A DNA stretch of 64,000 nt from Clostridiisalibacter paucivorans DSM 22131 (GTDB lineage: Bacteria > Bacillota > Clostridia > Tissierellales > Clostridiisalibacteraceae), in NCBI RefSeq assembly GCF_000620125.1, contig NZ_JHVL01000002.1, positions 62,001 through 126,000 of the forward strand, in the 5' to 3' direction. The stretch's first letter is position 1. The number at the start of each line of letters is the position of its first letter. A program made the position numbers and the translations under genes. The notes under the pieces were generated by a model. It did no database searches. It saw only the letters and a program-made list of their open reading frames with translations, and was not told where the DNA came from. Positions 1-64,000 of this stretch are shown one piece after another.

Positions 1-1
1 C

Positions 2-280
2 ATATATGAATCTTTAACTCCAGACATGAATAGAAAGATTGAATTCTTATATATAACAATAGAACCCGGTGATTCATCTACTAATGGCCTTGTTGCTCAT
101 GAAGGAGAAGAGTGTGGCATAGTAATTAAAGGTAGGCTACTTATTAAATCTGAAAAGGAAGATTATATTTTAGAAGAAGGAGACAGTATTTATCTTGATA
201 GTTCCATTGGACATAGATATGTAAATATAGGTGACGAGCCCTGTATATCTATATGGGCAATGACTCCACCCAGTTTTTAA
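2..280 (+). CDS. C-terminal cupin domain of a truncated transcriptional regulator
   Basis: The frame is open to the left window edge, so the 5' part of the gene is missing. The first internal ATG is at 26, but readable codons continue upstream to base 2. The visible part is a cupin_2 fold: an early EPGDSS, the HEGEECGIVIKG metal or ligand strand pair, the EEGDSIYLDSSIGHRY second cupin motif, and a short tail. This arrangement is typical of the C-terminal sensor half of XRE/HTH-cupin regulators (PuuR-like), whose N-terminal helix-turn-helix would lie outside the window. That a DNA-binding domain exists is inference. The ligand cannot be told. It ends at a bidirectional terminator shared with the convergent ATPase gene. 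Confidence 0.7.
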   Translation: MYESLTPDMNRKIEFLYITIEPGDSSTNGLVAHEGEECGIVIKGRLLIKSEKEDYILEEGDSIYLDSSIGHRYVNIGDEPCISIWAMTPPSF

Positions 281-314
281 AAAGACAGGAATATAATATT
301 ACCTGTCTTTTTTT
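278..314. terminator. Bidirectional rho-independent terminator
   Basis: The inverted repeat AAAAGACAGG / CCTGTCTTTT (about 280-289 with 302-311) has A and T runs on its two sides. It can therefore end both the plus-strand cupin gene and the converging minus-strand ATPase gene, whose last codons overlap its right arm. Confidence 0.8.
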
Positions 315-1411
315 TCGTATTGAACTATTTTACTTATAACTTCTTCTCTAACAGAGTCTAATGCAGTATAATTCATATTGGGTATATAGTACGACTCTAT
401 TTTGTCATGAACTTTCTTTGCTTTGTTTAAGTCTTTTAACGCAATATCTATAAGCTTTTTATACATCTCTTTATCTTCATCTATTTCTATTTTGTATTGA
501 TTTAATACCTTTTTATTTAAATATTCATTTAAAGAAATTTTTTTATTGTCAAAATCTTGGGCCTTAGAACTTTTTGTAAATGCTACAGACAACTCTTCAA
601 TAATTACAGTCTCTATTTTTTCGGGAATTAACGGACTATGATAAACTTCTACATTCAATCCTTTTTTAATAGCCTCATTGGCTAATATATTAAATAATGT
701 AGTTTTACCTGAACCTATATAACCATCTATATAATAAATTTCTTCTGAATCATTAATTATTGTTTCAGTATGCTCTACCAGACCATTGGGTGTATATCCA
801 CTTCCAAACAAATGTCTTTTTCTACCTAATGAACCCTTTTCATTTACATCACCAAATACCGCGTGTAAAAGTTTATCTGTAAGGTTATTTACTTTGACAA
901 AATCCATGCTATTATTCACTTTATATTCTATATCTTGTAGGATGTTCTTAGCGGAATCAAGGTATTTGTATGCCCTTTTATAGTATTCTTTATTTTCTTT
1001 AATATACTTAACTATATCATTTTTATTCTCTACAATACTTTTTTCTTCCCAATATCTTCCTAGATTTATTATCTCATCTATTGCTCCAGGATATTTAGGA
1101 TCTATCATATGGGGACTTGTGCCATCTATTATTGCAACCTTTAGAGGTTTTATAACTATACCATCAATACTATTGTTGTCAGAAGAACAATGATGATATT
1201 CTAAATCATATCCCCTATCAAGCATATCTTTGGCTATATTCTTCATGAAAGTAGATTTTCCTGTACCAGGACCACCCTTTAAAATGAATACTCTATTGGC
1301 ATCTTCCCCTATAATATAATCATAATACGAAAAAAAACCCTTTGACGTATTTGCTCCTGGAAATACTCTTTTTATCTTTCCATCCACATCTTTTACCTCC
1401 TTTTTAAGCAT
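299..1411 (-). CDS. Tandem P-loop ATPase of the PRK06851 type, function unknown
   Basis: This 370-residue soluble protein has two Walker A motifs: GGPGTGKST at residues 46-54 and GYIGSGKTT at 230-238. VAIIDGTSPH (about 92-101) looks like the Walker B strand of the first half. No membrane segment or signal peptide is visible. The two halves suggest an internal duplication of an NTPase domain, with a long charged helical stretch (120-180) between them. I associate it with the PRK06851 family of uncharacterised Firmicutes ATPases. It has its own Shine-Dalgarno site (AGGAGG-like, just before the ATG) and stands alone, converging on the cupin gene. Substrate and partner are unknown. Confidence 0.7.
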   Translation of the reverse strand: MLKKEVKDVDGKIKRVFPGANTSKGFFSYYDYIIGEDANRVFILKGGPGTGKSTFMKNIAKDMLDRGYDLEYHHCSSDNNSIDGIVIKPLKVAIIDGTSPHMIDPKYPGAIDEIINLGRYWEEKSIVENKNDIVKYIKENKEYYKRAYKYLDSAKNILQDIEYKVNNSMDFVKVNNLTDKLLHAVFGDVNEKGSLGRKRHLFGSGYTPNGLVEHTETIINDSEEIYYIDGYIGSGKTTLFNILANEAIKKGLNVEVYHSPLIPEKIETVIIEELSVAFTKSSKAQDFDNKKISLNEYLNKKVLNQYKIEIDEDKEMYKKLIDIALKDLNKAKKVHDKIESYYIPNMNYTALDSVREEVISKIVQYEKKDR

Positions 1412-1481
1412 ACAACTTTTAACAAAGTTTTACCCTATGCTTTACTTATAATTTATTTATTAAGAAGGTATTTTATGCATT

Positions 1482-1504
1482 AAAAAAGACCTTTTTAAGG
1501 TCTA
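1482..1504 (-). terminator. Rho-independent terminator of the pseudokinase-like gene
   Basis: The stem AGACCTT / AAGGTCT (1487-1493 with 1497-1503) is followed on the minus strand by six T. The stem overlaps the TAG stop codon at 1502-1504. Confidence 0.75.
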
Positions 1505-2899
1505 TTTTAAAACATCTACATCAAAATTATCGAACCATATATCACCATTAGCCCAATCAGTTAGATATATTTTTATGTAATCTGCCTTACCTATGTCTAA
1601 ATTTACACTATACAATGTCCACATAGACTCTGGCACATATATTTTTTTTATCTTTTGACTTACTAACTTATCTTTACTATATAATTTTATTAATACACTT
1701 GCTTCTTTTCCTTGTTTAGAATTTACCCAAAAAGATATATCCACATTTCTCCCTGCCAATGATTCAAAAAATTCATTGGTCAAATCTATACCTGCAATTA
1801 CATAATCTTTTTCAATATTTTCTCCATTGCTTACCTTTACAGAGGTATTTCCTTTATAATATTTAGTACCATCTAACTGTCCTAGATTTTCCCCCTCAGA
1901 TTTTTTGATTAATTTCTCATCATAGAAATTGTAAAGTCCTTCCATTTGACTTTGGCCAATTGCAACACCACTTTCAGATTCCAACTTTTCTTTATCTTCT
2001 ATAGAAAAAATTTCTCTATCTTTTTCCCTTTTTCCATCATTCTCTAGAGCTGTATCCTTATCTATCCGTGAGTTTATATTAAATTTATCAAATATATCAC
2101 CTGTTCCAAGTACAATAGCAGAAATTAATAATAACATGGTCAATATAATGAGACCAATTTTTTTCTTATTAACTCCTGTTCTTTCTTCATATTTAGTATA
2201 TAATTCAATTTTAACCTTTGAATCCTCTCTACTCTCCTCATATCTATTGTTCATAAATCTATATATCTGAGAACTATGAAAATCATCTATTAATTCTTCA
2301 TAATTAGAATATCCACTACTTAAACATTTTTTTAAAATCCTCTGTATATCAGGAGGAATAGAACTATCAAGTTCATCAGAATATAACTCTTCACCTGTAT
2401 AAATAACATTCATTAAATGTCCAACTTTTGTCAATACATCTGAAATCTTCATATATTCATAATCTTCTTGTATATTTAAAACACCCCTATTAACTATCTC
2501 ACCTTCTGAAATCAAAAAATTATTCGGAGATAATAGAGCACACATGAGATGCGGAGTTAAATATCTATGTTCCCATATTATATCAAAAACAAAAGAAGTA
2601 TACTCTATTTTTTTACTTAATAAAGACTCTTCTTTTTTTATATAATCTTTTAATCTAATACCTTCCTTATATTCAGATATAATATATACATACTCTTCAG
2701 TATCTTTAATCTCTAAAGCCAGGCCTTGATCTACTAATTTATCAATATTTACTGGGTCTAAAACTCTTTTTTCAGAAATAGCATTGACTATATAATATTT
2801 ACTAAAATCTTTATCTTTGCATAAAAGTATTTTCTGTATATCACTTTCCAATTCTAGATTTTCAACTATTAAATTACTAAATATATCATTAGTAGACAT
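1502..2899 (-). CDS. Membrane-anchored pseudokinase-like protein with a C-terminal carbohydrate-binding-like domain
   Basis: I place the start at the ATG at 2899, which has an AGGAAG ribosome site at good spacing, rather than at an ATG 27 bases upstream; this gives 465 residues. The cytoplasmic part (about 1-220) resembles a degenerate protein-kinase fold. A hinge-like SEYKEGIRLKDYI is followed by SPNNFLIS, which sits where active kinases have the HxDxxPxN catalytic loop, and by a C-lobe-like PPDIQRILKKCLS. The catalytic Asp, the VAIK-type Lys (YYIVNAI) and a DFG motif are not recognisable. One membrane helix (about 248-265) follows, then an acidic linker. The extracytoplasmic domain ends in GDIWFDNFDVDVL, a jelly-roll carbohydrate-binding-type ending. 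The kinase relationship is inferred from motif order only. Confidence 0.55.
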   Translation of the reverse strand: MSTNDIFSNLIVENLELESDIQKILLCKDKDFSKYYIVNAISEKRVLDPVNIDKLVDQGLALEIKDTEEYVYIISEYKEGIRLKDYIKKEESLLSKKIEYTSFVFDIIWEHRYLTPHLMCALLSPNNFLISEGEIVNRGVLNIQEDYEYMKISDVLTKVGHLMNVIYTGEELYSDELDSSIPPDIQRILKKCLSSGYSNYEELIDDFHSSQIYRFMNNRYEESREDSKVKIELYTKYEERTGVNKKKIGLIILTMLLLISAIVLGTGDIFDKFNINSRIDKDTALENDGKREKDREIFSIEDKEKLESESGVAIGQSQMEGLYNFYDEKLIKKSEGENLGQLDGTKYYKGNTSVKVSNGENIEKDYVIAGIDLTNEFFESLAGRNVDISFWVNSKQGKEASVLIKLYSKDKLVSQKIKKIYVPESMWTLYSVNLDIGKADYIKIYLTDWANGDIWFDNFDVDVLK

Positions 2900-3011
2900 A
2901 TATATCTTCCTTTCAAAAATTACCACAATTATATATTTTTAGACTGATTCTGTCATAAATATTCAACAACTATCTTATAAATTCCTTTATTTAAAATAGT
3001 TTTCTCCAAAA

Positions 3012-3320
3012 TCACTCATCTTTTATATCATAATCAACATCTTCTATTATTTTATCTTTTATTTCTTCATCTTTATTTTTTCTATATTTCTTCAATCTAT
3101 ATTCTTCTAAATCAGCAGACAATTTGCTCAATATATAAGTTATTAGTGCTACATCATCTATTATTCCAAGCCCTATTACAGGTTCGGGTATAAAATCAAT
3201 GGGACTTATAAAATATATTATACCTAATATCAATAATATCTTCTTCTTGAAAGGCACTTCTCCATCAAATAAATATTTAATTGCAGTAGGTATATTCCTT
3301 AACAATCTCATATAATTCAT
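3012..3320 (-). CDS. DUF1232 (YkvA-like) small membrane protein
   Basis: This 102-residue protein carries the DUF1232 signature. A basic patch (PFKKK) is followed by the hydrophobic ILGIIYFISPIDFIPE and then GLGIIDDVALITYIL, with the conserved SPxDxIPxxxxxxGxxDD arrangement at about residues 39-56. The C-terminus is highly charged. DUF1232 proteins are small membrane-associated proteins of unknown role. It starts at an ATG behind a weak ribosome site and lies alone between the pseudokinase gene and a hairpin that ends the UspA-like gene. Confidence 0.8.
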   Translation of the reverse strand: MNYMRLLRNIPTAIKYLFDGEVPFKKKILLILGIIYFISPIDFIPEPVIGLGIIDDVALITYILSKLSADLEEYRLKKYRKNKDEEIKDKIIEDVDYDIKDE

Positions 3321-3335
3321 CCCCTTATTATTTTA

Positions 3336-3384
3336 TAGAAAAGCACTTCCTTAGACGATATTATATTCTTCAGGAAGTGCTTTC
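3336..3384 (-). terminator. Hairpin terminator after the UspA-like gene
   Basis: The inverted repeat AAGCACTTCCT / AGGAAGTGCTT (3341-3351 with 3372-3382) is strong. The minus-strand T tract after it is short (TTCTATAAAA), so termination may be leaky. Confidence 0.6.
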
Positions 3385-3399
3385 AGCTTGTAAAAGCTA

Positions 3400-3780
3400 T
3401 TATACAATAATAAACTCCACATTATTCAATATTTTTTTTAGCTTAACTGCTAAGTTATGACTTTCTAAGTCTTCACCATTTGGGGATGCACCCATAACTA
3501 TATTTGTTATCTTCTTATTTTTAGCAAAATTTCCTATTGCTTTAATTACCTCTTTAGCCCTTATAACTGTCAAATCTGCTCCCGCTTTTTTGGATACTTG
3601 AAATAGATATTCAAGTGCTTCCCCATCATTTGATTTATTTAAAAATTTATCATTTTCACTAACCACATGAATTACATACAGTTTATCTTTAGGACTTTTC
3701 AAGTTATTATAACCATTTAATATTAGCCTTTCACAAGTTCGTTGTTGAGTCACACAAACCATTATATTCTTGTTTTGCAT
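3400..3780 (-). CDS. Universal-stress-protein-like domain protein
   Basis: This 126-residue protein has the alpha/beta order of the UspA fold: an N-terminal strand IMVCVTQQ, a helix, VIHVVSEN, a second strand DLTVIRAK, and NIVMGASPNGE near the end. In ATP-binding Usp proteins the last segment reads G-x2-G-x9-G-S/T; here that pattern is incomplete, so nucleotide binding is doubtful. A similar domain also occurs in the cytoplasmic part of KdpD. The ATG at 3780 has better spacing to the AAAGGGG ribosome site than the one at 3786. The gene is monocistronic and its role is unknown. Confidence 0.6.
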   Translation of the reverse strand: MQNKNIMVCVTQQRTCERLILNGYNNLKSPKDKLYVIHVVSENDKFLNKSNDGEALEYLFQVSKKAGADLTVIRAKEVIKAIGNFAKNKKITNIVMGASPNGEDLESHNLAVKLKKILNNVEFIIV

Positions 3781-3951
3781 ATACATATACCCCTTTCACT
3801 TTCCCTTGATGTACCCCTCACAATAGTAATTATAACAATGTATAGTACAAAGTTAAAGTATATTATAAAATCATTATTTGGGAATATGTTTAATGCTAGT
3901 ATATCAAATGGTTTAGTCCTTAAACAATCAATATTAATTTTTGTTAAAAAT

Positions 3952-5217
3952 TTAATATTGTTCTTGCATCGGTAAAATAGAACCTCCCTGTTGTATAGCT
4001 ATTATTTTGGAGTTCTGTCCCATTTCATTTAATCCATCCTCTATAGCATTTTCCAAAGAATCTTTTTTACAAAAAAATAATTCCTCTACTATTTTTTTAT
4101 TAAGGGATGTAACCATGTATACTTTTACTCTTTCAAGTATCCTCGCTATAGCAGCTGCCTTATGTCCACCCAATATAAATTCTTTCTTTAATCTATCGAT
4201 AAGATCCCTTGGTTCTGTGGCATTCTTTATCCATTCTTCAAAATGCTTTTCTCCATAACCTTCTCCACAATGGGCTACAAGTATAATTATCCCTCCATCC
4301 TTAACAGCATGACTTGCATTGTCCAATGCCTTTTGAGATTGATATATATTTAAATCTTTAGGATGTCCTCCAGGAGATACAATAACTATATCAGCCTTTT
4401 CTTTTATTTTAACACTGTATATATTATCTAAAAATTTACATCCTTTCCTATGTGCATCTATATAATCTCCAGCAAAGGCCTTTAATATATTTTTCTTTTC
4501 ATCAATTACCACATTTAATATAAAAGATATACCTAATTTTTTTCCTATTTCATCTATATCTTCCCTTACAGGATTGCCTTTAATAGCTCCTGATTTAGAA
4601 CCTGGCAAAAGTTGCAATTTGTGATTATTCTTTATGCTATCATAATTAGCAGCTCCAGGCATTATAGCCTTTGCCCCTCCTGAATAACCTGCAAAATAAT
4701 GATATTCAATATTTCCTGTGCATATTCTAATATCTGCATCCACAACCGATTTACATATATTTAATTTTGTCCCCCTCCTAGTCTCTCCACAATAAATATA
4801 TTCTTCACTATTACTGTCTATACAGCTTATTCTATTATATATGTCTTCACCTACTAGTATCTTTTGTTCCTCAGATGTATGAGACCTATGAATACCCATA
4901 CCAAATATAATCTTTATATCACTATCTTCAATACCCCTATCATTTAAGTAATTAATTAGAGGAGGTAATATCTTTTTAGTGGGTACAGGTCTTGTTATGT
5001 CACTTACCATTATAGCTACCCTCTGTCCAATTTTTATCACTTCATCCAATGATTTTATGCCTATTGGGTTATGTAATGCCCTCTCCACTTCTCTTATTTC
5101 GTCCGTATATGTTATATTTTCTTTTCTCGTATTAGCTTCTAATACGCCTTTAAAATTCTTTTCAGGAACATCTATGTCTATTTTTCCCTTACCATATTTT
5201 AATTCAAGCTTACCCAT
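3952..5217 (-). CDS. larA: Nickel-dependent lactate (2-hydroxyacid) racemase family protein, LarA-like
   Basis: This 421-residue protein matches LarA. It has DITRP at residues 73-77, GMGIHRSHT with His110, and EYHYFAGYSGGAKAIMPG with His173 and Lys183. These correspond to the histidines and the lysine that hold the nickel-pincer cofactor in Lactobacillus LarA. The reaction interconverts stereoisomers of a 2-hydroxyacid; the exact substrate differs among family members and cannot be told here. The cofactor-making genes larB, larC and larE are not in the window. The start is an ATG preceded by GGAG. An AT-rich inverted repeat (3929-3937 with 3952-3960) overlaps the stop but lacks a clear T tail. 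Confidence 0.85.
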   Translation of the reverse strand: MGKLELKYGKGKIDIDVPEKNFKGVLEANTRKENITYTDEIREVERALHNPIGIKSLDEVIKIGQRVAIMVSDITRPVPTKKILPPLINYLNDRGIEDSDIKIIFGMGIHRSHTSEEQKILVGEDIYNRISCIDSNSEEYIYCGETRRGTKLNICKSVVDADIRICTGNIEYHYFAGYSGGAKAIMPGAANYDSIKNNHKLQLLPGSKSGAIKGNPVREDIDEIGKKLGISFILNVVIDEKKNILKAFAGDYIDAHRKGCKFLDNIYSVKIKEKADIVIVSPGGHPKDLNIYQSQKALDNASHAVKDGGIIILVAHCGEGYGEKHFEEWIKNATEPRDLIDRLKKEFILGGHKAAAIARILERVKVYMVTSLNKKIVEELFFCKKDSLENAIEDGLNEMGQNSKIIAIQQGGSILPMQEQY

Positions 5218-5262
5218 ATCCCTTTTCTCCTTTCAAAACATAATACCCTTCTTAAATAGAAT

Positions 5263-5359
5263 AAGTTAGTAGCTAACGGTTAGTAGTTATTAGTTTAACG
5301 ATGAAAACCATAGAATTTTCACAATCAACTATGAACTACTAACTACCAACCACTAACTT
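5263..5359. repeat. Palindromic dispersed repeat, copy A (MITE-like)
   Basis: This 97-bp intergenic element starts AAGTTAGT and ends ACTAACTT, an 8-bp terminal inverted repeat. It is filled with TTAGTAGTTA-type motifs on the left and AACTACTAAC on the right. Its reverse complement aligns with copy B at about 8547-8632, including a core of 29 bp with 24 matches around CTATGG. It contains no reading frame. Confidence 0.7.
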
Positions 5360-5408
5360 GCTTTCACATCTAAGTCCTACAAAATAAAGAAAGGCATTAT
5401 AATCAAAT

Positions 5409-7013
5409 CTACAATCTTACAGCTTTAGCCCAAATTACATTCTCAACCTTAGTCAAAGCATCTAAAGTATCTTTTGAAACAATGTCGTCCACATTTAAAA
5501 GCATCAATGCTCTTTCTCCCGGTTTATTTCTTCCCACTTGCATTTTTGCTATGTTCACATTTTCTATAGCCAATGTAGTTCCTATTTTTCCTATTACACC
5601 TGGCACGTCAATGTTTTGCACAAAAATCATGAATTCACTAGGTTCTACATCTACTTCATATCCTTCTATTTCTACTATCTTACCTTCATTTTTTGATGAT
5701 AAATTACCTGATATAGTAAATGTCTTATTTTTTCCTCTAACTTTTACTGTTATTAATTGAGTATATCCATTAAATACATCCATCTTTTTATTTTCTTTTA
5801 ATGCAATCCCTCTTTGTTCTGCTAACATTTTAGCATTAACATAGTTTACATGTTCTCCAACAACTGGGCTCAATAGACCTTTAAGAAAGGCTATTGTTGC
5901 CATGTCTGTTTCCTGCCTTGCTACATTACCATAGTAACTTATTTCTACCTTTTCTACAGGATCATTATAAAGCTGATAATAAATACCTCCTAACTTATCC
6001 ATTAAATCAATATATGGTTTCGTTGTTATTAGCTCATCCCTGTTTAAAGTAGGTAAGTTAACAGCATTTGTTACAACTTCTCCTTTAAGTGCACTTATTA
6101 CTTGATTAGCTATGGTCACTCCTACGTTTTGTTGAGCTTCTAATGTACTTGCACCTATATGGGGAGTAACTATTACATTGTCATATTCATACAATGGGTT
6201 ATCGTAGCATGGTTCCACTTCATGCACATCTATACCTGCACTGGCTATTTTCCCATTTTTTATTCCTTTAAGTATAGCCTGCTCTGATATAATACCACCT
6301 CTTGCAGCATTAACAAGTCTTACTCCTTCCTTCATAATCTCTATTTCGTCTTCTCCTATCATTCCCATTGTTTCTTCAGTTCTAGGAGTATGTACAGAAA
6401 TAAAATCAGATTCTTTAATTAATTTATCTAATGCATCTTTCTTTTCCACATTAAATCTCTTGAATCTTTCATCCTGAATATATGGATCATATCCTATAAC
6501 TTTCATTCCAAATGATTGCATCCTTGTAGCAACTAGTGAACCTATTCTTCCTAACCCTACTATCCCTAAAACTTTTCCATATAATTCTGATCCCTTAAAT
6601 TTATTCCTTTCCCATTTACCTGATTTTATATATGTATTGGCTTGTGAAATATTCCTGGATTGAGCTATAAGCAAACCTATGGCCAACTCAGCAGCGGATA
6701 TAGTATTACTGTCAGGAGTATTAGCAACAACTACTCCTCTTTTTGTTGCTTCCTTTACTTCTATATTATCTATACCATTTCCAGCTCTTCCAACTACTTT
6801 TAAGTTCTCTGATGCATCAAAAAGTTCCCTATCTATTTTAGTCTTACTTCTAACAATTATGGCATCATAGTTTTTTATCTCTTTAAGTAATTCTGGTCTT
6901 TTCTCATCACTGCTCAATTCAAAGTCCACATGTACATCTGCTTCTTGTTTTAACATTTCTATACCTTCTTCGGCAATTCTTTCAGTTACTAATATTTTCC
7001 ATTGATTTCCCAT
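5409..7013 (-). CDS. serA: D-3-phosphoglycerate dehydrogenase
   Basis: The enzyme oxidises 3-phosphoglycerate to 3-phosphohydroxypyruvate with NAD+, the first step of serine synthesis. The 534-residue protein has the long (type I) layout: a substrate domain, the NAD domain with GLGRIG near residues 153-158, a catalytic Arg in NAARGG, HEVEP, and HIGAST with the catalytic His. An intervening ASB domain and a C-terminal ACT domain (about 460-534, PGVIGKIGTTLA) follow, the last being the usual serine feedback site. The ATG at 7013 has GGGGG at about 9 nt; a GTG one codon upstream is too close. No serC or serB is adjacent, and no T-box motif is visible in the 5' region. Confidence 0.95.
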   Translation of the reverse strand: MGNQWKILVTERIAEEGIEMLKQEADVHVDFELSSDEKRPELLKEIKNYDAIIVRSKTKIDRELFDASENLKVVGRAGNGIDNIEVKEATKRGVVVANTPDSNTISAAELAIGLLIAQSRNISQANTYIKSGKWERNKFKGSELYGKVLGIVGLGRIGSLVATRMQSFGMKVIGYDPYIQDERFKRFNVEKKDALDKLIKESDFISVHTPRTEETMGMIGEDEIEIMKEGVRLVNAARGGIISEQAILKGIKNGKIASAGIDVHEVEPCYDNPLYEYDNVIVTPHIGASTLEAQQNVGVTIANQVISALKGEVVTNAVNLPTLNRDELITTKPYIDLMDKLGGIYYQLYNDPVEKVEISYYGNVARQETDMATIAFLKGLLSPVVGEHVNYVNAKMLAEQRGIALKENKKMDVFNGYTQLITVKVRGKNKTFTISGNLSSKNEGKIVEIEGYEVDVEPSEFMIFVQNIDVPGVIGKIGTTLAIENVNIAKMQVGRNKPGERALMLLNVDDIVSKDTLDALTKVENVIWAKAVRL

Positions 7014-7099
7014 CACAATATTCCCCCTAATTCTGTTATTTATTATGTTATACGCTATATTTTAATTTTTTTTAACATACTATTACAAAACTTTAAAAT

Positions 7100-7128
7100 A
7101 TTATAGCATAACAAAATATTAAATACAA
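7100..7128 (-). promoter_or_regulatory. SigA-type promoter of serA
   Basis: On the minus strand TTGTAT (7123-7128) is followed by a 17-nt spacer and TATAAT (7100-7105), about 85 nt before the serA start codon. Confidence 0.7.
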
Positions 7129-7198
7129 CCTATGTACTCTGTAATTTTACTAAGCAATACTATTATTTAACAAACTAGGTATATTCATACCAATTCAA

Positions 7199-7258
7199 AT
7201 ATATAAAAATAAGTAGATATAAGACATTTTATCTTATATCTACTTATTTTTATATATT
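7199..7258 (-). terminator. Terminator of the selenocysteine tRNA gene
   Basis: The long AT-rich stem AAATAAGTAGATATAAGA with its complement (left arm about 7206-7223, right arm about 7231-7248) ends in a T-rich tail on the minus strand. It begins directly after the tRNA 3' CCA. Confidence 0.75.
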
Positions 7259-7355
7259 TGGCGGGAATATGTGGGAATCGAACCCACCCAGGACGCTCTT
7301 AACGCCCCGTAATGGTTTTGAAGACCACAGGACACACCAGCACCCATCTACTCCC
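7259..7355 (-). tRNA. selC: tRNA-Sec (anticodon TCA)
   Basis: The 97-nt gene folds as a bacterial selenocysteine tRNA. The anticodon stem and loop contain GGTCTTCAAAACC, giving anticodon TCA, which reads UGA. There is an extended variable arm, the T arm GTGGGTTCGATTCCCAC, an acceptor of about 8 bp starting GGGAG, and an encoded CCA. The long acceptor plus large variable arm separates it from a suppressor tRNA. It supplies the window's selA, selB and selD system and has its own promoter and terminator. Confidence 0.95.
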
Positions 7356-7381
7356 ATCATACAGACTATTTCTACCGATAT

Positions 7382-7409
7382 ATTATAGCATATATACAAA
7401 ATCTGTCAA
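7382..7409 (-). promoter_or_regulatory. Promoter of the selenocysteine tRNA
   Basis: The minus strand has a consensus TTGACA (7404-7409), a 16-nt spacer and TATAAT (7382-7387), placed about 30 nt before the mature tRNA 5' end. Confidence 0.85.
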
Positions 7410-7420
7410 GATAAAATAAG

Positions 7421-8074
7421 TTATAGATATTTACTACCTTCTTTTATGCTTAAGGGATGTAATTTATTGTTCTTAATAAAGTCTTTTACCCAAAATTTAT
7501 CTGTTTTTGAATATTCCCTTAAAGCCCATCCAATAGCTTTATTAATAAAAAACTCATCAGAATTAATATTGTTAAGGATAGCTGTACTAAGTAATTTTAA
7601 ATTGGTCTTTTCTTTATATCTCAATTGAACTAATATAGATGATCTTGAAAGCCAAATATCATTGCTTTCACTCCACTTTATGATAGTTTCTTCTATATAA
7701 TCAGGATACCTATCCAAAACATCAGCTGTTATTTTTGATGATAAAAAGTCTACAGTATCCCACCATGATCTATTTATTGTTAATTTCTCTATTTTATCAA
7801 TTTCAATATTTTTAATTTCTTTTTTCAAAGCTACTAGTATATCAACTGCCAGATATTGAAATTCTCTTTCTGGCAATTTCCAAAGCTTAAATATAAAATC
7901 CCAATCTATTTTTTTGATCCTTTTACATTGTTTTATATATCCCTTTTGTAAAACTAATCTTTCTGGCCTTTTTATCCCTAAAAACAGAAATTTATTTCTC
8001 ATATATTTTGCCATTTTCTTTGACTCAAATTCATTTCCATTATCATAAAATTTTTTTATAATTTCTTCACTCAT
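7421..8074 (-). CDS. DNA alkylation repair protein, AlkD-like HEAT-repeat glycosylase family
   Basis: This 217-residue, all-helical basic protein matches the DNA_alkylation family. It has LGIKRPERLVLQKGYIK near the start, WKLPEREFQYLAVDIL, the conserved NRSWWDTVDFLSSK segment, and NKAIGWALREYSK near the C-terminus. AlkD-type enzymes remove bulky or cationic alkylpurines by base excision, using HEAT-like repeats to hold the duplex; the WWDTVD region carries the catalytic Asp in characterised members. It is followed after 6 nt by, and probably co-transcribed with, the upstream SRPBCC-fold gene. Confidence 0.88.
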   Translation of the reverse strand: MSEEIIKKFYDNGNEFESKKMAKYMRNKFLFLGIKRPERLVLQKGYIKQCKRIKKIDWDFIFKLWKLPEREFQYLAVDILVALKKEIKNIEIDKIEKLTINRSWWDTVDFLSSKITADVLDRYPDYIEETIIKWSESNDIWLSRSSILVQLRYKEKTNLKLLSTAILNNINSDEFFINKAIGWALREYSKTDKFWVKDFIKNNKLHPLSIKEGSKYL

Positions 8075-8080
8075 AATTTA

Positions 8081-8506
8081 TTAATCTCCCAATTTATTTT
8101 TTAAGTCTACAATATAATTCTGTTGCATTTTCTTTAAATTTAAAAATAAATAAGACATAATCTTCATTATAGGATTTCTAATATATATCTTCTCTGTAAA
8201 AATAATTTTTGTCCCCCCAGTTTCTAAAGAAAAAAAAGTGCCTGTCCAAAATCCATAAAAAAATTTATTCTCCATTCGAAACTCATATTTTTCATACTTC
8301 TTCTTATTAGTTATAGTAAATTTAACAGCTTGTCCTTTATGATTATATTCAATAAAAGATTCCCCTTTATTAATAATCTCAACCCTTTCGATGTCACTAC
8401 GCCATTTATAATCTTCATTATTAGTAACTACATCCCAAATAGATTTTATGTCTGAATTAAAGTATGCTATAACTTCTGACACTCTCCATTTTCCCAAAAT
8501 ACACAC
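8081..8506 (-). CDS. SRPBCC/START-like hydrophobic-ligand-binding fold protein
   Basis: The protein has about 140 residues with the SRPBCC pattern. An N-terminal strand VIAYFNSDIKSIWDVVTNNEDYKWRSDIERVEII is followed by antiparallel strands and a long C-terminal helix (KIMSYLFLNLKKMQQNYIVDLKNKL). The family binds hydrophobic ligands or acts as polyketide cyclase-like proteins, and no specific function can be given. The start is uncertain: a GTG at 8506 or a TTG at 8497, the latter with GGGGG at better spacing. Its stop lies 6 nt from the AlkD-like start, so the two are probably one transcript. Confidence 0.6.
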   Translation of the reverse strand: MCILGKWRVSEVIAYFNSDIKSIWDVVTNNEDYKWRSDIERVEIINKGESFIEYNHKGQAVKFTITNKKKYEKYEFRMENKFFYGFWTGTFFSLETGGTKIIFTEKIYIRNPIMKIMSYLFLNLKKMQQNYIVDLKNKLGD

Positions 8507-8546
8507 CCCCGCAAAATATATGTATGATTTTATTATACATCAAATT

Positions 8547-8632
8547 GTTAGTAGGTATTAGCTAGTAGTTAGTAATTGATGGAAAAAATCCTATGGACTT
8601 TATCATTAAACTACTTACTGTTAACTATTAAC
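8547..8632. repeat. Palindromic dispersed repeat, copy B (MITE-like)
   Basis: This intergenic element of about 86 bp begins GTTAGTAG and ends with CTATTAAC-like sequence. It is inverted relative to copy A (5263-5359), with which it shares the TTGATG, CCTATGG and ATTAAACTA blocks. Confidence 0.65.
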
Positions 8633-8660
8633 TTATTCTATATTTATATAATATTCTAAA

Positions 8661-9161
8661 TTACCAAATATCATAATGTATTTTATCTTCTATATATCTA
8701 CTAGCAGGTTCTTTATCTTCTACATGATATCCAATTGAAACTATAGCCAATGGTATTACTGATTGGGGAATATTGAATATATTCTTTATAGATTCAACTC
8801 TATCTTCATTTGGATATACTCCTAACCAAACTGCCCCTAATCCTAACTCTTCAGCAGCTATAAGAATATTTTCTGTTATTGTGGCACAATCTTGTATCCA
8901 ATACCCATCATCTTTCTCTCTAGACTCATCTCCACATATCATAATAGCTACATCAGCCTCTTTCAACATCTGAGAATACTGATGTACTTGTGTTATTTCT
9001 ATAAGTCTATTCCTATCTCTAACCACTATAAATTCCCATGGCTGTCTATTACCAGCTGAAGATGATGCAATTGCAGACTGTAACAGTTTTTTTACTAAAT
9101 CATCAGACACCCTTTTCCCACTGTATTCTCCTATACTCCTCCCGGTTGAAATACTATCCAT
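8661..9161 (-). CDS. Nitroreductase family FMN oxidoreductase
   Basis: This is a protein of about 166 residues with the nitroreductase fold. RSIGEYSGKRVSDDLVKKLL corresponds to the usual RRSxRxF start. SSAGNRQPWEFIVV is the FMN-phosphate loop, and the second FMN motif is GLGAVWLGVYPNEDRV. The ATG at 9161 is preferred because family members begin MDxIxxRRS and a GAAGGG site lies 9 nt upstream; the longer ATG at 9197 adds an untypical 12 residues. These NAD(P)H-dependent enzymes reduce nitro groups, quinones or flavins, and the substrate cannot be predicted. It appears monocistronic. Confidence 0.9.
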   Translation of the reverse strand: MDSISTGRSIGEYSGKRVSDDLVKKLLQSAIASSSAGNRQPWEFIVVRDRNRLIEITQVHQYSQMLKEADVAIMICGDESREKDDGYWIQDCATITENILIAAEELGLGAVWLGVYPNEDRVESIKNIFNIPQSVIPLAIVSIGYHVEDKEPASRYIEDKIHYDIW

Positions 9162-9289
9162 TTTACCCATCCCTTCCCATATAAGGCAATATGTCATACC
9201 ATTTTATTATGTCAATTTAGTATAACCAAGTGAAGTAAAATTATTTACTTTGAATTCTCAATATTTATACCTTTTTAGTCATTTTCTAT

Positions 9290-10741
9290 TTACATATTAT
9301 ATGGAATTCTTATATGAAATATAGTGCCTTTCCCCATTTCACTATCTACATCTATTAGCCCTTGATGTAAAGAAATTATCTGATTCGCTATGGGAAGCCC
9401 TAGTCCTGTTCCTCCAGTATTTCTGGTTCTAGCTTTATCTACCCTATAGAATCTCTCAAATATATTCGGTAAACTTTCTTTTGGGATACCTATTCCATTA
9501 TCTTTAATCTCTATAACTACATACTTATCTTTAGAATATAAGCTAATCTTTATCTTTCCTCCTTCTGGAGTATACTTTATTGCATTATGGGCTATATTTA
9601 TTATGGCCTGTTGCAATTTTTCTGAATCCACTTTAATTTGTATTTTTTCTTTCTGAATATATTTTATGCTGATATTTTTTTCATCTGCCAAAGGCTTTAG
9701 TCTGGATATCAATTTTTCCAACATAAAATTAATATAAGTTATTTTATAATTTAATGTTAGCTTTTCTTTATCCAAATCCACTAACATCAATAGATCATCT
9801 ATTATATTGTTTAAGCGGTCTATTTCTGAATCTATATCTTCCAGAAAATCTCTATAGATTTCCACATTGGTTTCATTCTGATGTAATAAAGACTCTGATA
9901 ATAATTTAATAGAACTTAGAGGTGTCCTAAGTTCATGGGACACATTGGCTACAAAATCCTTTCTTTGAGTGTCAACTTGGTCCAATTTTATAGTCATGAC
10001 ATTAAAGGCATTGGCCAATTGACTGAATTCATCATTTGTATTTATTTCTACCCTTTGACCTAAATCTCCTTGAGCCATTTTATTTATAGCAGTAGTAAAT
10101 CTTGTAATAGGTTTTGAAAATATAGATGCAAACCAATAGCTTATTATAAGTATTATAGACATAGTCACTAAGGAAACCATATTGATTGCCTGTCTGATTT
10201 CTCTAACTCGATTATATTCATCTCTAAGGGATGTCAGTACCAATGTAGCCCCTACAACTTTATTATCAACCATTATAGGGTCTCCTATATACATCATCGG
10301 ACCAGAGTCATTAAATTCATATGTATTCACCTTTGTATCACCAGAAAGGGCAATATCTATCTCTTCATAATTCAACCTTTTATTAATCAATTTTTCATTT
10401 GAATCTCCTTTTACCACTTTTTTATCATCTACAACAATTATTCTAGAACCTATTTCTTTACTAAAATTATCAATTTGATTTTTTAATACATCTCTAAGAA
10501 AAAAACTACTTCCTTCATCAGCATTCAAAAAGAATTTTACTCTATTGGAAAGAATATTGGCATTTATTAACGTATCCTTTTCTTTTTGCTCAATATAAAG
10601 GTTAAGAAGAGTTCTAGTGATAAATATATTAACTATCACTACAAAAATAAGAATTAATAATAAATAGGTGGAAACAAGTTTCCACCTTATACTTATAAAC
10701 CTGTTTTTATTGTTCAGTCTTACCCCTAAAATAGTAACCAA
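9290..10741 (-). CDS. Membrane sensor histidine kinase (HAMP-HisKA-HATPase)
   Basis: This 483-residue kinase has two membrane helices (about 22-41 and 187-206) that bracket an extracytoplasmic sensor domain of about 145 residues. A HAMP linker (about 208-260) follows, then the H-box FVANVSHELRTPLSS with phosphorylatable His269. The ATPase domain has an N-box (NIAHNAIKYTP), G1 (DNGIGIP), F-box (FERFYRVD) and G2 (GGTGLGLPI). It belongs to the PhoR/WalK-like family and pairs with the response regulator encoded immediately upstream; the ATG overlaps the regulator's end by 35 nt, so translation is coupled. The signal is unknown. Confidence 0.92.
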   Translation of the reverse strand: MVTILGVRLNNKNRFISIRWKLVSTYLLLILIFVVIVNIFITRTLLNLYIEQKEKDTLINANILSNRVKFFLNADEGSSFFLRDVLKNQIDNFSKEIGSRIIVVDDKKVVKGDSNEKLINKRLNYEEIDIALSGDTKVNTYEFNDSGPMMYIGDPIMVDNKVVGATLVLTSLRDEYNRVREIRQAINMVSLVTMSIILIISYWFASIFSKPITRFTTAINKMAQGDLGQRVEINTNDEFSQLANAFNVMTIKLDQVDTQRKDFVANVSHELRTPLSSIKLLSESLLHQNETNVEIYRDFLEDIDSEIDRLNNIIDDLLMLVDLDKEKLTLNYKITYINFMLEKLISRLKPLADEKNISIKYIQKEKIQIKVDSEKLQQAIINIAHNAIKYTPEGGKIKISLYSKDKYVVIEIKDNGIGIPKESLPNIFERFYRVDKARTRNTGGTGLGLPIANQIISLHQGLIDVDSEMGKGTIFHIRIPYNM

Positions 10742-11405
10742 CTCCCCATTTGGTCAATATATATTCTGCTTGACTAGAATTTTGCTCTATTTTTTCTCTC
10801 AGTCTTCTTATATGTACATCTACAGTTCTCAAATCTCCAAAATATTCATATCCCCATATTATTTCTAAAAGTTCTTCTCTATTAAATACCTTGCCAGGAT
10901 TTGTAGCTAACAATAGAAAAAGGTCAAATTCCTTAGCCGTAAGATTAATCTCCCTTCCCTTTACTGTAATCTTTCTTCCCAATGTATTTATAGTAAAATC
11001 ATCTACCTTTATTATTTGTTCACCATTTCTTGTGTTTTTAGAATTTACTCTCCTAAATATGGCCTTTATTCTAGCTTTAAGCTCCAATATATTAAAAGGT
11101 TTTGTAAGATAATCATCAGCACCATACTCTAATCCCAATATTTTATTCATATCTTCTCCCTTAGCAGTAAGCATTATAATAGGGATTTCTGATTTTTCTC
11201 TTATTCTCTGACAGACTTCTAGACCATCCATTCCAGGAAGCATTAAATCTAATATTATTAAATTAAATTCTCCTTCTTTCCACTTTTTAAGAGCTTCAAT
11301 ACCGTCATAGGCAGCATCAGTTTCGTATCCATCTTGTTCCAAGCTATATTTTAATCCTTTAACTAATAAGGATTCATCATCAACTATGAGTATTCTATTA
11401 CTCAT
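10707..11405 (-). CDS. OmpR-family response regulator
   Basis: This 232-residue regulator has a receiver domain with acidic residues DD9-10, phosphoacceptor Asp53 in LIILDLMLPG, Thr in MLTAKGE and Lys in YLTKPF. A C-terminal winged helix follows, with LTAKEFDLFLLLATNPGKVFNREELLEIIWGYEY and DVHIRRLREKIE. It is the partner of the overlapping kinase gene. It lies 30 nt after selB on the same strand, so it may be read through from the selenium genes; whether that is meaningful is not known. The PhoP/WalR-like subgroup cannot be settled by eye. Confidence 0.93.
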   Translation of the reverse strand: MSNRILIVDDESLLVKGLKYSLEQDGYETDAAYDGIEALKKWKEGEFNLIILDLMLPGMDGLEVCQRIREKSEIPIIMLTAKGEDMNKILGLEYGADDYLTKPFNILELKARIKAIFRRVNSKNTRNGEQIIKVDDFTINTLGRKITVKGREINLTAKEFDLFLLLATNPGKVFNREELLEIIWGYEYFGDLRTVDVHIRRLREKIEQNSSQAEYILTKWGVGYYFRGKTEQ

Positions 11406-11435
11406 GTAATCACCTCATAATAATTATTATAGTCA

Positions 11436-13352
11436 CTAATCTTTTTTATATAATATTCTTTTATTTCCATCACGAACAGTAATTTTTTTACTATCAAAAT
11501 GCTCTAATAAATATATAGCATATTTTCTATTAGTTTTTAAATAATCCCTAAATTGCCCCACTGTAATAAATCCATCGTTATTAATAACGTACTTTAACTC
11601 TTTTATTGCAGATTTATAAAAATCTTTGTGCATAATCATATCTTCTTTAATTGAAACTAGAGTACCTTCTAGAATCATTGCTAATAAAACCTCTTCTACA
11701 TCATCTTTATTATATCTCACCTCTGCTAAAATCTCATCTCTATTTTTAGGACAATATCCAAAGGATTTATATATTTGTTCCAAATTTTCTTTTATCTCTA
11801 AATAAATACCTTTGTATTTAACTTTAAAACCTTTCAGACAAATATATTCCCTCTTCTGCTCTATTTTGTTCTGCTTATTCATCTTCTCAAAAAACTTATC
11901 ACTGATATTTATTGTCGCATTAGATAAAAATCTACTTCTTAACTCTTCCTTAGAAATACCTTGTCTTAGTGGATATTTTTCATGATACTTCTTAATATAG
12001 TCTATTATTTTTTTTGAAACTTCCATAAAATATTCCATATGTATTACATATGTATTTTTAATATCATCAAATATAATTATAACATTTTTTTCTATTAAGA
12101 TTTTCAATATATCAATTAATTCTTCTTCTATTAATAGGGTTTGTGAAGATATATATGATAATAATGGAAATTTGTCACTATTTCTTTTTATTACAGACTC
12201 AATTATATCCTCATTATCTCCCTTTTCCTTTATGCCAAATTCTTTCAATATTTCTTTATTAAATCTTTTCCTTTTTGGTGGATTACTATCCAATATTTCT
12301 CCCCCACCTATGGTTACCATTGGAGAATAAAATCTTATTATAAACCTGTCTCCTTGACTAGCTACAGTTTTATCTTCTAGTCTAAGTTGAGCATAACAAC
12401 TTTCACCTGGCAATAACATATCTCTATCCAATAATATTACCCTACACAATATTTCTTTAGTACCTAAATACAATCTTACTCTATTACGATTTTCTATTAT
12501 TCTAGGAGAATCTTTTAATAATTCTAATTTAACATCTAACATCATAGTCGGAAGCATTGAATCCACAGGTCCCATTACATCTCCTCTATCTATATGGGAT
12601 TTTTTTATACCTGTTATATTTATGGCAACCCTTTGTCCAGGATACGTGATTTTCATATCCTCTCCATGTACCTGTATAGACCTTACTCTACAAATCTTTT
12701 CTTTAGGAAAAATTTCCATTTCGTCTCCCACATTTATCTTTCCAGATAACTGTGTCCCTGTTATTATGGTTCCAAATCCTTTTAAGGTAAATGCCCTATC
12801 AATTGGTACCCTAGCAATCCCTTTAGCACTAATATCCTTTAAGGAATTTGCCATCTTATCTATTTCTTCTATTATTTTTTTTATTCCTATTTTACTAATA
12901 GAAGATACCTCTACTATTGGACTCCCTTCCAAAAAAGTTCCCTTTATATATTCCTCTGTATCTTCTCTAACCAATTTAATCCACTCTTTATCCACCATAT
13001 CTACTTTTGTCAATGCTATAATACCATTTTTCACCTTCAATATATTCAATATATCTAAATGCTCTTTAGTTTGAGGCATAACTCCTTCATCTGCAGCTAT
13101 GACTAATACGACCATGTCCATACCTACTACTCCAGCAAGCATATTTTTAATAAATTTTTCATGACCTGGAACATCTATTATTCCTGCTCTTTTTCCACTG
13201 GGCAAATCAAAATATGTAAATCCCAATTCGATTGATATACCTCTATTCTTTTCTTCCTTCAATCTATCAGTTTCTCTCCCAGTTAATGCCTTTATTAATG
13301 TACTCTTACCATGGTCTATATGGCCAGCTGTTCCTATTATAACATTTTTCAT
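11436..13352 (-). CDS. selB: Selenocysteine-specific elongation factor SelB
   Basis: SelB carries Sec-tRNA to UGA codons marked by a SECIS hairpin. The 638-residue protein has the GTPase motifs G1 (GHIDHGKST, residues 10-18), G3 (DVPGHEKF) and G4 written TKVD instead of NKxD, as is common in SelB. EF-Tu-like beta-barrel domains follow, including the [15 protein letters not shown] signature. The C-terminal half (about 380-638) is the series of winged helices that bind the SECIS RNA, ending [27 protein letters not shown]. It starts 1 nt from the selA stop codon, so the two are translationally linked. Confidence 0.97.
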
Positions 13353-13353
13353 C

Positions 13354-14790
13354 CTAAAACCCCTTTATATGATGATTACTCAATACCCTTTCAAGTTCAT
13401 ATACTATTATATCAAATTCATCTTCTTTTACAGTTCGTAAATCTATATAAATTTTATCTTTAAATACTCTAACTACCACTGGAATACTTTCTTTCCTTAA
13501 TCTCCTCTCTATTTCAGATGCTGTTAAATCATTTGAAACTAATTCTATAAGTTTTGTTGGTATTTTTTCCAAAGGCAATGCTCCACCACCAACTTGTGAA
13601 AAACCATCTACTATTTTCACATTAATCTTTCCTGTAAGTTTATCAATTATCTTATTAGATAATATATTTGCCTTTAAAGAGACCTCTTCTATAGACATGG
13701 TCAACATCTTTAAAGTAGGTATTTTCTTTATCGCTTTCTCTTCATCTAAGTATAGTCTCAATATTAATTCCAACGTGGCTATTGTGAACTTATCTACCCT
13801 TAAAGCTCTAGTTAGAGGATTTTTTTTCATTTTATCTATATATTTTTTTTTGCCTACTATTATACCAGCCTGAGGCCCTCCTAATAACTTGTCTCCACTA
13901 AACGTAACTATATCTATCCCTGATTCTATAGACTCTTTTACAGTGGGCTCATGCTCTATGCCATATTTCTCCAAATCTACCAATACTCCACTGCCTATAT
14001 CCTCTATTACAGGTATTTCAAATTTCTCTCCTATTTTAACTAACTCTTCAATACTTACTGATTTAGTGAAACCTAAAATTCTATAATTGCTTGTGTGGAC
14101 CTTAAGTAATGCACCTGTTTCTTCTCCTATACCATTTGTATAATCTTTCAAATGGGTTTTGTTTGTGGTTCCCACATCTATTAATTTAGCTCCACTCTGT
14201 TCCATAACATCAGGAACTCTAAATGAACCTCCTATTTCAACTAATTCACCTCTAGAGACGATAACTTCCTTGTCCTTTGCCATAGTATTAAGTACAAGCA
14301 TAACTGCAGCAGCATTATTATTTACTACTAATGCTGCCTCAGCACCTGTAATTCTAGTTATAATACCTTCAATATGATCATATCTTAAACCTCTACTACC
14401 TTCTAATAAATTGTATTCTAAGTTAGAATAATTTGTAACCACATCTACTACATATTCCATTATTTCTTTATCTATAAGAGATCTCCCTAAATTAGTATGA
14501 ATTATAGTCCCCGTAGCATTTATAACCCTTTTAAATTTAATCTCCATTTTATTTTGGGCTTTATTAGATATTATATCTTCTATATTGTTAACCATGTTTT
14601 TTAATTGTTGTAATTCTATATTATTAGATAAAATATCTTTTCTTAAACCTTCTATTGTTTCTCTAATTGTGTTCACTACCACATTTCTAGGTATATCTTT
14701 CAATAGATCTATTATTTTATTGGAATTCAATAGATTATCTACCTTTGGAAGTATTTTAAACATGTCTTGTCTATTAGACACAAAAATCAT
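13354..14790 (-). CDS. selA: L-seryl-tRNA(Sec) selenium transferase SelA
   Basis: SelA converts seryl-tRNA(Sec) to selenocysteinyl-tRNA(Sec) using selenophosphate and PLP. The 478-residue protein has an N-terminal tRNA-binding helical region, the [17 protein letters not shown] motif (88-103), and PLP lysine Lys301 in [12 protein letters not shown]. The C-terminal small domain has [10 protein letters not shown]. Length and motifs are standard. The gene lies between selD and selB in the order selD-selA-selB, and its substrates come from the neighbouring selD and from the tRNA-Sec 6 kb away. Confidence 0.97.
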
Positions 14791-14815
14791 TTCCTTTCAT
14801 CATAAAATTTCAAAA

Positions 14816-15856
14816 TTATACAACTAAAATGGGATAATCTCCTTTTTCTAAAACCCTTCCTATAGTCCAATATTTTATTTCATGCTTTTTAAAATTTTGT
14901 TTCAGATCTTCTAAATTTGATTCATTTACTGATAAGAGTAATCCTCCAGATGTCTGGGGATCAAACATAATATCTCTATATGTCTCTGATATATCATCTG
15001 AAAACATAACATTATCTCCAATATATTTCTTATTAGAATAGGCACCCCCAGGGACAAGACCCATATTGGCCAATGAAATAGCCTCTTCTATTATAGGTAT
15101 TTCTTTGTGGTCAAATTCTAATGTTACAGAACTTCCCTGGGCCATTTCAAGGCCATGACCCAAAAGACCAAAACCTGTTACATCTGTACAGCTATTAACT
15201 TCTACTCCCTTTGTAGCTTCCATAGCATATTTATTTAACAAAATCATTGTCTCTATTGCATTTTTATAAGTATCATTACTTACCATATCTGCCTTTATAC
15301 CTGTATTTATTATACCTAATCCTAAAGGTTTAGTAAGTATTAAATAATCCCCTTTCTTAGCACTGCTATTTTTAAGTATATCATTGGGATTAGCAAAACC
15401 TGTAACAGTAAGTCCATATTTAGGTTCATCATCTTCTACTGTATGTCCCCCAACAATAATTGCCCCTGCTTCTGTCACCTTGTCATGACCACCCTTTAGT
15501 ATCTTGGTCATAACATCAGTTGATAGACAGTTTGGAAAACATATAATATTCATTGCCAATTTGGGCTGACCTCCCATTGCATATATATCACTTAATGCAT
15601 TTGCTGCTGCTATCTGGCCAAATATATAAGGGTCATCTACTACTGGAGTAAAAAAATCTATAGTCTGTATAATAGCAGTATCATCATTTAATTTATATAC
15701 TGCTCCATCATCTGAAGTACTTACACCTACCATCAATCTATCATCTTTTATTTCTGGTAATTGACACAGTACCTGTGCCAAGGTCTCAGGACCTATTTTA
15801 GCTGCTCATCCAGAACTCTTGGTTAACTGAGTCAATCTTATTTGCTCCACTGTCAA
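14816..15856 (-). CDS. selD: Selenide, water dikinase SelD, a selenoprotein with Sec17
   Basis: SelD makes selenophosphate from selenide and ATP. The uninterrupted frame begins at 15781, but that start lacks the catalytic N-terminus. Reading through one in-frame TGA (15806-15808) gives LTKSSG-U-AAKIGPETLAQV, the classical active-site motif with selenocysteine where E. coli SelD has Cys17, followed by the conserved Lys. The TTG at 15856 has AAGGAG 8 nt upstream, so UGA is codon 17 of 346 residues. A GTG at 15850 is the alternative start. Later motifs include DFFTPVVDDPY, GGHTVEDDEPKYGL and FDPQTSGGLL. A hairpin 11 nt after UGA fits a bacterial SECIS. It starts beside the stop of the ComEA-like gene. 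Confidence 0.95.
15780..15808 (-). promoter_or_regulatory. Putative SECIS element in selD
   Basis: Eleven nucleotides after the UGA codon, the minus strand has AGGTC-CTGA-GACCT (15781-15794), a 5-bp stem with a 4-nt loop. Flanking GC pairs could extend it. Position and size match bacterial SECIS hairpins, which lie within the coding sequence just 3' of UGA. Confidence 0.75.
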
Positions 15857-15868
15857 GTTTATCACTCC

Positions 15869-16510
15869 TTAATTTACTGTAATCATATCCTTAATACCTT
15901 CGTATATTTTCTGACCTATTCCATTAACATTTTGAATATCTTCAATATTTTTAAATCCATTTTCATTCCTATATTCAACTATTCTTTTAGCTTTTACTTC
16001 TCCTATGCCTGGCAATTCCATAAGTTCAGTAATTGATGCAATATTTATATTTATTTTTCTAACATTGGTCTCAATAGAATCATTCCATCCATCTGTAGTT
16101 AATTCCGTATCCTGTGATATTTTATTTCTATCATCTATACTGGGTATATTAATTTTTTCTTCATCATTAATCTTTTTTGCCCTGTTTATTCTTTTTATAT
16201 CTGCCTTTTCTGTCAATCCTCCCGCTGCATTTATTGCGTCTATTAATCTAGAATCTATGTCTAATACAATAACTCCTGGATTATGGACCTCTCCACTTAT
16301 ATCAACCATTATTTTGCTTTCTTCAGTAGTATTATTTTCTATTTCATTATTATATTCTAATTCTGGTTTTTCAAATGTATCTTTTCCATAGGAAGAATCA
16401 TTTGAAATTTTTATCTTATCATCTATTACTATATTATATCCTATCAAACCCACTATAACTATTATAAGGAAAAATATAACTATATGTTCTCTTTTATTAA
16501 ACATATCCAA
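15869..16510 (-). CDS. comEA: ComEA-like DNA-binding protein (SLBB plus helix-hairpin-helix)
   Basis: This 213-residue protein has one N-terminal membrane helix (IVIFFLIIVIVGLIGYNIVI, about 9-28). An extracytoplasmic linker and an SLBB-type domain follow (IMVDISGEVHNPGVIVLD to RLIDAINAAGG, about 67-105). The C-terminal tandem helix-hairpin-helix pair is ELMELPGIGEVKAKRIVEYR and VNGIGQKIYEGI. ComEA proteins bind incoming DNA at the membrane during transformation. No comEB or comEC is adjacent, so a competence role is not established. The gene ends right at the selD ribosome site and may be the first gene of the selenium transcript. Confidence 0.88.
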   Translation of the reverse strand: MDMFNKREHIVIFFLIIVIVGLIGYNIVIDDKIKISNDSSYGKDTFEKPELEYNNEIENNTTEESKIMVDISGEVHNPGVIVLDIDSRLIDAINAAGGLTEKADIKRINRAKKINDEEKINIPSIDDRNKISQDTELTTDGWNDSIETNVRKININIASITELMELPGIGEVKAKRIVEYRNENGFKNIEDIQNVNGIGQKIYEGIKDMITVN

Positions 16511-16738
16511 TAGATATTCACTTCCCTTTTCATAAAACCTTAAATTATATTTTCTACATTATAGTTAAAAACCCTTCTTTTTTGAAATGAGTAATTAATT
16601 TGGGAATGCATTGTATAATTTTACCAACAAGAAATTATCATTTAGTAAAATTATTTCTTAAAATTTTATTTTTTTTTGATATACTATATAGGTAAAGTTT
16701 TTATTCTTAAACAACTAAGCTAATTCAGAGGTGAGTAT

Positions 16739-18043
16739 ATGAAAAAAATTGTATCAATTGTCTTTGTCCTTATTATAATAACTAATATTCCTTTATATGC
16801 CCATAGCAATTCTAATCTCAATATTTTGGGAAAATCAGCAATATTAATAGATGCTGAAACAGGAAATGTATTGTATCAAAAAGATATGCATAAAAAAATG
16901 TATCCTGCCAGTACTACTAAAATAATGACAGCAATATTGGCTCTAGAAAACAGTGAACTTACTGATATGGTAACAGTAGATAAAAAAAGCCCATATGAAG
17001 TAGATGGAAGCCATATAGCATTGGAGCCAGGCGAAGTCTTATCTATGAATGATATGCTTCATGCACTTTTGATAGAATCAGCTAACGATGCAGCATTGGT
17101 TATAGCTCGCCATATATCTGGATCTGTAGAAGAATTTGCAAAACTTATGAATAAGAAGGCAATAGAAATAGGTGCCAAGAATACTAATTTTGTAAATCCC
17201 AATGGACTTCCCGACCAAAATCATACTACAACGGCTTATGATTTGGCAATGATGGCTAGATATGCTATGCAAAATAAAACATTTAAAAAAATTGTGAGCA
17301 ATTATAAATATACAATCCCAGCTACCGAAATTAAAGGAGAACCTAGAAATTTGTTTTCAGCTAATAGATTATTATATGGTACAGGGGCTAGCAATAAAAT
17401 AAATGTAGATGGGAAAGTTGTTGATATAAAATACCCAGATGCCGATGGTATTAAGACAGGGTATACAGACGTTGCTCGGAATTGTTTAGTTTCTACAGCT
17501 ATTAGAGGCGATACCCGTCTTATAGCTGTTGTATTAGGAGCAGAAGGAAAAAATGTATACGTAGATACTCATAAATTATTAAACTATGGTTTTGATAATT
17601 TTGTTAGTCAAAGAATATCCTTTAAAAATGAATTTATTAAAAATATAGATGTTAAATATGGTGATAAATCTTTTGTAACTGCCGTTACTGGTCAAGATGT
17701 ATTTGCTCTTATACCTAAAGATAAACAAGATAATATAAAAAAGGAAATTATTATGGGAAATAAAATAGATGCCCCTGTTACAGAAAACCAAGTTCTCGGT
17801 ATGATTGAATATAAATTAGATAATCAAGTTATAGGTACTTGTAATATCATTGCAACATCTAATATAAATAGGAAGGGTATTTATAATGTAGTTAGTACAG
17901 ATAGGCAATTTACTTTATTTAAAAAATGGTGGTTTTGGGCTATAATTTTATTTATCTTGTGGAGAAGCTACATAGGCTATAAAAGATATAAAAGAAAGAA
18001 AAGAAAAAGGCAAGAATCATCACCTTTTGTATATAGAAGATAA
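16739..18043 (+). CDS. dacF: D-alanyl-D-alanine carboxypeptidase (DacF/PBP5 type, S11 family)
   Basis: This enzyme trims the terminal D-Ala of peptidoglycan stem peptides. The 434-residue protein has a signal peptide (KKIVSIVFVLIIITNIPLYAHS). Its active-site motifs are S58-T-T-K61 in YPASTTKIMTA, S114-A-N116 in IESANDAAL, and K239-T-G in DGIKTGYTDVA. A PBP5-like C-terminal beta domain, a membrane helix (WWFWAIILFILWRSYIGY) and a basic tail anchor it. It is the only complete protein-coding gene on the plus strand. The start has AGAGGTGAG at good spacing. In sporulating bacteria DacF paralogues can be forespore-specific; no sporulation promoter could be confirmed here. Confidence 0.93.
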   Translation: MKKIVSIVFVLIIITNIPLYAHSNSNLNILGKSAILIDAETGNVLYQKDMHKKMYPASTTKIMTAILALENSELTDMVTVDKKSPYEVDGSHIALEPGEVLSMNDMLHALLIESANDAALVIARHISGSVEEFAKLMNKKAIEIGAKNTNFVNPNGLPDQNHTTTAYDLAMMARYAMQNKTFKKIVSNYKYTIPATEIKGEPRNLFSANRLLYGTGASNKINVDGKVVDIKYPDADGIKTGYTDVARNCLVSTAIRGDTRLIAVVLGAEGKNVYVDTHKLLNYGFDNFVSQRISFKNEFIKNIDVKYGDKSFVTAVTGQDVFALIPKDKQDNIKKEIIMGNKIDAPVTENQVLGMIEYKLDNQVIGTCNIIATSNINRKGIYNVVSTDRQFTLFKKWWFWAIILFILWRSYIGYKRYKRKKRKRQESSPFVYRR

Positions 18044-18071
18044 AAAAGCCAAATATACTTGGCTTTTTTTT
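18042..18071. terminator. Bidirectional terminator between dacF and the YheO-like gene
   Basis: The stem AAAAAAGCCA / TGGCTTTTTT, with a T run on the plus strand and a matching one on the minus strand, lies between the convergent gene ends. Confidence 0.85.
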
Positions 18072-18090
18072 AGACTTTTAATCACAGGCA

Positions 18091-18741
18091 TTATTTATCT
18101 GTTCTTATTTCATCTAGATAATTATATATGGTATATCTAGAAACACATAGTACATCTGCTACATAATCTACAGAACCCTTTATTAAAAATGTACCCTTGC
18201 TTTCTAATTCCTTTACTATATCAACCTTCTCATCTTTATTTAAATATGCTACTGGCTTCCCAACTTGCTCCAATACCTTATTTACAACACTACATAAAAT
18301 ATCATTTATATTAGTTCCATATGTTTCTTCTTCTATCTTAGATTTTTTTTCATCTAATGTCTCTGTTATTTCTTGAATAACTGTCCTAGTCACTATAAAT
18401 TTAGAAATATCAACATTTATACATAAACAACCAATAACCTGATTATTATCATCTTTTATAAAAGCAGTTGAGGACTTTAACGTCCTTCCATCTACAGTAA
18501 TATTTTTATATCGGATTAAGCTTTTATCAAATTCTTTGTTCCTTATAGCTTTAAGGCCCCTTTCAGTCATGGGACTCCCTACTTTTCTACCAGTTACATG
18601 ACCATTTGCTATAGCTATTATAGACTGCTGAGGATTAGATATATCATGAAGCACTACTTCACAATCATTACCAAAGGTTTTAGCTACGACTTCAACCAAT
18701 GGAATAAAGCTCTTTAATAATGGATGTATTTTCTTTGACAT
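18091..18741 (-). CDS. YheO/DauR-like transcriptional regulator (PAS_6 plus HTH)
   Basis: This 216-residue regulator has an N-terminal YheO-like PAS domain (LKSFIPLVEVVAKTFGNDCEVVLHDISNPQQSI to GCLCINVDIS, about 9-112) and a C-terminal helix-turn-helix (SVDYVADVLCVSRYTIYNYLDEIR, about 189-212). Members such as DauR respond to small molecules, including D-amino-acid metabolism signals. The ligand here is unknown, although the convergent D-Ala carboxypeptidase is suggestive only. It is monocistronic, bounded by terminators on both sides. Confidence 0.85.
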   Translation of the reverse strand: MSKKIHPLLKSFIPLVEVVAKTFGNDCEVVLHDISNPQQSIIAIANGHVTGRKVGSPMTERGLKAIRNKEFDKSLIRYKNITVDGRTLKSSTAFIKDDNNQVIGCLCINVDISKFIVTRTVIQEITETLDEKKSKIEEETYGTNINDILCSVVNKVLEQVGKPVAYLNKDEKVDIVKELESKGTFLIKGSVDYVADVLCVSRYTIYNYLDEIRTDK

Positions 18742-18798
18742 TTATTTCACTCCATTGCATATTTTATTTTTTATTTTACCATATTATTGTAACTTTTT

Positions 18799-18837
18799 AA
18801 ACAAAATATCCCGAGAATTCTCGAGACATTTTGTTTA
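18799..18837 (-). terminator. Terminator after rsfS
   Basis: A near-perfect 36-nt dyad (AAACAAAAT, then TCTCGAGAATTCTCGGGA, then ATTTTGTTT) begins 1-2 nt after the rsfS stop codon and ends in a short T run on the minus strand. Confidence 0.7.
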
Positions 18838-18838
18838 G

Positions 18839-19183
18839 TTATTCATGTTCTATTTTTTTAGCATCTTTCCATACCCTATCTAAATTATAAAATTCTCTAT
18901 CTTCTTTATGGAATACATGAACAATTACATCACCAAAATCCATCAGTATCCATCTGCCTGTTCTATATCCTTCTTTATTCCTTAGACTATATCCTGATTC
19001 ATGCATTTTCTCTTCAATATTATCAGCAATTGCCATTACTTGTCTTTCAGAATTTCCAGTACAAATAACAAAATAATCCCCTATAGTTGTAACATCAGAA
19101 ATATCTAATATAGTTATGTTTAATGCCTTCTTATCTTCTGCTGCTTCAACTGCAATGGAAATCATATTATCTAATTTAATCAA
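18839..19183 (-). CDS. rsfS: Ribosomal silencing factor RsfS
   Basis: This 114-residue protein of the RsfS/Iojap family binds ribosomal protein L14 and blocks subunit joining when nutrients are scarce. The conserved core is visible: DISDVTTIGDYFVICTGNSERQVMAIADNIEEK, EGYRTGRWILMDFGDVIVHVFHKEDREFYNLDRVW. Length is standard. It follows yqeK and nadD in the common Firmicutes order nadD-yqeK-rsfS, probably as the last gene of that transcript, since a dyad terminator follows. Confidence 0.95.
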   Translation of the reverse strand: MIKLDNMISIAVEAAEDKKALNITILDISDVTTIGDYFVICTGNSERQVMAIADNIEEKMHESGYSLRNKEGYRTGRWILMDFGDVIVHVFHKEDREFYNLDRVWKDAKKIEHE

Positions 19184-19202
19184 TAATTCAAACCTCCTAA
19201 TA

Positions 19203-19763
19203 TTAATATATTAAACTATTTCGTGCCTCAACTGTATCTGTATGAAGAATCCAGCCATTGTTTATGACATGTTTTATAGTATTATCTAACGCCTTAATCA
19301 ATGACCTATCCAAGTCTTCAAAAGCCAATTTTCTAACTGTATCTAATCCAGGAAAATCCCTTCCTTCCTCAATATAATCTGCAATATATATTATCTTCTC
19401 TAAAGCACTCATACCTTTTCTGCCTGTAGTATGGTATTTTATAGCATTTAGTATTTCTTTGTCTTTAATATTATATATTTCAGATGCTAATTTTGCACCC
19501 AATATTCCATGGGCCAATTGTAAATTGTCTTTATACTCATTCTTCAAAATTATATCAAATTTATTTAACATGTTCAATAAAACTGTTTTATCTTTAAACT
19601 TTCCACAGTCATGTAATAGTCCTGCTATAACTGCTTTACTCGAGTCTACTCCATATACTTTCGAGAGTCTTTCAGCCATATTTTTCACTCTTATAGAGTG
19701 TTCATATCTAGCCATTCCTATATCTTCAATTAATTTATCTATGAGTTCATTACTAATACACAA
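19203..19763 (-). CDS. yqeK: YqeK-type HD-domain diadenosine tetraphosphatase
   Basis: This 186-residue HD-domain hydrolase has His in YEHSIRVKNMA, GLLHDCGK with the HD pair, AHGILGAKLA, AIKYHTTGRKGMSALEKIIYIADYIEEGRDF, and a final Asp-containing helix. YqeK enzymes split Ap4A symmetrically into two ADP and are normally encoded next to nadD, as here. The only suitable start is a TTG at 19763, which has AAGGAGAG about 6 nt upstream; the next ATG lies inside the conserved region. Confidence 0.93.
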   Translation of the reverse strand: MCISNELIDKLIEDIGMARYEHSIRVKNMAERLSKVYGVDSSKAVIAGLLHDCGKFKDKTVLLNMLNKFDIILKNEYKDNLQLAHGILGAKLASEIYNIKDKEILNAIKYHTTGRKGMSALEKIIYIADYIEEGRDFPGLDTVRKLAFEDLDRSLIKALDNTIKHVINNGWILHTDTVEARNSLIY

Positions 19764-19781
19764 AATAATCTCTCCTTAAAG

Positions 19782-20399
19782 CTAATCTTTGTAAAGGTTA
19801 TTTTTTTCAATATAATATTTAACTGAGTCAGGAAGTAAATATTTAACTGTATCCCTCTCTTTTATTCTATTCCTTATATCTGTAGATGATATTTCCAGAG
19901 CAGCTACAGATACAAAATAAATCCTTTTTCTATATTTATCTTCTAGACTTTTAATCTTTTCTTCCATTAAAGATTTGTTAAATCCAGGCCTAGTAGCTGC
20001 TACAAAATTACATGCATTTAAAAGCTCGTCTACATCTTTCCATGTAGATATCTCCAAAATAGCATCTGCACCAGTTATAAAATAAAAATCTACATCTGGA
20101 AATTTATCTTTAAAGGCATTTATTGTATCTATCGTATAACTTACACCTTTTCTTTCAATTTCTATGGAAGATACTTCAAAATGGGGGTTAGTTATTGTAG
20201 CTAGTAAAGTCATAAGATATCTATGTTTAGTTTCTGTAAGATTAATAGAATCCTTATGAGGTGGAATACCTGTTGGAACAAATATTACCTTTTCTAGATT
20301 CATTTTATCTCTTATTTCTTCTGCCAATACTAAATGTCCCAAATGAATAGGGTCAAATGTTCCTCCCATTATTCCATATCTCTTTTTATTAGACTCCAT
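19782..20399 (-). CDS. nadD: Nicotinate-nucleotide adenylyltransferase
   Basis: This enzyme adenylates nicotinate mononucleotide to deamido-NAD+. The 205-residue protein has the nucleotidyltransferase signature GGTFDPIHLGHL (about 12-23), FVPTGIPPHK, FITGADAILEISTWKD, and the ISSTDIRNRI motif near residue 170. Length is standard. It is first in the nadD-yqeK-rsfS set. Its substrate can come from the nicotinate phosphoribosyltransferase gene at 55.6-56.7 kb in this window, so both steps of nicotinate salvage up to deamido-NAD are present. Confidence 0.95.
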   Translation of the reverse strand: MESNKKRYGIMGGTFDPIHLGHLVLAEEIRDKMNLEKVIFVPTGIPPHKDSINLTETKHRYLMTLLATITNPHFEVSSIEIERKGVSYTIDTINAFKDKFPDVDFYFITGADAILEISTWKDVDELLNACNFVAATRPGFNKSLMEEKIKSLEDKYRKRIYFVSVAALEISSTDIRNRIKERDTVKYLLPDSVKYYIEKNNLYKD

Positions 20400-20446
20400 T
20401 ATTATACCTCCGGTAAAATATATGTAATTTTAGGAACTATTAAAAA

Positions 20447-20478
20447 ACAAACCCTCTTTTTTATGTATTAGAGGGTTT
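20447..20478 (-). terminator. Terminator of the 67-residue protein gene
   Basis: The stem AAACCCTCT / AGAGGGTTT (20449-20457 with 20470-20478) is followed on the minus strand by GTTTTTT. It separates the small gene from nadD. Confidence 0.8.
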
Positions 20479-20481
20479 TAA

Positions 20482-20685
20482 TTAACCTTGATATTGGTTA
20501 TCTACAAATTCTTTAACATCTTTTATAGACTGTACATTATAAAGGGTCAGATCATCAATTTTTTCTGTTTCAAAATTCTTAAAATATACCTTCAATCTTT
20601 GATTCTCATCTTCTTCATATTTTATGCATTTAAATCCCTTGTCATATAAATTTTTCACCATATCTAGCGGTCTTTGATTCTCCAT
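20482..20685 (-). CDS. Small conserved-looking hypothetical protein
   Basis: This 67-residue soluble, charged protein contains VKNLYDKGFKCIKYEEDENQ, VYFKNFETEKIDDLTLYN and a C-terminal acidic helix. I do not recognise the family. Reasons to believe it is real: an ATG with a ribosome site (AAGGATGG), a proper terminator 4 nt after the stop, and a place in a tightly packed housekeeping cluster between yhbY and nadD. The alternating strands suggest a small alpha/beta domain. No function is assigned. Confidence 0.6.
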   Translation of the reverse strand: MENQRPLDMVKNLYDKGFKCIKYEEDENQRLKVYFKNFETEKIDDLTLYNVQSIKDVKEFVDNQYQG

Positions 20686-20748
20686 ATTTAAACAACCATC
20701 CTTTCAAGGTTAGTTTTTTCAATGGAGATTCTTTTTATACAAAATTTT

Positions 20749-21042
20749 TTATCTGGGTAATTCTATCCTTTTATTATTTTCAGATTCTCTATAAATTACA
20801 AATTTATTTCCTATACTCTGAACAAATTCAGCATTAGTCGCTTTTGCTAATTCTTTTGCGCACTCATCGGCACTCAAGAAACTATTATTTAGTACATTTA
20901 TCTTTATCAATTCCCTAGCTTCCAATGCCTCATCTATCTGTTTTACAAAACTTTCAGTAATGCCATTCTTTCCAATTTGAAATATAGGATCCATTCCATT
21001 GGCTATACCCTTTAAAAAACTCCTTTGTTTTCCTGTTATCAA
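20749..21042 (-). CDS. yhbY: YhbY-family CRM-domain RNA-binding protein
   Basis: This 97-residue protein is a single CRM domain: ITGKQRSFLKGIANGMDPIFQIGKNGITESFVKQIDEALEARELIKI, with the GxxG-type loop IGKNG, then an end strand FVIYRESENN. Family members bind pre-50S ribosomal RNA. It sits downstream of obg, another large-subunit assembly factor, which agrees with that role. Length is standard. Confidence 0.93.
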   Translation of the reverse strand: MITGKQRSFLKGIANGMDPIFQIGKNGITESFVKQIDEALEARELIKINVLNNSFLSADECAKELAKATNAEFVQSIGNKFVIYRESENNKRIELPR

Positions 21043-21067
21043 AAATTTCCCTCCTAATATTTATCTA

Positions 21068-21250
21068 TCATAATTCTACTTCTTTTCTTAATGTTTTCCT
21101 TCTAATTTCATAACTCTTACTGCCTTTTTTCCATCCACTTCTAATCTTCTCTCCAGGCTTATAATTGGAATTAACAACTATTTCATCTTTAGCCAAACAA
21201 TAATATGTTGGTTGATTTTCTTTGCAATTACCACAATTTAAGCAATTCAT
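21068..21250 (-). CDS. Small Cys-rich (zinc-ribbon-like) protein
   Basis: This protein of about 60 residues begins MNCLNCGNCKENQPTYYC, with four closely spaced cysteines (CxxCxxC then C) suited to a metal site, followed by a basic tail (KPGEKIRSGWKKGSKSYEIRRK). The ATG at 21250 is chosen because GGAGG lies 10 nt upstream; the GTG at 21268 overlaps that site. It lies between obg and yhbY, both ribosome-assembly genes, which weakly suggests a link to RNA. I do not recognise a named family. Confidence 0.65.
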   Translation of the reverse strand: MNCLNCGNCKENQPTYYCLAKDEIVVNSNYKPGEKIRSGWKKGSKSYEIRRKTLRKEVEL

Positions 21251-21301
21251 GTTACTCTTAACCTCCACAATTAATTGAATAATTTTAACAATATTATATG
21301 T

Positions 21302-22585
21302 CTATTCAAAAAACTCAAACTCGTATCCACATATATTGACTATATCTTCATCATTCACTCCCAATTTCTTTAATTGGTCTATTATACCCTTCTCCCTAAG
21401 TTTTCTTTGGAAATACCTTGTGGAATCAAAATCATCAAAATTAGTAGAATTTAATACCTTTTCAACATAATTGCCTTCTACTATAAATTTGCCATCTTCC
21501 TTTCTAACTATAACCTCATCTTCTTTACCCTTATACTGATAAGATGTCACTTCTTCTACTGCAAATAAAGGCTCTGGATCTCCCACTTCATCTAATTTAT
21601 TTAACACCCTGTATAATAGTTCTTTTATACCCTTTCTTGTAGCTGCTGATATAGAAAAAAGTTCATATTTACAATTCGTTTTTTCTAATTTATTCTTAAA
21701 TTCATTAAGATTTTTTTCTGAATCAGTTAGATCCATTTTATTTGCTACTACAATTTGAGGTCTTGAAGCCAGTTTAGGATTATATCTTTGTAATTCTTCA
21801 TTTATTTTATTAAAATCTTCAAAGGGATCTCTTCCCTCTTGCCCTGAAATATCTACCATATGGATTAATATCCTAGTTCTTTCTACATGTCTTAAAAATT
21901 CATGACCTAATCCAATACCTTCATGGGCTCCTTCTATAAGTCCTGGTATGTCGGCTATAACAAAACTCTTTCCTTCACCTAATCTAACTACTCCTAAATT
22001 AGGCTTTAATGTTGTAAAATGATAGTTGGCAATCTTAGGCTTTGCCTGTGATACCACTGATAAAAAAGTAGACTTACCTACATTTGGAAATCCTACCAAT
22101 CCTACATCCGCCAATACTTTAAGTTCTAAAATTATTTCTCTCTCTTCTCCTTTACTTCCTCCCTCTGCAAATCTTGGCGCCTGTCTTGTTGCAGTGGCAA
22201 ATTTAGCATTTCCCCTGCCACCTTTTCCTCCTTTAGCTACAATAAACTCCTGCCCATTCTCTATCAAATCCGATATGATTTTACCAGTAGCTACATCCTT
22301 AACTATTGTTCCAGGTGGCACTTTTATATATAAGTTCTCACCTTTTTTTCCAAACTGTCTCTTAGATTTACCATCTTCACCATTCTGAGCGTTATAATGC
22401 TTTTTATATTTAAAATCCATTAATGTTCTAAGACCTTCATCTACCTTTAAAACTACATTGCCTCCAGAACCACCATCCCCACCGGCTGGACCTCCTGACG
22501 GCTCATACTTCTCTCTTCGCCATGCTACTGCTCCATGACCACCATTCCCAGCTTTCACAAAAATCTTGGCTTTATCAACAAACAT
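21302..22585 (-). CDS. obg: Obg/CgtA GTPase
   Basis: This essential GTPase acts in late 50S assembly and stress signalling. The 427-residue protein has the glycine-rich Obg fold (AKIFVKAGNGGHGAVAWRREKYEPSGGPAGGDGG in pieces at the N-terminus). The G domain has GFPNVGKST, DIPGLIEGAHEGIGLGHEFLRH, NKMD and a SAAT G5, and the C-terminal OCT domain ends near residue 427. The ATG at 22585 is chosen because it has GAGGATG upstream and gives the usual MFVDKAKIF start; an ATG 15 nt upstream is not needed. It lies next to a Spo0B-like gene, as in Bacillus. Confidence 0.97.
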   Translation of the reverse strand: MFVDKAKIFVKAGNGGHGAVAWRREKYEPSGGPAGGDGGSGGNVVLKVDEGLRTLMDFKYKKHYNAQNGEDGKSKRQFGKKGENLYIKVPPGTIVKDVATGKIISDLIENGQEFIVAKGGKGGRGNAKFATATRQAPRFAEGGSKGEEREIILELKVLADVGLVGFPNVGKSTFLSVVSQAKPKIANYHFTTLKPNLGVVRLGEGKSFVIADIPGLIEGAHEGIGLGHEFLRHVERTRILIHMVDISGQEGRDPFEDFNKINEELQRYNPKLASRPQIVVANKMDLTDSEKNLNEFKNKLEKTNCKYELFSISAATRKGIKELLYRVLNKLDEVGDPEPLFAVEEVTSYQYKGKEDEVIVRKEDGKFIVEGNYVEKVLNSTNFDDFDSTRYFQRKLREKGIIDQLKKLGVNDEDIVNICGYEFEFFE

Positions 22586-22635
22586 TGTTATCATCCTCAT
22601 ATAATAATTTAATTATATCAACTTGACCCTTAGTG

Positions 22636-23160
22636 TCAATTCTTATTTTCTAAGTCAAAAGATATTTTATATTCCTCTATATTATTTTCATCATTAATAA
22701 TAAAATCTATTTTTTCTTCATTTTCAATTACATCTATTTTTATTTTAGTAAGTATATCAATATTGTCAAGGGTTTTAAATGCTTTATCTAAAAATTTTTC
22801 TAGAGATTTTATTATCTCTACTTCATTATTTATAACCCTTATTTCTTTTTTTATGTTCTTTATGACATTGAATTCTAATAATATATTTTCAAAGAAAAAT
22901 TCTCTGATTTTTTTATCTAAAAAAATAGATACTTCAGGAAGGGAAAGCTTATAAATATTTTTTGTTCTAATATTAATCTCTGAAATGTTTTTTATATAAT
23001 CAACAGCCCTGTCATAATTATTAGTTTGTAAATATCCCAATAAAATCTGAAAATTATTCATATAATCATGTCTATACTCCCTACACAAACCAACCATTTT
23101 TATTAAATATGACTTTTTTATTAAATTTTCTTCTTTTTTATTATCCTTAAGATAATCCAC
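22636..23160 (-). CDS. Spo0B-like phosphotransferase (SPOB_a domain)
   Basis: This 174-residue protein has an N-terminal helical hairpin with EYRHDYMNNFQILLGYLQ, the HDxxNxLQ-type H-box of Spo0B and sensor kinases of its class, with candidate phospho-His31. The C-terminal part is poorly conserved and lacks recognisable ATP-binding boxes, as expected for Spo0B, which only relays phosphate. Its position between rpmA and obg is the same as Bacillus spo0B. Most Clostridia lack the Spo0F/Spo0B relay, so its partner is unclear. It may instead be a remnant of a kinase or a regulator of Obg. Confidence 0.7.
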   Translation of the reverse strand: MDYLKDNKKEENLIKKSYLIKMVGLCREYRHDYMNNFQILLGYLQTNNYDRAVDYIKNISEINIRTKNIYKLSLPEVSIFLDKKIREFFFENILLEFNVIKNIKKEIRVINNEVEIIKSLEKFLDKAFKTLDNIDILTKIKIDVIENEEKIDFIINDENNIEEYKISFDLENKN

Positions 23161-23230
23161 TAATCTTTCCCCCCATTGTTTTCTCTATATTAAGTATATT
23201 CTAACATATGATTCATATAAAATAAATAAA

Positions 23231-23257
23231 AAAACCTACCTCAAAGGTAGGTTAACA
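23231..23257 (-). terminator. Terminator after rpmA
   Basis: The stem AACCTACCT / AGGTAGGTT (23233-23241 with 23245-23253) is followed by seven T on the minus strand, just after the rpmA stop. Confidence 0.85.
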
Positions 23258-23262
23258 AAATT

Positions 23263-23562
23263 CTATTCTACGCTAGCTAGCATTTCTTTAGTGTAAACAC
23301 TTACTTGTTTTTTGGCTTTACCTTTTCTTTCAAATTTAACTACACCATCAACCACAGCAAACAAAGTATCATCTCCACCTTTTTTTACATTAAGTCCTGG
23401 ATGGATTTTAGTGCCTCTTTGTCTAACTAAAATATTTCCTGATAATACAAATTGACCATCTGCTCTTTTAACACCTAATCTCTTAGATTCACTATCACGA
23501 CCATTTTTTGTACTACCTACTCCTTTTTTATGAGCAAATAATTGAAGATTCATTCTCAACAT
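23263..23562 (-). CDS. rpmA: Large-subunit ribosomal protein L27 (bL27) with cleavable N-terminal extension
   Basis: This 99-residue protein is standard bL27: [28 protein letters not shown], then [30 protein letters not shown]. It begins MLRMNLQLF before Ala, the Firmicutes-type extension that Prp protease removes at the F/A bond. Prp is encoded 3 nt upstream. The gene ends at a strong terminator, closing the rplU-prp-rpmA operon. Confidence 0.97.
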
Positions 23563-23565
23563 CCC

Positions 23566-23898
23566 TTACACCTCCTCATATAGGATAGTTATATAATCAG
23601 GATATGATTCCCTAATACTTTCTATACCTATTAATATGGTATCTAATACTATACTGACATCTCTTCTAGTATCTTCATCTATCTCTCTAGGTATAACAAC
23701 TTCTAAATACCCATCTTCCATAGAAAAATAAAAATCTAAATTGCATATCTTTTTTAAAGAAAAAATTCCTGTCTGTGCTAAAACAGAAATGGCTGCACAT
23801 ACAATATCTTTACCATAGTCATCATAACCAGCATGGCCTTTGACTTCATATCCTTGCACAATTCCATCTCTATTTTTGTATATTTTTACATTAGTCAT
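23566..23898 (-). CDS. prp: Ribosomal-processing cysteine protease Prp
   Basis: This 110-residue protein has its catalytic pair at His22 (EVKGHAGYDDYGKD) and Cys34 (IVCAAISVLAQT), the same spacing as characterised Staphylococcus Prp. It cleaves the N-terminal extension of L27, the product of the next gene. The ATG at 23898 is preferred; the GTG at 23907 sits within the rplU stop region. The gene lies between rplU and rpmA, its conserved place. Confidence 0.95.
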   Translation of the reverse strand: MTNVKIYKNRDGIVQGYEVKGHAGYDDYGKDIVCAAISVLAQTGIFSLKKICNLDFYFSMEDGYLEVVIPREIDEDTRRDVSIVLDTILIGIESIRESYPDYITILYEEV

Positions 23899-23906
23899 AA
23901 ATAACA

Positions 23907-24218
23907 CTATCCATTAATTTTTTCTATCTGTATCTTAGTATATGGCTGACGATGCCCTTGTTTTCTTCTGTAATCTTTTTTTGCTTTATACTTAAATACA
24001 ATAACCTTCTTAGACTTTCCATGATCTAAAACTTTAGCCTCAACTTTAGCTCCTTCAACATATGGTCTTCCAACATTAACACCATTATCTCCTGAAACCA
24101 AAAGTACTTTATCAAAGCTATGAGTTTCACCTTCATTAGTATCAAGTTTTTCTACAAATAATACATCGCCTTCTTGAACTCTATACTGTTTTCCACCAGT
24201 CTCTAATACTGCATACAT
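23907..24218 (-). CDS. rplU: Large-subunit ribosomal protein L21 (bL21)
   Basis: The 103-residue protein is full-length bL21: [25 protein letters not shown] at the start, and [31 protein letters not shown], the rRNA-binding basic C-terminus. It is first in the rplU-prp-rpmA operon and is preceded by the L21 leader RNA, through which its synthesis is probably adjusted. Confidence 0.97.
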
Positions 24219-24297
24219 TTAAATACACCTCCTCTATCCAGTCTCGCCAACATAAGGTACTTAGTTTTAAAACCCATGCTGTGCGGCTACTTACAGA
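24219..24297 (-). ncRNA. L21 leader (5' regulatory RNA of rplU)
   Basis: The minus-strand leader contains GTAAGTAGCCGCACAGC, TTTTAAAACTAAGTACC and TTATGTTGGCGAGACTGG just before the ribosome site. These match the Firmicutes L21 leader as I remember it. It starts a few bases after a promoter -10 and ends at the rplU start. Confidence 0.85.
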
Positions 24298-24302
24298 ACA
24301 AC

Positions 24303-24331
24303 ATTCTATCAAATAGAGACTTATTTGTCAA
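24303..24331 (-). promoter_or_regulatory. Promoter of the rplU operon
   Basis: The minus strand has TTGACA (24326-24331), a 17-nt spacer and TAGAAT (24303-24308). The -35 box overlaps the TGA stop codon of the upstream RNase G gene. Confidence 0.85.
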
Positions 24332-25788
24332 CTATGAGTTTTTATCTTATATTCATTGTCTATTATTTCTGAAGAACTATAAAGTTTTATATTCATATCA
24401 TGAATTTTCTCTAATTCAAGAAATAGCTTGTTATCTTTTAATCTATCATACATATAAGGACTAACTGCTATTTTTATATTTCTTGTATTAGTATGAAATT
24501 TCATTACTCTTATATCTTTTTCTATATAATCTATCAAAGTAGTACCTTTAAAAACTTTTCCAGTTCCTTTACAATAGCTGCAATGATCCATCAATTTATT
24601 TGATGTTTTACCAGTATCTTTTTTCCTAGTAATTTCAATTAATCCTAGCTTAGTTATCCCTAACACTTTTGATGCCAACTTATCCCTTTTTAATTCTTTA
24701 TTAAAAATATTAATTAGATATTTTTTATCTTCTTTCTTTTTCATATCAATAAAATCAATAATTATTATTCCTCCAATATTTCTAAGCTTCAATTGTCTAG
24801 CCGATTCTATTGCTGCTAATATATTAGTTTCAAGTATAGTTTTTTCCTCTCTTACACTGCCAACAAATTTACCTGTATTTACATCTATCACGGTCAATGC
24901 TTCTGTCTCATCTATAAGTAAATACCCTCCATTGCTCAATGTAACTCTTTTTTCAAACAATTCTTTTACTTTGACTTCAAGTCCATATTCATCAAATATA
25001 TTATATGGTTCATCGTATAGTACTATTTTCTTTTCAAAATCAGGTACTGTATGAGAAATAAACTGCTTCAAGTCAATATAAAAGTCCTTTTTGTTTATTA
25101 CCAATTTCTTCACATCATTAGTCAAATACTCTCTAGATATCCTATGAATTAAATCAAGATCTTCATATAATAATTTTGGAGGAAAACCTAAGTTTCCTTC
25201 TAAAGATATTTTTTGTTGTATCTTAGAAAGAAAATTAATATCCTTTTTTAAATCTTTTTTTGTTTTTCCTTCGGCCTCAGTTCTTAAAATCATACCCATT
25301 CCCTCTAATTTTATTTCCCGGGCTATATCTTTTAATCTTTTTCTTTCTCTTTCATCCTTTATTTTTCTTGATATAGATATGGTATTACTTTTAGGCATTA
25401 GTACAATATATTTGCCTGGAATAGATATGTCTGTTGTTACTTTTGCTCCTTTACCGCCTATAGGTTCTTTTATAATTTGTACTATTATATCTTGTCCCTG
25501 CTTTATCATATCTTTTATTGATTTATCTCTCATATTTATTTCATTTTCTTTATTGCCCACTATATATCTCTTATTCAAATAGGCATTTTTTTTAAGGCCA
25601 ATATCTATAAATGCAGCACCCATTCCAGGCAATACATTTACTACCCTTCCCTTATAAATATTTCCTAAGACACTACCTTTTTGTTTGTCTTCTACAAAAA
25701 AGTCTGCAAATTTTCCATCTTCTAATATTGCAACTCTTTGTAATGTATATCCACAGTCTATAATTATATCCTTCAATTTTATCACCAC
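24328..25788 (-). CDS. rng: Ribonuclease G/E family endoribonuclease
   Basis: This 486-residue protein has an N-terminal S1 domain (GSVLGNIYKGRVVNVLPGMGAAFIDIGLKKNAYL). The RNase E/G catalytic part follows, including GGYLLIDETEALTVIDVNTGKFVG with metal-binding acidic residues and RNIGGIIIIDFIDMK. A zinc-link-like CSYCKGTGKV lies near residue 425. These enzymes cut single-stranded AU-rich RNA and mature rRNA. The start is uncertain: a GTG at 25788, or a TTG four codons on that has GGTG at good spacing. It lies upstream of rplU, a common place in Clostridia. Confidence 0.93.
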   Translation of the reverse strand: MVIKLKDIIIDCGYTLQRVAILEDGKFADFFVEDKQKGSVLGNIYKGRVVNVLPGMGAAFIDIGLKKNAYLNKRYIVGNKENEINMRDKSIKDMIKQGQDIIVQIIKEPIGGKGAKVTTDISIPGKYIVLMPKSNTISISRKIKDERERKRLKDIAREIKLEGMGMILRTEAEGKTKKDLKKDINFLSKIQQKISLEGNLGFPPKLLYEDLDLIHRISREYLTNDVKKLVINKKDFYIDLKQFISHTVPDFEKKIVLYDEPYNIFDEYGLEVKVKELFEKRVTLSNGGYLLIDETEALTVIDVNTGKFVGSVREEKTILETNILAAIESARQLKLRNIGGIIIIDFIDMKKKEDKKYLINIFNKELKRDKLASKVLGITKLGLIEITRKKDTGKTSNKLMDHCSYCKGTGKVFKGTTLIDYIEKDIRVMKFHTNTRNIKIAVSPYMYDRLKDNKLFLELEKIHDMNIKLYSSSEIIDNEYKIKTHS

Positions 25789-25859
25789 TTAATTAGATTT
25801 GTATATTGAGAGACTGTAATATTAATTATATATACTAAACCTTTAATAGCTGGTCCAAA

Positions 25860-26561
25860 TTATATGGGAGCGACTATATTCCCATCTCTTTGAACATATA
25901 ATTCCATCCTTTTTACTTTCACATTCTCTTTTTTTATTTCTCTATTTATAATTCCTTCAAACACAGGAATCAACGCCTCTGGTTTTAAATTTCCTCTGCT
26001 TCCTGTTTTTAATAGTAATTTCAATGCAATCTTATTTTCTTCACACAATAGTAATTCAATTTCTTTTATATATTCTCTTATATTACTACTTTTCTTTACT
26101 ATTTTATTTCTTTTCTTTTTTTCTTTTGTAATTATAATCTCATCTCTACTTAATATATCAGATACCAATGATTTTATATCTTCAGGTTCTATCTCATTTT
26201 CAAACTCTATCTCCATTATATAAGAAGACCATTCAATCATAGACACCAAAGACTTTTTATCTGTAACATATCTTGCTTTTATCATAGATATACCATATGG
26301 TAATACCATATTCATATCCTTTATAAAATCTTTAACTTCAATTTTTTCAGTCAATTCTACATCCATATATTCTCCATCGCTATCCATCCCCAAAGGCGAA
26401 GCTATTGCTAAAGAAAGTTTAGGATGTGGATTGAATCCTTTAGTATATTCTACTGGTATATTCGCCCTTCTAAAGGCCCTTTGAATTAGTCTCATCAAAT
26501 CTAAATGGGATATATATTTAGCTTCTTTTCTTTTTGCAAATTTTATTCTAAGTTTATACAT
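25860..26561 (-). CDS. DUF2344 / TIGR03936 radical-SAM-linked protein
   Basis: This protein of about 233 residues has the conserved start YKLRIKFAKRKEAKYISHLDLMRLIQRAFRRANIPVEYTKGFNPHPKLSLAIASPLGM in pieces. It belongs to the family always found fused to or beside a TIGR03960 radical SAM protein. Function is unknown; tRNA or RNA modification has been guessed. The ATG at 26561 is preferred (AGGGGG at 9 nt, overlapping the upstream stop by one base) to the ATG at 26567. Confidence 0.9.
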   Translation of the reverse strand: MYKLRIKFAKRKEAKYISHLDLMRLIQRAFRRANIPVEYTKGFNPHPKLSLAIASPLGMDSDGEYMDVELTEKIEVKDFIKDMNMVLPYGISMIKARYVTDKKSLVSMIEWSSYIMEIEFENEIEPEDIKSLVSDILSRDEIIITKEKKKRNKIVKKSSNIREYIKEIELLLCEENKIALKLLLKTGSRGNLKPEALIPVFEGIINREIKKENVKVKRMELYVQRDGNIVAPI

Positions 26562-28402
26562 TAACATTTACCCCCTGGCACAATATTGCTAACACCACAA
26601 CCAGTACATCCATTACGGCAATCTTTAGTGGTCTGACCTTTCTCAGCATTTTTATTTTCTTTTATAAGATATTTTTTAGTTACCCCTGCATCAATAAAAT
26701 CCCACGGTAACTTTTCCTCATAATCTCTAATTCTATTTGCATAAAAATGAGGATTTACATCATTTTCTTCAAAACTCTTTAACCATGACTCATATTTAAA
26801 TAAATCTGACCATCCGTCAAATTTACAACCTTTTTTCCATGCAGATATTATAGCTTTACAAAGTCTCCTATCTCCCCTAGCAAATACTGCCTCTATAAAA
26901 CTTAATCTAGGATCATGCGTATTAAGGGTCACTTTCCTATCTCTTATTTCTTTCTTTAACATATCTTGTTTCTTATAAAAATCCTCTATGCTATCTTGAG
27001 GATGCCATTGAAATGGAGTAAAAGGTTTAGGTACAAAACACGATACACTAGTAGTAACTTTTAAATTTCCCCTTCTTTTCTCTTTAGGCATATTAAAAAA
27101 TATGTCTTTAACCTTATATGCTAATTCCTTTATACCCATTATATCTTTATCTGTTTCAGTAGGTAGTCCCATCATGAAGTATAACTTTACTGTTGACCAT
27201 CCTCTTTCAAATGCTTCTGTGACAGAATTTATAATATCATCTTCCACTATACCTTTATTTATTACATCCCTAAGACGCTGTGTTCCCGCTTCTGGAGCAA
27301 AGGTAAGCCCAGTCTTTCTAACCTTTTGAATCTCTTCTATAATTTCAAATGAAAAAGAATCAAGCCTTAGTGACGGTAACGAAAGTCCTATCCCCTTTTC
27401 TTTGAATCTATCTATAAGCTCTATAGCTAATTGATTTATATGAGAGTAATCACCTGTGCTCAAAGATGATAAGGATATTTCTTCATAGCCAGTTGATTTT
27501 ACTAGACTATCAGCATATTTTAAAAGCGTATCTATACTTCTTTCTCTTACAGGTCTGTAAAGCATCCCTGCCTGACAAAATCTGCATCCCCTTGTACAAC
27601 CTCTAAATATCTCTAACATTATCCTATCATGAACTATAGATATATTTGGTACTATAATCTTATCAGGAAAATAAGCTGCGTCTAAATCCTTAACAATTCT
27701 TTTTTTTATAATCCTAGGATATTTTTCTTTTTTAGGGTGCATACCTTCTATAGTACCATCATCATTATATGTTACTTCATAAAACGAAGGAATATAAACA
27801 CCCCTTATATCAACTATCTCTTCTAAGAACTTTTCTCTTTCTAATCCTTTATCCTTCCACATTTTGTATTTATCCAATATTTCTAAAGTTACATCCTCGC
27901 CATCTCCTATTACAAATATATCTACTACATCCGCCAATGGTTCAGGATTATACGCACATGGTCCACCTGCAATTACAAAGGGATCATCTAAGGTTCTATC
28001 TTTAGATAATATGGGTATGTCACCTAAATCTAACATATTAATTATATTTGTATAACTCATTTCATATTGCAATGTGAATCCTATAAAGTCAAAATTGTTT
28101 ATTGCCGTTCTAGATTCCAAAGAGTAAAGGAATATGTCATTATCTCTCATCTGTTTTTCCATATCTATCCATGGAGCGAATACTCTCTCACAATATATAT
28201 GGTCCTTTTGATTCAATAAATTATATATGATATGCAAACCTAGATGAGACATTCCTACATCATATATATCTGGAAATGCAAATGCAAATCTTATAGTCTC
28301 ATCAGTTATATCTTTGTGTATAGAATTTATCTCTCTACCCACATATCTTCCTGGTTTTTCGACTTTCTTCAGTATTTTATCTAATAATCTCTCGTTTATC
28401 AT
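26561..28402 (-). CDS. TIGR03960-type radical SAM protein
   Basis: This protein of about 613 residues has an N-terminal domain resembling a B12-binding fold (RFAFAFPDIYDVGMSHLGLHIIYNLLN, about 33-60) and the radical SAM cluster motif RGCTRGCRFCQAGMLYRPVRERS. A TIM-barrel part (EEISLSSLSTGDYSHI) follows, and a Cys-rich C-terminus, CRNGCTGCGVSN, may hold a further cluster. It is coupled to the DUF2344 gene. Substrate and product are unknown. The ATG at 28402 has GAGG at proper distance; an ATG three codons upstream is too close to it. Confidence 0.92.
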   Translation of the reverse strand: MINERLLDKILKKVEKPGRYVGREINSIHKDITDETIRFAFAFPDIYDVGMSHLGLHIIYNLLNQKDHIYCERVFAPWIDMEKQMRDNDIFLYSLESRTAINNFDFIGFTLQYEMSYTNIINMLDLGDIPILSKDRTLDDPFVIAGGPCAYNPEPLADVVDIFVIGDGEDVTLEILDKYKMWKDKGLEREKFLEEIVDIRGVYIPSFYEVTYNDDGTIEGMHPKKEKYPRIIKKRIVKDLDAAYFPDKIIVPNISIVHDRIMLEIFRGCTRGCRFCQAGMLYRPVRERSIDTLLKYADSLVKSTGYEEISLSSLSTGDYSHINQLAIELIDRFKEKGIGLSLPSLRLDSFSFEIIEEIQKVRKTGLTFAPEAGTQRLRDVINKGIVEDDIINSVTEAFERGWSTVKLYFMMGLPTETDKDIMGIKELAYKVKDIFFNMPKEKRRGNLKVTTSVSCFVPKPFTPFQWHPQDSIEDFYKKQDMLKKEIRDRKVTLNTHDPRLSFIEAVFARGDRRLCKAIISAWKKGCKFDGWSDLFKYESWLKSFEENDVNPHFYANRIRDYEEKLPWDFIDAGVTKKYLIKENKNAEKGQTTKDCRNGCTGCGVSNIVPGGKC

Positions 28403-28489
28403 TATAATCATCCTCTATTTCAAATATTATATTTTAAGACCCTAAAAGATATTTTACCACTAATTATATACTTTACTCAATATTTGATA

Positions 28490-29167
28490 TCAATTCAATA
28501 CTTTTTTAGGATCTATTAGTTCTCCATTCTCTAATATTCTAAAATGAAATTTTCCTATCTGTTTACCAGTTTCTTTTAATTCCCCTATCTTTTGACCCTT
28601 AACTACATTTTCTCCCTTTTCCACATATATGTTTTCAAACCCATAATAAATAGCTTCGCATTCATTATGTTTTATTTTTACATACTTACCATGCAAATTA
28701 TCGTTGCCAAAATTTAAAACTATACCACTATTAATAGATAAAACATCCTTTGATCTTGGCATTATATCTAATCCTTTATTAAATACTACAATACTTTCTC
28801 CCTTTTTAATCTTTCCATAATCTTTATATAAATCTCCACTTACTGGCCATATATATTCATCATCTTTAATCATTTTTATTTCTTTCTCATTAAATACAGA
28901 AACTATTTTATTAGGTACCTCCTTTATATTTCCTATTTTTCTTATATCCCAATTATAACTAACTGTTTCTTTAATCATATTAAATGCATCTCTAGTAATA
29001 TTTATGTTTAATCTTTTAATCGTAATTATTACAGCGACTATTAATATACTTATAAATAATTTCTTTAGTTGACCTCTATAAAAAGTTTTATCCTTCTTTC
29101 TTTGAAAAAAATCTGTGCTTGACCTTTTTCTTCCTTCATTAAAAAATCCATAACCCACTACACTCAC
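28490..29167 (-). CDS. SpoIVFA-like membrane protein with degenerate LytM/M23 domain
   Basis: This protein of about 225 residues has a basic N-terminus, one membrane helix (LFISILIVAVIITIKRL, about 36-52) and a C-terminal M23/LytM fold (about 125-225, WPVSGDLYKDYG to KFHFRILENGELIDP). The zinc ligands are lost: the usual HxxxD reads NKGLD, and the HxH reads KFHF. SpoIVFA in Bacillus is just such an inactive LytM protein that restrains SpoIVFB in the sigma-K checkpoint, and it likewise lies beside minCD and rplU. No SpoIVFB is adjacent here. The start is a GTG, with a second GTG three codons on. Confidence 0.75.
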   Translation of the reverse strand: MSVVGYGFFNEGRKRSSTDFFQRKKDKTFYRGQLKKLFISILIVAVIITIKRLNINITRDAFNMIKETVSYNWDIRKIGNIKEVPNKIVSVFNEKEIKMIKDDEYIWPVSGDLYKDYGKIKKGESIVVFNKGLDIMPRSKDVLSINSGIVLNFGNDNLHGKYVKIKHNECEAIYYGFENIYVEKGENVVKGQKIGELKETGKQIGKFHFRILENGELIDPKKVLN

Positions 29168-29250
29168 CTACCCAAATTATATTTGTTATAATATATATCT
29201 ATTTTGGGTATTATTTATTTATTACTTTTCATCTAAATAGCATATAAATT

Positions 29251-29280
29251 AAAAAATAGCACTTAAGTGCTATTTTTTAA
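29251..29280 (-). terminator. Palindromic terminator overlapping the mgsA stop codon
   Basis: A perfect dyad (AAAAAATAGCACTTAAGTGC and so on, 29251-29278) includes the last two Lys codons and the TAG stop of mgsA in its stem and ends with six T. Confidence 0.8.
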
Positions 29281-29668
29281 AAACATTTCGCCATTGCATA
29301 TCCCCTCGTTCAAGACCTTTAATTAAAATTTCAGCAGTAGCTACATTAGTAGCTAATGGTATTCCATGTACATCACACAATCTTAACAATGCCAAAATAT
29401 CTGGTTCATGGGGCTGAGCTGTTAACGGATCCCTCATAAAAATAACTAAATCCATCTCATCTGAGGCAATCTTAGAGCCAATTTGCTGATCGCCTCCCAA
29501 TGGTCCTGATAAAAACCTGTGAATTTCAAGTCCTGTGGCTTCTTGTATTTTTTTACCCGTAGTTCCCGTAGCAAAAATAGTATGTTTGGCAAATATATGT
29601 TTATATGCCAGTGAAAAGTTTACCATATCTTTTTTCTTTCTATCATGGGCGATTAATGCTATATTCAT
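29270..29668 (-). CDS. mgsA: Methylglyoxal synthase
   Basis: The enzyme turns dihydroxyacetone phosphate into methylglyoxal and phosphate, a glycolytic bypass. The 132-residue protein is a full-length MGS fold: [45 protein letters not shown], and [19 protein letters not shown] with catalytic Asp and His. It is the last gene of the minC-minD-minE-mgsA set, a common clostridial grouping. Confidence 0.96.
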
Positions 29669-29684
29669 TTTATTCCTCCTAGAT

Positions 29685-29969
29685 CTACTCGACAGTCTTA
29701 TCTTTCATCTTTAAAATTGGTATATTAGCTATTAATGCAGGTATTGGTGTGTTATCAGTATTGCTTTTAGTTCTAGTTATTTTTATATCTAAGCCGTCCT
29801 TATCTATTTCCATATAATCTGATATAACCTTTATTATATCTCCCTTTATCATTTCTAAAAACTTTGGAGAAACATTGGTTCTATCATGTATCAAAACAAG
29901 TTTCAACCTCTCTTTTGCCACATTTTTACTTTTATTATCTTTTTTACTAAAAAGTTTGAATAAGTCCAA
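29685..29969 (-). CDS. minE: Cell division topological specificity factor MinE
   Basis: This 94-residue protein has an N-terminal membrane-targeting and MinD-contact segment ([27 protein letters not shown]) and a C-terminal beta-rich topology domain ([26 protein letters not shown]). It drives MinD ATP hydrolysis and pole-to-pole oscillation, keeping division at mid-cell. It is 17 nt from minD. Having MinE separates this clostridial Min system from the Bacillus DivIVA-based one. Confidence 0.93.
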
Positions 29970-29986
29970 TATAATTCCTCCTCATA

Positions 29987-30781
29987 TTATTTTCCAAATA
30001 ATATCTTTCTAATCTTAGTAAATACTCCCTCATCTACTTCTAAACTTAATAAAGGAACTTCTTCACCTGTTATCCTTCTAGTAATATTCATATATGCCAT
30101 ACCAGCCATAGCATCTTTATTTGTTACTACTGGTTCCCCTTTATTTGTAGAAACTACTATTGACTCATCATCTGGTATAACCCCTAATAAATCTATAGCA
30201 AGTATATCTATCATATCATCAATATTCATCATATCTCCTCTTTTTACCATATCATGTCTTATTCTATTTATTATAAGTCTTGGATTATGTAGCCCTTTAG
30301 CTTCTAAAAGACCTATTATCCTATCTGCATCTCTAACAGCCGAAACCTCTGGTGTAGTAACTACTATAGCATTATCTGCCCCAGCTATAGCATTCTGAAA
30401 CCCTTGCTCAATTCCTGCAGGACAGTCTATAATAATATAATCAAATAATTCTCTTAAATTAGTAGTAAGTTCTTGCATTTGTTTAGGTGATATTGCAGTC
30501 TTGTCCCTGGTTTGAGCTGCTGGTAATAAATATAGACCATCGTACTTTTTGTCTCTTATAAGTCCCTGTTTTAATCTACATACCTTTTCTACAACATCTA
30601 CAACGTCATATACTATCCTGTTTTCTAGACCTAATACTACATCAAGATTTCTTAATCCTATATCTGCATCAACCACTACTACTTTTTTTCCCAGCATTGC
30701 TAACCCTGTTCCTATATTGGCTACAGTGGTTGTTTTACCTACACCACCCTTTCCTGATGTTACAACTATAACCTCGCTCAT
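29987..30781 (-). CDS. minD: Septum-site determining ATPase MinD
   Basis: This 264-residue ParA/MinD ATPase has the deviant Walker A motif SGKGGVGKTTT (8-18), VVVDADIGLRNLD, DYIIIDCPAGIEQGF and the C-terminal amphipathic membrane helix (VFTKIRKILFGK). It recruits MinC to the membrane and is displaced by MinE. It lies between minC and minE. Confidence 0.97.
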   Translation of the reverse strand: MSEVIVVTSGKGGVGKTTTVANIGTGLAMLGKKVVVVDADIGLRNLDVVLGLENRIVYDVVDVVEKVCRLKQGLIRDKKYDGLYLLPAAQTRDKTAISPKQMQELTTNLRELFDYIIIDCPAGIEQGFQNAIAGADNAIVVTTPEVSAVRDADRIIGLLEAKGLHNPRLIINRIRHDMVKRGDMMNIDDMIDILAIDLLGVIPDDESIVVSTNKGEPVVTNKDAMAGMAYMNITRRITGEEVPLLSLEVDEGVFTKIRKILFGK

Positions 30782-30801
30782 ACTCTCAGCCTCCCAACTT
30801 A

Positions 30802-31425
30802 TTAATTGTTTTTTTGTAAATAGGGTTCAATTATAATAGAATCTCCTTTTATCTTTGCTAATTCTGGCCATTTAGGATTTGATATCTCATTATCTGGAGA
30901 TCTAGCAATTATATCTGCTATTCTTAATTGTTTTGATTTTAATTTAAATGCTGCTATTATAGCCCTTTTATTTCCACTGCTCCCAGCATGTACAATCCCC
31001 CTAAGAGAACCCATAATGATTATATTTCCTGTAGCAATAACCTCTCCTCCAGGGTTTACATCACCTAAAACAACAATATTTCCATCATATTTTATACTCT
31101 GTCCAGACCTTATTGTTGATCTTACAAATTTAGTCTGTCCCTCTACTATATCTTGAGAACACGGAGGCTTAACAACCTTTGGTTCTATTATATCTACCTT
31201 TAATCCATAGTCTTCTTTTAGTATATTTGTCAAAGTATCTCTTTCCTTTGATGTTAGAGTTTTACCTTTAAACCCTATAACTTTACCCCCTCTAAAAAAA
31301 TCATGTCCTTTTTCTAATTTATATTTTAAATTCATTTTTATATTTTCAAACGTTGCTTCTTTTATATATATATATAGTCCTTCATTAGTTCCTTTAAATA
31401 TAACAGAATCTTTTTCCATATACAT
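30802..31425 (-). CDS. minC: Septum formation inhibitor MinC
   Basis: This 207-residue protein has an N-terminal FtsZ-binding domain (about 1-85) and a C-terminal beta-helix that binds MinD (TIRSGQSIKYDGNIVVLGDVNPGGEVIATGNIIIMGSLRGIVHAG, in pieces, about 105-150). It blocks FtsZ assembly at the poles. It is first in minCDE-mgsA, behind GGAGG, and is separated from pbp2 by about 240 nt. Confidence 0.95.
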   Translation of the reverse strand: MYMEKDSVIFKGTNEGLYIYIKEATFENIKMNLKYKLEKGHDFFRGGKVIGFKGKTLTSKERDTLTNILKEDYGLKVDIIEPKVVKPPCSQDIVEGQTKFVRSTIRSGQSIKYDGNIVVLGDVNPGGEVIATGNIIIMGSLRGIVHAGSSGNKRAIIAAFKLKSKQLRIADIIARSPDNEISNPKWPELAKIKGDSIIIEPYLQKNN

Positions 31426-31668
31426 TTATACCTCCATAAAGTAATACTCAACTACGATGGAGTCTTTACTCTATCTAATTGTATTATTTATTTTTTAAAA
31501 TAATATAGAATTCTACCTCCATATGTATATTATAAAATTTGAACCTACAGAATAATCATTTAAGTACTTATTCTTTATAACTGGACTAAATCCTGCAAAA
31601 AGTCAAAAAAAGATTTAAATAGTTTTCTAATACTTTGAGATAGTAATGACCTCGTAAGATTACGAGGC
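31426..31668. other. Gap between pbp2 and minC
   Basis: This gap holds no gene. On the minus strand a GC-rich hairpin (CCTCGTA / TACGAGG, 31650-31667) starts one base after the pbp2 stop; it has no T tail, so it is a weak terminator at best. The rest is AT-rich and must hold the minC promoter, which I cannot place with confidence. Confidence 0.5.
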
Positions 31669-34600
31669 CTAAGGAACCAGTTTATTATTAAAAGTAAATA
31701 CATCCTCTTCAGTATTAAGTCCCAAATATTCGGCTATGACATCTCTAACCACTGGCCCTGCGTATCCACCATGTCCTCCTTGAAATATAACTGTAGCTAT
31801 AGCTATTTGAGGATCTTCATATGGTGCAAATGCAACGAACCATGCATAATCATCATATGGTTTTCCAGTAGCAGGATTTATGCCGTCTTTTTCTGCTGTA
31901 CCTGTTTTAATTCCAACTTGAATAGGGAAATTTCTAAATATGGTCTTTCCTGTACCGTCTGTAGCTGCCATATTCATACCTTTCATTACATAATCAAGAT
32001 ATTTATAATCATCCAAGCCAACTCTATGGGGTTCTTCTGCCTTTCTATGTTCCTTTCTATTCCCCTTAAAATCTTCTAATTTATCCACCACACTTACCCT
32101 ATATCTATATCCTCCATTAGATAATGTAGCGATAAAATTGGCTATTTGTAAAGGCGTATATGTGTTTTGTCCTTGTCCTATAGAAATATTGAATGTATCT
32201 CCCAATTTCCATCCTGCTTGTTGTAAATAAGTAAACTTTATAATATCTGTAATATTGGCTCTATCCCCTTCAAGTTTTTTACGACCATCTATATTCATCT
32301 TATACAATCGTCTCATTACTTCCGCTCTAGATAAAGGCTCTTCTAATTCTGTCCATGATGCTATCTCATTTATGACCTTTTTAATCTCTTTATCAGTAAG
32401 TGTCACATCTTCTTTTATATATTTTCTTATATTATTATTTAAAAATCTAGTCAAATATCTTTTGATTGAACGAGTCTTATCATAGGGGTCTGGAGTCTTA
32501 CCTGCTTCATTAGGTATACTAATCTCTATTCCAGTCTTATCATTTAATCCAAACTCTTTAGCCATATATAATATATCTTCTATATCTACCTTTACTCCTA
32601 TGCTCTTATTTGTTCTCATATTAGTTCCCGCAGCCAAAGTGTAGAAATAATAATTACACGAGTCCTTTATTGCCCTAAACATATCAGTAGGACCATGAGA
32701 TCCCCTATAAGTATTCCAAATCCAACAACCAAATCTTTGATTACCTAAATCCACATATCCTAGAGAGTTAATCTTTTTATAAGGACTTATTCCTTTCTGA
32801 AGTCCTGCTAATGCTGTAATCATTTTAAATGCTGAGCCTGGTTGTATAGCTGTTTGTAATGCAATATTATATAGTGGTCTTGGAGCCAATGGGTCATTGT
32901 CCTTCTCAGGCTTTAAACTCTCCCAATCTTCCAAAGAAATACCTGTTGAAAACAAATTAGGATCATATGAAGGGTAATTTGCTAGTGCCAAGATCTCTCC
33001 TGTCTTTACATCTATAGCCACCAAGGAACCCGATGTAGCATTGCTATAATGTCTTCCTCCTTTAGCTGTACCATATTTATAATTACCCCATTTACTTTTA
33101 TATCTTCCCCCTATTTGTATCTGTTCTAAAGCATATTTCAAAGAATCCTCTGCAACCTTTTGAAGTTTAGTATCTATTGTAAGAAATAGATTGTCTCCTG
33201 GAATAGCTTTCTTTTCATCCAATACATTTATAGTATTTCCAAATACATCTACTTCAACTTTCTTTGAACCTATCTCTCCTTTGAGATATTCCTCAAATTC
33301 TTCCTCTACCCCTGTTTTACCAATTATATCATTGGGAGAATAACCTAATTCTTCAATATATTTCTCTATTTCATTTGGTTGTGATATCTTACCTAAATAT
33401 CCCAATACATGAGATGCAATTTTCCCCATTGGATAATATCTTACAGGTTCTACAGAGACTTTAACTCCTCTTAATTCATCACTATTTTCCATTATCTTAG
33501 CTACAGTTATATCATTAACTCCATATGATATATTTACTGGTTGATACGCCCTATAACCTTGCTTGCCTAACTGTTCTATTACATTTAGGATATGTCTTTT
33601 TTCATAAAAACTAAGGGAATCATCTATCCCAAATTTATCACATAAATTGTAAAATGCATCCTCGGCATTTAAATCTTCATCTAATCCATATTTTCCTAAC
33701 CAACTTTTTTTATTTAATAATGCTACATATTCCCATTTAGCTATAGATATTTTAGGATTTGTTCCATCATTTAATATCATCTTTTGTATAATATATTTAA
33801 GGTCACTATCAGTTATAATATCATCTATAATTTTAGTCTTTTTTCCCAAATAGATTACAGCTTCCAATGGATCTAACTCATTATTTATATTTTCTTCTTT
33901 ATAAAATTGTTTCTGGGATTGTATATCTTTATATTTAAATCTAGTGGTATTATTTTCTTTATCCACGAGTATCTCAACAGGTACATTAATATTTGCTTCA
34001 TCAAATTTATCCATAATCATTTTACCGGGAATTATATATTCACCTTCAGAATCACTACTTTCATAGATTGTATTAAGAATTTGATTAATATATGAGGTAA
34101 GAACTATATTTATGAAATCTTCTTTAGCAGTAGTCTCCATAGTTATATTATCGAATCTTTCCATTAATGATATCTTAATTTCTTTATATTCCTTATCGAA
34201 ATTGTAATCAAACTTCTCTAATATATATTTCTCACCTAAACCTTTTTGTACTAATTTTTTATATATTAATTCTCTAGTTACATCATGTCCCATAAGACCT
34301 CTTATATATTTTTCATCTCTAGAAAGCAAGTGAATAAGTGTGTCCTTTGCTCCTAATTCTCTAGGTATATTATTTTTTTTCTTCCATTTTTCTATATCTT
34401 CTGTCTCATCAAATTTTATACTAACCTTATTAGACTGTTTATCAATGTTTATTTTAAATGGTTGATGTATATCTTCATGATGCAATATTGATGATGCCTT
34501 CTTTGCTGTTATTGATTCATAATTACCAGATACATAATATGTATCCAATAATTCATTTAATAGATTATTTTCCATAATTATATCTATAATTTCATCTTCA

Positions 34601-34998
34601 ACAGCTATATTTTTTAAATAATCTTCAAAATTTTTATACTCAATATTGTTTAATTTTATAGGCAATTCATCTATATATATTTCCCCTTGTTTTTCCAATA
34701 TATTTACTAACTTAAGGGCAATCTTATTTCTATCATCACCCTTAATTTCATCCTTCATTATCTGTACTGTAAAACTAGGTTTATTGCCCGCTAACAACCT
34801 GCCATATCTATCTCTTATCTCTCCTCTAGGTGCAGTCATCGGTACTTCCTTAACCCTTTTATTATCAGAAATTTCTCTGTACTCAGGTCCCTCTATAGCA
34901 GTCAATATTGCTAATCTAATTCCCATTATTGCAAATATTACTGATAGTATTATCAATAAAATATTGTATCTATCCTTTAGTTTTTCTCTTAACTTCAT
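31669..34998 (-). CDS. mrdA: Penicillin-binding protein 2 (elongation transpeptidase), unusually long
   Basis: This 1109-residue class B PBP works with RodA and MreBCD to build side-wall peptidoglycan. It has one N-terminal membrane helix (ILLIILSVIFAIMGIRLAIL) and the pedestal motif PRGEIRDRYGRLLAGNKPSF. After a long insertion the pedestal resumes at RYYPMGKIASHVLGYLG. The transpeptidase motifs are SAFK (in QPGSAFKMITAL), SCN (DSCNYYFY) and KTG (GIKTGTAEKDG). Typical PBP2 has about 600-750 residues; the extra 350 lie mainly in the pedestal (about 100-490). It follows mreD with a 2-nt gap. Confidence 0.93.
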   Translation of the reverse strand: MKLREKLKDRYNILLIILSVIFAIMGIRLAILTAIEGPEYREISDNKRVKEVPMTAPRGEIRDRYGRLLAGNKPSFTVQIMKDEIKGDDRNKIALKLVNILEKQGEIYIDELPIKLNNIEYKNFEDYLKNIAVEDEIIDIIMENNLLNELLDTYYVSGNYESITAKKASSILHHEDIHQPFKINIDKQSNKVSIKFDETEDIEKWKKKNNIPRELGAKDTLIHLLSRDEKYIRGLMGHDVTRELIYKKLVQKGLGEKYILEKFDYNFDKEYKEIKISLMERFDNITMETTAKEDFINIVLTSYINQILNTIYESSDSEGEYIIPGKMIMDKFDEANINVPVEILVDKENNTTRFKYKDIQSQKQFYKEENINNELDPLEAVIYLGKKTKIIDDIITDSDLKYIIQKMILNDGTNPKISIAKWEYVALLNKKSWLGKYGLDEDLNAEDAFYNLCDKFGIDDSLSFYEKRHILNVIEQLGKQGYRAYQPVNISYGVNDITVAKIMENSDELRGVKVSVEPVRYYPMGKIASHVLGYLGKISQPNEIEKYIEELGYSPNDIIGKTGVEEEFEEYLKGEIGSKKVEVDVFGNTINVLDEKKAIPGDNLFLTIDTKLQKVAEDSLKYALEQIQIGGRYKSKWGNYKYGTAKGGRHYSNATSGSLVAIDVKTGEILALANYPSYDPNLFSTGISLEDWESLKPEKDNDPLAPRPLYNIALQTAIQPGSAFKMITALAGLQKGISPYKKINSLGYVDLGNQRFGCWIWNTYRGSHGPTDMFRAIKDSCNYYFYTLAAGTNMRTNKSIGVKVDIEDILYMAKEFGLNDKTGIEISIPNEAGKTPDPYDKTRSIKRYLTRFLNNNIRKYIKEDVTLTDKEIKKVINEIASWTELEEPLSRAEVMRRLYKMNIDGRKKLEGDRANITDIIKFTYLQQAGWKLGDTFNISIGQGQNTYTPLQIANFIATLSNGGYRYRVSVVDKLEDFKGNRKEHRKAEEPHRVGLDDYKYLDYVMKGMNMAATDGTGKTIFRNFPIQVGIKTGTAEKDGINPATGKPYDDYAWFVAFAPYEDPQIAIATVIFQGGHGGYAGPVVRDVIAEYLGLNTEEDVFTFNNKLVP

Positions 34999-35000
34999 TT

Positions 35001-35513
35001 TTATCTCCTGCCTCTATAACTTCTAAAACTTAAATTTGATCTGTTTTCAATACTATATATCAATTTAAATATAAATATAGACAGTATGCTATTATATATA
35101 GATTCAACTATAATAACCCTTCTGAGCAACAATATAAATTCCATATTAACCCCAAAAATATACATTATAATATAGTATAATAAATGGCTTAATATAGTCC
35201 CTATAAATGTAAATACCGCTGCTGTAAATGGACTGTTTCTAAAAAATTTATTATTTATTGAACCATATGAATAAGCTATCAAAAAATAAACTAAACTATG
35301 GGTGCCTACTACATCATAAAACAACATATCGTATAAAAATCCTGTAATTATACCTATTATAGCCCCTTGCCTCTTTTCCCTCAATATAGCAAATATGATT
35401 ACTATTATAAGTGCTGTATTAGGCAAAACAGAATAAACTGCAATATGCTCAAATATTGTAGTTTGAATAACAAAATTCAATAATATAACAATCACTGGCA
35501 CCATATTGTTCAA
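35001..35513 (-). CDS. mreD: Rod-shape determining protein MreD
   Basis: This 170-residue integral membrane protein has five or six helices (IVILLNFVIQTTIFEHI, NTALIIVIIFAILR, IIGIITGFLYDMLF and others) and the MreD-like GFLYDMLFYDVVGTHSLVYF segment. It belongs to the rod complex with MreB, MreC and PBP2, all encoded here in order. Confidence 0.93.
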   Translation of the reverse strand: MNNMVPVIVILLNFVIQTTIFEHIAVYSVLPNTALIIVIIFAILREKRQGAIIGIITGFLYDMLFYDVVGTHSLVYFLIAYSYGSINNKFFRNSPFTAAVFTFIGTILSHLLYYIIMYIFGVNMEFILLLRRVIIVESIYNSILSIFIFKLIYSIENRSNLSFRSYRGRR

Positions 35514-35526
35514 CTTAAAAACCCCT

Positions 35527-36372
35527 CTACTTATTTTGGTTAATTATTACAAAAACATCATTGATTTTTTTAAAGTCTATTGCAGGTTCAACTATAATAT
35601 TTTTTATTAACTCATCATTTTTTTTCTCTATTTTAGATACTACACCTATATACATATCAGGTATAAACACTTCTCCTAATCCTGATGTAACCAGCTTGTC
35701 CCCTTTAACTATGTCTGCTTTTTCATCAAATAAAAAACCTTCCATTTGATTGTCCATTTCTCCACTAACAACACCATTGTCTTGAGTCCTAATGACCTTA
35801 AAACTAATATTGCTTCTAATATCTATTATAGATAAAACCTTAGACCAATTATCTCCAACCTCTATTACCCTTCCTACCAATCCTTCCTTTACTATATTGC
35901 CATCAATTTTAACTCCTTGGACTACTACATCATCTTTTTTAATTCCATCATTAGCACCTTTATCTATGACAAAGTTATTAAACCAATTTCCACTATCTTT
36001 CGCTGTAACTTGAGCATCTACAAAGGTATAATTGGAGTTCTTTTTAAGCACAGCTTCATTCTCCAAAAAATCATACTTGCTTACTACATTATCCAATATT
36101 CTGTTATTTTCCTTTAAAGATACTATCTCTTTTTTTAATCTCTCATTCTCTTCCTTAAGATTCCCTAAATTCCTTAGAGATTCTATATTGTTAGATATAC
36201 TTTCACCAAAATTGTATACTACCTTCTGTATAGGAGTTATTATGTTTACAAACTTATTTTCTATAAAAAAAGTCTTTCCTCTATTATGAGATGAAATTCC
36301 TATTATTACAAGTAAAATGATGGCAACTCCTGTAACTATCATCTTACTCCCATATTTTTTAAATATTGACAT
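35527..36372 (-). CDS. mreC: Rod-shape determining protein MreC
   Basis: This 281-residue protein has one N-terminal membrane helix (about 10-26), a coiled coil (IESLRNLGNLKEENERLKKEIVSLKENNR, in pieces, about 63-95) and the double beta-barrel periplasmic-type domain (DAQVTAKDSGNWFNNFVIDKGANDGIKKDDVVV, GLVGRVIEVG, LVTSGLGEVFIPDMYIGVV). It scaffolds PBP2 and RodA outside the membrane. Confidence 0.95.
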   Translation of the reverse strand: MSIFKKYGSKMIVTGVAIILLVIIGISSHNRGKTFFIENKFVNIITPIQKVVYNFGESISNNIESLRNLGNLKEENERLKKEIVSLKENNRILDNVVSKYDFLENEAVLKKNSNYTFVDAQVTAKDSGNWFNNFVIDKGANDGIKKDDVVVQGVKIDGNIVKEGLVGRVIEVGDNWSKVLSIIDIRSNISFKVIRTQDNGVVSGEMDNQMEGFLFDEKADIVKGDKLVTSGLGEVFIPDMYIGVVSKIEKKNDELIKNIIVEPAIDFKKINDVFVIINQNK

Positions 36373-36389
36373 ATATTATCACCAGCTTA

Positions 36390-37415
36390 CTATCTTTTTG
36401 AACTTGCAGCTACTTTTTTTAGCATATCAATATCTTCAACAGCCTTTCCTGTGCCTAAAACCACACAATCTAAAGGACTTTCAGCTATCAAAACTGGCAT
36501 ACCAGTTTCTTCCGCTACTAATTTATCTAACCCATTAAGAAATGCCCCTCCGCCAGTAAGCATTATCCCTTGTTCCATTACATCTGCTGCCAACTCTGGA
36601 GGAGTTTTTTCCAATGTATATTTTATTGCATCTATTATATTTAATACAGGCTCTTTCAATGCTTCATATATTTCTGAAGAACAGACCTCAATAGTTTTAG
36701 GTAACCCTGCTACAAGATCTCTACCTCTAATATTCATTTTTTGTTCTTTACCTTTTAAATAAGCAGAACCTATAGTCATCTTTATATCTTCTGCAGTTCT
36801 TTCACCTATCATTAAATTATATTGTTTCTTTATAAACTGAATTATAGAGTCATCCATCTCATCGCCACCAACTCTTATAGACCTACTGGTTACGATACCT
36901 CCTAAGGATATTATTGCTACCTCCGTAGTTCCTCCTCCTATATCAACTACCATGCTTCCAGTAGGATCTTGTACCGGAAGATTAGCTCCTATAGATGCTG
37001 CCATAGGTTCCTCTATAAGATAAGCCTCTCTTGCTCCAGCTTGTTGAGCAGCATTCTCTACTGCCCTCTTTTCAACTTCTGTTACTCCCGATGGAACACA
37101 TATTACAACTCTAGGTTGAACAAAAGTTTTCCCTTGATAAGCCTTTTTTAAAAAATATTTAATCATATTCTGAGTTATATTAAAATCTGCTATTACACCA
37201 TCCTTTATAGGTCTTATGGCTATAATATTTCCTGGTGTCCTTCCTATCATCCTTTTTGCCTCTTCTCCCACAGCCATAACCTCATTGGTCTTAGTTTCTA
37301 TGGCTACAACTGATGGTTCTCTAACTACTATACCTCTTCCCTTTACATAAACTAATGTATTAGCAGTTCCTAAGTCTATTCCCATATCTTTAGAAAATAT
37401 ATTAAACATACCCAT
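36390..37415 (-). CDS. mreB: Rod-shape determining actin MreB
   Basis: This 341-residue bacterial actin has phosphate 1 ([14 protein letters not shown]), phosphate 2 ([18 protein letters not shown]) and the adenosine motif ([17 protein letters not shown]). The N-terminal FNIFSKD is the amphipathic membrane tag. It is first of mreB-mreC-mreD-pbp2, and radC lies just upstream as in many Firmicutes. Confidence 0.97.
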
Positions 37416-37440
37416 ATTTATTGCTCCTTCCTGTCCTATC

Positions 37441-38130
37441 TTATATCAAATTTTTTTCTTTAAGACTAATATATTTATTATTTCCAATAATAATATGATC
37501 GAGTACTTTTATTCCCAACAATTCTCCACACTCATACAACCTTTTAGATACAGCTATATCCTCTCTACTAGGTGTAGGGTCTCCACTAGGATGATTATGC
37601 GTCAATATTATAGATGCACTACTCCTTTTTATTGCATCTATAAAAACTTCCCTGGGATGAACAATTGAAGAGTTTAAGCTACCTATAGAAATATCATTAA
37701 TAGCTATAATTTTATTTTTAATATTCAACATTATTATCTTAAAATATTCTTTTTTAAAATTTCTCATTTCTTCCATCAATAAGTTGACTACATCCAATGG
37801 TGATGTAATTTGTAAAGAATCTTGTTTATTGTATGCTGCTAATCTCTTTCCCAACTCTATGGCAGAAAGTATCTGAGCAGCCTTACATCTTCCAATCCCT
37901 TCTACAGCCATAAGTTCTTCTAAAGAACTTTGCGACAAGAATTCTAAACCAGATTGATCCAATGAAAGCACCCTATTAGACAATTCTAAAGCTGTATTTT
38001 TCTTACTACCTGTCCTTATAATTATAGCCAGAAGTTCTGAATTCGATAACATTTTAGGCCCATATTTATATAGTTTTTCTCTAGGTCTTTCTTCTTTAGG
38101 CATGTCTTTAATTGTATAATTACAATTCAT
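37441..38130 (-). CDS. radC: RadC/YsxA-type JAB-domain protein
   Basis: This 229-residue protein has an N-terminal helix-hairpin-helix-like part ([25 protein letters not shown]) and a C-terminal JAB1/MPN-like metal site ([42 protein letters not shown], in pieces: HxH, then a S-x7-D pattern). It was historically linked to DNA repair but its role is unproven. The ATG at 38130 has AGGAGG 6 nt upstream and gives the usual start; the longer frame to 38190 would overlap maf. Confidence 0.93.
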
Positions 38131-38161
38131 ATTAATCCTCCTATAAGCACCTAAACCATTA

Positions 38162-38740
38162 CTATAACAACATAATATCAAAATACTCACTTAAAATATT
38201 ATCTACTTTTGCTATAGGTAGACCAACTACGTTAGAATAAGAACCTTTAATCCCTTTTACAAATATAGCTCCCTTTCCTTGTATACCATAAGAACCTGCT
38301 TTATCTATATATTCTCCTGTATCTAAATATTTCTCTATAAGAGTATCCTTCAATTGTCTAAATTCAACTTTAGTTTCTTCATAATCAACTACTTTTATAT
38401 TGGAACCTGTTTTCATAACTGCTATACCTGTAAACACAGAATGTACACTTCCACTTAAGTATTTAAGCATATTATAAGCCTCTCTTCTATCTTGAGGCTT
38501 ACCTAATATCCTTCCCTTATAAACTAAAGTATCTGCAGCTATTATTATGTCGTTTTTACTAACTCTTTTTGACACATCTTCAGCCTTCTGAAAGGCTAAA
38601 GACATAGCATTAACTTCTGGAGACATATCTTTGTCCATATATTCTTCTATGAAACTTCCCTTTACATGCAATTTGGCATTAAATTTTGACAATAAAGATT
38701 TCCTCCTAGGAGACATAGATGCCAATATTATTCTGTTCAT
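38162..38740 (-). CDS. maf: Maf-like nucleoside triphosphate pyrophosphatase
   Basis: This protein of about 192 residues begins MNRIILASMSPRRKSLLSKF, the Maf signature. IIIAADTLVYKGRILGKPQDRREAYNMLKYLSG and the YIDKAGSYGIQGKGAIFVKGIKGSYSNVVGLPIAKV block follow. Maf proteins hydrolyse non-canonical or UTP/dTTP-type nucleotides and can arrest septation. The ATG at 38740 is chosen over an upstream GTG. It is next to radC and the mre genes. Confidence 0.95.
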   Translation of the reverse strand: MNRIILASMSPRRKSLLSKFNAKLHVKGSFIEEYMDKDMSPEVNAMSLAFQKAEDVSKRVSKNDIIIAADTLVYKGRILGKPQDRREAYNMLKYLSGSVHSVFTGIAVMKTGSNIKVVDYEETKVEFRQLKDTLIEKYLDTGEYIDKAGSYGIQGKGAIFVKGIKGSYSNVVGLPIAKVDNILSEYFDIMLL

Positions 38741-38752
38741 ATCCTTCACCTA

Positions 38753-39004
38753 CTAAATTCTTTTATAAACAAATATAGCTATAATAAGACCTAAGACACT
38801 GGCTATATTAATATTAAGCATAAAACCAAAAGTTAATTGTATAACATTTAAATCAATATGCCATGGCTCTTTTATTCCTATAGAATATCCTTTAGATAAA
38901 AAACTTATCTGTTCTCCAAAAAGATCTCCTATTATTCCACCTATAATTATTCCCACAAGAATCAATATTATTAATACGGCGGTTCCTCTACTTCGAGCCC
39001 TCAT
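38753..39004 (-). CDS. DUF4321 small membrane protein
   Basis: This protein of about 83 residues has two membrane helices: AVLIILILVGIIIGGIIGDLFG near the start and LTFGFMLNINIASVLGLIIAIFVYKRI at the end, with a short exposed loop. It matches DUF4321, found beside maf in Clostridia. The ATG at 39004 has GGGAGG at proper spacing. Function unknown. Confidence 0.82.
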   Translation of the reverse strand: MRARSRGTAVLIILILVGIIIGGIIGDLFGEQISFLSKGYSIGIKEPWHIDLNVIQLTFGFMLNINIASVLGLIIAIFVYKRI

Positions 39005-39029
39005 TTTCATCCTCCCTTATTTTTCATAA

Positions 39030-39545
39030 TCACATAATCGCATTTGCCATATTGTTCTTTAAATTATTAAACAAGAATATTGAAGACAGCCCTACAAAGT
39101 ATCCTGTAAAAAGACTGACTAATATCATTACAGGTAAGTATGAATAAATCATAATATTCTCCATCACTATAGTTGCAACTGTAATTTGAGATATATTATG
39201 TGCTATAGCTCCTAATATGCTAACTCCAATCAAGCTAAAATGCTTTGACAATGTCTTGTATACTAAAAACATTACCAAAGTGCTTATAACCGCTGCTGGC
39301 AAACTATACATAAGTGCAGTTACATTTCCTGTAGATAAAGCTAAAATTATCGTCCTCAAAAATGAAACCAATAATCCTGCCTTTAATCCATATAATACTA
39401 CTGTAATCAGAGCCACAATATTAGCCAATCCCAACTTTGCTCCAGGAGCAATAAATGGTATAGGAATAAAAGATTCAATTATACTCAATACCAATCCTGA
39501 ACCAACAAGCAATGAAAGGAAAATAGCTCTTTTAGTTCTATTCAT
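39030..39545 (-). CDS. Gx transporter family membrane protein (Hpre_diP_synt_I)
   Basis: This protein of about 171 residues has five or six membrane helices. It contains LVGSGLVLSIIESFIPIPFIAPGAKLGLANIVALITVVLYG in pieces; the PGAKLGLAN motif marks the family once called heptaprenyl diphosphate synthase component I, now viewed as ECF-transporter S-like. It lies after the NusG_II gene and downstream of rnf, a frequent clostridial arrangement. The substrate is unknown. The ATG at 39545 has AGGGGTG 6 nt upstream. Confidence 0.85.
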   Translation of the reverse strand: MNRTKRAIFLSLLVGSGLVLSIIESFIPIPFIAPGAKLGLANIVALITVVLYGLKAGLLVSFLRTIILALSTGNVTALMYSLPAAVISTLVMFLVYKTLSKHFSLIGVSILGAIAHNISQITVATIVMENIMIYSYLPVMILVSLFTGYFVGLSSIFLFNNLKNNMANAIM

Positions 39546-39564
39546 ATATAACACCCCTAGCATA

Positions 39565-39954
39565 TCAATAACTATAGTCATCTACTGATTCTTCATAATC
39601 ATTAGAAGTTATCTCTATAAATAATCTGTTTGGTAAACATACCGCTATATGACCTGGCTTAGAAATCCAGCCTTGCCTTTCACAAAGATGGTCAGGACAA
39701 TCTGATTCAATTATTCTTGCTTTGCCATCTCCTATCTCTATTTTATTATGTCCATACTCTGTATCTATATCAATAATTTCACCTATCATATTTTTTCCTA
39801 AAGAGAAACGTTTATATTCTCTATTGTTTACAGTCACAACAAGATATTTCGTTCCATCATTCCATGCCATTTCTTTTACAACCAATAAACCTGAAATACT
39901 CAATATTATAATTGCTATTATAAGAACCTTGTCCCATTTTGTCATAAATCTCAT
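39565..39954 (-). CDS. NusG domain II-containing membrane-anchored protein
   Basis: This protein of about 129 residues has one N-terminal membrane helix (KVLIIAIIILSISGLLVV). An extracytoplasmic NusG domain-II-type beta barrel follows (KYLVVTVNNREYKRFSL to IESDCPDHLCERQGWISKPGHIAVCLPNRLFIEI), with three Cys in CPDHLCERQG and AVCLPN. The ATG at 39954 is chosen for its AAGGGAAG site. These proteins regularly accompany Rnf and the Gx transporter. Their role is unknown, possibly linked to extracytoplasmic redox or flavin handling. Confidence 0.82.
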   Translation of the reverse strand: MRFMTKWDKVLIIAIIILSISGLLVVKEMAWNDGTKYLVVTVNNREYKRFSLGKNMIGEIIDIDTEYGHNKIEIGDGKARIIESDCPDHLCERQGWISKPGHIAVCLPNRLFIEITSNDYEESVDDYSY

Positions 39955-40084
39955 TGAAACACTTCCCTTTACATTATGATAAAAAATATATGACTTCAAA
40001 TTGTAAAATTAGACAGTATCACATTTAAAGTTTACCATTTAACTAAGTCTTTTACAAGTAACAATTTTTGCACATATTAGTCAT

Positions 40085-40116
40085 AAAAAAGAGAACCCCT
40101 TTTGGGATTCCCTTTT
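40085..40116 (-). terminator. Terminator of the rnf operon
   Basis: A 12-bp stem with GU pairs (AAAGGGAATCCC with GGGGTTCTCTTT) is followed by six T on the minus strand, immediately after rnfB. Confidence 0.85.
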
Positions 40117-40119
40117 AAA

Positions 40120-41118
40120 TTATTTAAGTTCAATTGCATCCTTTGGACACTTTTCTGCACAAACACCACAGCCAATACATTTATCTTCTATCACCTTATG
40201 TGTTTGCTTTAATTCCCCTTCTATAGCATCTACTGGACAATTTTTAGCGCATATTGTACAACCGATACATTTATCTTCAGAAATATTAGCTTTCTTTCTA
40301 TTTTCTAGCTGCCCACTTATTGCACCAGTAGGACATTTTTCAACACAAACCATACAATTTCTGCATTTTTCATAGTCAATCTTTGCCAATTTATTTTCAA
40401 ACTCTATTGCTCCAAAAGGACAAGATTTTACACATATTTGACACCCAATACATCCTGTAGAACATTTATCTTTAACATCTTTTCCAAACTCATTACTATT
40501 ACATTCCACATGCACTTTTTGACTATAAGGTACCAACTCTATTACACTTTTAGGACATGCTTCAATGCACTTACCGCAAGATGTACATTTATCTGGATCT
40601 ATTTTAGCTATACCATCTTCTATAGAAATAGCATCAAAAGCGCATACATCTAAGCAAGTCCCCAATCCTAGACATCCATATTGACAAGCTTTGCTTCCGC
40701 CTCCAACTAATACTGCAGCTTTACAATCTTTGATGCCCGTATATTCAAATTTATTCTTAGCATTACATTCTGTTCCTTGACACATTACCTTTGCTACTTT
40801 TTTCTCTCCAGCCTCAGCTTGAACTCCCATAACAAGTCCTATCTTTTCAGCAGCATTAGCTCCACCTACAGGACATGCATTAACTGGAGCTTTTCCTGAA
40901 GCTATAGCTGTTGCTAATCCATCACATCCTGGAAATCCACAAGCTCCACAGTTAGCACCTGGTAATGCCTTTCTTATTTCTTCAACTTTTGGGTCAACTT
41001 CTACAGCAAAAACCCTTGAAGCTACGGCTAACCCTGAACCAAATACTAACCCTAATCCACCTAAACTAATTACAGGAAATAATATATTGCTCATTATGCT
41101 TTGATCCATTATTTTCAC
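40120..41118 (-). CDS. rnfB: Rnf electron transport complex subunit RnfB
   Basis: RnfB is the ferredoxin entry subunit. The 332-residue protein has an N-terminal membrane helix and the Fe-S domain CGACGFPGCDGLA (about 57-69). A middle Cys-rich part (CQGTEC, CQYGCLGLGTCLDVC) follows, then five CxxCxxCxxxCP ferredoxin motifs (CTSCGKCIEACP, CIGCQICVKSCP, CRNCMVCVEKCP, CIGCTICAKNCP, CIGCGVCAEKCP). This is an iron-sulfur-rich RnfB, longer than proteobacterial forms and like those of acetogens. It is last in rnfCDGEAB. Confidence 0.95.
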   Translation of the reverse strand: MKIMDQSIMSNILFPVISLGGLGLVFGSGLAVASRVFAVEVDPKVEEIRKALPGANCGACGFPGCDGLATAIASGKAPVNACPVGGANAAEKIGLVMGVQAEAGEKKVAKVMCQGTECNAKNKFEYTGIKDCKAAVLVGGGSKACQYGCLGLGTCLDVCAFDAISIEDGIAKIDPDKCTSCGKCIEACPKSVIELVPYSQKVHVECNSNEFGKDVKDKCSTGCIGCQICVKSCPFGAIEFENKLAKIDYEKCRNCMVCVEKCPTGAISGQLENRKKANISEDKCIGCTICAKNCPVDAIEGELKQTHKVIEDKCIGCGVCAEKCPKDAIELK

Positions 41119-41121
41119 CTC

Positions 41122-41694
41122 CTATACAAGTCCAGCAAAACCTAAAAATGCTATAGACATTAATCCTGCTGTTATCAATGCTATTGGAAAACCCTTTAAC
41201 GATTCTGGAACATCAGCTAACGCAAGTCTCTCCCTTATACCTGCAAATAGAACTATAGCTAAAGAAAATCCTACAGAAGCACCTATTGCATTAACTATTG
41301 TTTCAATCAAAGTATATCCTTCTTGAATATTCAGTATTGCAAGCCCAAGAACTGCACAGTTTGTTGTTATAAGAGGTAAGTATACACCTAATGCCTCATA
41401 TAAAGCAGGGCTTGATTTCTTTACAAACATCTCAACAAATTGCACTAAAGAAGCAATTACTAATATAAAAGCTATTGTCTGAAGAAATTCTAATCCTAAT
41501 GTATTTAATATAGCCTTTTGTATTATATAAGTTATAATAGATGCTAATGTCATAACAAATGTAACTGCCATACCCATTCCACTAGCAGTTTCAACTTGTT
41601 TTGAAACTCCTAAGAATGGACATATTCCTAAAAATTTTGACAACACAAAGTTATTAACCAATATAGCACTAATTAATATTGTTAATAAACCCAT
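41122..41694 (-). CDS. rnfA: Rnf complex membrane subunit RnfA
   Basis: This 190-residue protein has six membrane helices. It carries CPFLGVSKQ near the N-terminus and [10 protein letters not shown] in the middle; these half-helix cysteines pair with those of RnfE to hold a membrane [2Fe-2S] cluster in solved Rnf/Nqr structures. It forms the ion path with RnfD and RnfE. It is separated from rnfB by 3 nt. Confidence 0.96.
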
Positions 41695-41710
41695 TTATAC
41701 TCCTCCCCCT

Positions 41711-42313
41711 TTACGCTTCTCTTTTTTTTCTAAGTTTTGTCCAATTATATAAACCTATCAATAGACCCAACGCAAGGAATGCTCCAGGAGGCAATATCAT
41801 TATTATAGCTGGTTTAAACGCTTCACCTAATAATTGAAATCCAAATATACTACCTGCACCTAAAAGTTCTCTAATTATACCTAATACAGTAAGAGCTAAA
41901 GTAAATCCTAATCCCATTCCTAAGCCATCACCTATTGAAAAAACAGGATTATTCTTTGAAGCAAAAGACTCAGCTCTACCTAATATTACACAGTTAACAA
42001 CTATCAAAGGTATGAAAAGTCCCAATGAATTATATAACTCAACTGCATAGGCATGCATAAACATTCCAATTAAAGTAACAAATGTTGCTATTATAACTAT
42101 AAACGCTGGTATACGGATTTTATCTGGTATAACCTTTCTCAACAAAGAAACCACAAAATTTGATCCAATTAACACTGAAGTAGTAGCTAACCCCATTGCC
42201 ATACCATTAGTAGCTGAAGTAGTAACAGCTAATGTAGGACACATACCAAGTACTTGAACAAATGTTGGGTTCTCATCAATTATCCCATTTTTAAGAGTCT
42301 TAAAGAAATTCAT
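41711..42313 (-). CDS. rnfE: Rnf complex membrane subunit RnfE
   Basis: This 200-residue protein is a six-helix homologue of RnfA with inverted topology. Its cysteine motifs are CPTLAVT (about 25-31) and NCVILGRAESFASKN. Together with RnfA it coordinates the membrane iron-sulfur cluster. The C-terminus is basic (KLRKKREA). Confidence 0.96.
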   Translation of the reverse strand: MNFFKTLKNGIIDENPTFVQVLGMCPTLAVTTSATNGMAMGLATTSVLIGSNFVVSLLRKVIPDKIRIPAFIVIIATFVTLIGMFMHAYAVELYNSLGLFIPLIVVNCVILGRAESFASKNNPVFSIGDGLGMGLGFTLALTVLGIIRELLGAGSIFGFQLLGEAFKPAIIMILPPGAFLALGLLIGLYNWTKLRKKREA

Positions 42314-42340
42314 TTTTTCACCTCCGCACTTTATCTCTAA

Positions 42341-43369
42341 TTATTTATTTAATCCACTATTAAATAACTCTCTAGCTACATTTACCCCTTTTGTTATTGC
42401 ATCAGAAGTAACTGTAGCTCCAGTTACAGCCTGAATTTCATTGTCATTTGAAGGAGAAGATTTTACAGATACTATTTCACTATCAGCTTTCTTCCCTTCA
42501 TATTGTGCTTGAAATTCTGGCGTAATGGCTTTATCTCCAACACCAGGTGTCTCTTTATGATTTATAACCTTGACACCTGTTATTTTACCTTCTAAAGAAA
42601 TACCAGTCATAATCTCTATATTACCACCATATCCTTCAGTGCCTGTTTCTATTATATATCCTAATACCTCTTCACCATTTAATCCCTTATGTGCTTCAAT
42701 GACTCCTTCAGAAGCACCATCTAATTCCATAACTTCAAAAGACTCTGCATCAGGAAATAGCTCTTTCTTAGCTGATTCGATTTTTTCTTTATTAGCGCTT
42801 TCTACTTTATCTGGGCTAACACCAGTATTAAACAATTCTCTAGCTAAATTTACTCCCTTTGTAACTGCATTTGATGTAATTGTAGCCCCTGTTATGGCTT
42901 GAATTTCATTGTCATTAGATGGAGTAGTTTTTACAACTGTTATTTCATTGTCAACTTTTTTCCCACTATATTGACCTTGGAATTCCACACTGGTTGAATT
43001 AGCCCCAAGACCTGGTGTCTCTTGATGTCCTACAACCTTTACTGCTTTGATTATACCATCAGAAGAAATTCCAGTTATAACTTCTACATTTCCTCCATAT
43101 CCTGAAGTGGCAGTTTTAATAGCAAATCCCACTACTTCTCCACCTTTTAATCCTTTATATGCTTCAATTATTTCCTCTGATGTACCGCTTAACTCAACAG
43201 CTTCAAAAGACTCTGCATCAGAAAGAACTTCTTTTCTAGCAGCCTCACTTTTTGCTGCCTCAACCTCTAATATTTTTTCAGAGGTTATTCCATTAGAAAG
43301 TCCAAGTACAACCGCTGCTACAGCAGTAATTATAAATAATATTAATCCCAATTTAATTATCTCACGCAT
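42341..43369 (-). CDS. rnfG: RnfG with two tandem FMN-binding domains
   Basis: RnfG passes electrons through a covalently bound FMN outside the membrane. This 342-residue protein has one N-terminal membrane helix (about 6-24) and then two copies of the FMN_bind domain (about 38-182 and 195-338). Each ends in a flavinylation motif: TGATIT with Thr163 and TGATVT with Thr319. The repeats are close (SNDNEIQAITGATITS against SNDNEIQAVTGATVTS), which points to a recent duplication. Ordinary RnfG has a single domain and about 180-210 residues. The ApbE flavin transferase needed for attachment is not encoded in the window. Confidence 0.95.
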   Translation of the reverse strand: MREIIKLGLILFIITAVAAVVLGLSNGITSEKILEVEAAKSEAARKEVLSDAESFEAVELSGTSEEIIEAYKGLKGGEVVGFAIKTATSGYGGNVEVITGISSDGIIKAVKVVGHQETPGLGANSTSVEFQGQYSGKKVDNEITVVKTTPSNDNEIQAITGATITSNAVTKGVNLARELFNTGVSPDKVESANKEKIESAKKELFPDAESFEVMELDGASEGVIEAHKGLNGEEVLGYIIETGTEGYGGNIEIMTGISLEGKITGVKVINHKETPGVGDKAITPEFQAQYEGKKADSEIVSVKSSPSNDNEIQAVTGATVTSDAITKGVNVARELFNSGLNK

Positions 43370-44303
43370 TTTGCTTCACCTCACCAAATACTTTTGGACT
43401 AGTATATTTATCTATAATAGGTGCGGCAACATTCATCAATAATATGGAATATGAAACACCTTCAGGATATCCACCATATAATCTAATTACTGATGTTATA
43501 ATACCACATCCTATACCAAATATTATTTGTCCTCGTGGTGTAACTGGTGAAGATGCATAATCTGTAGCCATATAAAATGCACCTAACATTAAACCACCGG
43601 CAAATAAATGATAGGTCATCATTTCAAATCCTCCACCAAATATAAAGGTCATTATAGCTACTGTAGCTATATAGGTAAAAGGTATTCTCCAAGTAATTAT
43701 GCCTTTATATAATAAGTAAATTCCTCCAAGTATTAGTAATAGTGCTGAAGTTTCTCCTAGACATCCACCTATATTACCTATTAGTACATTAGTTAAAGAC
43801 GGTAATGGCTGACTTGCTTCTCCACCCATAATAGCAAGTGGTGTAGCAGTACTTACTGCATCTGCTCCCGGTGTAACCCAACTTGTCATAGCTACTGGCC
43901 ATGATGCTAACAACATAGCCCTTGCTGCCAATGCAGGATTCATAAAGTTATGTCCCAATCCTCCAAAAGCTTGCTTTACTATCGCTATAGCAAAAACTGA
44001 TCCTATTACAGGTAACCACCATGGCGCTGAAGCAGGTATATTAAAGGCCAAAAGTAATCCAGTAACCACAGCACTTAAGTCATTTATCGTAACAGGCTTC
44101 TTCAACATCTTTTGTATAATTACTTCTGTAATAACTGCAGAAGCTATTGCTAGTACTATTAGTTTAAGCGCATTAAATCTAAAAAAATATAAACTTGCCA
44201 AAGTTGCAGGCAATAACGCTATTAAGACATCTCTCATCACCGATGTAATAGTCTCATCAGACCTCAAGTGAGGAGAAGATGATCCAATTAGTATTGTATC
44301 CAT
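43362..44303 (-). CDS. rnfD: Rnf complex membrane subunit RnfD
   Basis: This 313-residue protein has about eight to ten membrane helices. It contains SSPHLRSDETI at the start, GGLGHNFMNPALAARAML, and AVSTATPLAIMGG, the covalent FMN site on Thr before the Pro. It overlaps rnfG by 8 nt. RnfD with A and E builds the ion-moving core. Confidence 0.96.
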   Translation of the reverse strand: MDTILIGSSSPHLRSDETITSVMRDVLIALLPATLASLYFFRFNALKLIVLAIASAVITEVIIQKMLKKPVTINDLSAVVTGLLLAFNIPASAPWWLPVIGSVFAIAIVKQAFGGLGHNFMNPALAARAMLLASWPVAMTSWVTPGADAVSTATPLAIMGGEASQPLPSLTNVLIGNIGGCLGETSALLLILGGIYLLYKGIITWRIPFTYIATVAIMTFIFGGGFEMMTYHLFAGGLMLGAFYMATDYASSPVTPRGQIIFGIGCGIITSVIRLYGGYPEGVSYSILLMNVAAPIIDKYTSPKVFGEVKQNA

Positions 44304-44321
44304 TTCAAAACCCCCTATCTA

Positions 44322-45644
44322 TTAGCTTTTTCTCCTTTTTGCTATTATTTCTTTCTTTGCTACTCTTATTGATTGAAGTAATGGTCTCTTTGAAGGACAG
44401 ACAAAAGAACAGGAACCACATTCTATACAATCTAAAGCTCTATATCCTTCTGCTTCTTCAAACATTTTCTTTAAGGACAATTTACTTATATTCAATGGTT
44501 GCAAATGCACAGGGCAAATATCTACACATTTACCACATCTTATACAAGGTCCTGGTTCAGGTAACCTAGCATCCTTTTCATTTAACACTAAAATTCCAGA
44601 TGTTCCCTTTATACATGGTATTTCATCACTAGATTGAGCAAGTCCCATCATAGGTCCACCCATAATTAATTTTCCAGGCTTTTCACTATAGCCTCCACAC
44701 TGTTCAATTATTTCTCTAAAAGGTGTTCCTATTTTTGTTATTAAATTTTTAGGTTCTTTAATTGCACTACCCGTAATTGTTGTTATTCTTTCAATTAACG
44801 GCATACCTGTCTGTATTGCAGTAGCAATAGCAGCTGCAGTACCTACATTGTTTACTACTACGCCTACATCCATAGGTAGACCACCAGAAGGCACCTCTCT
44901 TCCAGTAACAGCATTGATTATTCTCTTTTCATCCCCTTGTGGATACTTAGTTTTAAAGGAAACTATTTCAACACTTGAATCATCTTTTGAAGCTTCAACC
45001 ATTTTCGCAATAGCATCAGGTTTATTATTTTCAATACCTATATAACCCTTATCTACTCCCACAGCTTTCATTATAGCCTTTAAACCATATATTACAAGCT
45101 CAGGTTTTTCTAACATAAGTCTATGGTCGGCTGTTAAATATGGTTCACACTCCGCACCATTTAAAACTACAGTATCAATCTTTTTATCTGGCGGTGGAGA
45201 TAGTTTTACATGGGTAGGAAATCCAGCTCCTCCCATTCCTGTTATACCAGCTTCTTTTATTATTGCTAGTATTTCTTCTTTTGATAAAGAGTTTAAATCT
45301 CCTTTAGGCTGAATAGACTCATGAACTTCATTTTGCCCATCAGACTCTATAATAACTGACAACGCTTTTCCAGTGGGTGTAGCAATCTCTGTTATCTTTT
45401 TAACTGTACCAGATACACTGGAATGAATTGGTGCTGAAACAAAAGCCTCTGCTTCACCAATTTTTTGTCCAACTTTCACCTTGTCTCCAACTTTAACTAT
45501 AGGTTGACAAGGAGCTCCTATATGCTGTTGCATAGGAATTTTTACAATTGCAGGATCTTTAGCTTTTTCCACAGAAATATTTTCTGTTTGTTTCTTAAAA
45601 TGTGGTGGATGAACCCCACCCTTAAATGTGAGATCCTTTAACAT
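44322..45644 (-). CDS. rnfC: Rnf complex NADH-reacting subunit RnfC
   Basis: This 440-residue peripheral subunit carries the NADH/FMN site related to NuoF. GGVHPPHFKKQTE is at the N-terminus, MGGAGFPTHVKLSPP is the nucleotide-binding glycine-rich part, and an SLBB-like domain follows. Two [4Fe-4S] motifs come next, CIRCGKCVDICP and CIECGSCSFVCP (about 367-418). It is the first gene of rnfCDGEAB, behind the structured leader. Confidence 0.96.
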   Translation of the reverse strand: MLKDLTFKGGVHPPHFKKQTENISVEKAKDPAIVKIPMQQHIGAPCQPIVKVGDKVKVGQKIGEAEAFVSAPIHSSVSGTVKKITEIATPTGKALSVIIESDGQNEVHESIQPKGDLNSLSKEEILAIIKEAGITGMGGAGFPTHVKLSPPPDKKIDTVVLNGAECEPYLTADHRLMLEKPELVIYGLKAIMKAVGVDKGYIGIENNKPDAIAKMVEASKDDSSVEIVSFKTKYPQGDEKRIINAVTGREVPSGGLPMDVGVVVNNVGTAAAIATAIQTGMPLIERITTITGSAIKEPKNLITKIGTPFREIIEQCGGYSEKPGKLIMGGPMMGLAQSSDEIPCIKGTSGILVLNEKDARLPEPGPCIRCGKCVDICPVHLQPLNISKLSLKKMFEEAEGYRALDCIECGSCSFVCPSKRPLLQSIRVAKKEIIAKRRKS

Positions 45645-45726
45645 TTATTTCACCTCTTATCTATTTATTTTTATTTTGGTTATAATAATATTAGTTAATA
45701 AATATACAATGTAAAATACAAGTATT

Positions 45727-45742
45727 ATTTTGTATACAAAAT
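45727..45742. promoter_or_regulatory. Perfect 16-bp palindrome, possible operator upstream of rnfC
   Basis: ATTTTGTATACAAAAT is a perfect dyad with a GTATAC centre, resembling GntR-type operators (GT-N-TA-N-AC core). It lies between the leader terminator and rnfC. Confidence 0.45.
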
Positions 45743-45753
45743 GTTTTATACAT

Positions 45754-45873
45754 TAAAAAATAACAGAGTCTTTTTGTCCTGCTCAAATATACCTATGTTA
45801 ATAATTTATACATATAAAACCTTTTCATTGTATAATCGTTAAACACTTAGCAGTATTTTAAGCCATCTGTTAC
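45754..45873 (-). ncRNA. Structured leader of the rnf operon, candidate riboswitch or attenuator
   Basis: On the minus strand GTAACAGA (45866-45873) can pair with TCTGTTAT (about 45761-45768) as a closing helix of 8 bp, followed by a run of T (45754-45760). Inside are a CTTA/TAAG hairpin, a longer hairpin built on TTATAC/GTATAA with an inner ATGAAAA/TTTTAT helix, and an unpaired AGCAGGACAAAAAGAC strip before the closing helix. The layout of promoter, about 10 nt, multi-helix junction, U-run, then operon is that of a transcription-controlling riboswitch. I cannot assign a class by eye. Confidence 0.55.
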
Positions 45874-45887
45874 TTTTTTTACAATTC

Positions 45888-45916
45888 ATTATAACACTTA
45901 TATCATTTTTGTACAA
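45888..45916 (-). promoter_or_regulatory. Strong promoter of the rnf leader
   Basis: TTGTAC (45911-45916), a 17-nt spacer and TATAAT (45888-45893) on the minus strand place the RNA start just before the structured leader. Confidence 0.85.
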
Positions 45917-45976
45917 GCCTAATGATAATTATTAAATTAACTAATAAAACATCTTAATTAAACTTATTAACTATAG

Positions 45977-46522
45977 TTATATATTATGAATATCTTTTAT
46001 ATTTTCTTCTATATATGTCTTTATCCATAACAGCACATCTATATTATCTATACTTAATTCTTTTAATGTCTTTTTAATTTCTCTAGTGTCAAATTTAAAC
46101 TCTCTATTATTACACTGATGTCTATATACTATGTCTACATCTTTATCTTTATTTAATAAAGAAACTAATGTCTTCCCCATATTGCCCAATGGTGCTCTAT
46201 CTATATGACTATATTTCAAACTAAAGTGCACTTCTGTTCCTTTTCCCAATTCAGAAGATATTTTAAAGTCTCCCTCGCATCTTAGAGCTGCAGCCTTAGT
46301 CAAAGATATGCCCATTCCTACCTTTCTAGTTTTTCTGGAAGTCATAAAAGGATCATCTACTCTTTTTAAAAATTCTTCGTCCATTCCCTTGCCATTGTCC
46401 TCTATATCTACAGTCAATATATCTTTATCTATATTTTCTAATATATTTATTTTTACTAATGTTGCCCCTGCATCATAGGAGTTTTCTACTAGGTCCAATA
46501 TATGAAGTGATAATTCTTTCAT
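45977..46522 (-). CDS. HATPase_c ATP-binding protein of the hydrogenase-like operon
   Basis: This 181-residue protein has a GHKL ATP-binding fold: an N-box (LHILDLVENSYDAGATLVKI), G1 (DIEDNGKGMDEEF) and G2 (GMGISLTKAAALRCEGDFKISSELGKGTEVHFSL). There is no H-box or receiver, so it is not a complete histidine kinase; it resembles the ATP-binding protein routinely encoded with clostridial [FeFe]-hydrogenase operons. Its ATG overlaps the PHP gene stop (ATGA), so the two are co-translated. It is the last gene of the operon before the rnf promoter. Confidence 0.85.
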   Translation of the reverse strand: MKELSLHILDLVENSYDAGATLVKINILENIDKDILTVDIEDNGKGMDEEFLKRVDDPFMTSRKTRKVGMGISLTKAAALRCEGDFKISSELGKGTEVHFSLKYSHIDRAPLGNMGKTLVSLLNKDKDVDIVYRHQCNNREFKFDTREIKKTLKELSIDNIDVLLWIKTYIEENIKDIHNI

Positions 46523-47244
46523 GCTATTATTCCCCCTGTATCTGTAAGATACGTTAACACTGAATTTATATTTAACTGTTCTATATCTATGAAATTAATA
46601 GGCTCATTTATATCTCTTAAATAATGGGCATCAGAGTTTTTTATTATATTGTATTTTGATAAATCTGTATTGAAAATATTATTTTGGTCTTGAAAATATT
46701 TTGACAACTCTACTGTATATATATCTAATCCATCAGGTATAAATCCCAAAACAGCAAGCATACCAAATGACTTTCTATCAATATGAGCAGGCACCATTAC
46801 TCCATTATATTTTTTAACCATATCGTTTATATCATCTAAAGAATATTTGGTACTACTAATCAACAATTTATCTACTTCATTTATTAATTCATCTTCCATG
46901 TCCCTTATTTCTTGATTACCAAAAATTAAAGGATTATTCTTTATATCTGGTAATCCATCATAAATTAAATCTTGAAACTTTATCCCATCATTTAAGTCAT
47001 AAAAATAGCAACATACATGTACTTCTTCTTTAGTAGTCACCTCAATACCTGGAATTACCAATATATCTTTTTCAAGTCCGAGCTTCATTATAGACTCTAC
47101 ATTTAGCATAGAATTATGATCTGTTATAGCTATTATATTTAACCCCTTTATATAACACATGTTTATTATATTATTAGGTGTCATATCAGTATTACCACAA
47201 GGTGATAAGCAAGAATGAATATGCATATCATAGCTAAATTTCAT
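46519..47244 (-). CDS. PHP-domain phosphoesterase-like protein
   Basis: This protein of about 241 residues is a PHP domain: MHIHSCLSPCGN (HxH), NIIAITDHNSM (D, H), a central VIPGIEVTTKEEVHVCCYF (E and H), VPAHIDRKSFG, and NSDAHYLRDI (D-x-H). These are the metal ligands of PHP phosphoesterases. The ATG at 47244 starts 3 bases after the upstream stop and gives the canonical start. The substrate is unknown; in Clostridia it is regularly encoded with DRTGG and hydrogenase-like genes. Confidence 0.88.
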   Translation of the reverse strand: MKFSYDMHIHSCLSPCGNTDMTPNNIINMCYIKGLNIIAITDHNSMLNVESIMKLGLEKDILVIPGIEVTTKEEVHVCCYFYDLNDGIKFQDLIYDGLPDIKNNPLIFGNQEIRDMEDELINEVDKLLISSTKYSLDDINDMVKKYNGVMVPAHIDRKSFGMLAVLGFIPDGLDIYTVELSKYFQDQNNIFNTDLSKYNIIKNSDAHYLRDINEPINFIDIEQLNINSVLTYLTDTGGIIA

Positions 47245-47246
47245 TT

Positions 47247-47579
47247 CTATAATCCCATTTCTTTTAGTTTGCAAGCCAATTCATAGGCACTTAAATCTGA
47301 TTTTAATAATGGAATACCTTCTTCATTCGATTTATTTATTGTGTCTTCATCTATTTCTACCCCTTCAGCTATCAAAACAGCAGAAATATCTACCAATGTG
47401 GCTACTGCCATTACATTTATATGCGTTTGAATTGTTATCCATATATTACTACTTCCTGCTTTAGCCATCACTAAACTTAACAAATCCCCTATATAGACTC
47501 CTTCTACATTTTTATCTATACCAGCGTCACCCGCCACAACTTTCAATCCTAATTCTTTAACTATATCTCTTATAAGCAT
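47247..47579 (-). CDS. DRTGG-domain protein (second copy)
   Basis: This protein of about 110 residues is a single DRTGG-like domain: LIRDIVKELGLKVVAGDAGIDKNVEGVYIGDLLSLVMAKAGSSNIWITIQTH in pieces. DRTGG domains are found N-terminal in HPr kinase and in Pta and are thought to bind ligands; alone they are uncharacterised. The ATG at 47579, one base after the hydrogenase-like stop and with GGGGGG upstream, is preferred over a longer start. It is the smaller of two DRTGG proteins in this operon. Confidence 0.85.
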   Translation of the reverse strand: MLIRDIVKELGLKVVAGDAGIDKNVEGVYIGDLLSLVMAKAGSSNIWITIQTHINVMAVATLVDISAVLIAEGVEIDEDTINKSNEEGIPLLKSDLSAYELACKLKEMGL

Positions 47580-47580
47580 T

Positions 47581-48864
47581 TCAACCCCCCTCATTATCGT
47601 TATTATTATCATTCATAAACATGCAATCATATATATTGGCATAACCTCTAACTATATCTTCTGCTAATGCCCTACAACTAGGAGCACCACATGAGCCACA
47701 ATCAAGACCAGGCAATATATCTAAAATATACTTAAGCTTTTCTATCTTCTTTACTGCTGTTTCAAAATCGTCATCTAACTGCATTATTTCTTTAGGCTTT
47801 AATTCATTTGTCCAGCATACAGCTTTAGTTTTATATAGATCCATTGCATAACTATCTTTTACCTTAGATTTATATTCTTCATTATTTGAAATTTTTCTGA
47901 TTCTACTACTAGCTATAAAAGGATTTTCAACATTCAATGGTCCTCCTACACATCCTCCTATGCATGCATATCCTTCAAAAAAATCTATGTTATTGAGTTT
48001 TCCTAACTCTATTTCTTCTAAAACATCTATTACATTATCTATGCCATCTGCCGAAATATAATTTTTAATGCCTATAGCCTTACTTTGACCTCCAACCGAA
48101 GACCATCCTATGCCAAGATGAGAGCCTTTATTAAACTTGTCATAATCAGTTATATGCTTAGTATTACTCACTATATCACCATAAATCTTCTTTATAGATA
48201 TTGCCCCAGTTAGTTCAGATTTTTCTATTCCTATAGGCTGTTTAATACTGGTTACTTTAGCAGGACAAGGTGTCAAATAAAATACTCCTATATTATCTTC
48301 CTTTATATTATTTTTTTTCATTATCTCTCTTTTCGCCAGCCTTGCAGCAATCTCCATTGGCGATTCTATATTTACTATATTTTTTAATAATGTAGGAAAT
48401 CTTACTTGAATAATCCTTAGTATAGCAGGACACATTGAAGATATAATGGGTTTAGGAATTTTTTCTTTTTCAATAATATTCCTTAATATGATACTAGAAA
48501 TATCTGCAGCAATTCCCTCATCATAGACATAATCAAAACCCATATTTTTTATACCTTGATATACTTTATTCATATCTATATTATCAGTAAATTGCCCATA
48601 CATTGTAGTAGATAATATTGCTATATTCATTTCAAAATCTTGAAGCCTTGATAAATCATCTGTTATTGCATTTTGAGCATGGTATGGACAAACTATAATA
48701 CACTCTCCACAATCTATACATCTTTCTTTAATTATTATTGCCCTTTTATCTCTCACTCTGATAGCCTCCATAGGGCATTTCCTCATACAATGAGTACACC
48801 CTTTACATTTTTCCTCTTCCAAAACAACAGAGTGGAAATATTTATTCATATCTATCACCGCCAT
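47581..48864 (-). CDS. [FeFe]-hydrogenase-like iron-sulfur protein, probably sensory
   Basis: This 427-residue protein has two N-terminal [4Fe-4S] motifs (CKGCTHCMRKCP, CIDCGECIIVCP) and an H-cluster-type domain. A C-terminal FeS domain has CGSCGAPSC followed by Cys414. H-cluster motif L1 reads SSMCP: Cys145 keeps the ligand position, but the preceding proton-relay Cys is Met144. L2 reads LTPCPAK (Cys200, Lys203) and L3 reads GYACIGGCVGG (Cys301, Cys305). So the four cluster ligands survive and the proton shuttle is lost, as in proposed sensory hydrogenases. No PAS domain is fused. It sits between two DRTGG/ATPase gene pairs. Confidence 0.85.
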   Translation of the reverse strand: MAVIDMNKYFHSVVLEEEKCKGCTHCMRKCPMEAIRVRDKRAIIIKERCIDCGECIIVCPYHAQNAITDDLSRLQDFEMNIAILSTTMYGQFTDNIDMNKVYQGIKNMGFDYVYDEGIAADISSIILRNIIEKEKIPKPIISSMCPAILRIIQVRFPTLLKNIVNIESPMEIAARLAKREIMKKNNIKEDNIGVFYLTPCPAKVTSIKQPIGIEKSELTGAISIKKIYGDIVSNTKHITDYDKFNKGSHLGIGWSSVGGQSKAIGIKNYISADGIDNVIDVLEEIELGKLNNIDFFEGYACIGGCVGGPLNVENPFIASSRIRKISNNEEYKSKVKDSYAMDLYKTKAVCWTNELKPKEIMQLDDDFETAVKKIEKLKYILDILPGLDCGSCGAPSCRALAEDIVRGYANIYDCMFMNDNNNDNEGG

Positions 48865-48874
48865 TTATTATATA

Positions 48875-49309
48875 CTATTTAATTAGTATTCTAATATATA
48901 CTTCCGTTCCTTGTCCCTCTTTCGATTTTATATCAAATATATCAGCACATCTCTTAATATTTGGTAACCCCATACCTGCACCAAATCCCAATTCTCGCAC
49001 TTCATTAGGTGCTGTAGAATATCCTTCTTCCATAGCTAAATCTATATCTGGTATTCCAGGACCAATGTCCTTAGATAAAATTTCTATCTCTTTTGGAGAA
49101 ATTATAACTGATATATTGCCACCATTTGAATGTATTACAAGATTCATTTCTGCTTCATATGTGGCTATAGATACCCTCCTTGTCACATCTGCATTTATAC
49201 CTAATTGTTTCAATATTTTTTTCACATTACTAGAAGCTTCTCCAGCCTGTGTGAAATCATTACGAACAATCTTGTATTCAAGCTTAATAGAATTATTTTC
49301 TACTCTCAT
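48875..49309 (-). CDS. Anti-sigma-like HATPase_c protein of the hydrogenase-like operon
   Basis: This 144-residue protein is a SpoIIAB/RsbW-like ATP-binding domain: AGEASSNVKKILKQLGINADVTRRVSIATYEAEMNLVIHSNGG (N-box), DIGPGIPDIDLAMEEGYSTAPNEVRELGFGAGMGLPNIKRCAD (G1 and G2). Such domains act as serine kinases or anti-sigma factors, but no sigma or anti-sigma-antagonist gene is adjacent. It overlaps the first DRTGG gene by 17 nt and precedes the hydrogenase-like gene. Confidence 0.85.
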   Translation of the reverse strand: MRVENNSIKLEYKIVRNDFTQAGEASSNVKKILKQLGINADVTRRVSIATYEAEMNLVIHSNGGNISVIISPKEIEILSKDIGPGIPDIDLAMEEGYSTAPNEVRELGFGAGMGLPNIKRCADIFDIKSKEGQGTEVYIRILIK

Positions 49310-49673
49310 CTAAGACTTTGCTCCTCCCTGACTCTACACCTGTCAATCCTTTTTCATATAATTTCCCCGATGCAGTATAAAGTATATAATCTGTTTTCAT
49401 TATAGTAAAATTATTCCTTTTTCCTAGTTCCAATACTTGTTTGTTAGGTGTTTTTCCCCTTACAAAAACTATTGCAAATAAATCTATCATCTCTGCCGTT
49501 CTTATAACCTGCGGATTTGTCAGTCCAGTTAAAAGTATTGTGGGGCCGTCTACAAAAGCCAATACATCGCTCATGAGATCAGAGCCAAAGGCCTTTGTTA
49601 CTTCTCTGTCTAGAAACTCTTCGCCAGTTAAGACTTCAGCATTTAATATTTCCTTTATTTCTCTTAATTTCAT
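49293..49673 (-). CDS. DRTGG-domain protein (first gene of the hydrogenase-like operon)
   Basis: This 126-residue DRTGG domain contains MKLREIKEILNAEVLTGEEFLDREVTKAFGSDLMSDVLAFV in pieces and TGLTNPQVIRTAEMIDLFAIVFVRGKTPNKQVLELGKRNN. It is the promoter-proximal gene of the six-gene set running to 45977. By analogy DRTGG may sense a nucleotide or other small ligand; this is inference. The ribosome site GGGGTG lies about 11 nt from the ATG. Confidence 0.85.
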   Translation of the reverse strand: MKLREIKEILNAEVLTGEEFLDREVTKAFGSDLMSDVLAFVDGPTILLTGLTNPQVIRTAEMIDLFAIVFVRGKTPNKQVLELGKRNNFTIMKTDYILYTASGKLYEKGLTGVESGRSKVLDESRK

Positions 49674-49692
49674 GCTTTTAACACACCCCTAT

Positions 49693-50463
49693 CTAATCAA
49701 CCTTTATAATATTTATATAATTGTAGAACACCCTATAGTACTCACTAATTATGTCCTCTTCAGCATTATCTATCATAGACTGTCTTTTTTGTAAAAATTT
49801 ATTGAGACTTTTTCTATCTTCATCATCATTTTTGTAATTATTTAATTGCTCTAATATTTTCTTATTGTTATTATCTATAGTAACTTTTAAGGATTTGATT
49901 TGTGAATCTTTTAACTGTTCTGACAACAGAGCCGTTTCTTCCTCATAACTATTTTTTATTGTATTTATTATATTGGCTAGACCTTCTTTTCTTACTGATT
50001 TGATTTCAACCCTTTTCTCATTAATAAAACTATCTTTTAATATACCTTTAACATATACATTATATCTTTCAGCTTCTTCACGATCTAAAAAAGTCCCAGC
50101 AAAAACTTTATAATCATTATCAACTTCTAAAATAAACCCAGGTATTTGCTTTGAATTCATTTCTTTTACAAGTAACTTACCGTTTTCAATATCATCAAAA
50201 CTCCCTGTTTGTATGCTATATAAAACCAAATCTTTAAATTCATATACTTCTTTATCATTATCTTTTGATTTGCTTTCATCTTTAACTTCACTAATTTCTG
50301 TCTTTTCATCAACTTCTTTATCTATATTGGGTAATAATACATGTTTTACTAGACCAAAAGCTATCATGACAGATACTAAAGGAGCTATTATAAAAAAAAG
50401 TAGAAAGTTTACTAGCTTGTCCCTTCTACTATACCTTTTTCTATTTTTTCTGCTTAACCTCAT
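49693..50463 (-). CDS. SPOR-domain membrane protein
   Basis: This 256-residue protein has a very basic N-terminus (RLSRKNRKRYSRRDK) and one membrane helix (LLFFIIAPLVSVMIAFGLV). An acidic linker and a SPOR domain follow (VLYSIQTGSFDDIENGKLLVKEM to YKVFAGTFLDREEAERYNVYVKG, about 80-145), then a helical C-terminus. SPOR domains bind denuded glycan strands at septal or spore peptidoglycan. It lies just upstream of the DRTGG operon, and shared transcription is possible. Confidence 0.82.
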   Translation of the reverse strand: MRLSRKNRKRYSRRDKLVNFLLFFIIAPLVSVMIAFGLVKHVLLPNIDKEVDEKTEISEVKDESKSKDNDKEVYEFKDLVLYSIQTGSFDDIENGKLLVKEMNSKQIPGFILEVDNDYKVFAGTFLDREEAERYNVYVKGILKDSFINEKRVEIKSVRKEGLANIINTIKNSYEEETALLSEQLKDSQIKSLKVTIDNNNKKILEQLNNYKNDDEDRKSLNKFLQKRQSMIDNAEEDIISEYYRVFYNYINIIKVD

Positions 50464-50511
50464 AATCTACCTCCAAACAACTTTAATTGTTTTAAATAAA
50501 TTCACAAATGT

Positions 50512-51576
50512 TTATATATATTTATCTAAATTCAAACTCAATTGAATAGGTTCATCAAAATATACTATATTAGATAATGTAACTCCTAAAAGTCTTACCT
50601 TTTTATCTATATTAAACCTATTGTCTAATATATAATGGGCAGTTCTATTTATTGTATTAAAATCATCAGTAGAGTAGTCTAATGTTATACTTCTGGTTTC
50701 CACAGTAAAATCTTCATATTTTATTTTTAACGTCACAGTTTTTATTCTATATCTCTTTCTTAAAATTCTAGTCACTACATCTTTTACATATCTATCTACT
50801 CTTTCATGAAGTATCTTTATATCATTTGTATCTTCTAAAAATGTATTTTCTTCACCTATAGACTGTGCTCCTTCTGGATTCTCCACAGGCCTATTATCTA
50901 TGCCATTTGCAAAATCAATTAATTCTTCTCCTCTTTTGCCAAATAAATTCACCAAAGTTTTTTTGTCATATTTCTGGATGTCTTCAATTCTATATATACC
51001 TAATCTCTTTAACTTTTTTTCCGTCTTAGGACCTACCCCCCATAATTTTCTTATAGATAGTGGCTTTAATATATCTATAGCTTCATTTTTTTGTATTATG
51101 GTTAACCCATCTGGTTTTTTCATGTCTGAAGCCAGTTTGGCTAAAAATTTATTATAGGATATGCCAACAGAAGCTGTAAGATATAACTTGTTATTTATAT
51201 CTTCCTTTATTTTTTTCGCTATTTCCAAAGGATTTTTACCTGACACATCTAAAAAGGCCTCATCTAAAGATATAGGTTCAATCTTATTGCTATAATTATA
51301 AAATATATCATGTAACTTTTGTGAAACTTTTTTATATTTATTTTTATTTACAGGTACAAATACTGCCTTAGGACATAAAGCCTTAGCTTTTTTTGATGGC
51401 ATAGCAGAACGAATTCCGAACTTTCTAGCCTCATAAGATGCCGCACACACCACTCCTCTAGAGTATGGATTGCCCCCTACTATAACTGGCTTATTTTTTA
51501 GATTAGGCCTATCTCTCTGTTCTATGGATGCATAAAAGGCATCCATATCAACATGCAGTATCCATCTATTATCCAT
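50512..51576 (-). CDS. dinB: DNA polymerase IV (Y-family translesion polymerase)
   Basis: This 354-residue protein contains WILHVDMDAFYASIEQRDRP, SLDEAFLDVSG with catalytic acidic residues, helix-hairpin-helix (IRKLWGVGPKTEKKLKRLGIYRIEDI) and the little-finger domain. The C-terminus QLSLNLDKYI resembles a beta-clamp-binding peptide. The ATG at 51576 with GGAAGTG is preferred to the ATG at 51615. It stands alone. A TATAAT-like -10 lies just upstream, but no clear -35. Confidence 0.95.
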   Translation of the reverse strand: MDNRWILHVDMDAFYASIEQRDRPNLKNKPVIVGGNPYSRGVVCAASYEARKFGIRSAMPSKKAKALCPKAVFVPVNKNKYKKVSQKLHDIFYNYSNKIEPISLDEAFLDVSGKNPLEIAKKIKEDINNKLYLTASVGISYNKFLAKLASDMKKPDGLTIIQKNEAIDILKPLSIRKLWGVGPKTEKKLKRLGIYRIEDIQKYDKKTLVNLFGKRGEELIDFANGIDNRPVENPEGAQSIGEENTFLEDTNDIKILHERVDRYVKDVVTRILRKRYRIKTVTLKIKYEDFTVETRSITLDYSTDDFNTINRTAHYILDNRFNIDKKVRLLGVTLSNIVYFDEPIQLSLNLDKYI

Positions 51577-51738
51577 ATTAACACTTCCATTATATATATT
51601 ATAACATTTTATCAATACTATGACTAATAATTATATCAATTAACTTAATTAACATTGTTTATTGCATTATAACTTATATTAATATATATATTATATCTTT
51701 TTTATTTTATTAAAAAAGTTTCATTTTAAAATAGTCAC

Positions 51739-51778
51739 AAATAAAAAGACTGGACAAAATGATCCAGTCTTTTTATTT
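51739..51778 (-). terminator. Terminator of the flavoprotein reductase gene
   Basis: A 16-bp stem (51739-51754 with 51763-51778, core AAAAAGACTGGA) ends in T5 and more T on the minus strand. Confidence 0.85.
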
Positions 51779-51793
51779 ACTCCGTATTCATTT

Positions 51794-53578
51794 TTACTGA
51801 TTCATAATGTTTTCGCCTGAAATTCGTCCAAATACTACAATATCTAGCAAGGCATTTCCACCTAAACGATTAGTTCCATGGATCCCTCCTGTTATCTCAC
51901 CAGCTGCATAAAATCCTGGGATTATTTCATCATTAGCATCTAGCACTTGGGTTTTCTCATTGATTTTTACTCCTCCCATAGTATGATGCACTGCAGGGTA
52001 TCTCAATGTAGCATAAAAAGGTGCCTTTTCAACTTTATTTTTCCATAATTTACGTCCAAATTCATCCTTTTGTTCATCTACAGACTTATTAAATTTATCT
52101 ACAGTATCTTTTAATACATTTGACTCTATATTTATTTTTTGTGCTAAATCTTCTATAGTATCAGCTTTTACAATAATACCTTCTTCTATTAGTTCTTCAA
52201 TATTTTGTCCTGTCTCATTATTAGGACCTGTAATAACTTGAGAGTCATTAATCATATAATATTGACCATCAGTCTGAGCTAAGATTGCTTCGCATAATTT
52301 ATCTCTACGATTATCTTCATTTATAAAACGTTTTCCTTCTTTGTTGACAAAAATCGAATTTTCTACATTAATGGTAGGTCCTACCAACTCAATCGCCATA
52401 GGTAGTAATTGAATATGTTCCATACCTACTAATTGAGCGCCTACATCTTCAGCCATTACAATTCCATCTCCAGTAGCCCCAGGATGATTAGTTGTTGGTT
52501 TATCTGCCGTTAAACTTGGTACATATTTAGTTCTCATTTCTACATTGGCAGCAAAACCTCCTGATGCCAGTATAACACCCTTTTCTCCCATAATTTCCAT
52601 AGGTGTTTTATCTAATACATTTTCAGCTTTTACACCTATTACTCTTCCTGATTCATCTTTTATTATCTCTTTAGCCTTAACATTAGTTATAATCTCAACA
52701 CCATATTCTTTTGCTGCTTTCTCTAAAGTTTCTATGTATCCTGTACCAGCAGGCTTTACAGCTTGATGAGTCCTTGGCCATAAAGAACCTACAACAGATC
52801 CTATTTCGTTTCTAAATTCCATACCATAGGATTCCAACCAATGCTTACCATCTAGTCCATTCTCAACCATTATTTTAACTAATTTAGAATCTCCAGCCTT
52901 GTCTCCACCTTCATATGTTTGCTTAAAATGTTTATCAATAGAGTCTTCAATTCCTTGCTCTTTTTGTCTTTCAGGATCAGCTGAGTTATAAGCACCACCT
53001 GATCTAATAGTATTGCCTCCAAGCATAGGCATTTTTTCAATCAAAATTACCTTACCACCATTTTCTCCTGCAGCAACAGCAGCTGAAAGTCCAGCACCGC
53101 CTCCACCTATTACTACTACATCAGCGGACTTAGAAATCATTTCTTTAGGCTCAGTTGATTCATTGGACACTGTCTGAGATAAAGCACTAATCTCTACTCC
53201 TGCACCTTCCAATGCTTTAGTTACTGCTGTCAATACAGCATCACTAGTAACTGTTGCACCAGAGATAGTATCAACTGCCAAACTTTGATTTTTCACTATA
53301 GTTTCAGGTATCTGATTTAAGGGAACATCGCTAATTTGAGGAGTTTCACTATGTTCAACAACATTCACTTCTTCTATCTTATCTTCGCTAAGTACCACTT
53401 CTACCTTAAGAGTACCATTGTGACCTTGGGCTTCACCCATATATGTACCTGCATTAAATGTGGTACTGGACTCTTCACCTTCATCAGATGATGTAGGTTC
53501 ATTGCTTTGACATCCAAATGCAGTCAATAACATGGCAATAGAAAGTACTAAAACTAATAAAGTTCTAAATTTCTTCAT
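51794..53578 (-). CDS. Exported flavinylated fumarate-reductase-like lipoprotein (FMN_bind plus FAD_binding_2)
   Basis: This 594-residue protein has a lipoprotein signal peptide (TAFGC with Cys23). An FMN_bind domain follows (about 40-125) with the flavinylation motif SGAT, Thr109. The FAD domain has VVVIGGGGAGLSAAVAAGENGG, MLGGNTIRSGGAYN and the GFYAAGEITGGIHGTNRLGGNALLD end. It resembles extracytosolic reductases (fumarate, urocanate, methacrylate-like) that take electrons from membrane carriers. The actual acceptor is unknown and no heme domain is present. No partner gene is adjacent; it has its own promoter and terminator. Confidence 0.88.
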   Translation of the reverse strand: MKKFRTLLVLVLSIAMLLTAFGCQSNEPTSSDEGEESSTTFNAGTYMGEAQGHNGTLKVEVVLSEDKIEEVNVVEHSETPQISDVPLNQIPETIVKNQSLAVDTISGATVTSDAVLTAVTKALEGAGVEISALSQTVSNESTEPKEMISKSADVVVIGGGGAGLSAAVAAGENGGKVILIEKMPMLGGNTIRSGGAYNSADPERQKEQGIEDSIDKHFKQTYEGGDKAGDSKLVKIMVENGLDGKHWLESYGMEFRNEIGSVVGSLWPRTHQAVKPAGTGYIETLEKAAKEYGVEIITNVKAKEIIKDESGRVIGVKAENVLDKTPMEIMGEKGVILASGGFAANVEMRTKYVPSLTADKPTTNHPGATGDGIVMAEDVGAQLVGMEHIQLLPMAIELVGPTINVENSIFVNKEGKRFINEDNRRDKLCEAILAQTDGQYYMINDSQVITGPNNETGQNIEELIEEGIIVKADTIEDLAQKINIESNVLKDTVDKFNKSVDEQKDEFGRKLWKNKVEKAPFYATLRYPAVHHTMGGVKINEKTQVLDANDEIIPGFYAAGEITGGIHGTNRLGGNALLDIVVFGRISGENIMNQ

Positions 53579-53620
53579 TTAAATTCCTCCTTTTACATTT
53601 AGTTTTTTATATTTAAGTAG

Positions 53621-53649
53621 ATTGTATGTTAATTTTAAAACAAAGTCAA
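53621..53649 (-). promoter_or_regulatory. Promoter of the flavoprotein reductase gene
   Basis: TTGACT (53644-53649), a 17-nt spacer and TACAAT (53621-53626) on the minus strand lie about 45 nt before the start codon. Confidence 0.8.
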
Positions 53650-53695
53650 GATATTTTAATATTCATTCTTATTATTGAAAAAATCTAATTAAAAT

Positions 53696-53726
53696 AAAAA
53701 GACTACCCAATTTGGGTAGTCTTTTT
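53696..53726 (-). terminator. Terminator of tRNA-Leu(GAG)
   Basis: The stem AAAAAGACTACCCA / TGGGTAGTCTTTTT follows the tRNA CCA directly and ends in T5. Confidence 0.85.
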
Positions 53727-53810
53727 GGTGCGGGTGATGGGATTTGAACCCATACGCCATACGACACACGGCCCTCAACCGTGCCTGTCTGCCTATTCCA
53801 GCACACCCGC
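53726..53810 (-). tRNA. tRNA-Leu (anticodon GAG)
   Basis: This 85-nt class II tRNA has the acceptor GCGGGTG / CACCCGC, the anticodon stem CACGG-TTGAGGG-CCGTG giving GAG, a long variable arm, the T arm ATGGGTTCAAATCCCAT, and an encoded CCA. Confidence 0.95.
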
Positions 53811-53834
53811 GTATATTTTTAAAGTCACTGATAT

Positions 53835-53863
53835 AGTATAACCCTAAAAACATACTGTGTCAA
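53835..53863 (-). promoter_or_regulatory. Promoter of tRNA-Leu(GAG)
   Basis: Consensus TTGACA (53858-53863), a 17-nt spacer and TATACT (53835-53840) on the minus strand lie about 25 nt before the tRNA. Confidence 0.85.
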
Positions 53864-53869
53864 GTCAAT

Positions 53870-55615
53870 TTATTCTATATCCTTAGATTGATTTTCTTCA
53901 GGTATATACCATTTATTGATATTGTTATAAATATTAAATGGTAATGGTTCAATTTCTCCTTTTACCTTATTATTAATCAACAATGCATTATTCTTGAAAA
54001 ACAAACTCATATATGGTAAATCTTCTATAATATTTTGCTGTAACAATTTATATTTCTGCTTTTTTTCCTCTCTATTTTTAGCATTAAATGCCGCTATGAG
54101 AGACTGATCCATCTTACTATCTTTGTATCCTATAAAATTACTTCCACTTCTTATCTGTGATGAATGAAATGCAAAAGATATATCTGGTATAGGAGACATT
54201 TCCCAACCTAATAATGCCATGTCATAATCTCCTTTATATAACATATCTTTAGTACTTTCCCAATCTAAAGCCAAATCTTCCTCTGTTATTGCACCTTCTT
54301 TAGAATTATATTTAAGTTTTATATCTATACCTATTTCTTTTAAATTCTCTTTTATTATATCAGCACTTTCTCTTCTTAATGTGTTGTAACCATTGGTCAA
54401 TAGAGAAATACTTAATTTATTACCCTTATCATCTTCTAATATTCCATCTTTGTCATCATCTTTCCAACCCGCTTCTTTCAATATGTTTTTAGCCTTTGTT
54501 AGATTATATCCATAAGTATTTCCTTCTTCAGATATCAACCAAGAATTGGGCCATATAGGTACATCTATCGTGGTAGCATGACCTAAATATACATTCTGTA
54601 TTATAGCATTTCTGTCTATAGCATAAGCAATAGCTTTTCTAATAGCTTTTCCACCTTCATCCTTAAATATATTTCTATTAAAATTAAATCCTATAAACTC
54701 ATAATTGGAACTTATATACTCATATATATCTATGTTTTTATTTTCATTATATTTTTCCCAATCAATATCTAATATTGTAGTGACATCTATAATTCCAGAT
54801 TCAAAAGAGGTAATTGTAGCTTCCTTATCTGGTATTATCTGTCCAATTATTTTACTAATATAAGGTTTATCTCCCCACCAAGTTTCATTAGCAACCAGTT
54901 CAATGCGTTTTAATTTTTCATAATTCTCAACCTTATAAGGTCCTGTTCCTATAGGTTTAAAATCATAGTCTTTATTAGATGCTGCTTTATATGCATTCCT
55001 ATCACTCAATCCTTCAAAACCATGTCTAGGTATTATTGGAAATATTAAGCTTTCCAAGGCATTACTATATGACTTATCAAATTCTATCGATATGCTCTTT
55101 TCTCCATTTGTTCTAGTACTTATAATATGAGACAAATCACCGAGTCTAGAAGGTCTATATACATCGGATAATATTTCTCCATATAATGCATTTACAGCTC
55201 CATATCTTAAAGTATCTATAGTAAATTTCACATCTGAAGATGTTAAAGCTTTTCCATCATGCCATTGCACATCATTTTTTAAAACTATTTGTATGGTTCT
55301 ACCATCCTCAGATAAAGTATAAGTATCTACCAGCACATTTTTTATATCTCCATTCTTATCTAATGCAAAAAGTCCTTCATATATCAAGTTGTTAAAGTAA
55401 TACAACTGTTTATCCCTTGTCAATAAAGGGTTTAATGTATCTACATGCGTTATAGGTAATACCAATTCTCCTCCATAAGTAGGTTCATATTCTACTACAT
55501 CCGTTTCAGTTTCATTACTACTATCATTATCTATAATATTCTCATTATTACATCCTATTAAAATCATGAATGCTATCAGTATTATAATCCCTAAAGAACT
55601 TCTACCAAATCTCAA
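53870..55615 (-). CDS. Peptide/nickel-type ABC transporter substrate-binding lipoprotein
   Basis: This 581-residue protein has a lipoprotein signal (LIGC near residue 22) and the SBP_bac_5 fold: YGGELVLPITHVDTLNPLLT, LKNDVQWHDGKALTSSDVKFTIDTLRYG, and IGTGPYKVENYEKLKRIELVANETWWG. It captures oligopeptides or similar ligands outside the membrane. No permease or ATPase genes lie near, so it is an orphan that must use a transporter encoded elsewhere. The start codon is a TTG with GGAGGAA upstream. Confidence 0.92.
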   Translation of the reverse strand: MRFGRSSLGIIILIAFMILIGCNNENIIDNDSSNETETDVVEYEPTYGGELVLPITHVDTLNPLLTRDKQLYYFNNLIYEGLFALDKNGDIKNVLVDTYTLSEDGRTIQIVLKNDVQWHDGKALTSSDVKFTIDTLRYGAVNALYGEILSDVYRPSRLGDLSHIISTRTNGEKSISIEFDKSYSNALESLIFPIIPRHGFEGLSDRNAYKAASNKDYDFKPIGTGPYKVENYEKLKRIELVANETWWGDKPYISKIIGQIIPDKEATITSFESGIIDVTTILDIDWEKYNENKNIDIYEYISSNYEFIGFNFNRNIFKDEGGKAIRKAIAYAIDRNAIIQNVYLGHATTIDVPIWPNSWLISEEGNTYGYNLTKAKNILKEAGWKDDDKDGILEDDKGNKLSISLLTNGYNTLRRESADIIKENLKEIGIDIKLKYNSKEGAITEEDLALDWESTKDMLYKGDYDMALLGWEMSPIPDISFAFHSSQIRSGSNFIGYKDSKMDQSLIAAFNAKNREEKKQKYKLLQQNIIEDLPYMSLFFKNNALLINNKVKGEIEPLPFNIYNNINKWYIPEENQSKDIE

Positions 55616-55636
55616 ATTTATTCCTCCTAAGTTGTA

Positions 55637-56683
55637 TTAAATCATCTTTTTTAATTTAGGGTTTTCAATAATGCCTGGTACCCTTCCTCGTTTTGCTATA
55701 GGTTCGCCCTCTACTTCTTTTATATCCATAGTCATATCTATACCTGGTGCTCCCGAGATATAGCTGCCAACACCAAATGCATCTGCTCCTGCCTCTGACA
55801 ATTGACTTATTTTCTCAGGTTTTAGTCCCCCTGATACAAATATTTTAACCCATGGATATCCAGCTAAATCTAGTCTAGCCCTGAGCTCTTTTACTAATTC
55901 TACAGTAACTCCTCCCCTTTCACTAGGTGTATCCAATCTAATCCCATATAAATTCTTACCTAGCTCTTTAGCTAGCCTCAAGGATTCTTCAATTTCATCT
56001 TTAAATGTATCTACAAGAACTATACGCTTATGTTCTGGAGGCATTATCTCATCATAAGCTTTAGCAACCTCTAAAGTATCTCCTGCTAATAAAAATGATG
56101 CATGAGGTAATGTACCCGATGGCTCTTCATCAATTAATTTTGCAGTCAATATATTGCTTACTGCACTTGCTCCACCTATTCTTGCTGCTCTCTCCATTAC
56201 AGGTGCTACAGCTGGATGTAAATGTCTAGTACCAAAACAAACAAAATTTTTATCTCCACATGCTTCTTTAATTTCTTTAGATGCTGTAGCCCATCCACTA
56301 GGACTAGCAAGGCAACCTAATATCACTGATTCATATATGCCAAATTCTTTATAAGGACCCTTTATTCTTACCAAAGTATCTTTAGGTCCAAATTCTTCTC
56401 CTTCTTCTAATGCCCACATCTCAATATTTTTATCTTTTAAAATGTTTTTTACTTCTTCAATACCTACAAAAATACCCTTTTTCCTTGCAAATATTTCCGC
56501 TGTAACAATTTTTTCAGAAATTCCCATATAATCTAAAATATCCTGTGTTCTAAGAAAATATATATCTGTTGTCAATCCATTGAGTATATCCTCATGAGTA
56601 GCTGAATACAACAGCCTATTCTCAGAGTCTATTTCACATTTTTCTACATCTTTTAAGTTTCTTATATCTTTCATCATTTTCAT
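55637..56683 (-). CDS. pncB: Nicotinate phosphoribosyltransferase
   Basis: This 348-residue enzyme joins nicotinate and PRPP to nicotinate mononucleotide. It has THEDILNGLTTDIYFLRT, GPYKEFGIYESVILGCLASPSGWATASKE, FGTRHLHPAVAPVMERAARIGGASAVSN, LVDTFKDEIEESL, and WVKIFVSGGLKPEKISQLSEAGADAFGVGSYI. It belongs to the short clostridial/archaeal-type NAPRTase group. It works upstream of NadD (about 20 kb) in NAD salvage. It is 21 nt from the lipoprotein gene, so they may be co-transcribed. Confidence 0.93.
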   Translation of the reverse strand: MKMMKDIRNLKDVEKCEIDSENRLLYSATHEDILNGLTTDIYFLRTQDILDYMGISEKIVTAEIFARKKGIFVGIEEVKNILKDKNIEMWALEEGEEFGPKDTLVRIKGPYKEFGIYESVILGCLASPSGWATASKEIKEACGDKNFVCFGTRHLHPAVAPVMERAARIGGASAVSNILTAKLIDEEPSGTLPHASFLLAGDTLEVAKAYDEIMPPEHKRIVLVDTFKDEIEESLRLAKELGKNLYGIRLDTPSERGGVTVELVKELRARLDLAGYPWVKIFVSGGLKPEKISQLSEAGADAFGVGSYISGAPGIDMTMDIKEVEGEPIAKRGRVPGIIENPKLKKMI

Positions 56684-56778
56684 CCTTTCAATGTTAGTAA
56701 TTAATAAAAGTATTTGTATATTCCAATAGTTTATGACATTCTACTCTATTATAACAAATTTTTTATGCAAAATTTATA

Positions 56779-57345
56779 TTATCTATAAAAAATTTTATAT
56801 AATTTATATGTTTTAAGTACCTTTTCTATATAATCTTCTGTTTCTTTAAAAGGAATTTTATTTAATTCCTTTCCATCATTACTATACTTTTCGTTTTTTA
56901 ACCACTTAGATACATTACCGCTTCCACCGTTATAAGCAGCAAGTACTAATCTCAATTCATCGTCAAACTGATTGTTTAAATTATTTATATACCAACATCC
57001 AATCATAATATTAGTCTCAGGATTGTATAATTTTTCTTCATTAAAATTCTCTAATTTTAAATTTTCAGCAGCCCACTTCCCTGTACTTGGTAGAATCTGC
57101 ATAAGACCCATAGCCCCCTTTGATGATAGTGCGTCTTTATCATATCCACTTTCAGTTTTTATTATGGAAGCTACAAGCAATGGATCTATACTGTATTTAT
57201 ACGCATATTCATCAATATAACCTCTATATTTTATTGGAAACAATATCCTACCTATATCTTTATAAAATAATATTAACAAAAAAAACAATATTATGATCAA
57301 TAAAATAGTTATTAGTCTTTTAACCCTAAATACATAGATTCCCAA
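56779..57345 (-). CDS. Membrane-anchored lytic transglycosylase (SLT domain)
   Basis: This 188-residue protein has an N-terminal membrane helix (LITILLIIILFFLLILFY) and a Slt domain (about 42-175): VASIIKTESGYDKDALSSKGAMGLMQILPSTGKWAA with the catalytic Glu in TESGYD, and VLAAYNGGSGNVSKWL. It cleaves glycan strands to 1,6-anhydromuropeptides. The start is a TTG with GGAGGGG upstream. It lies 18 nt from coaE, in the polA-coaE set. Confidence 0.9.
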   Translation of the reverse strand: MGIYVFRVKRLITILLIIILFFLLILFYKDIGRILFPIKYRGYIDEYAYKYSIDPLLVASIIKTESGYDKDALSSKGAMGLMQILPSTGKWAAENLKLENFNEEKLYNPETNIMIGCWYINNLNNQFDDELRLVLAAYNGGSGNVSKWLKNEKYSNDGKELNKIPFKETEDYIEKVLKTYKLYKIFYR

Positions 57346-57363
57346 ATAAACACCCCTCCGCCT

Positions 57364-57990
57364 TTATACTAATTTAAATTCTACTTCATCTATTATTTTT
57401 GAAATTTTAATCTTTAGTTCTTCTATTGTTCCATCGTTGTATATAATTCTATCTGCATATTGTTTCTTTTCTTCCAAAGACATTTGGGCATTTATTTTCA
57501 TTAGTGCTTCATCTTTGCTTATTTTGTCTCTATTCATAAGTCTATCTATTTGGGTATCTAACTCCACATATATAAGCCATATTTCATCAGCATATATATC
57601 ATTTTGTCCCATTTCTTTAATAGATTCAATTAAAAGAGGTATATCTAAAAATATTATTTTGTTTTTTAACTCATTAAGATTTATATGTTTTTTTATCTCG
57701 TCAAATACTTTTGGATGTACTATCCTATTTAACTTCTTTCTAGCTTCTTCATCTTTAAATATAATATCCCCTAACTTCTTTCTATCTATCTCCAAATATT
57801 CATTTAATATTTTTTTGCCAAAAACATCTACTATATCAACATAACATGGTTCACCAATCTCCACAACTTTTTTAGCAATTTTATCAGCATCTATCACAGT
57901 AAAACCTTTATCCAAAAGAATCTTTGTCACAGTACTTTTACCTGTAGCAATTCCTCCTGTGATGCCTATAATAGCATTACTTTGTTTCAT
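57364..57990 (-). CDS. coaE: Dephospho-CoA kinase
   Basis: This 208-residue enzyme phosphorylates dephospho-CoA, the last step of CoA synthesis. It has a P-loop (GITGGIATGKSTVTKIL), DADKIAKKVVE, the HPKVF motif and DIPLLIES. The ATG at 57990 overlaps the polA end by 14 nt and has AGGTGA at good spacing; the GTG at 58002 is less likely. Confidence 0.95.
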   Translation of the reverse strand: MKQSNAIIGITGGIATGKSTVTKILLDKGFTVIDADKIAKKVVEIGEPCYVDIVDVFGKKILNEYLEIDRKKLGDIIFKDEEARKKLNRIVHPKVFDEIKKHINLNELKNKIIFLDIPLLIESIKEMGQNDIYADEIWLIYVELDTQIDRLMNRDKISKDEALMKINAQMSLEEKKQYADRIIYNDGTIEELKIKISKIIDEVEFKLV

Positions 57991-60652
57991 ACCAACTATC
58001 ACCTGTCTTCATATCCACTTTTAATGGTACTTCCAACTCAACTGCATTTTCCATCAAATTTTTTAAAAGATTCTTTACTTCTTCTACTTCACCTTTACTA
58101 GCCTCTATGATTAATTCATCATGGACTTGAAGAATTAATTTTGATTTCATATTTTTACACTTAAGTTGTTTATAAACATTTACCATGGCTATTTTTATTA
58201 TGTCTGCTGCACTTCCTTGAATAGGTGTGTTCATAGCCATTCGCTCACCAAAAGATCTTACATTAAAATTTTTAGACTTAATCTCTGGTAAAAATCTTCT
58301 TCTATTTAATATAGTTTTAACAAACCCTTTTTCTCTTCCTTCTTTAACTATATCTTCCATGTATTCCTTAACTTTTTTGTAGTTCTTAAGGTAATTATCT
58401 ATATAAAGTTTTGACTCTTTTCTAGGTATTTTCAAGTCCCTAGATAATCCAAAATCACTTATCCCATATATTATTCCAAAATTAACTGCTTTAGCTCTAC
58501 TTCTCATTAGAGATGTAACCTCATCTTTAGAAACACCAAAAACTTCTGAAGCAGTTTTCGTATGTATATCTTCACTCTTAAAAAAGGCTTCCATCAATTT
58601 ACTATCTTTAGATATATGACCTAAAACCCTTAATTCTATCTGAGAATAATCAGCATCAACAAGGACAAAGTCATCATCTTCTGCTATAAAAACTTTCCTA
58701 ATTTTTCGTCCTTCCTCTGTCTTTATAGGTATATTCTGTAAATTAGGTTCGGTACTGCTTATTCTACCTGTGGTAGTTATAGTTTGGTTAAAACTTGAGT
58801 GTACTCTATTATCACTATTATTAATTAAAGACAGTAATCCATCCACATACGTAGTTTTTAATTTAACTATTTGTCTATATTCTAATATTTTTTCTATTAT
58901 TGGGTGTTTGTCTTTTAATTTATCTAAAACTTCAGCACTTGTAGAATATCCTGTCTTAGTTTTCTTAATTATAGGAAGCTCCAATTTTTCAAATAGTATA
59001 ACCCCTAATTGTTTTGGTGAATTAATATTAAACTCTTCACCAGATAATTCGTATATATTTTTCTTCAAGCCATCTATTTTTTCATCAAATTCTTTCCCTA
59101 ATTCTTTAAGTTTATTACTATCTACCTTGAAGCCAGTATATTCCATATTAGCTAATACTTCAATTAATGGTATTTCCACGTCAAAAAATAACTCTGTCAT
59201 TTCATAATCACTTATTTTTTTCAACATCTCTGTTTCTACTCTGTATACAGTATCAACTATATTGCAAAAAAATTCACCTCTTTTATCAATGTCTAAATCA
59301 GACCATGTTTTACTTTTCTTACCTTTACCCAATATATCTTCTTTGCTCTTTAATTCTAGATTTAAATATTCTGTACAAATATGTTTTATATCATAATTGT
59401 TTTGAGAAGGATTTATTAAATATTGCCCTACTACTGTATCAAAGTATATACCATTAATCTCTATATCATTTTTAAATAATACTATTATATCTTCTTTAAG
59501 ATTATGTCCTTCTTTTTTTATTCTTTCATCTTGAAAAATATCTATAACTCTTTTATCTTTGAAAAATAAATCTCTATTATCCTTAAACTCCATATAATAC
59601 GATACGCTTTCATTACACTTAATAGCTACTCCTAATATGGGATCATTCAAGTAGTCATTTCCATCTACTACAAATTTAAAAATAAATTTTCCATTATCTA
59701 TAACTTGGTCTAATACATCGTATAGTTCTTCTTTGTCATATATTATATTAAAATCTGTCTTTAATATGAATCTGTCTTTTTCTTTTTCATTTATATCTAT
59801 CTTATCTAAAAGACTATTAAACTCTAACCTTCTATATATTTCATATAACCCCAATGAATCAGGATCTTCTTTTTTTAGGCTATCAATACTAATATCTATT
59901 GGAATATTAGTTATAATAGTCACTAACCTTTTACTCATTATAGCTTGCTGTCTATTTTCTATAAGTCTTTCTTTCATCTTTCCAGATATATTATCAATAT
60001 TTTGATATATACCATCAATAGATTTATATTGTTTTAAAAGCTTTATTCCAGTTTTTTCTCCTATTCCAGGGATACCAGGTATATTATCGGACTTATCTCC
60101 CATAAGTCCCTTTAAGTCTATAAATTGCTTTGAATCCAAACCATACCTCTCTATCATCTTCTTATTGTCATATATCTCTATATTTGAAATTCCTTTTTTT
60201 GTTATAGCAACTTTTGTACTATCACTAATTAACTGTAGATAATCTTTGTCTCCAGTAAAAGCTATTACATTAAAATCCTTTTTTTCTCCGAACTTAGCCA
60301 ATGTACCTACAATATCATCTGCCTCATATCCATCGATTTCTATTCTACATATATTCATCTTGTCTAATATTTCTTTTAATATCGGGAATTGACTTTTTAA
60401 TTGGTTTGGAGTTTCTTTTCTGCCTGCTTTATAGTTATCATACTCTTTATGCCTAAAAGTAGGGGATTTTTTATCAAATGCCACCGCAATATAATCTGGT
60501 TCATGTTCCTCTAAAATTTTATATAGCATTGTTAAAAATCCATATACACCATTGGTATACACTCCATCATTAGTTTTTAAAGGAGGTAATGCATGAAATG
60601 CTCTATGTAATAAACTATTTCCATCTATCAATAATAACTTTTCTTTATCCAA
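57977..60652 (-). CDS. polA: DNA polymerase I
   Basis: This 891-residue family A polymerase has an N-terminal 5'-3' exonuclease (LLIDGNSLLHRAFHALP, YEADDIVGTLA, TGDKDYLQL, GLMGDKSDNIPGIPGIGEKT). The middle 3'-5' exonuclease-like domain (about 310-470) has lost the DxE catalytic pattern (IFKFVVDGNDYL), so proofreading is probably absent, as in Bacillus Pol I. The polymerase motifs are DADYSQIELRVL (A), RSRAKAVNFGIIYG (B) and QVHDELI (C). The start is a TTG with AAAGGAG about 10 nt upstream. Confidence 0.96.
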   Translation of the reverse strand: MDKEKLLLIDGNSLLHRAFHALPPLKTNDGVYTNGVYGFLTMLYKILEEHEPDYIAVAFDKKSPTFRHKEYDNYKAGRKETPNQLKSQFPILKEILDKMNICRIEIDGYEADDIVGTLAKFGEKKDFNVIAFTGDKDYLQLISDSTKVAITKKGISNIEIYDNKKMIERYGLDSKQFIDLKGLMGDKSDNIPGIPGIGEKTGIKLLKQYKSIDGIYQNIDNISGKMKERLIENRQQAIMSKRLVTIITNIPIDISIDSLKKEDPDSLGLYEIYRRLEFNSLLDKIDINEKEKDRFILKTDFNIIYDKEELYDVLDQVIDNGKFIFKFVVDGNDYLNDPILGVAIKCNESVSYYMEFKDNRDLFFKDKRVIDIFQDERIKKEGHNLKEDIIVLFKNDIEINGIYFDTVVGQYLINPSQNNYDIKHICTEYLNLELKSKEDILGKGKKSKTWSDLDIDKRGEFFCNIVDTVYRVETEMLKKISDYEMTELFFDVEIPLIEVLANMEYTGFKVDSNKLKELGKEFDEKIDGLKKNIYELSGEEFNINSPKQLGVILFEKLELPIIKKTKTGYSTSAEVLDKLKDKHPIIEKILEYRQIVKLKTTYVDGLLSLINNSDNRVHSSFNQTITTTGRISSTEPNLQNIPIKTEEGRKIRKVFIAEDDDFVLVDADYSQIELRVLGHISKDSKLMEAFFKSEDIHTKTASEVFGVSKDEVTSLMRSRAKAVNFGIIYGISDFGLSRDLKIPRKESKLYIDNYLKNYKKVKEYMEDIVKEGREKGFVKTILNRRRFLPEIKSKNFNVRSFGERMAMNTPIQGSAADIIKIAMVNVYKQLKCKNMKSKLILQVHDELIIEASKGEVEEVKNLLKNLMENAVELEVPLKVDMKTGDSWYETK

Positions 60653-60761
60653 GATACCAGCTCCTTTTAATTTCCTTATACATAATACTTATCTTAAGTA
60701 TTACCTTCCTATTTAGTATATATTAAAAGGATTTATCAGTAAACATATAAATATAAATAAG

Positions 60762-60786
60762 AAAAAGCGACAAATAGTCGCTTTTA
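60762..60786 (-). terminator. Terminator of the sigma/anti-sigma/SIMPL operon
   Basis: The stem AAAAGCGAC / GTCGCTTTT (60763-60771 with 60777-60785) ends in T5 on the minus strand. It lies about 80 nt past the SIMPL gene stop. Confidence 0.75.
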
Positions 60787-60866
60787 GATTAAAAATACAT
60801 TTGTTGTTGGAAAAAATACAAGATAACTATCTTTACCACAAACTATCTAAATTATTTCATAATAGT

Positions 60867-61610
60867 TTAGTATTTATATATAATATTTACAGATGCGTTT
60901 ATCTCTAACTGACCACTAGATACTGGAGTATTTTCTTTTACTTTCATTACAGTATCCATAGCATAATTTCTTACTGAATAATTCATTCTTGAATCTTCTA
61001 TCACCTTATAAGGTTTATTAACTTCTACTCCAATAGTCTGTCCCATGGCTTTAGCTTTTTCTTCAGCATTTTTTATGGCCAGTTGCAGTGCATCTATATA
61101 ATAATCTTCTTCTTTTTCTATACCAAACCTTATATTTCTAATGTAATTAGAACCTATATTTGAAACTGCATCTATAATTTTACCTACTTTATCTATATCA
61201 TTTATCTTAACCTCTACAATATTTCTTACAATGTACCCATAAATTTCATTAGTTCCATCATCTTTATTATAATTTCTTTTTGTTATTATATCATATGTCA
61301 CTGTCTTAATATTCTTTTCATCAATTCCTTGTTTTTTTAATTCTTCAATAATTTTATTCATCTTATTCATATTTTCTTCTTGTGCCTTTTGACTATCTTT
61401 ATTCTCCGTCTCTACTCCAATATTTAAAAATGCAATATCAGGGTCTACTTTTATAGTTCCTTCTCCGCTTACTGTTATTGTATTACCCATATCAGCCTCT
61501 GTTGAAGCCAAAACTTCATTATTATTTAAACTAATACCTCCTATGAGATAACCTACAGTTAATACCAGTAATAAAACTATTGATAATATAAATGTCTTTC
61601 TATTGAACAT
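60867..61610 (-). CDS. SIMPL (DUF541) domain exported protein
   Basis: This 247-residue protein has a signal or anchor helix (FILSIVLLLVLTVGYLIGG) and a SIMPL domain: ITVSGEGTIKVDPDIAFLNIGVE, KNIKTVTYDIITKRNY, GYIVRNIVEVKINDIDKVGKIIDA, AIKNAEEKAKAMGQTIGV. DUF541 proteins (YggE-like) form oligomeric rings outside the membrane and have been linked to oxidative stress. It is 4 nt after the anti-sigma gene, so it probably belongs to the ECF regulon. Confidence 0.9.
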   Translation of the reverse strand: MFNRKTFILSIVLLLVLTVGYLIGGISLNNNEVLASTEADMGNTITVSGEGTIKVDPDIAFLNIGVETENKDSQKAQEENMNKMNKIIEELKKQGIDEKNIKTVTYDIITKRNYNKDDGTNEIYGYIVRNIVEVKINDIDKVGKIIDAVSNIGSNYIRNIRFGIEKEEDYYIDALQLAIKNAEEKAKAMGQTIGVEVNKPYKVIEDSRMNYSVRNYAMDTVMKVKENTPVSSGQLEINASVNIIYKY

Positions 61611-61614
61611 TTTT

Positions 61615-62805
61615 TTAATCTCTCCTTTTTCTATATTTTTTTATTATTAATAATACTATTAGAATACCTATTAAAATTAAAACCAATATAGGTAATATAG
61701 ACACTATATAAATAAACCCACTCTCTAAATTACCTATAACAATATTTAAAGTTTCAATAAAACCATCTCTAGACCTTTTAAATATGTTATTATCTATGGG
61801 AGTTATTGATTTTTTTAAGTCTTTAACTTCTCTAATTTCTACTGTAATAGTAGACATATTAACTAAACTATCCCAATTTTGTACCGTTCCTATATTAATA
61901 TCTATTTCTTCTCTAGTCCTTCTTAGTTCATTTTCTATCTTTAGTATATCCTCAACCTTACTAGCACTTTTCATTATATCTCTTAAACGTTCTTCTTGAA
62001 TTTTTAAATTTTCAATCCTACTTTTAGTATCATAATATTCCTTAGTAATATCATTCCTAGAAATGTTTTCATCCATAACCTCTCCTAAATTTCTTAAATA
62101 TGAGAAGATTTTATCAAATGTGTTTTCCGGTACTCTAATGATTAGATTCCCATATTTTAAAGAATTATCTTTATCTGCTCTGTCATAACTATGATACATG
62201 GTTTCCAAATTTTCTATATACCCTTTATTCTCATTAATATATTGTTTCAATCCATTTACCACTTCTTCGTAATCATCTATATTTATTTGAATTCTTCCAT
62301 TTTGTATTATTTTTCTATTCACTTTTTTATCCGTTGATCCAGATTTTGTAGATGGCTTAATTCCTTCAACATTGTCTGCTCTAAAAGCAGCATTTTTTGT
62401 TCCTTGTTCTTGTATGCTGGAATTCTCATTCATTTCAATAGATTGCTCAGTAATTGACTTATCATAAATATCTTTTGGGTTTAATTGTATTAAAGTAGGG
62501 ATAGAAACAACAAATATAATTATAGCAGCTATGGAGGCTATTATTTTCCAATTTCCAAATCTCTGCTTTTTATTTGATTTTGTACTTTCTTTTGCTAATT
62601 TTTTATGAAGACTTTCCTTAAAATTTTTAGGTAAATCTTCTTCAGGATATTGTCTCAATGTCTTAAGAATTTCGATTGTTTTTTTATAAGATTTTTTGCA
62701 CTTATCACATTCCATTATATGAAGTTCAAATTCTTTCTTTTCTATATCATCTATATAACCATCTATATATAAGGAAACTTTTTTTTCAAAATCTTTACAG
62801 TCCAT
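61615..62805 (-). CDS. Zinc-finger anti-sigma factor with DUF4349 extracytoplasmic domain
   Basis: This 396-residue protein has an N-terminal zf-HC2/ZAS domain (HIMECDKC, the HxxxCxxC zinc site, about 29-36) that should bind the ECF sigma encoded upstream. A membrane helix follows (IIASIAAIIIFVVSIPTLI), then a DUF4349 domain (RKIIQNGRIQINIDDYEEVV, GNLIIRVPENTFDKIF) with a coiled coil (TKSRIENLKIQEERLRDIM). A second membrane helix is near the C-terminus (IVSILPILVLILIGILIVLLII). The two helices suggest the DUF4349 part lies outside and transmits the stress signal; this is inference. Confidence 0.88.
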   Translation of the reverse strand: MDCKDFEKKVSLYIDGYIDDIEKKEFELHIMECDKCKKSYKKTIEILKTLRQYPEEDLPKNFKESLHKKLAKESTKSNKKQRFGNWKIIASIAAIIIFVVSIPTLIQLNPKDIYDKSITEQSIEMNENSSIQEQGTKNAAFRADNVEGIKPSTKSGSTDKKVNRKIIQNGRIQINIDDYEEVVNGLKQYINENKGYIENLETMYHSYDRADKDNSLKYGNLIIRVPENTFDKIFSYLRNLGEVMDENISRNDITKEYYDTKSRIENLKIQEERLRDIMKSASKVEDILKIENELRRTREEIDINIGTVQNWDSLVNMSTITVEIREVKDLKKSITPIDNNIFKRSRDGFIETLNIVIGNLESGFIYIVSILPILVLILIGILIVLLIIKKYRKRRD

Positions 62806-62828
62806 ATTATTCCTCCTTTCTTATATCA

Positions 62829-63419
62829 TTAGACGACAGTTTCATCATAATGTTCCATCTCTTTAACTATAATTTGTTTTAGGTTGTCCCTTCCTCTTTT
62901 AATTCTTGATTTTACAGTTCCAAGGGAACAATCTAATATTTTTGCTATTTCTTCATAGCTAAAACCTTCAATATCCCTTAAAATTATAACTGTTTTATGA
63001 ATATCTTCTAGTTTATTTATAGAACTATGTATCAATTCTTTATTTAATGTTTTTTCTAATTCTTTTTCGGGACTACTTGTATCATCAGCAACTTCCCTCT
63101 TTATTTCTCCTTCCGAAGTATTAATAGGGTTATCTAAAGAATAATGTCTTTCCTTGTTTTTTCTTAAATAATCTATACATGTATTCACTACTATTCTATA
63201 TAACCATGTAGAAAAACTTGATTTTTCATTAAAACCTTTAATATATCTATATACTTTAATTAATGCTTCTTGAGATACATCCATTGCATCATCTGGATTT
63301 TTTAACATTTTCAAAGCTATATTATAAGCCCTTTTCTCATGTTTTTCTATCAATTTTTCAAAAGCATCAATATCCCCTTTTATACTCTTTTTTATCAATA
63401 TATGTTCTCTATCATTCAT
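62829..63419 (-). CDS. ECF RNA polymerase sigma factor
   Basis: This 196-residue group 4 sigma factor has region 2 (AYNIALKMLKNPDDAMDVSQEALIKVYRYIKGFNEKSSFSTWLYRIVVNTCIDYLRK) and region 4 (IHKTVIILRDIEGFSYEEIAKILDCSLGTVKSRIKRGRDNLK), joined by an acidic linker. It is first of an operon with its presumed anti-sigma and a SIMPL protein. It resembles SigW/RpoE-type factors. An ECF-type promoter lies directly upstream, so it is probably self-regulated. Confidence 0.95.
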   Translation of the reverse strand: MNDREHILIKKSIKGDIDAFEKLIEKHEKRAYNIALKMLKNPDDAMDVSQEALIKVYRYIKGFNEKSSFSTWLYRIVVNTCIDYLRKNKERHYSLDNPINTSEGEIKREVADDTSSPEKELEKTLNKELIHSSINKLEDIHKTVIILRDIEGFSYEEIAKILDCSLGTVKSRIKRGRDNLKQIIVKEMEHYDETVV

Positions 63420-63449
63420 AGACTTTCACCTCCTGGCTCCATTATACAA

Positions 63450-63479
63450 TTAGACGAACTGTTTTAATAGAAAGTTCCA
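63450..63479 (-). promoter_or_regulatory. ECF-type promoter of the sigma factor operon
   Basis: On the minus strand TGGAAC (63474-63479), a 17-nt spacer and CGTCTAA (63450-63456) resemble the GAAC / CGTC boxes used by Firmicutes ECF sigmas, about 30 nt before the sigma gene. Confidence 0.65.
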
Positions 63480-63500
63480 TAATATTTTTTAAATTTATAC

Positions 63501-63530
63501 TTGACTTATATATATATATTATGTTATTAT
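63501..63530 (+). promoter_or_regulatory. Promoter of tRNA-Leu(CAA)
   Basis: TTGACT (63501-63506), an 18-nt spacer and TATTAT (63525-63530), about 18 nt before the tRNA 5' end. Confidence 0.7.
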
Positions 63531-63548
63531 TATTCTTGTGGTTGACAA

Positions 63549-63635
63549 GCCGAAGTGGTGGAATTGGCAGACGCGCTGGACTCAAAATCCAGTGGTAGCA
63601 ATACCGTGTGGGTTCGAGTCCCACCTTCGGCACCA
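63549..63635 (+). tRNA. tRNA-Leu (anticodon CAA)
   Basis: This 87-nt class II tRNA has the acceptor GCCGAAG / CTTCGGC, the anticodon arm CTGGA-CTCAAAA-TCCAG giving CAA, a long variable arm, the T arm GTGGGTTCGAGTCCCAC, and an encoded CCA. Confidence 0.96.
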
Positions 63636-63641
63636 AATACT

Positions 63642-63697
63642 AATCCATAATCGTTAAAACCGTTGAAGATGCGTGTTTTGAGATTATGGATTTTTTT
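63642..63697 (+). terminator. Terminator of tRNA-Leu(CAA)
   Basis: The stem AATCCATAATC / GATTATGGATT (63642-63652 with 63682-63692), with a 29-nt loop, is followed by T7. Confidence 0.75.
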
Positions 63698-63873
63698 ATG
63701 TAAATAAACTCTTTATTTCTATATGGTCAAATCTTCAGAAATCTACAAAAGCTTTTTAAAGAGTTTTTATATACTGTCCATATAATTATATTACTAATAT
63801 CATTTTTGTTCAATATAGGCTAATTATATAGGTGATTTTTTAATACTTGCTATTAGAATGTATAATATTTTAT

Positions 63874-63900
63874 AAAAAATAAGGGCTTAACTGGCCCTTA
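63874..63900 (-). terminator. Terminator of the gene cut by the right edge
   Basis: The stem TAAGGGC / GCCCTTA (63880-63886 with 63894-63900) with T6 on the minus strand overlaps the TAA stop at 63898-63900. Confidence 0.8.
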
Positions 63901-64000
63901 AATTATATACATTCGTTTATGATATTTTTCAACTACACTTTTATACACTTCTATCATATTAGTACCTTTCAAAAACTTTAATTCATGAATTTTGCCTTTT
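63898..64000 (-). CDS. C-terminal end of an unidentified protein, cut by the window edge
   Basis: The minus strand is open from the right edge to a TAA at 63898-63900, giving 33 residues (KGKIHELKFLKGTNMIEVY, then SVVEKYHKRMYII). A strong terminator overlaps the stop codon, which supports a real gene end. The fragment is too short to assign a family; it looks like a basic helical tail. Confidence 0.5.
   Translation of the reverse strand, partial: KGKIHELKFLKGTNMIEVYKSVVEKYHKRMYII

Follow-up and report, generated by a model that had tools for sequence, protein, structure and literature searches.

The segment at positions 45754-45916 of the 64,000-nucleotide stretch of Clostridiisalibacter paucivorans DSM 22131 DNA analyzed here (the window) precedes the rnf operon on the minus strand, and it raises the question of whether the RNA made from it controls rnf expression and, if so, in what manner. 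In many anaerobes Rnf is the main energy coupler, and little has been described of how it is regulated in this group. The first-pass annotation of the window had read the segment as a riboswitch or attenuator, with sodium, flavin, redox and nucleotide signals as possible ligands. A U-tailed, promoter-proximal hairpin, together with the site TTGTATACAA conserved across families, would provide two testable control points for the operon.

The rnf promoter and the fold of the leader RNA

The first gene of the operon, rnfC (44322-45644, minus strand, start at 45644), encodes a protein with RnfC_N and Complex1_51K domains, and its ribosome-binding site AAGAGGTG (45651-45658, minus strand) resembles the AGAGGTG found in most relatives. 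Upstream of it, on the same strand, a -35 hexamer TTGTAC (45911-45916) and a -10 hexamer TATAAT (45888-45893) are separated by 17 nt, and a TGT directly 5' of the latter makes it an extended -10 element; the likely transcript start is at about 45882-45880. The near-consensus promoter that had been proposed is therefore present, on the minus strand, and an equivalent form occurs upstream of rnfC throughout the order. RnfC is present in 245 of the order's 249 genomes, and nearly all of the 110 rnfC upstream regions that we extracted from them contain a matching, high-scoring extended -10 promoter, which strongly supports the reading of this element as the rnf promoter. The segment is best explained as the start of the rnf mRNA, behind a strong extended -10 promoter.

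The leader is predicted to fold into one long imperfect hairpin that runs into a run of six U residues, by which its closing helix is terminated. The 5' arm of this helix, AAAAAGUAACAGA (45866-45878, minus strand), starts about 3 nt past the likely transcript start, and the 3' arm, UCUGUUAUUUUUU (45755-45767, minus strand), includes the U-run. The 8-bp helix noted previously (GTAACAGA with TCTGTTAT) is present, its length having been understated: when the A-run and U-run are counted it extends to 13 bp, with pair probabilities of 0.81-1.0. The outer helix has the same starting place as the hairpins of related leaders, and its 3' end lies in UUAUUUUUU. The internal hairpins and the U-run ahead of rnfC were likewise recovered, and the best-determined inner helix is located at about 45806-45835 on the minus strand (core pairs 0.9-1.0, outer pairs 0.5-0.8). 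The interior also admits two folds of nearly equal energy (-27.5 and -27.3).

The 131-nt element has a minimum free energy of -27.5 kcal/mol, compared with -16.6 +/- 3.0 in dinucleotide shuffles (z -3.6; -3.78 with a separate tool), and only 2 of 600 such shuffles are as stable. Among the 792 windows of the 64 kb with matching GC content, only 8 reach this stability. The closing helix on its own is less special, an equally strong contiguous helix being found in 15 of 400 shuffled leaders, and it gains weight from its placement, one end being at the transcript start and the other at the U-run. The fold modestly exceeds what is expected by chance. A hairpin followed by a U-rich tail, as in a terminator or attenuator, is found between the promoter and the first gene. 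A simple scan of the locus for compact terminators called none, because the A-U rich outer stem encloses a loop of about 98 nt.

The features that would make attenuation a regulated process (viz. an antiterminator fold or a leader peptide) were not observed in the leader. No antiterminator competes with the closing helix: blocking the 5' arm leaves a fold about 10 kcal weaker, and upon refolding with its pairing to the 5' arm forbidden the 3' arm finds no comparable new partner. The short ORFs present have no ribosome-binding site, and for this reason the 11-codon ORF encoding MKRFYMYKLLT was rejected as a leader peptide.

Known RNA families and related rnf leaders

The Rfam search that the first-pass annotation had suggested assigned the leader to no family. 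At gathering score, Rfam 15 provided no riboswitch class in the window and no match for the leader, and with E values up to 10 the leader matched only three unrelated families, the Na+-I (DUF1646) class that had been put forward not being among them. Forty loci carrying the rnfC leaders of relatives yielded, at gathering score, one tRNA and nothing else. A covariance model (R1) built from the window's leader recovered only the leader itself in its own genome (E up to 10) and detected no second copy in the order (119 other genomes) or in a class sample (290 other genomes); when run unfiltered on the leader loci of relatives, its other matches were short A/T hairpins. The reach of a model made from one sequence is limited, so that distant homologues could be missed, and the window's genome is the sole representative of its family among the genomes compared. 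A DNA search of 60 relatives gave short A+T matches only, and local alignment of the element with every rnf leader produced an unconvincing best z of about 3.2 in some 200 comparisons. The strip AGCAGGACAAAAAGAC (45768-45783, minus strand), previously described as conserved-looking, is kept in none of the related leaders found, with no counterpart being detected by covariance-model searches or local alignment; these searches found no homologue of the leader element, and the conservation of the strip is unsupported.

A hairpin at this position recurs across the order. In a position comparison anchored on the -10 element and covering 39 genera, the local fold energy of the first ~50 nt past the -10 has a mean of about -7.9 kcal compared with about -3.6 elsewhere, and 51% of the genera are at or below -7 kcal just past the -10 versus about 8% at other positions; control promoters, a small set of which only 11-13 were usable, average -3.3 kcal at the same place. 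Compact hairpins with a G+C core are found in 30 of the 110 leaders (2.8 +/- 1.5 in shuffled sequences), and their tails are 58% T compared with 36% in shuffles. The hairpin sequences differ from family to family. Six families (viz. f5, f7, f8, f10, f11, and f13) share related stems (GACCC/GGGUC, AACCC/GGGUU, and AGCCC/GGGCU), which form a compact RNCCC/GGGNY hairpin located directly past the rnf promoter and followed by a U-rich tail; compensatory changes distinguish the hairpins of different families (e.g., L035, L038, L045, L056, and L059). Among 13 distinct stems from these families both sides change at 6 of 8 pairs, and the stem covariation score is 0.606, a value inflated by the selection of arms for their complementarity, compared with 0.273 for shuffled and at most 0.187 for slid arms. 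Because a MAFFT alignment of whole hairpins shifted the arms by one column, the pair counts were made on arms anchored at the loop, AAAA standing in for the loop itself. This hairpin is a better supported leader RNA element than that of the window.

The leaders also vary in other ways. The leader of family f14 contains a textbook terminator with U7, many genomes of family f19 have short leaders that mostly have no hairpin, the tails of f8 and f11 make poor U-tracts, and in several relatives a lower stem pairs an A-rich 5' end with a U-rich tail. The window's leader does not contain the RNCCC/GGGNY form (CCC/GGG by the loop, within ~30 nt of the -10), and its hairpin resembles those that recur in relatives by its position and U-rich tail but has a different sequence.

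Possible functions of the leader hairpin

The reading that we tentatively favor, and that we would put close to an even prospect, is that the window's hairpin is a lineage-specific form of the promoter-proximal leader hairpin common before rnf, acting as an aptamer-free partial terminator or pause. Transcription would begin at the strong extended -10 promoter, the first ~125 nt would form one long imperfect hairpin as they are transcribed, and the outer helix would close while RNA polymerase is making the U-run; by causing partial, factor-independent termination or a pause, the hairpin could then lower basal rnf transcription. The description attenuator-like is reasonable given that hairpins with U-rich tails recur across the order between the promoter and rnfC. 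Because no homologue was detectable, the membership of the window's hairpin in this recurring group is based on position and form, and we infer, from that resemblance, that it may do the same job as the hairpins of its relatives, that it may terminate transcription and that its effect may be regulated. Terminator sequences often drift while their position is kept, and aptamers keep their core. About half of the genera and many f19 genomes have no strong hairpin, and thus rnf expression does not need one.

An attenuator-like role is more likely than ligand sensing, and its main rival is stabilization of the 5' end, in which the long stem would shield the rnf mRNA from exonucleases that attack its 5' end and the U-run would be incidental. 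This alternative, which we consider possible if somewhat unlikely, would account for a long co-folded duplex (-27.5 kcal) beginning so close to the transcript start, for the pairing of A-rich 5' ends with U-rich tails in several relatives, and for the poor U-tracts of f8 and f11; stabilization alone, however, would not need the T enrichment seen past the G+C stems or the U7 terminator of f14. A terminator marking an operon boundary is distinctly unlikely. Such an element would stop transcripts arriving from the upstream regulatory cluster, the rnf promoter being embedded ahead of it, and the gene at 45977-46522, upstream of the promoter, does run in the same direction with no terminator called in between. 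A terminator sited past the promoter would, however, cut rnf transcripts too, and the hairpin is still found past the rnf promoter in f7 and f13, two families with an apparently different gene upstream of rnfC (one whose C-terminal peptide matches DNA polymerase IV of the window). It is also quite improbable that the fold is a functionless product of chance, its A-run/U-run helix having arisen fortuitously in a leader rich in A+T, and that any regulation comes from a protein acting at the palindrome at 45728-45741 or at the promoter. The frequency of equally strong helices among shuffled leaders and the lack of conservation of the element are compatible with chance, and the parts of the leader that relatives do share are the palindrome and the promoter; against it, the total fold energy surpasses 598 of 600 shuffles and the helix starts where the transcript does and ends exactly at the U-run.

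The suggestion that the internal hairpins form an orphan aptamer, through which an ion, flavin, nucleotide or redox signal would gate the closing helix, we regard as very unlikely. The proposal has in its favor that the 125-nt leader is structured, admits two inner folds of almost the same energy and lies ahead of an ion pump. Ligand gating is made less likely by the absence of an Rfam match, of a conserved core and of a homologue (one copy among the hundreds of genomes searched), by the lack of a mutually exclusive antiterminator or other alternative pairing that would free the closing helix, and by the unrelated leader sequences of relatives, unlike those of known aptamers. Sensing of sodium or another small molecule by the leader is unsupported. 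Of the earlier proposal, an rnf promoter and leader stand and an attenuator is plausible, given the recurrence of the hairpin, whereas the riboswitch is not supported. It is similarly improbable, to a high degree, that promoter-proximal attenuators, fast-diverging in sequence but constant in position and form, govern the order's rnf operons and that the terminator loop has, in this lineage, expanded to sense the state of the Rnf pump or of the redox pool, either as a new riboswitch or as an element read by a protein.

Several known systems can be compared with the leader. The Na+-I riboswitch, like the window's leader, is a U-run leader RNA before an ion-transport gene. In the Na+-I class, two stems carrying strictly conserved nucleotides make up the aptamer, and the terminator is mutually exclusive with stem P2 (PMC9337991), whereas no such exclusion was found upon refolding of the window's leader; the Na+-I report makes no mention of an Rnf operon (PMC9337991). 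Promoter-proximal intrinsic terminators and attenuators share with it the hairpin and U-run before the first gene, an arrangement that recurs in the order's rnf leaders, but the window differs from the usual examples in its 98-nt structured loop and A-U rich outer stem, and from attenuators in that the analysis identified neither an antiterminator nor a binding protein, nor a leader peptide preceded by a ribosome-binding site. Stem-loops that stabilize the 5' ends of Gram-positive mRNAs likewise place a stable duplex at the very start of the RNA, whereas the window's hairpin contains a U-run. No description of an attenuator or similar mechanism in an rnf leader was found in the literature searched. 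In Clostridium ljungdahlii, the translation efficiency of rnfC is 0.1 on fructose and 0.9-1.3 on gases (PMC6203783). This parallels our reading in that expression is strongly adjusted after the start of transcription, and leader-level control of rnf would therefore not be out of place; the effect there is translational, the part of that report consulted describes no leader structure, and the species lies outside the order studied here (PMC6203783).

The palindrome near rnfC and the neighboring genes

The palindrome TTTTGTATACAAAA (45728-45741, minus strand) starts about 14 nt beyond the hairpin, outside the positions marked in the first-pass annotation; it is probably a protein-binding site, for which GntR is one candidate reader. 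The site TTGTATACAA occurs exactly in 14 of the 110 rnfC upstream regions, compared with 0.14% expected from shuffles, usually about 35-95 nt ahead of the start codon. The form TGTATACA is mostly separated from the start codon by 35-58 nt (by 90 nt in the window and about 70 nt in f10), and in some families it is found also, or instead, just past the transcript start. Sites of these two forms are strongly over-represented in the rnf leaders of the order, at a fairly constant distance to rnfC. A genome-wide regulon for TTGTATACAA in the window's genome was considered and rejected (14 sites versus 11 for a reversed control, with no clear common function), and a literature search on the site returned no relevant paper. 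In four Peptostreptococcaceae leaders (L072, L073, L076, and L081) another palindrome, TTAACAATTGTTAA or a close variant, is located upstream of the rnf -10-like region; it appears to resemble Rex half-sites.

The cluster directly upstream of rnf (45977-49673, minus strand) encodes, according to Pfam, two HATPase_c proteins, one PHP-domain protein, two DRTGG proteins and one iron-hydrogenase-like protein with FeS domains, and is a candidate redox-signalling module in terms of its domain content. The same HATPase gene apparently precedes rnfC in several related families. RnfG usually has one FMN-binding region. The translation of the 342-aa rnfG-like protein (42341-43369, minus strand) apparently contains two in tandem, with one GAT-type threonine motif per copy (ITGATITSNAV and VTGATVTSDAI). 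Elsewhere in the window, an Rfam match identifies a selenocysteine tRNA (7263-7355), and translations of genes near it, from 11436-15781 (minus strand), look like SelB, SelA, and SelD; the organism apparently makes selenoproteins.
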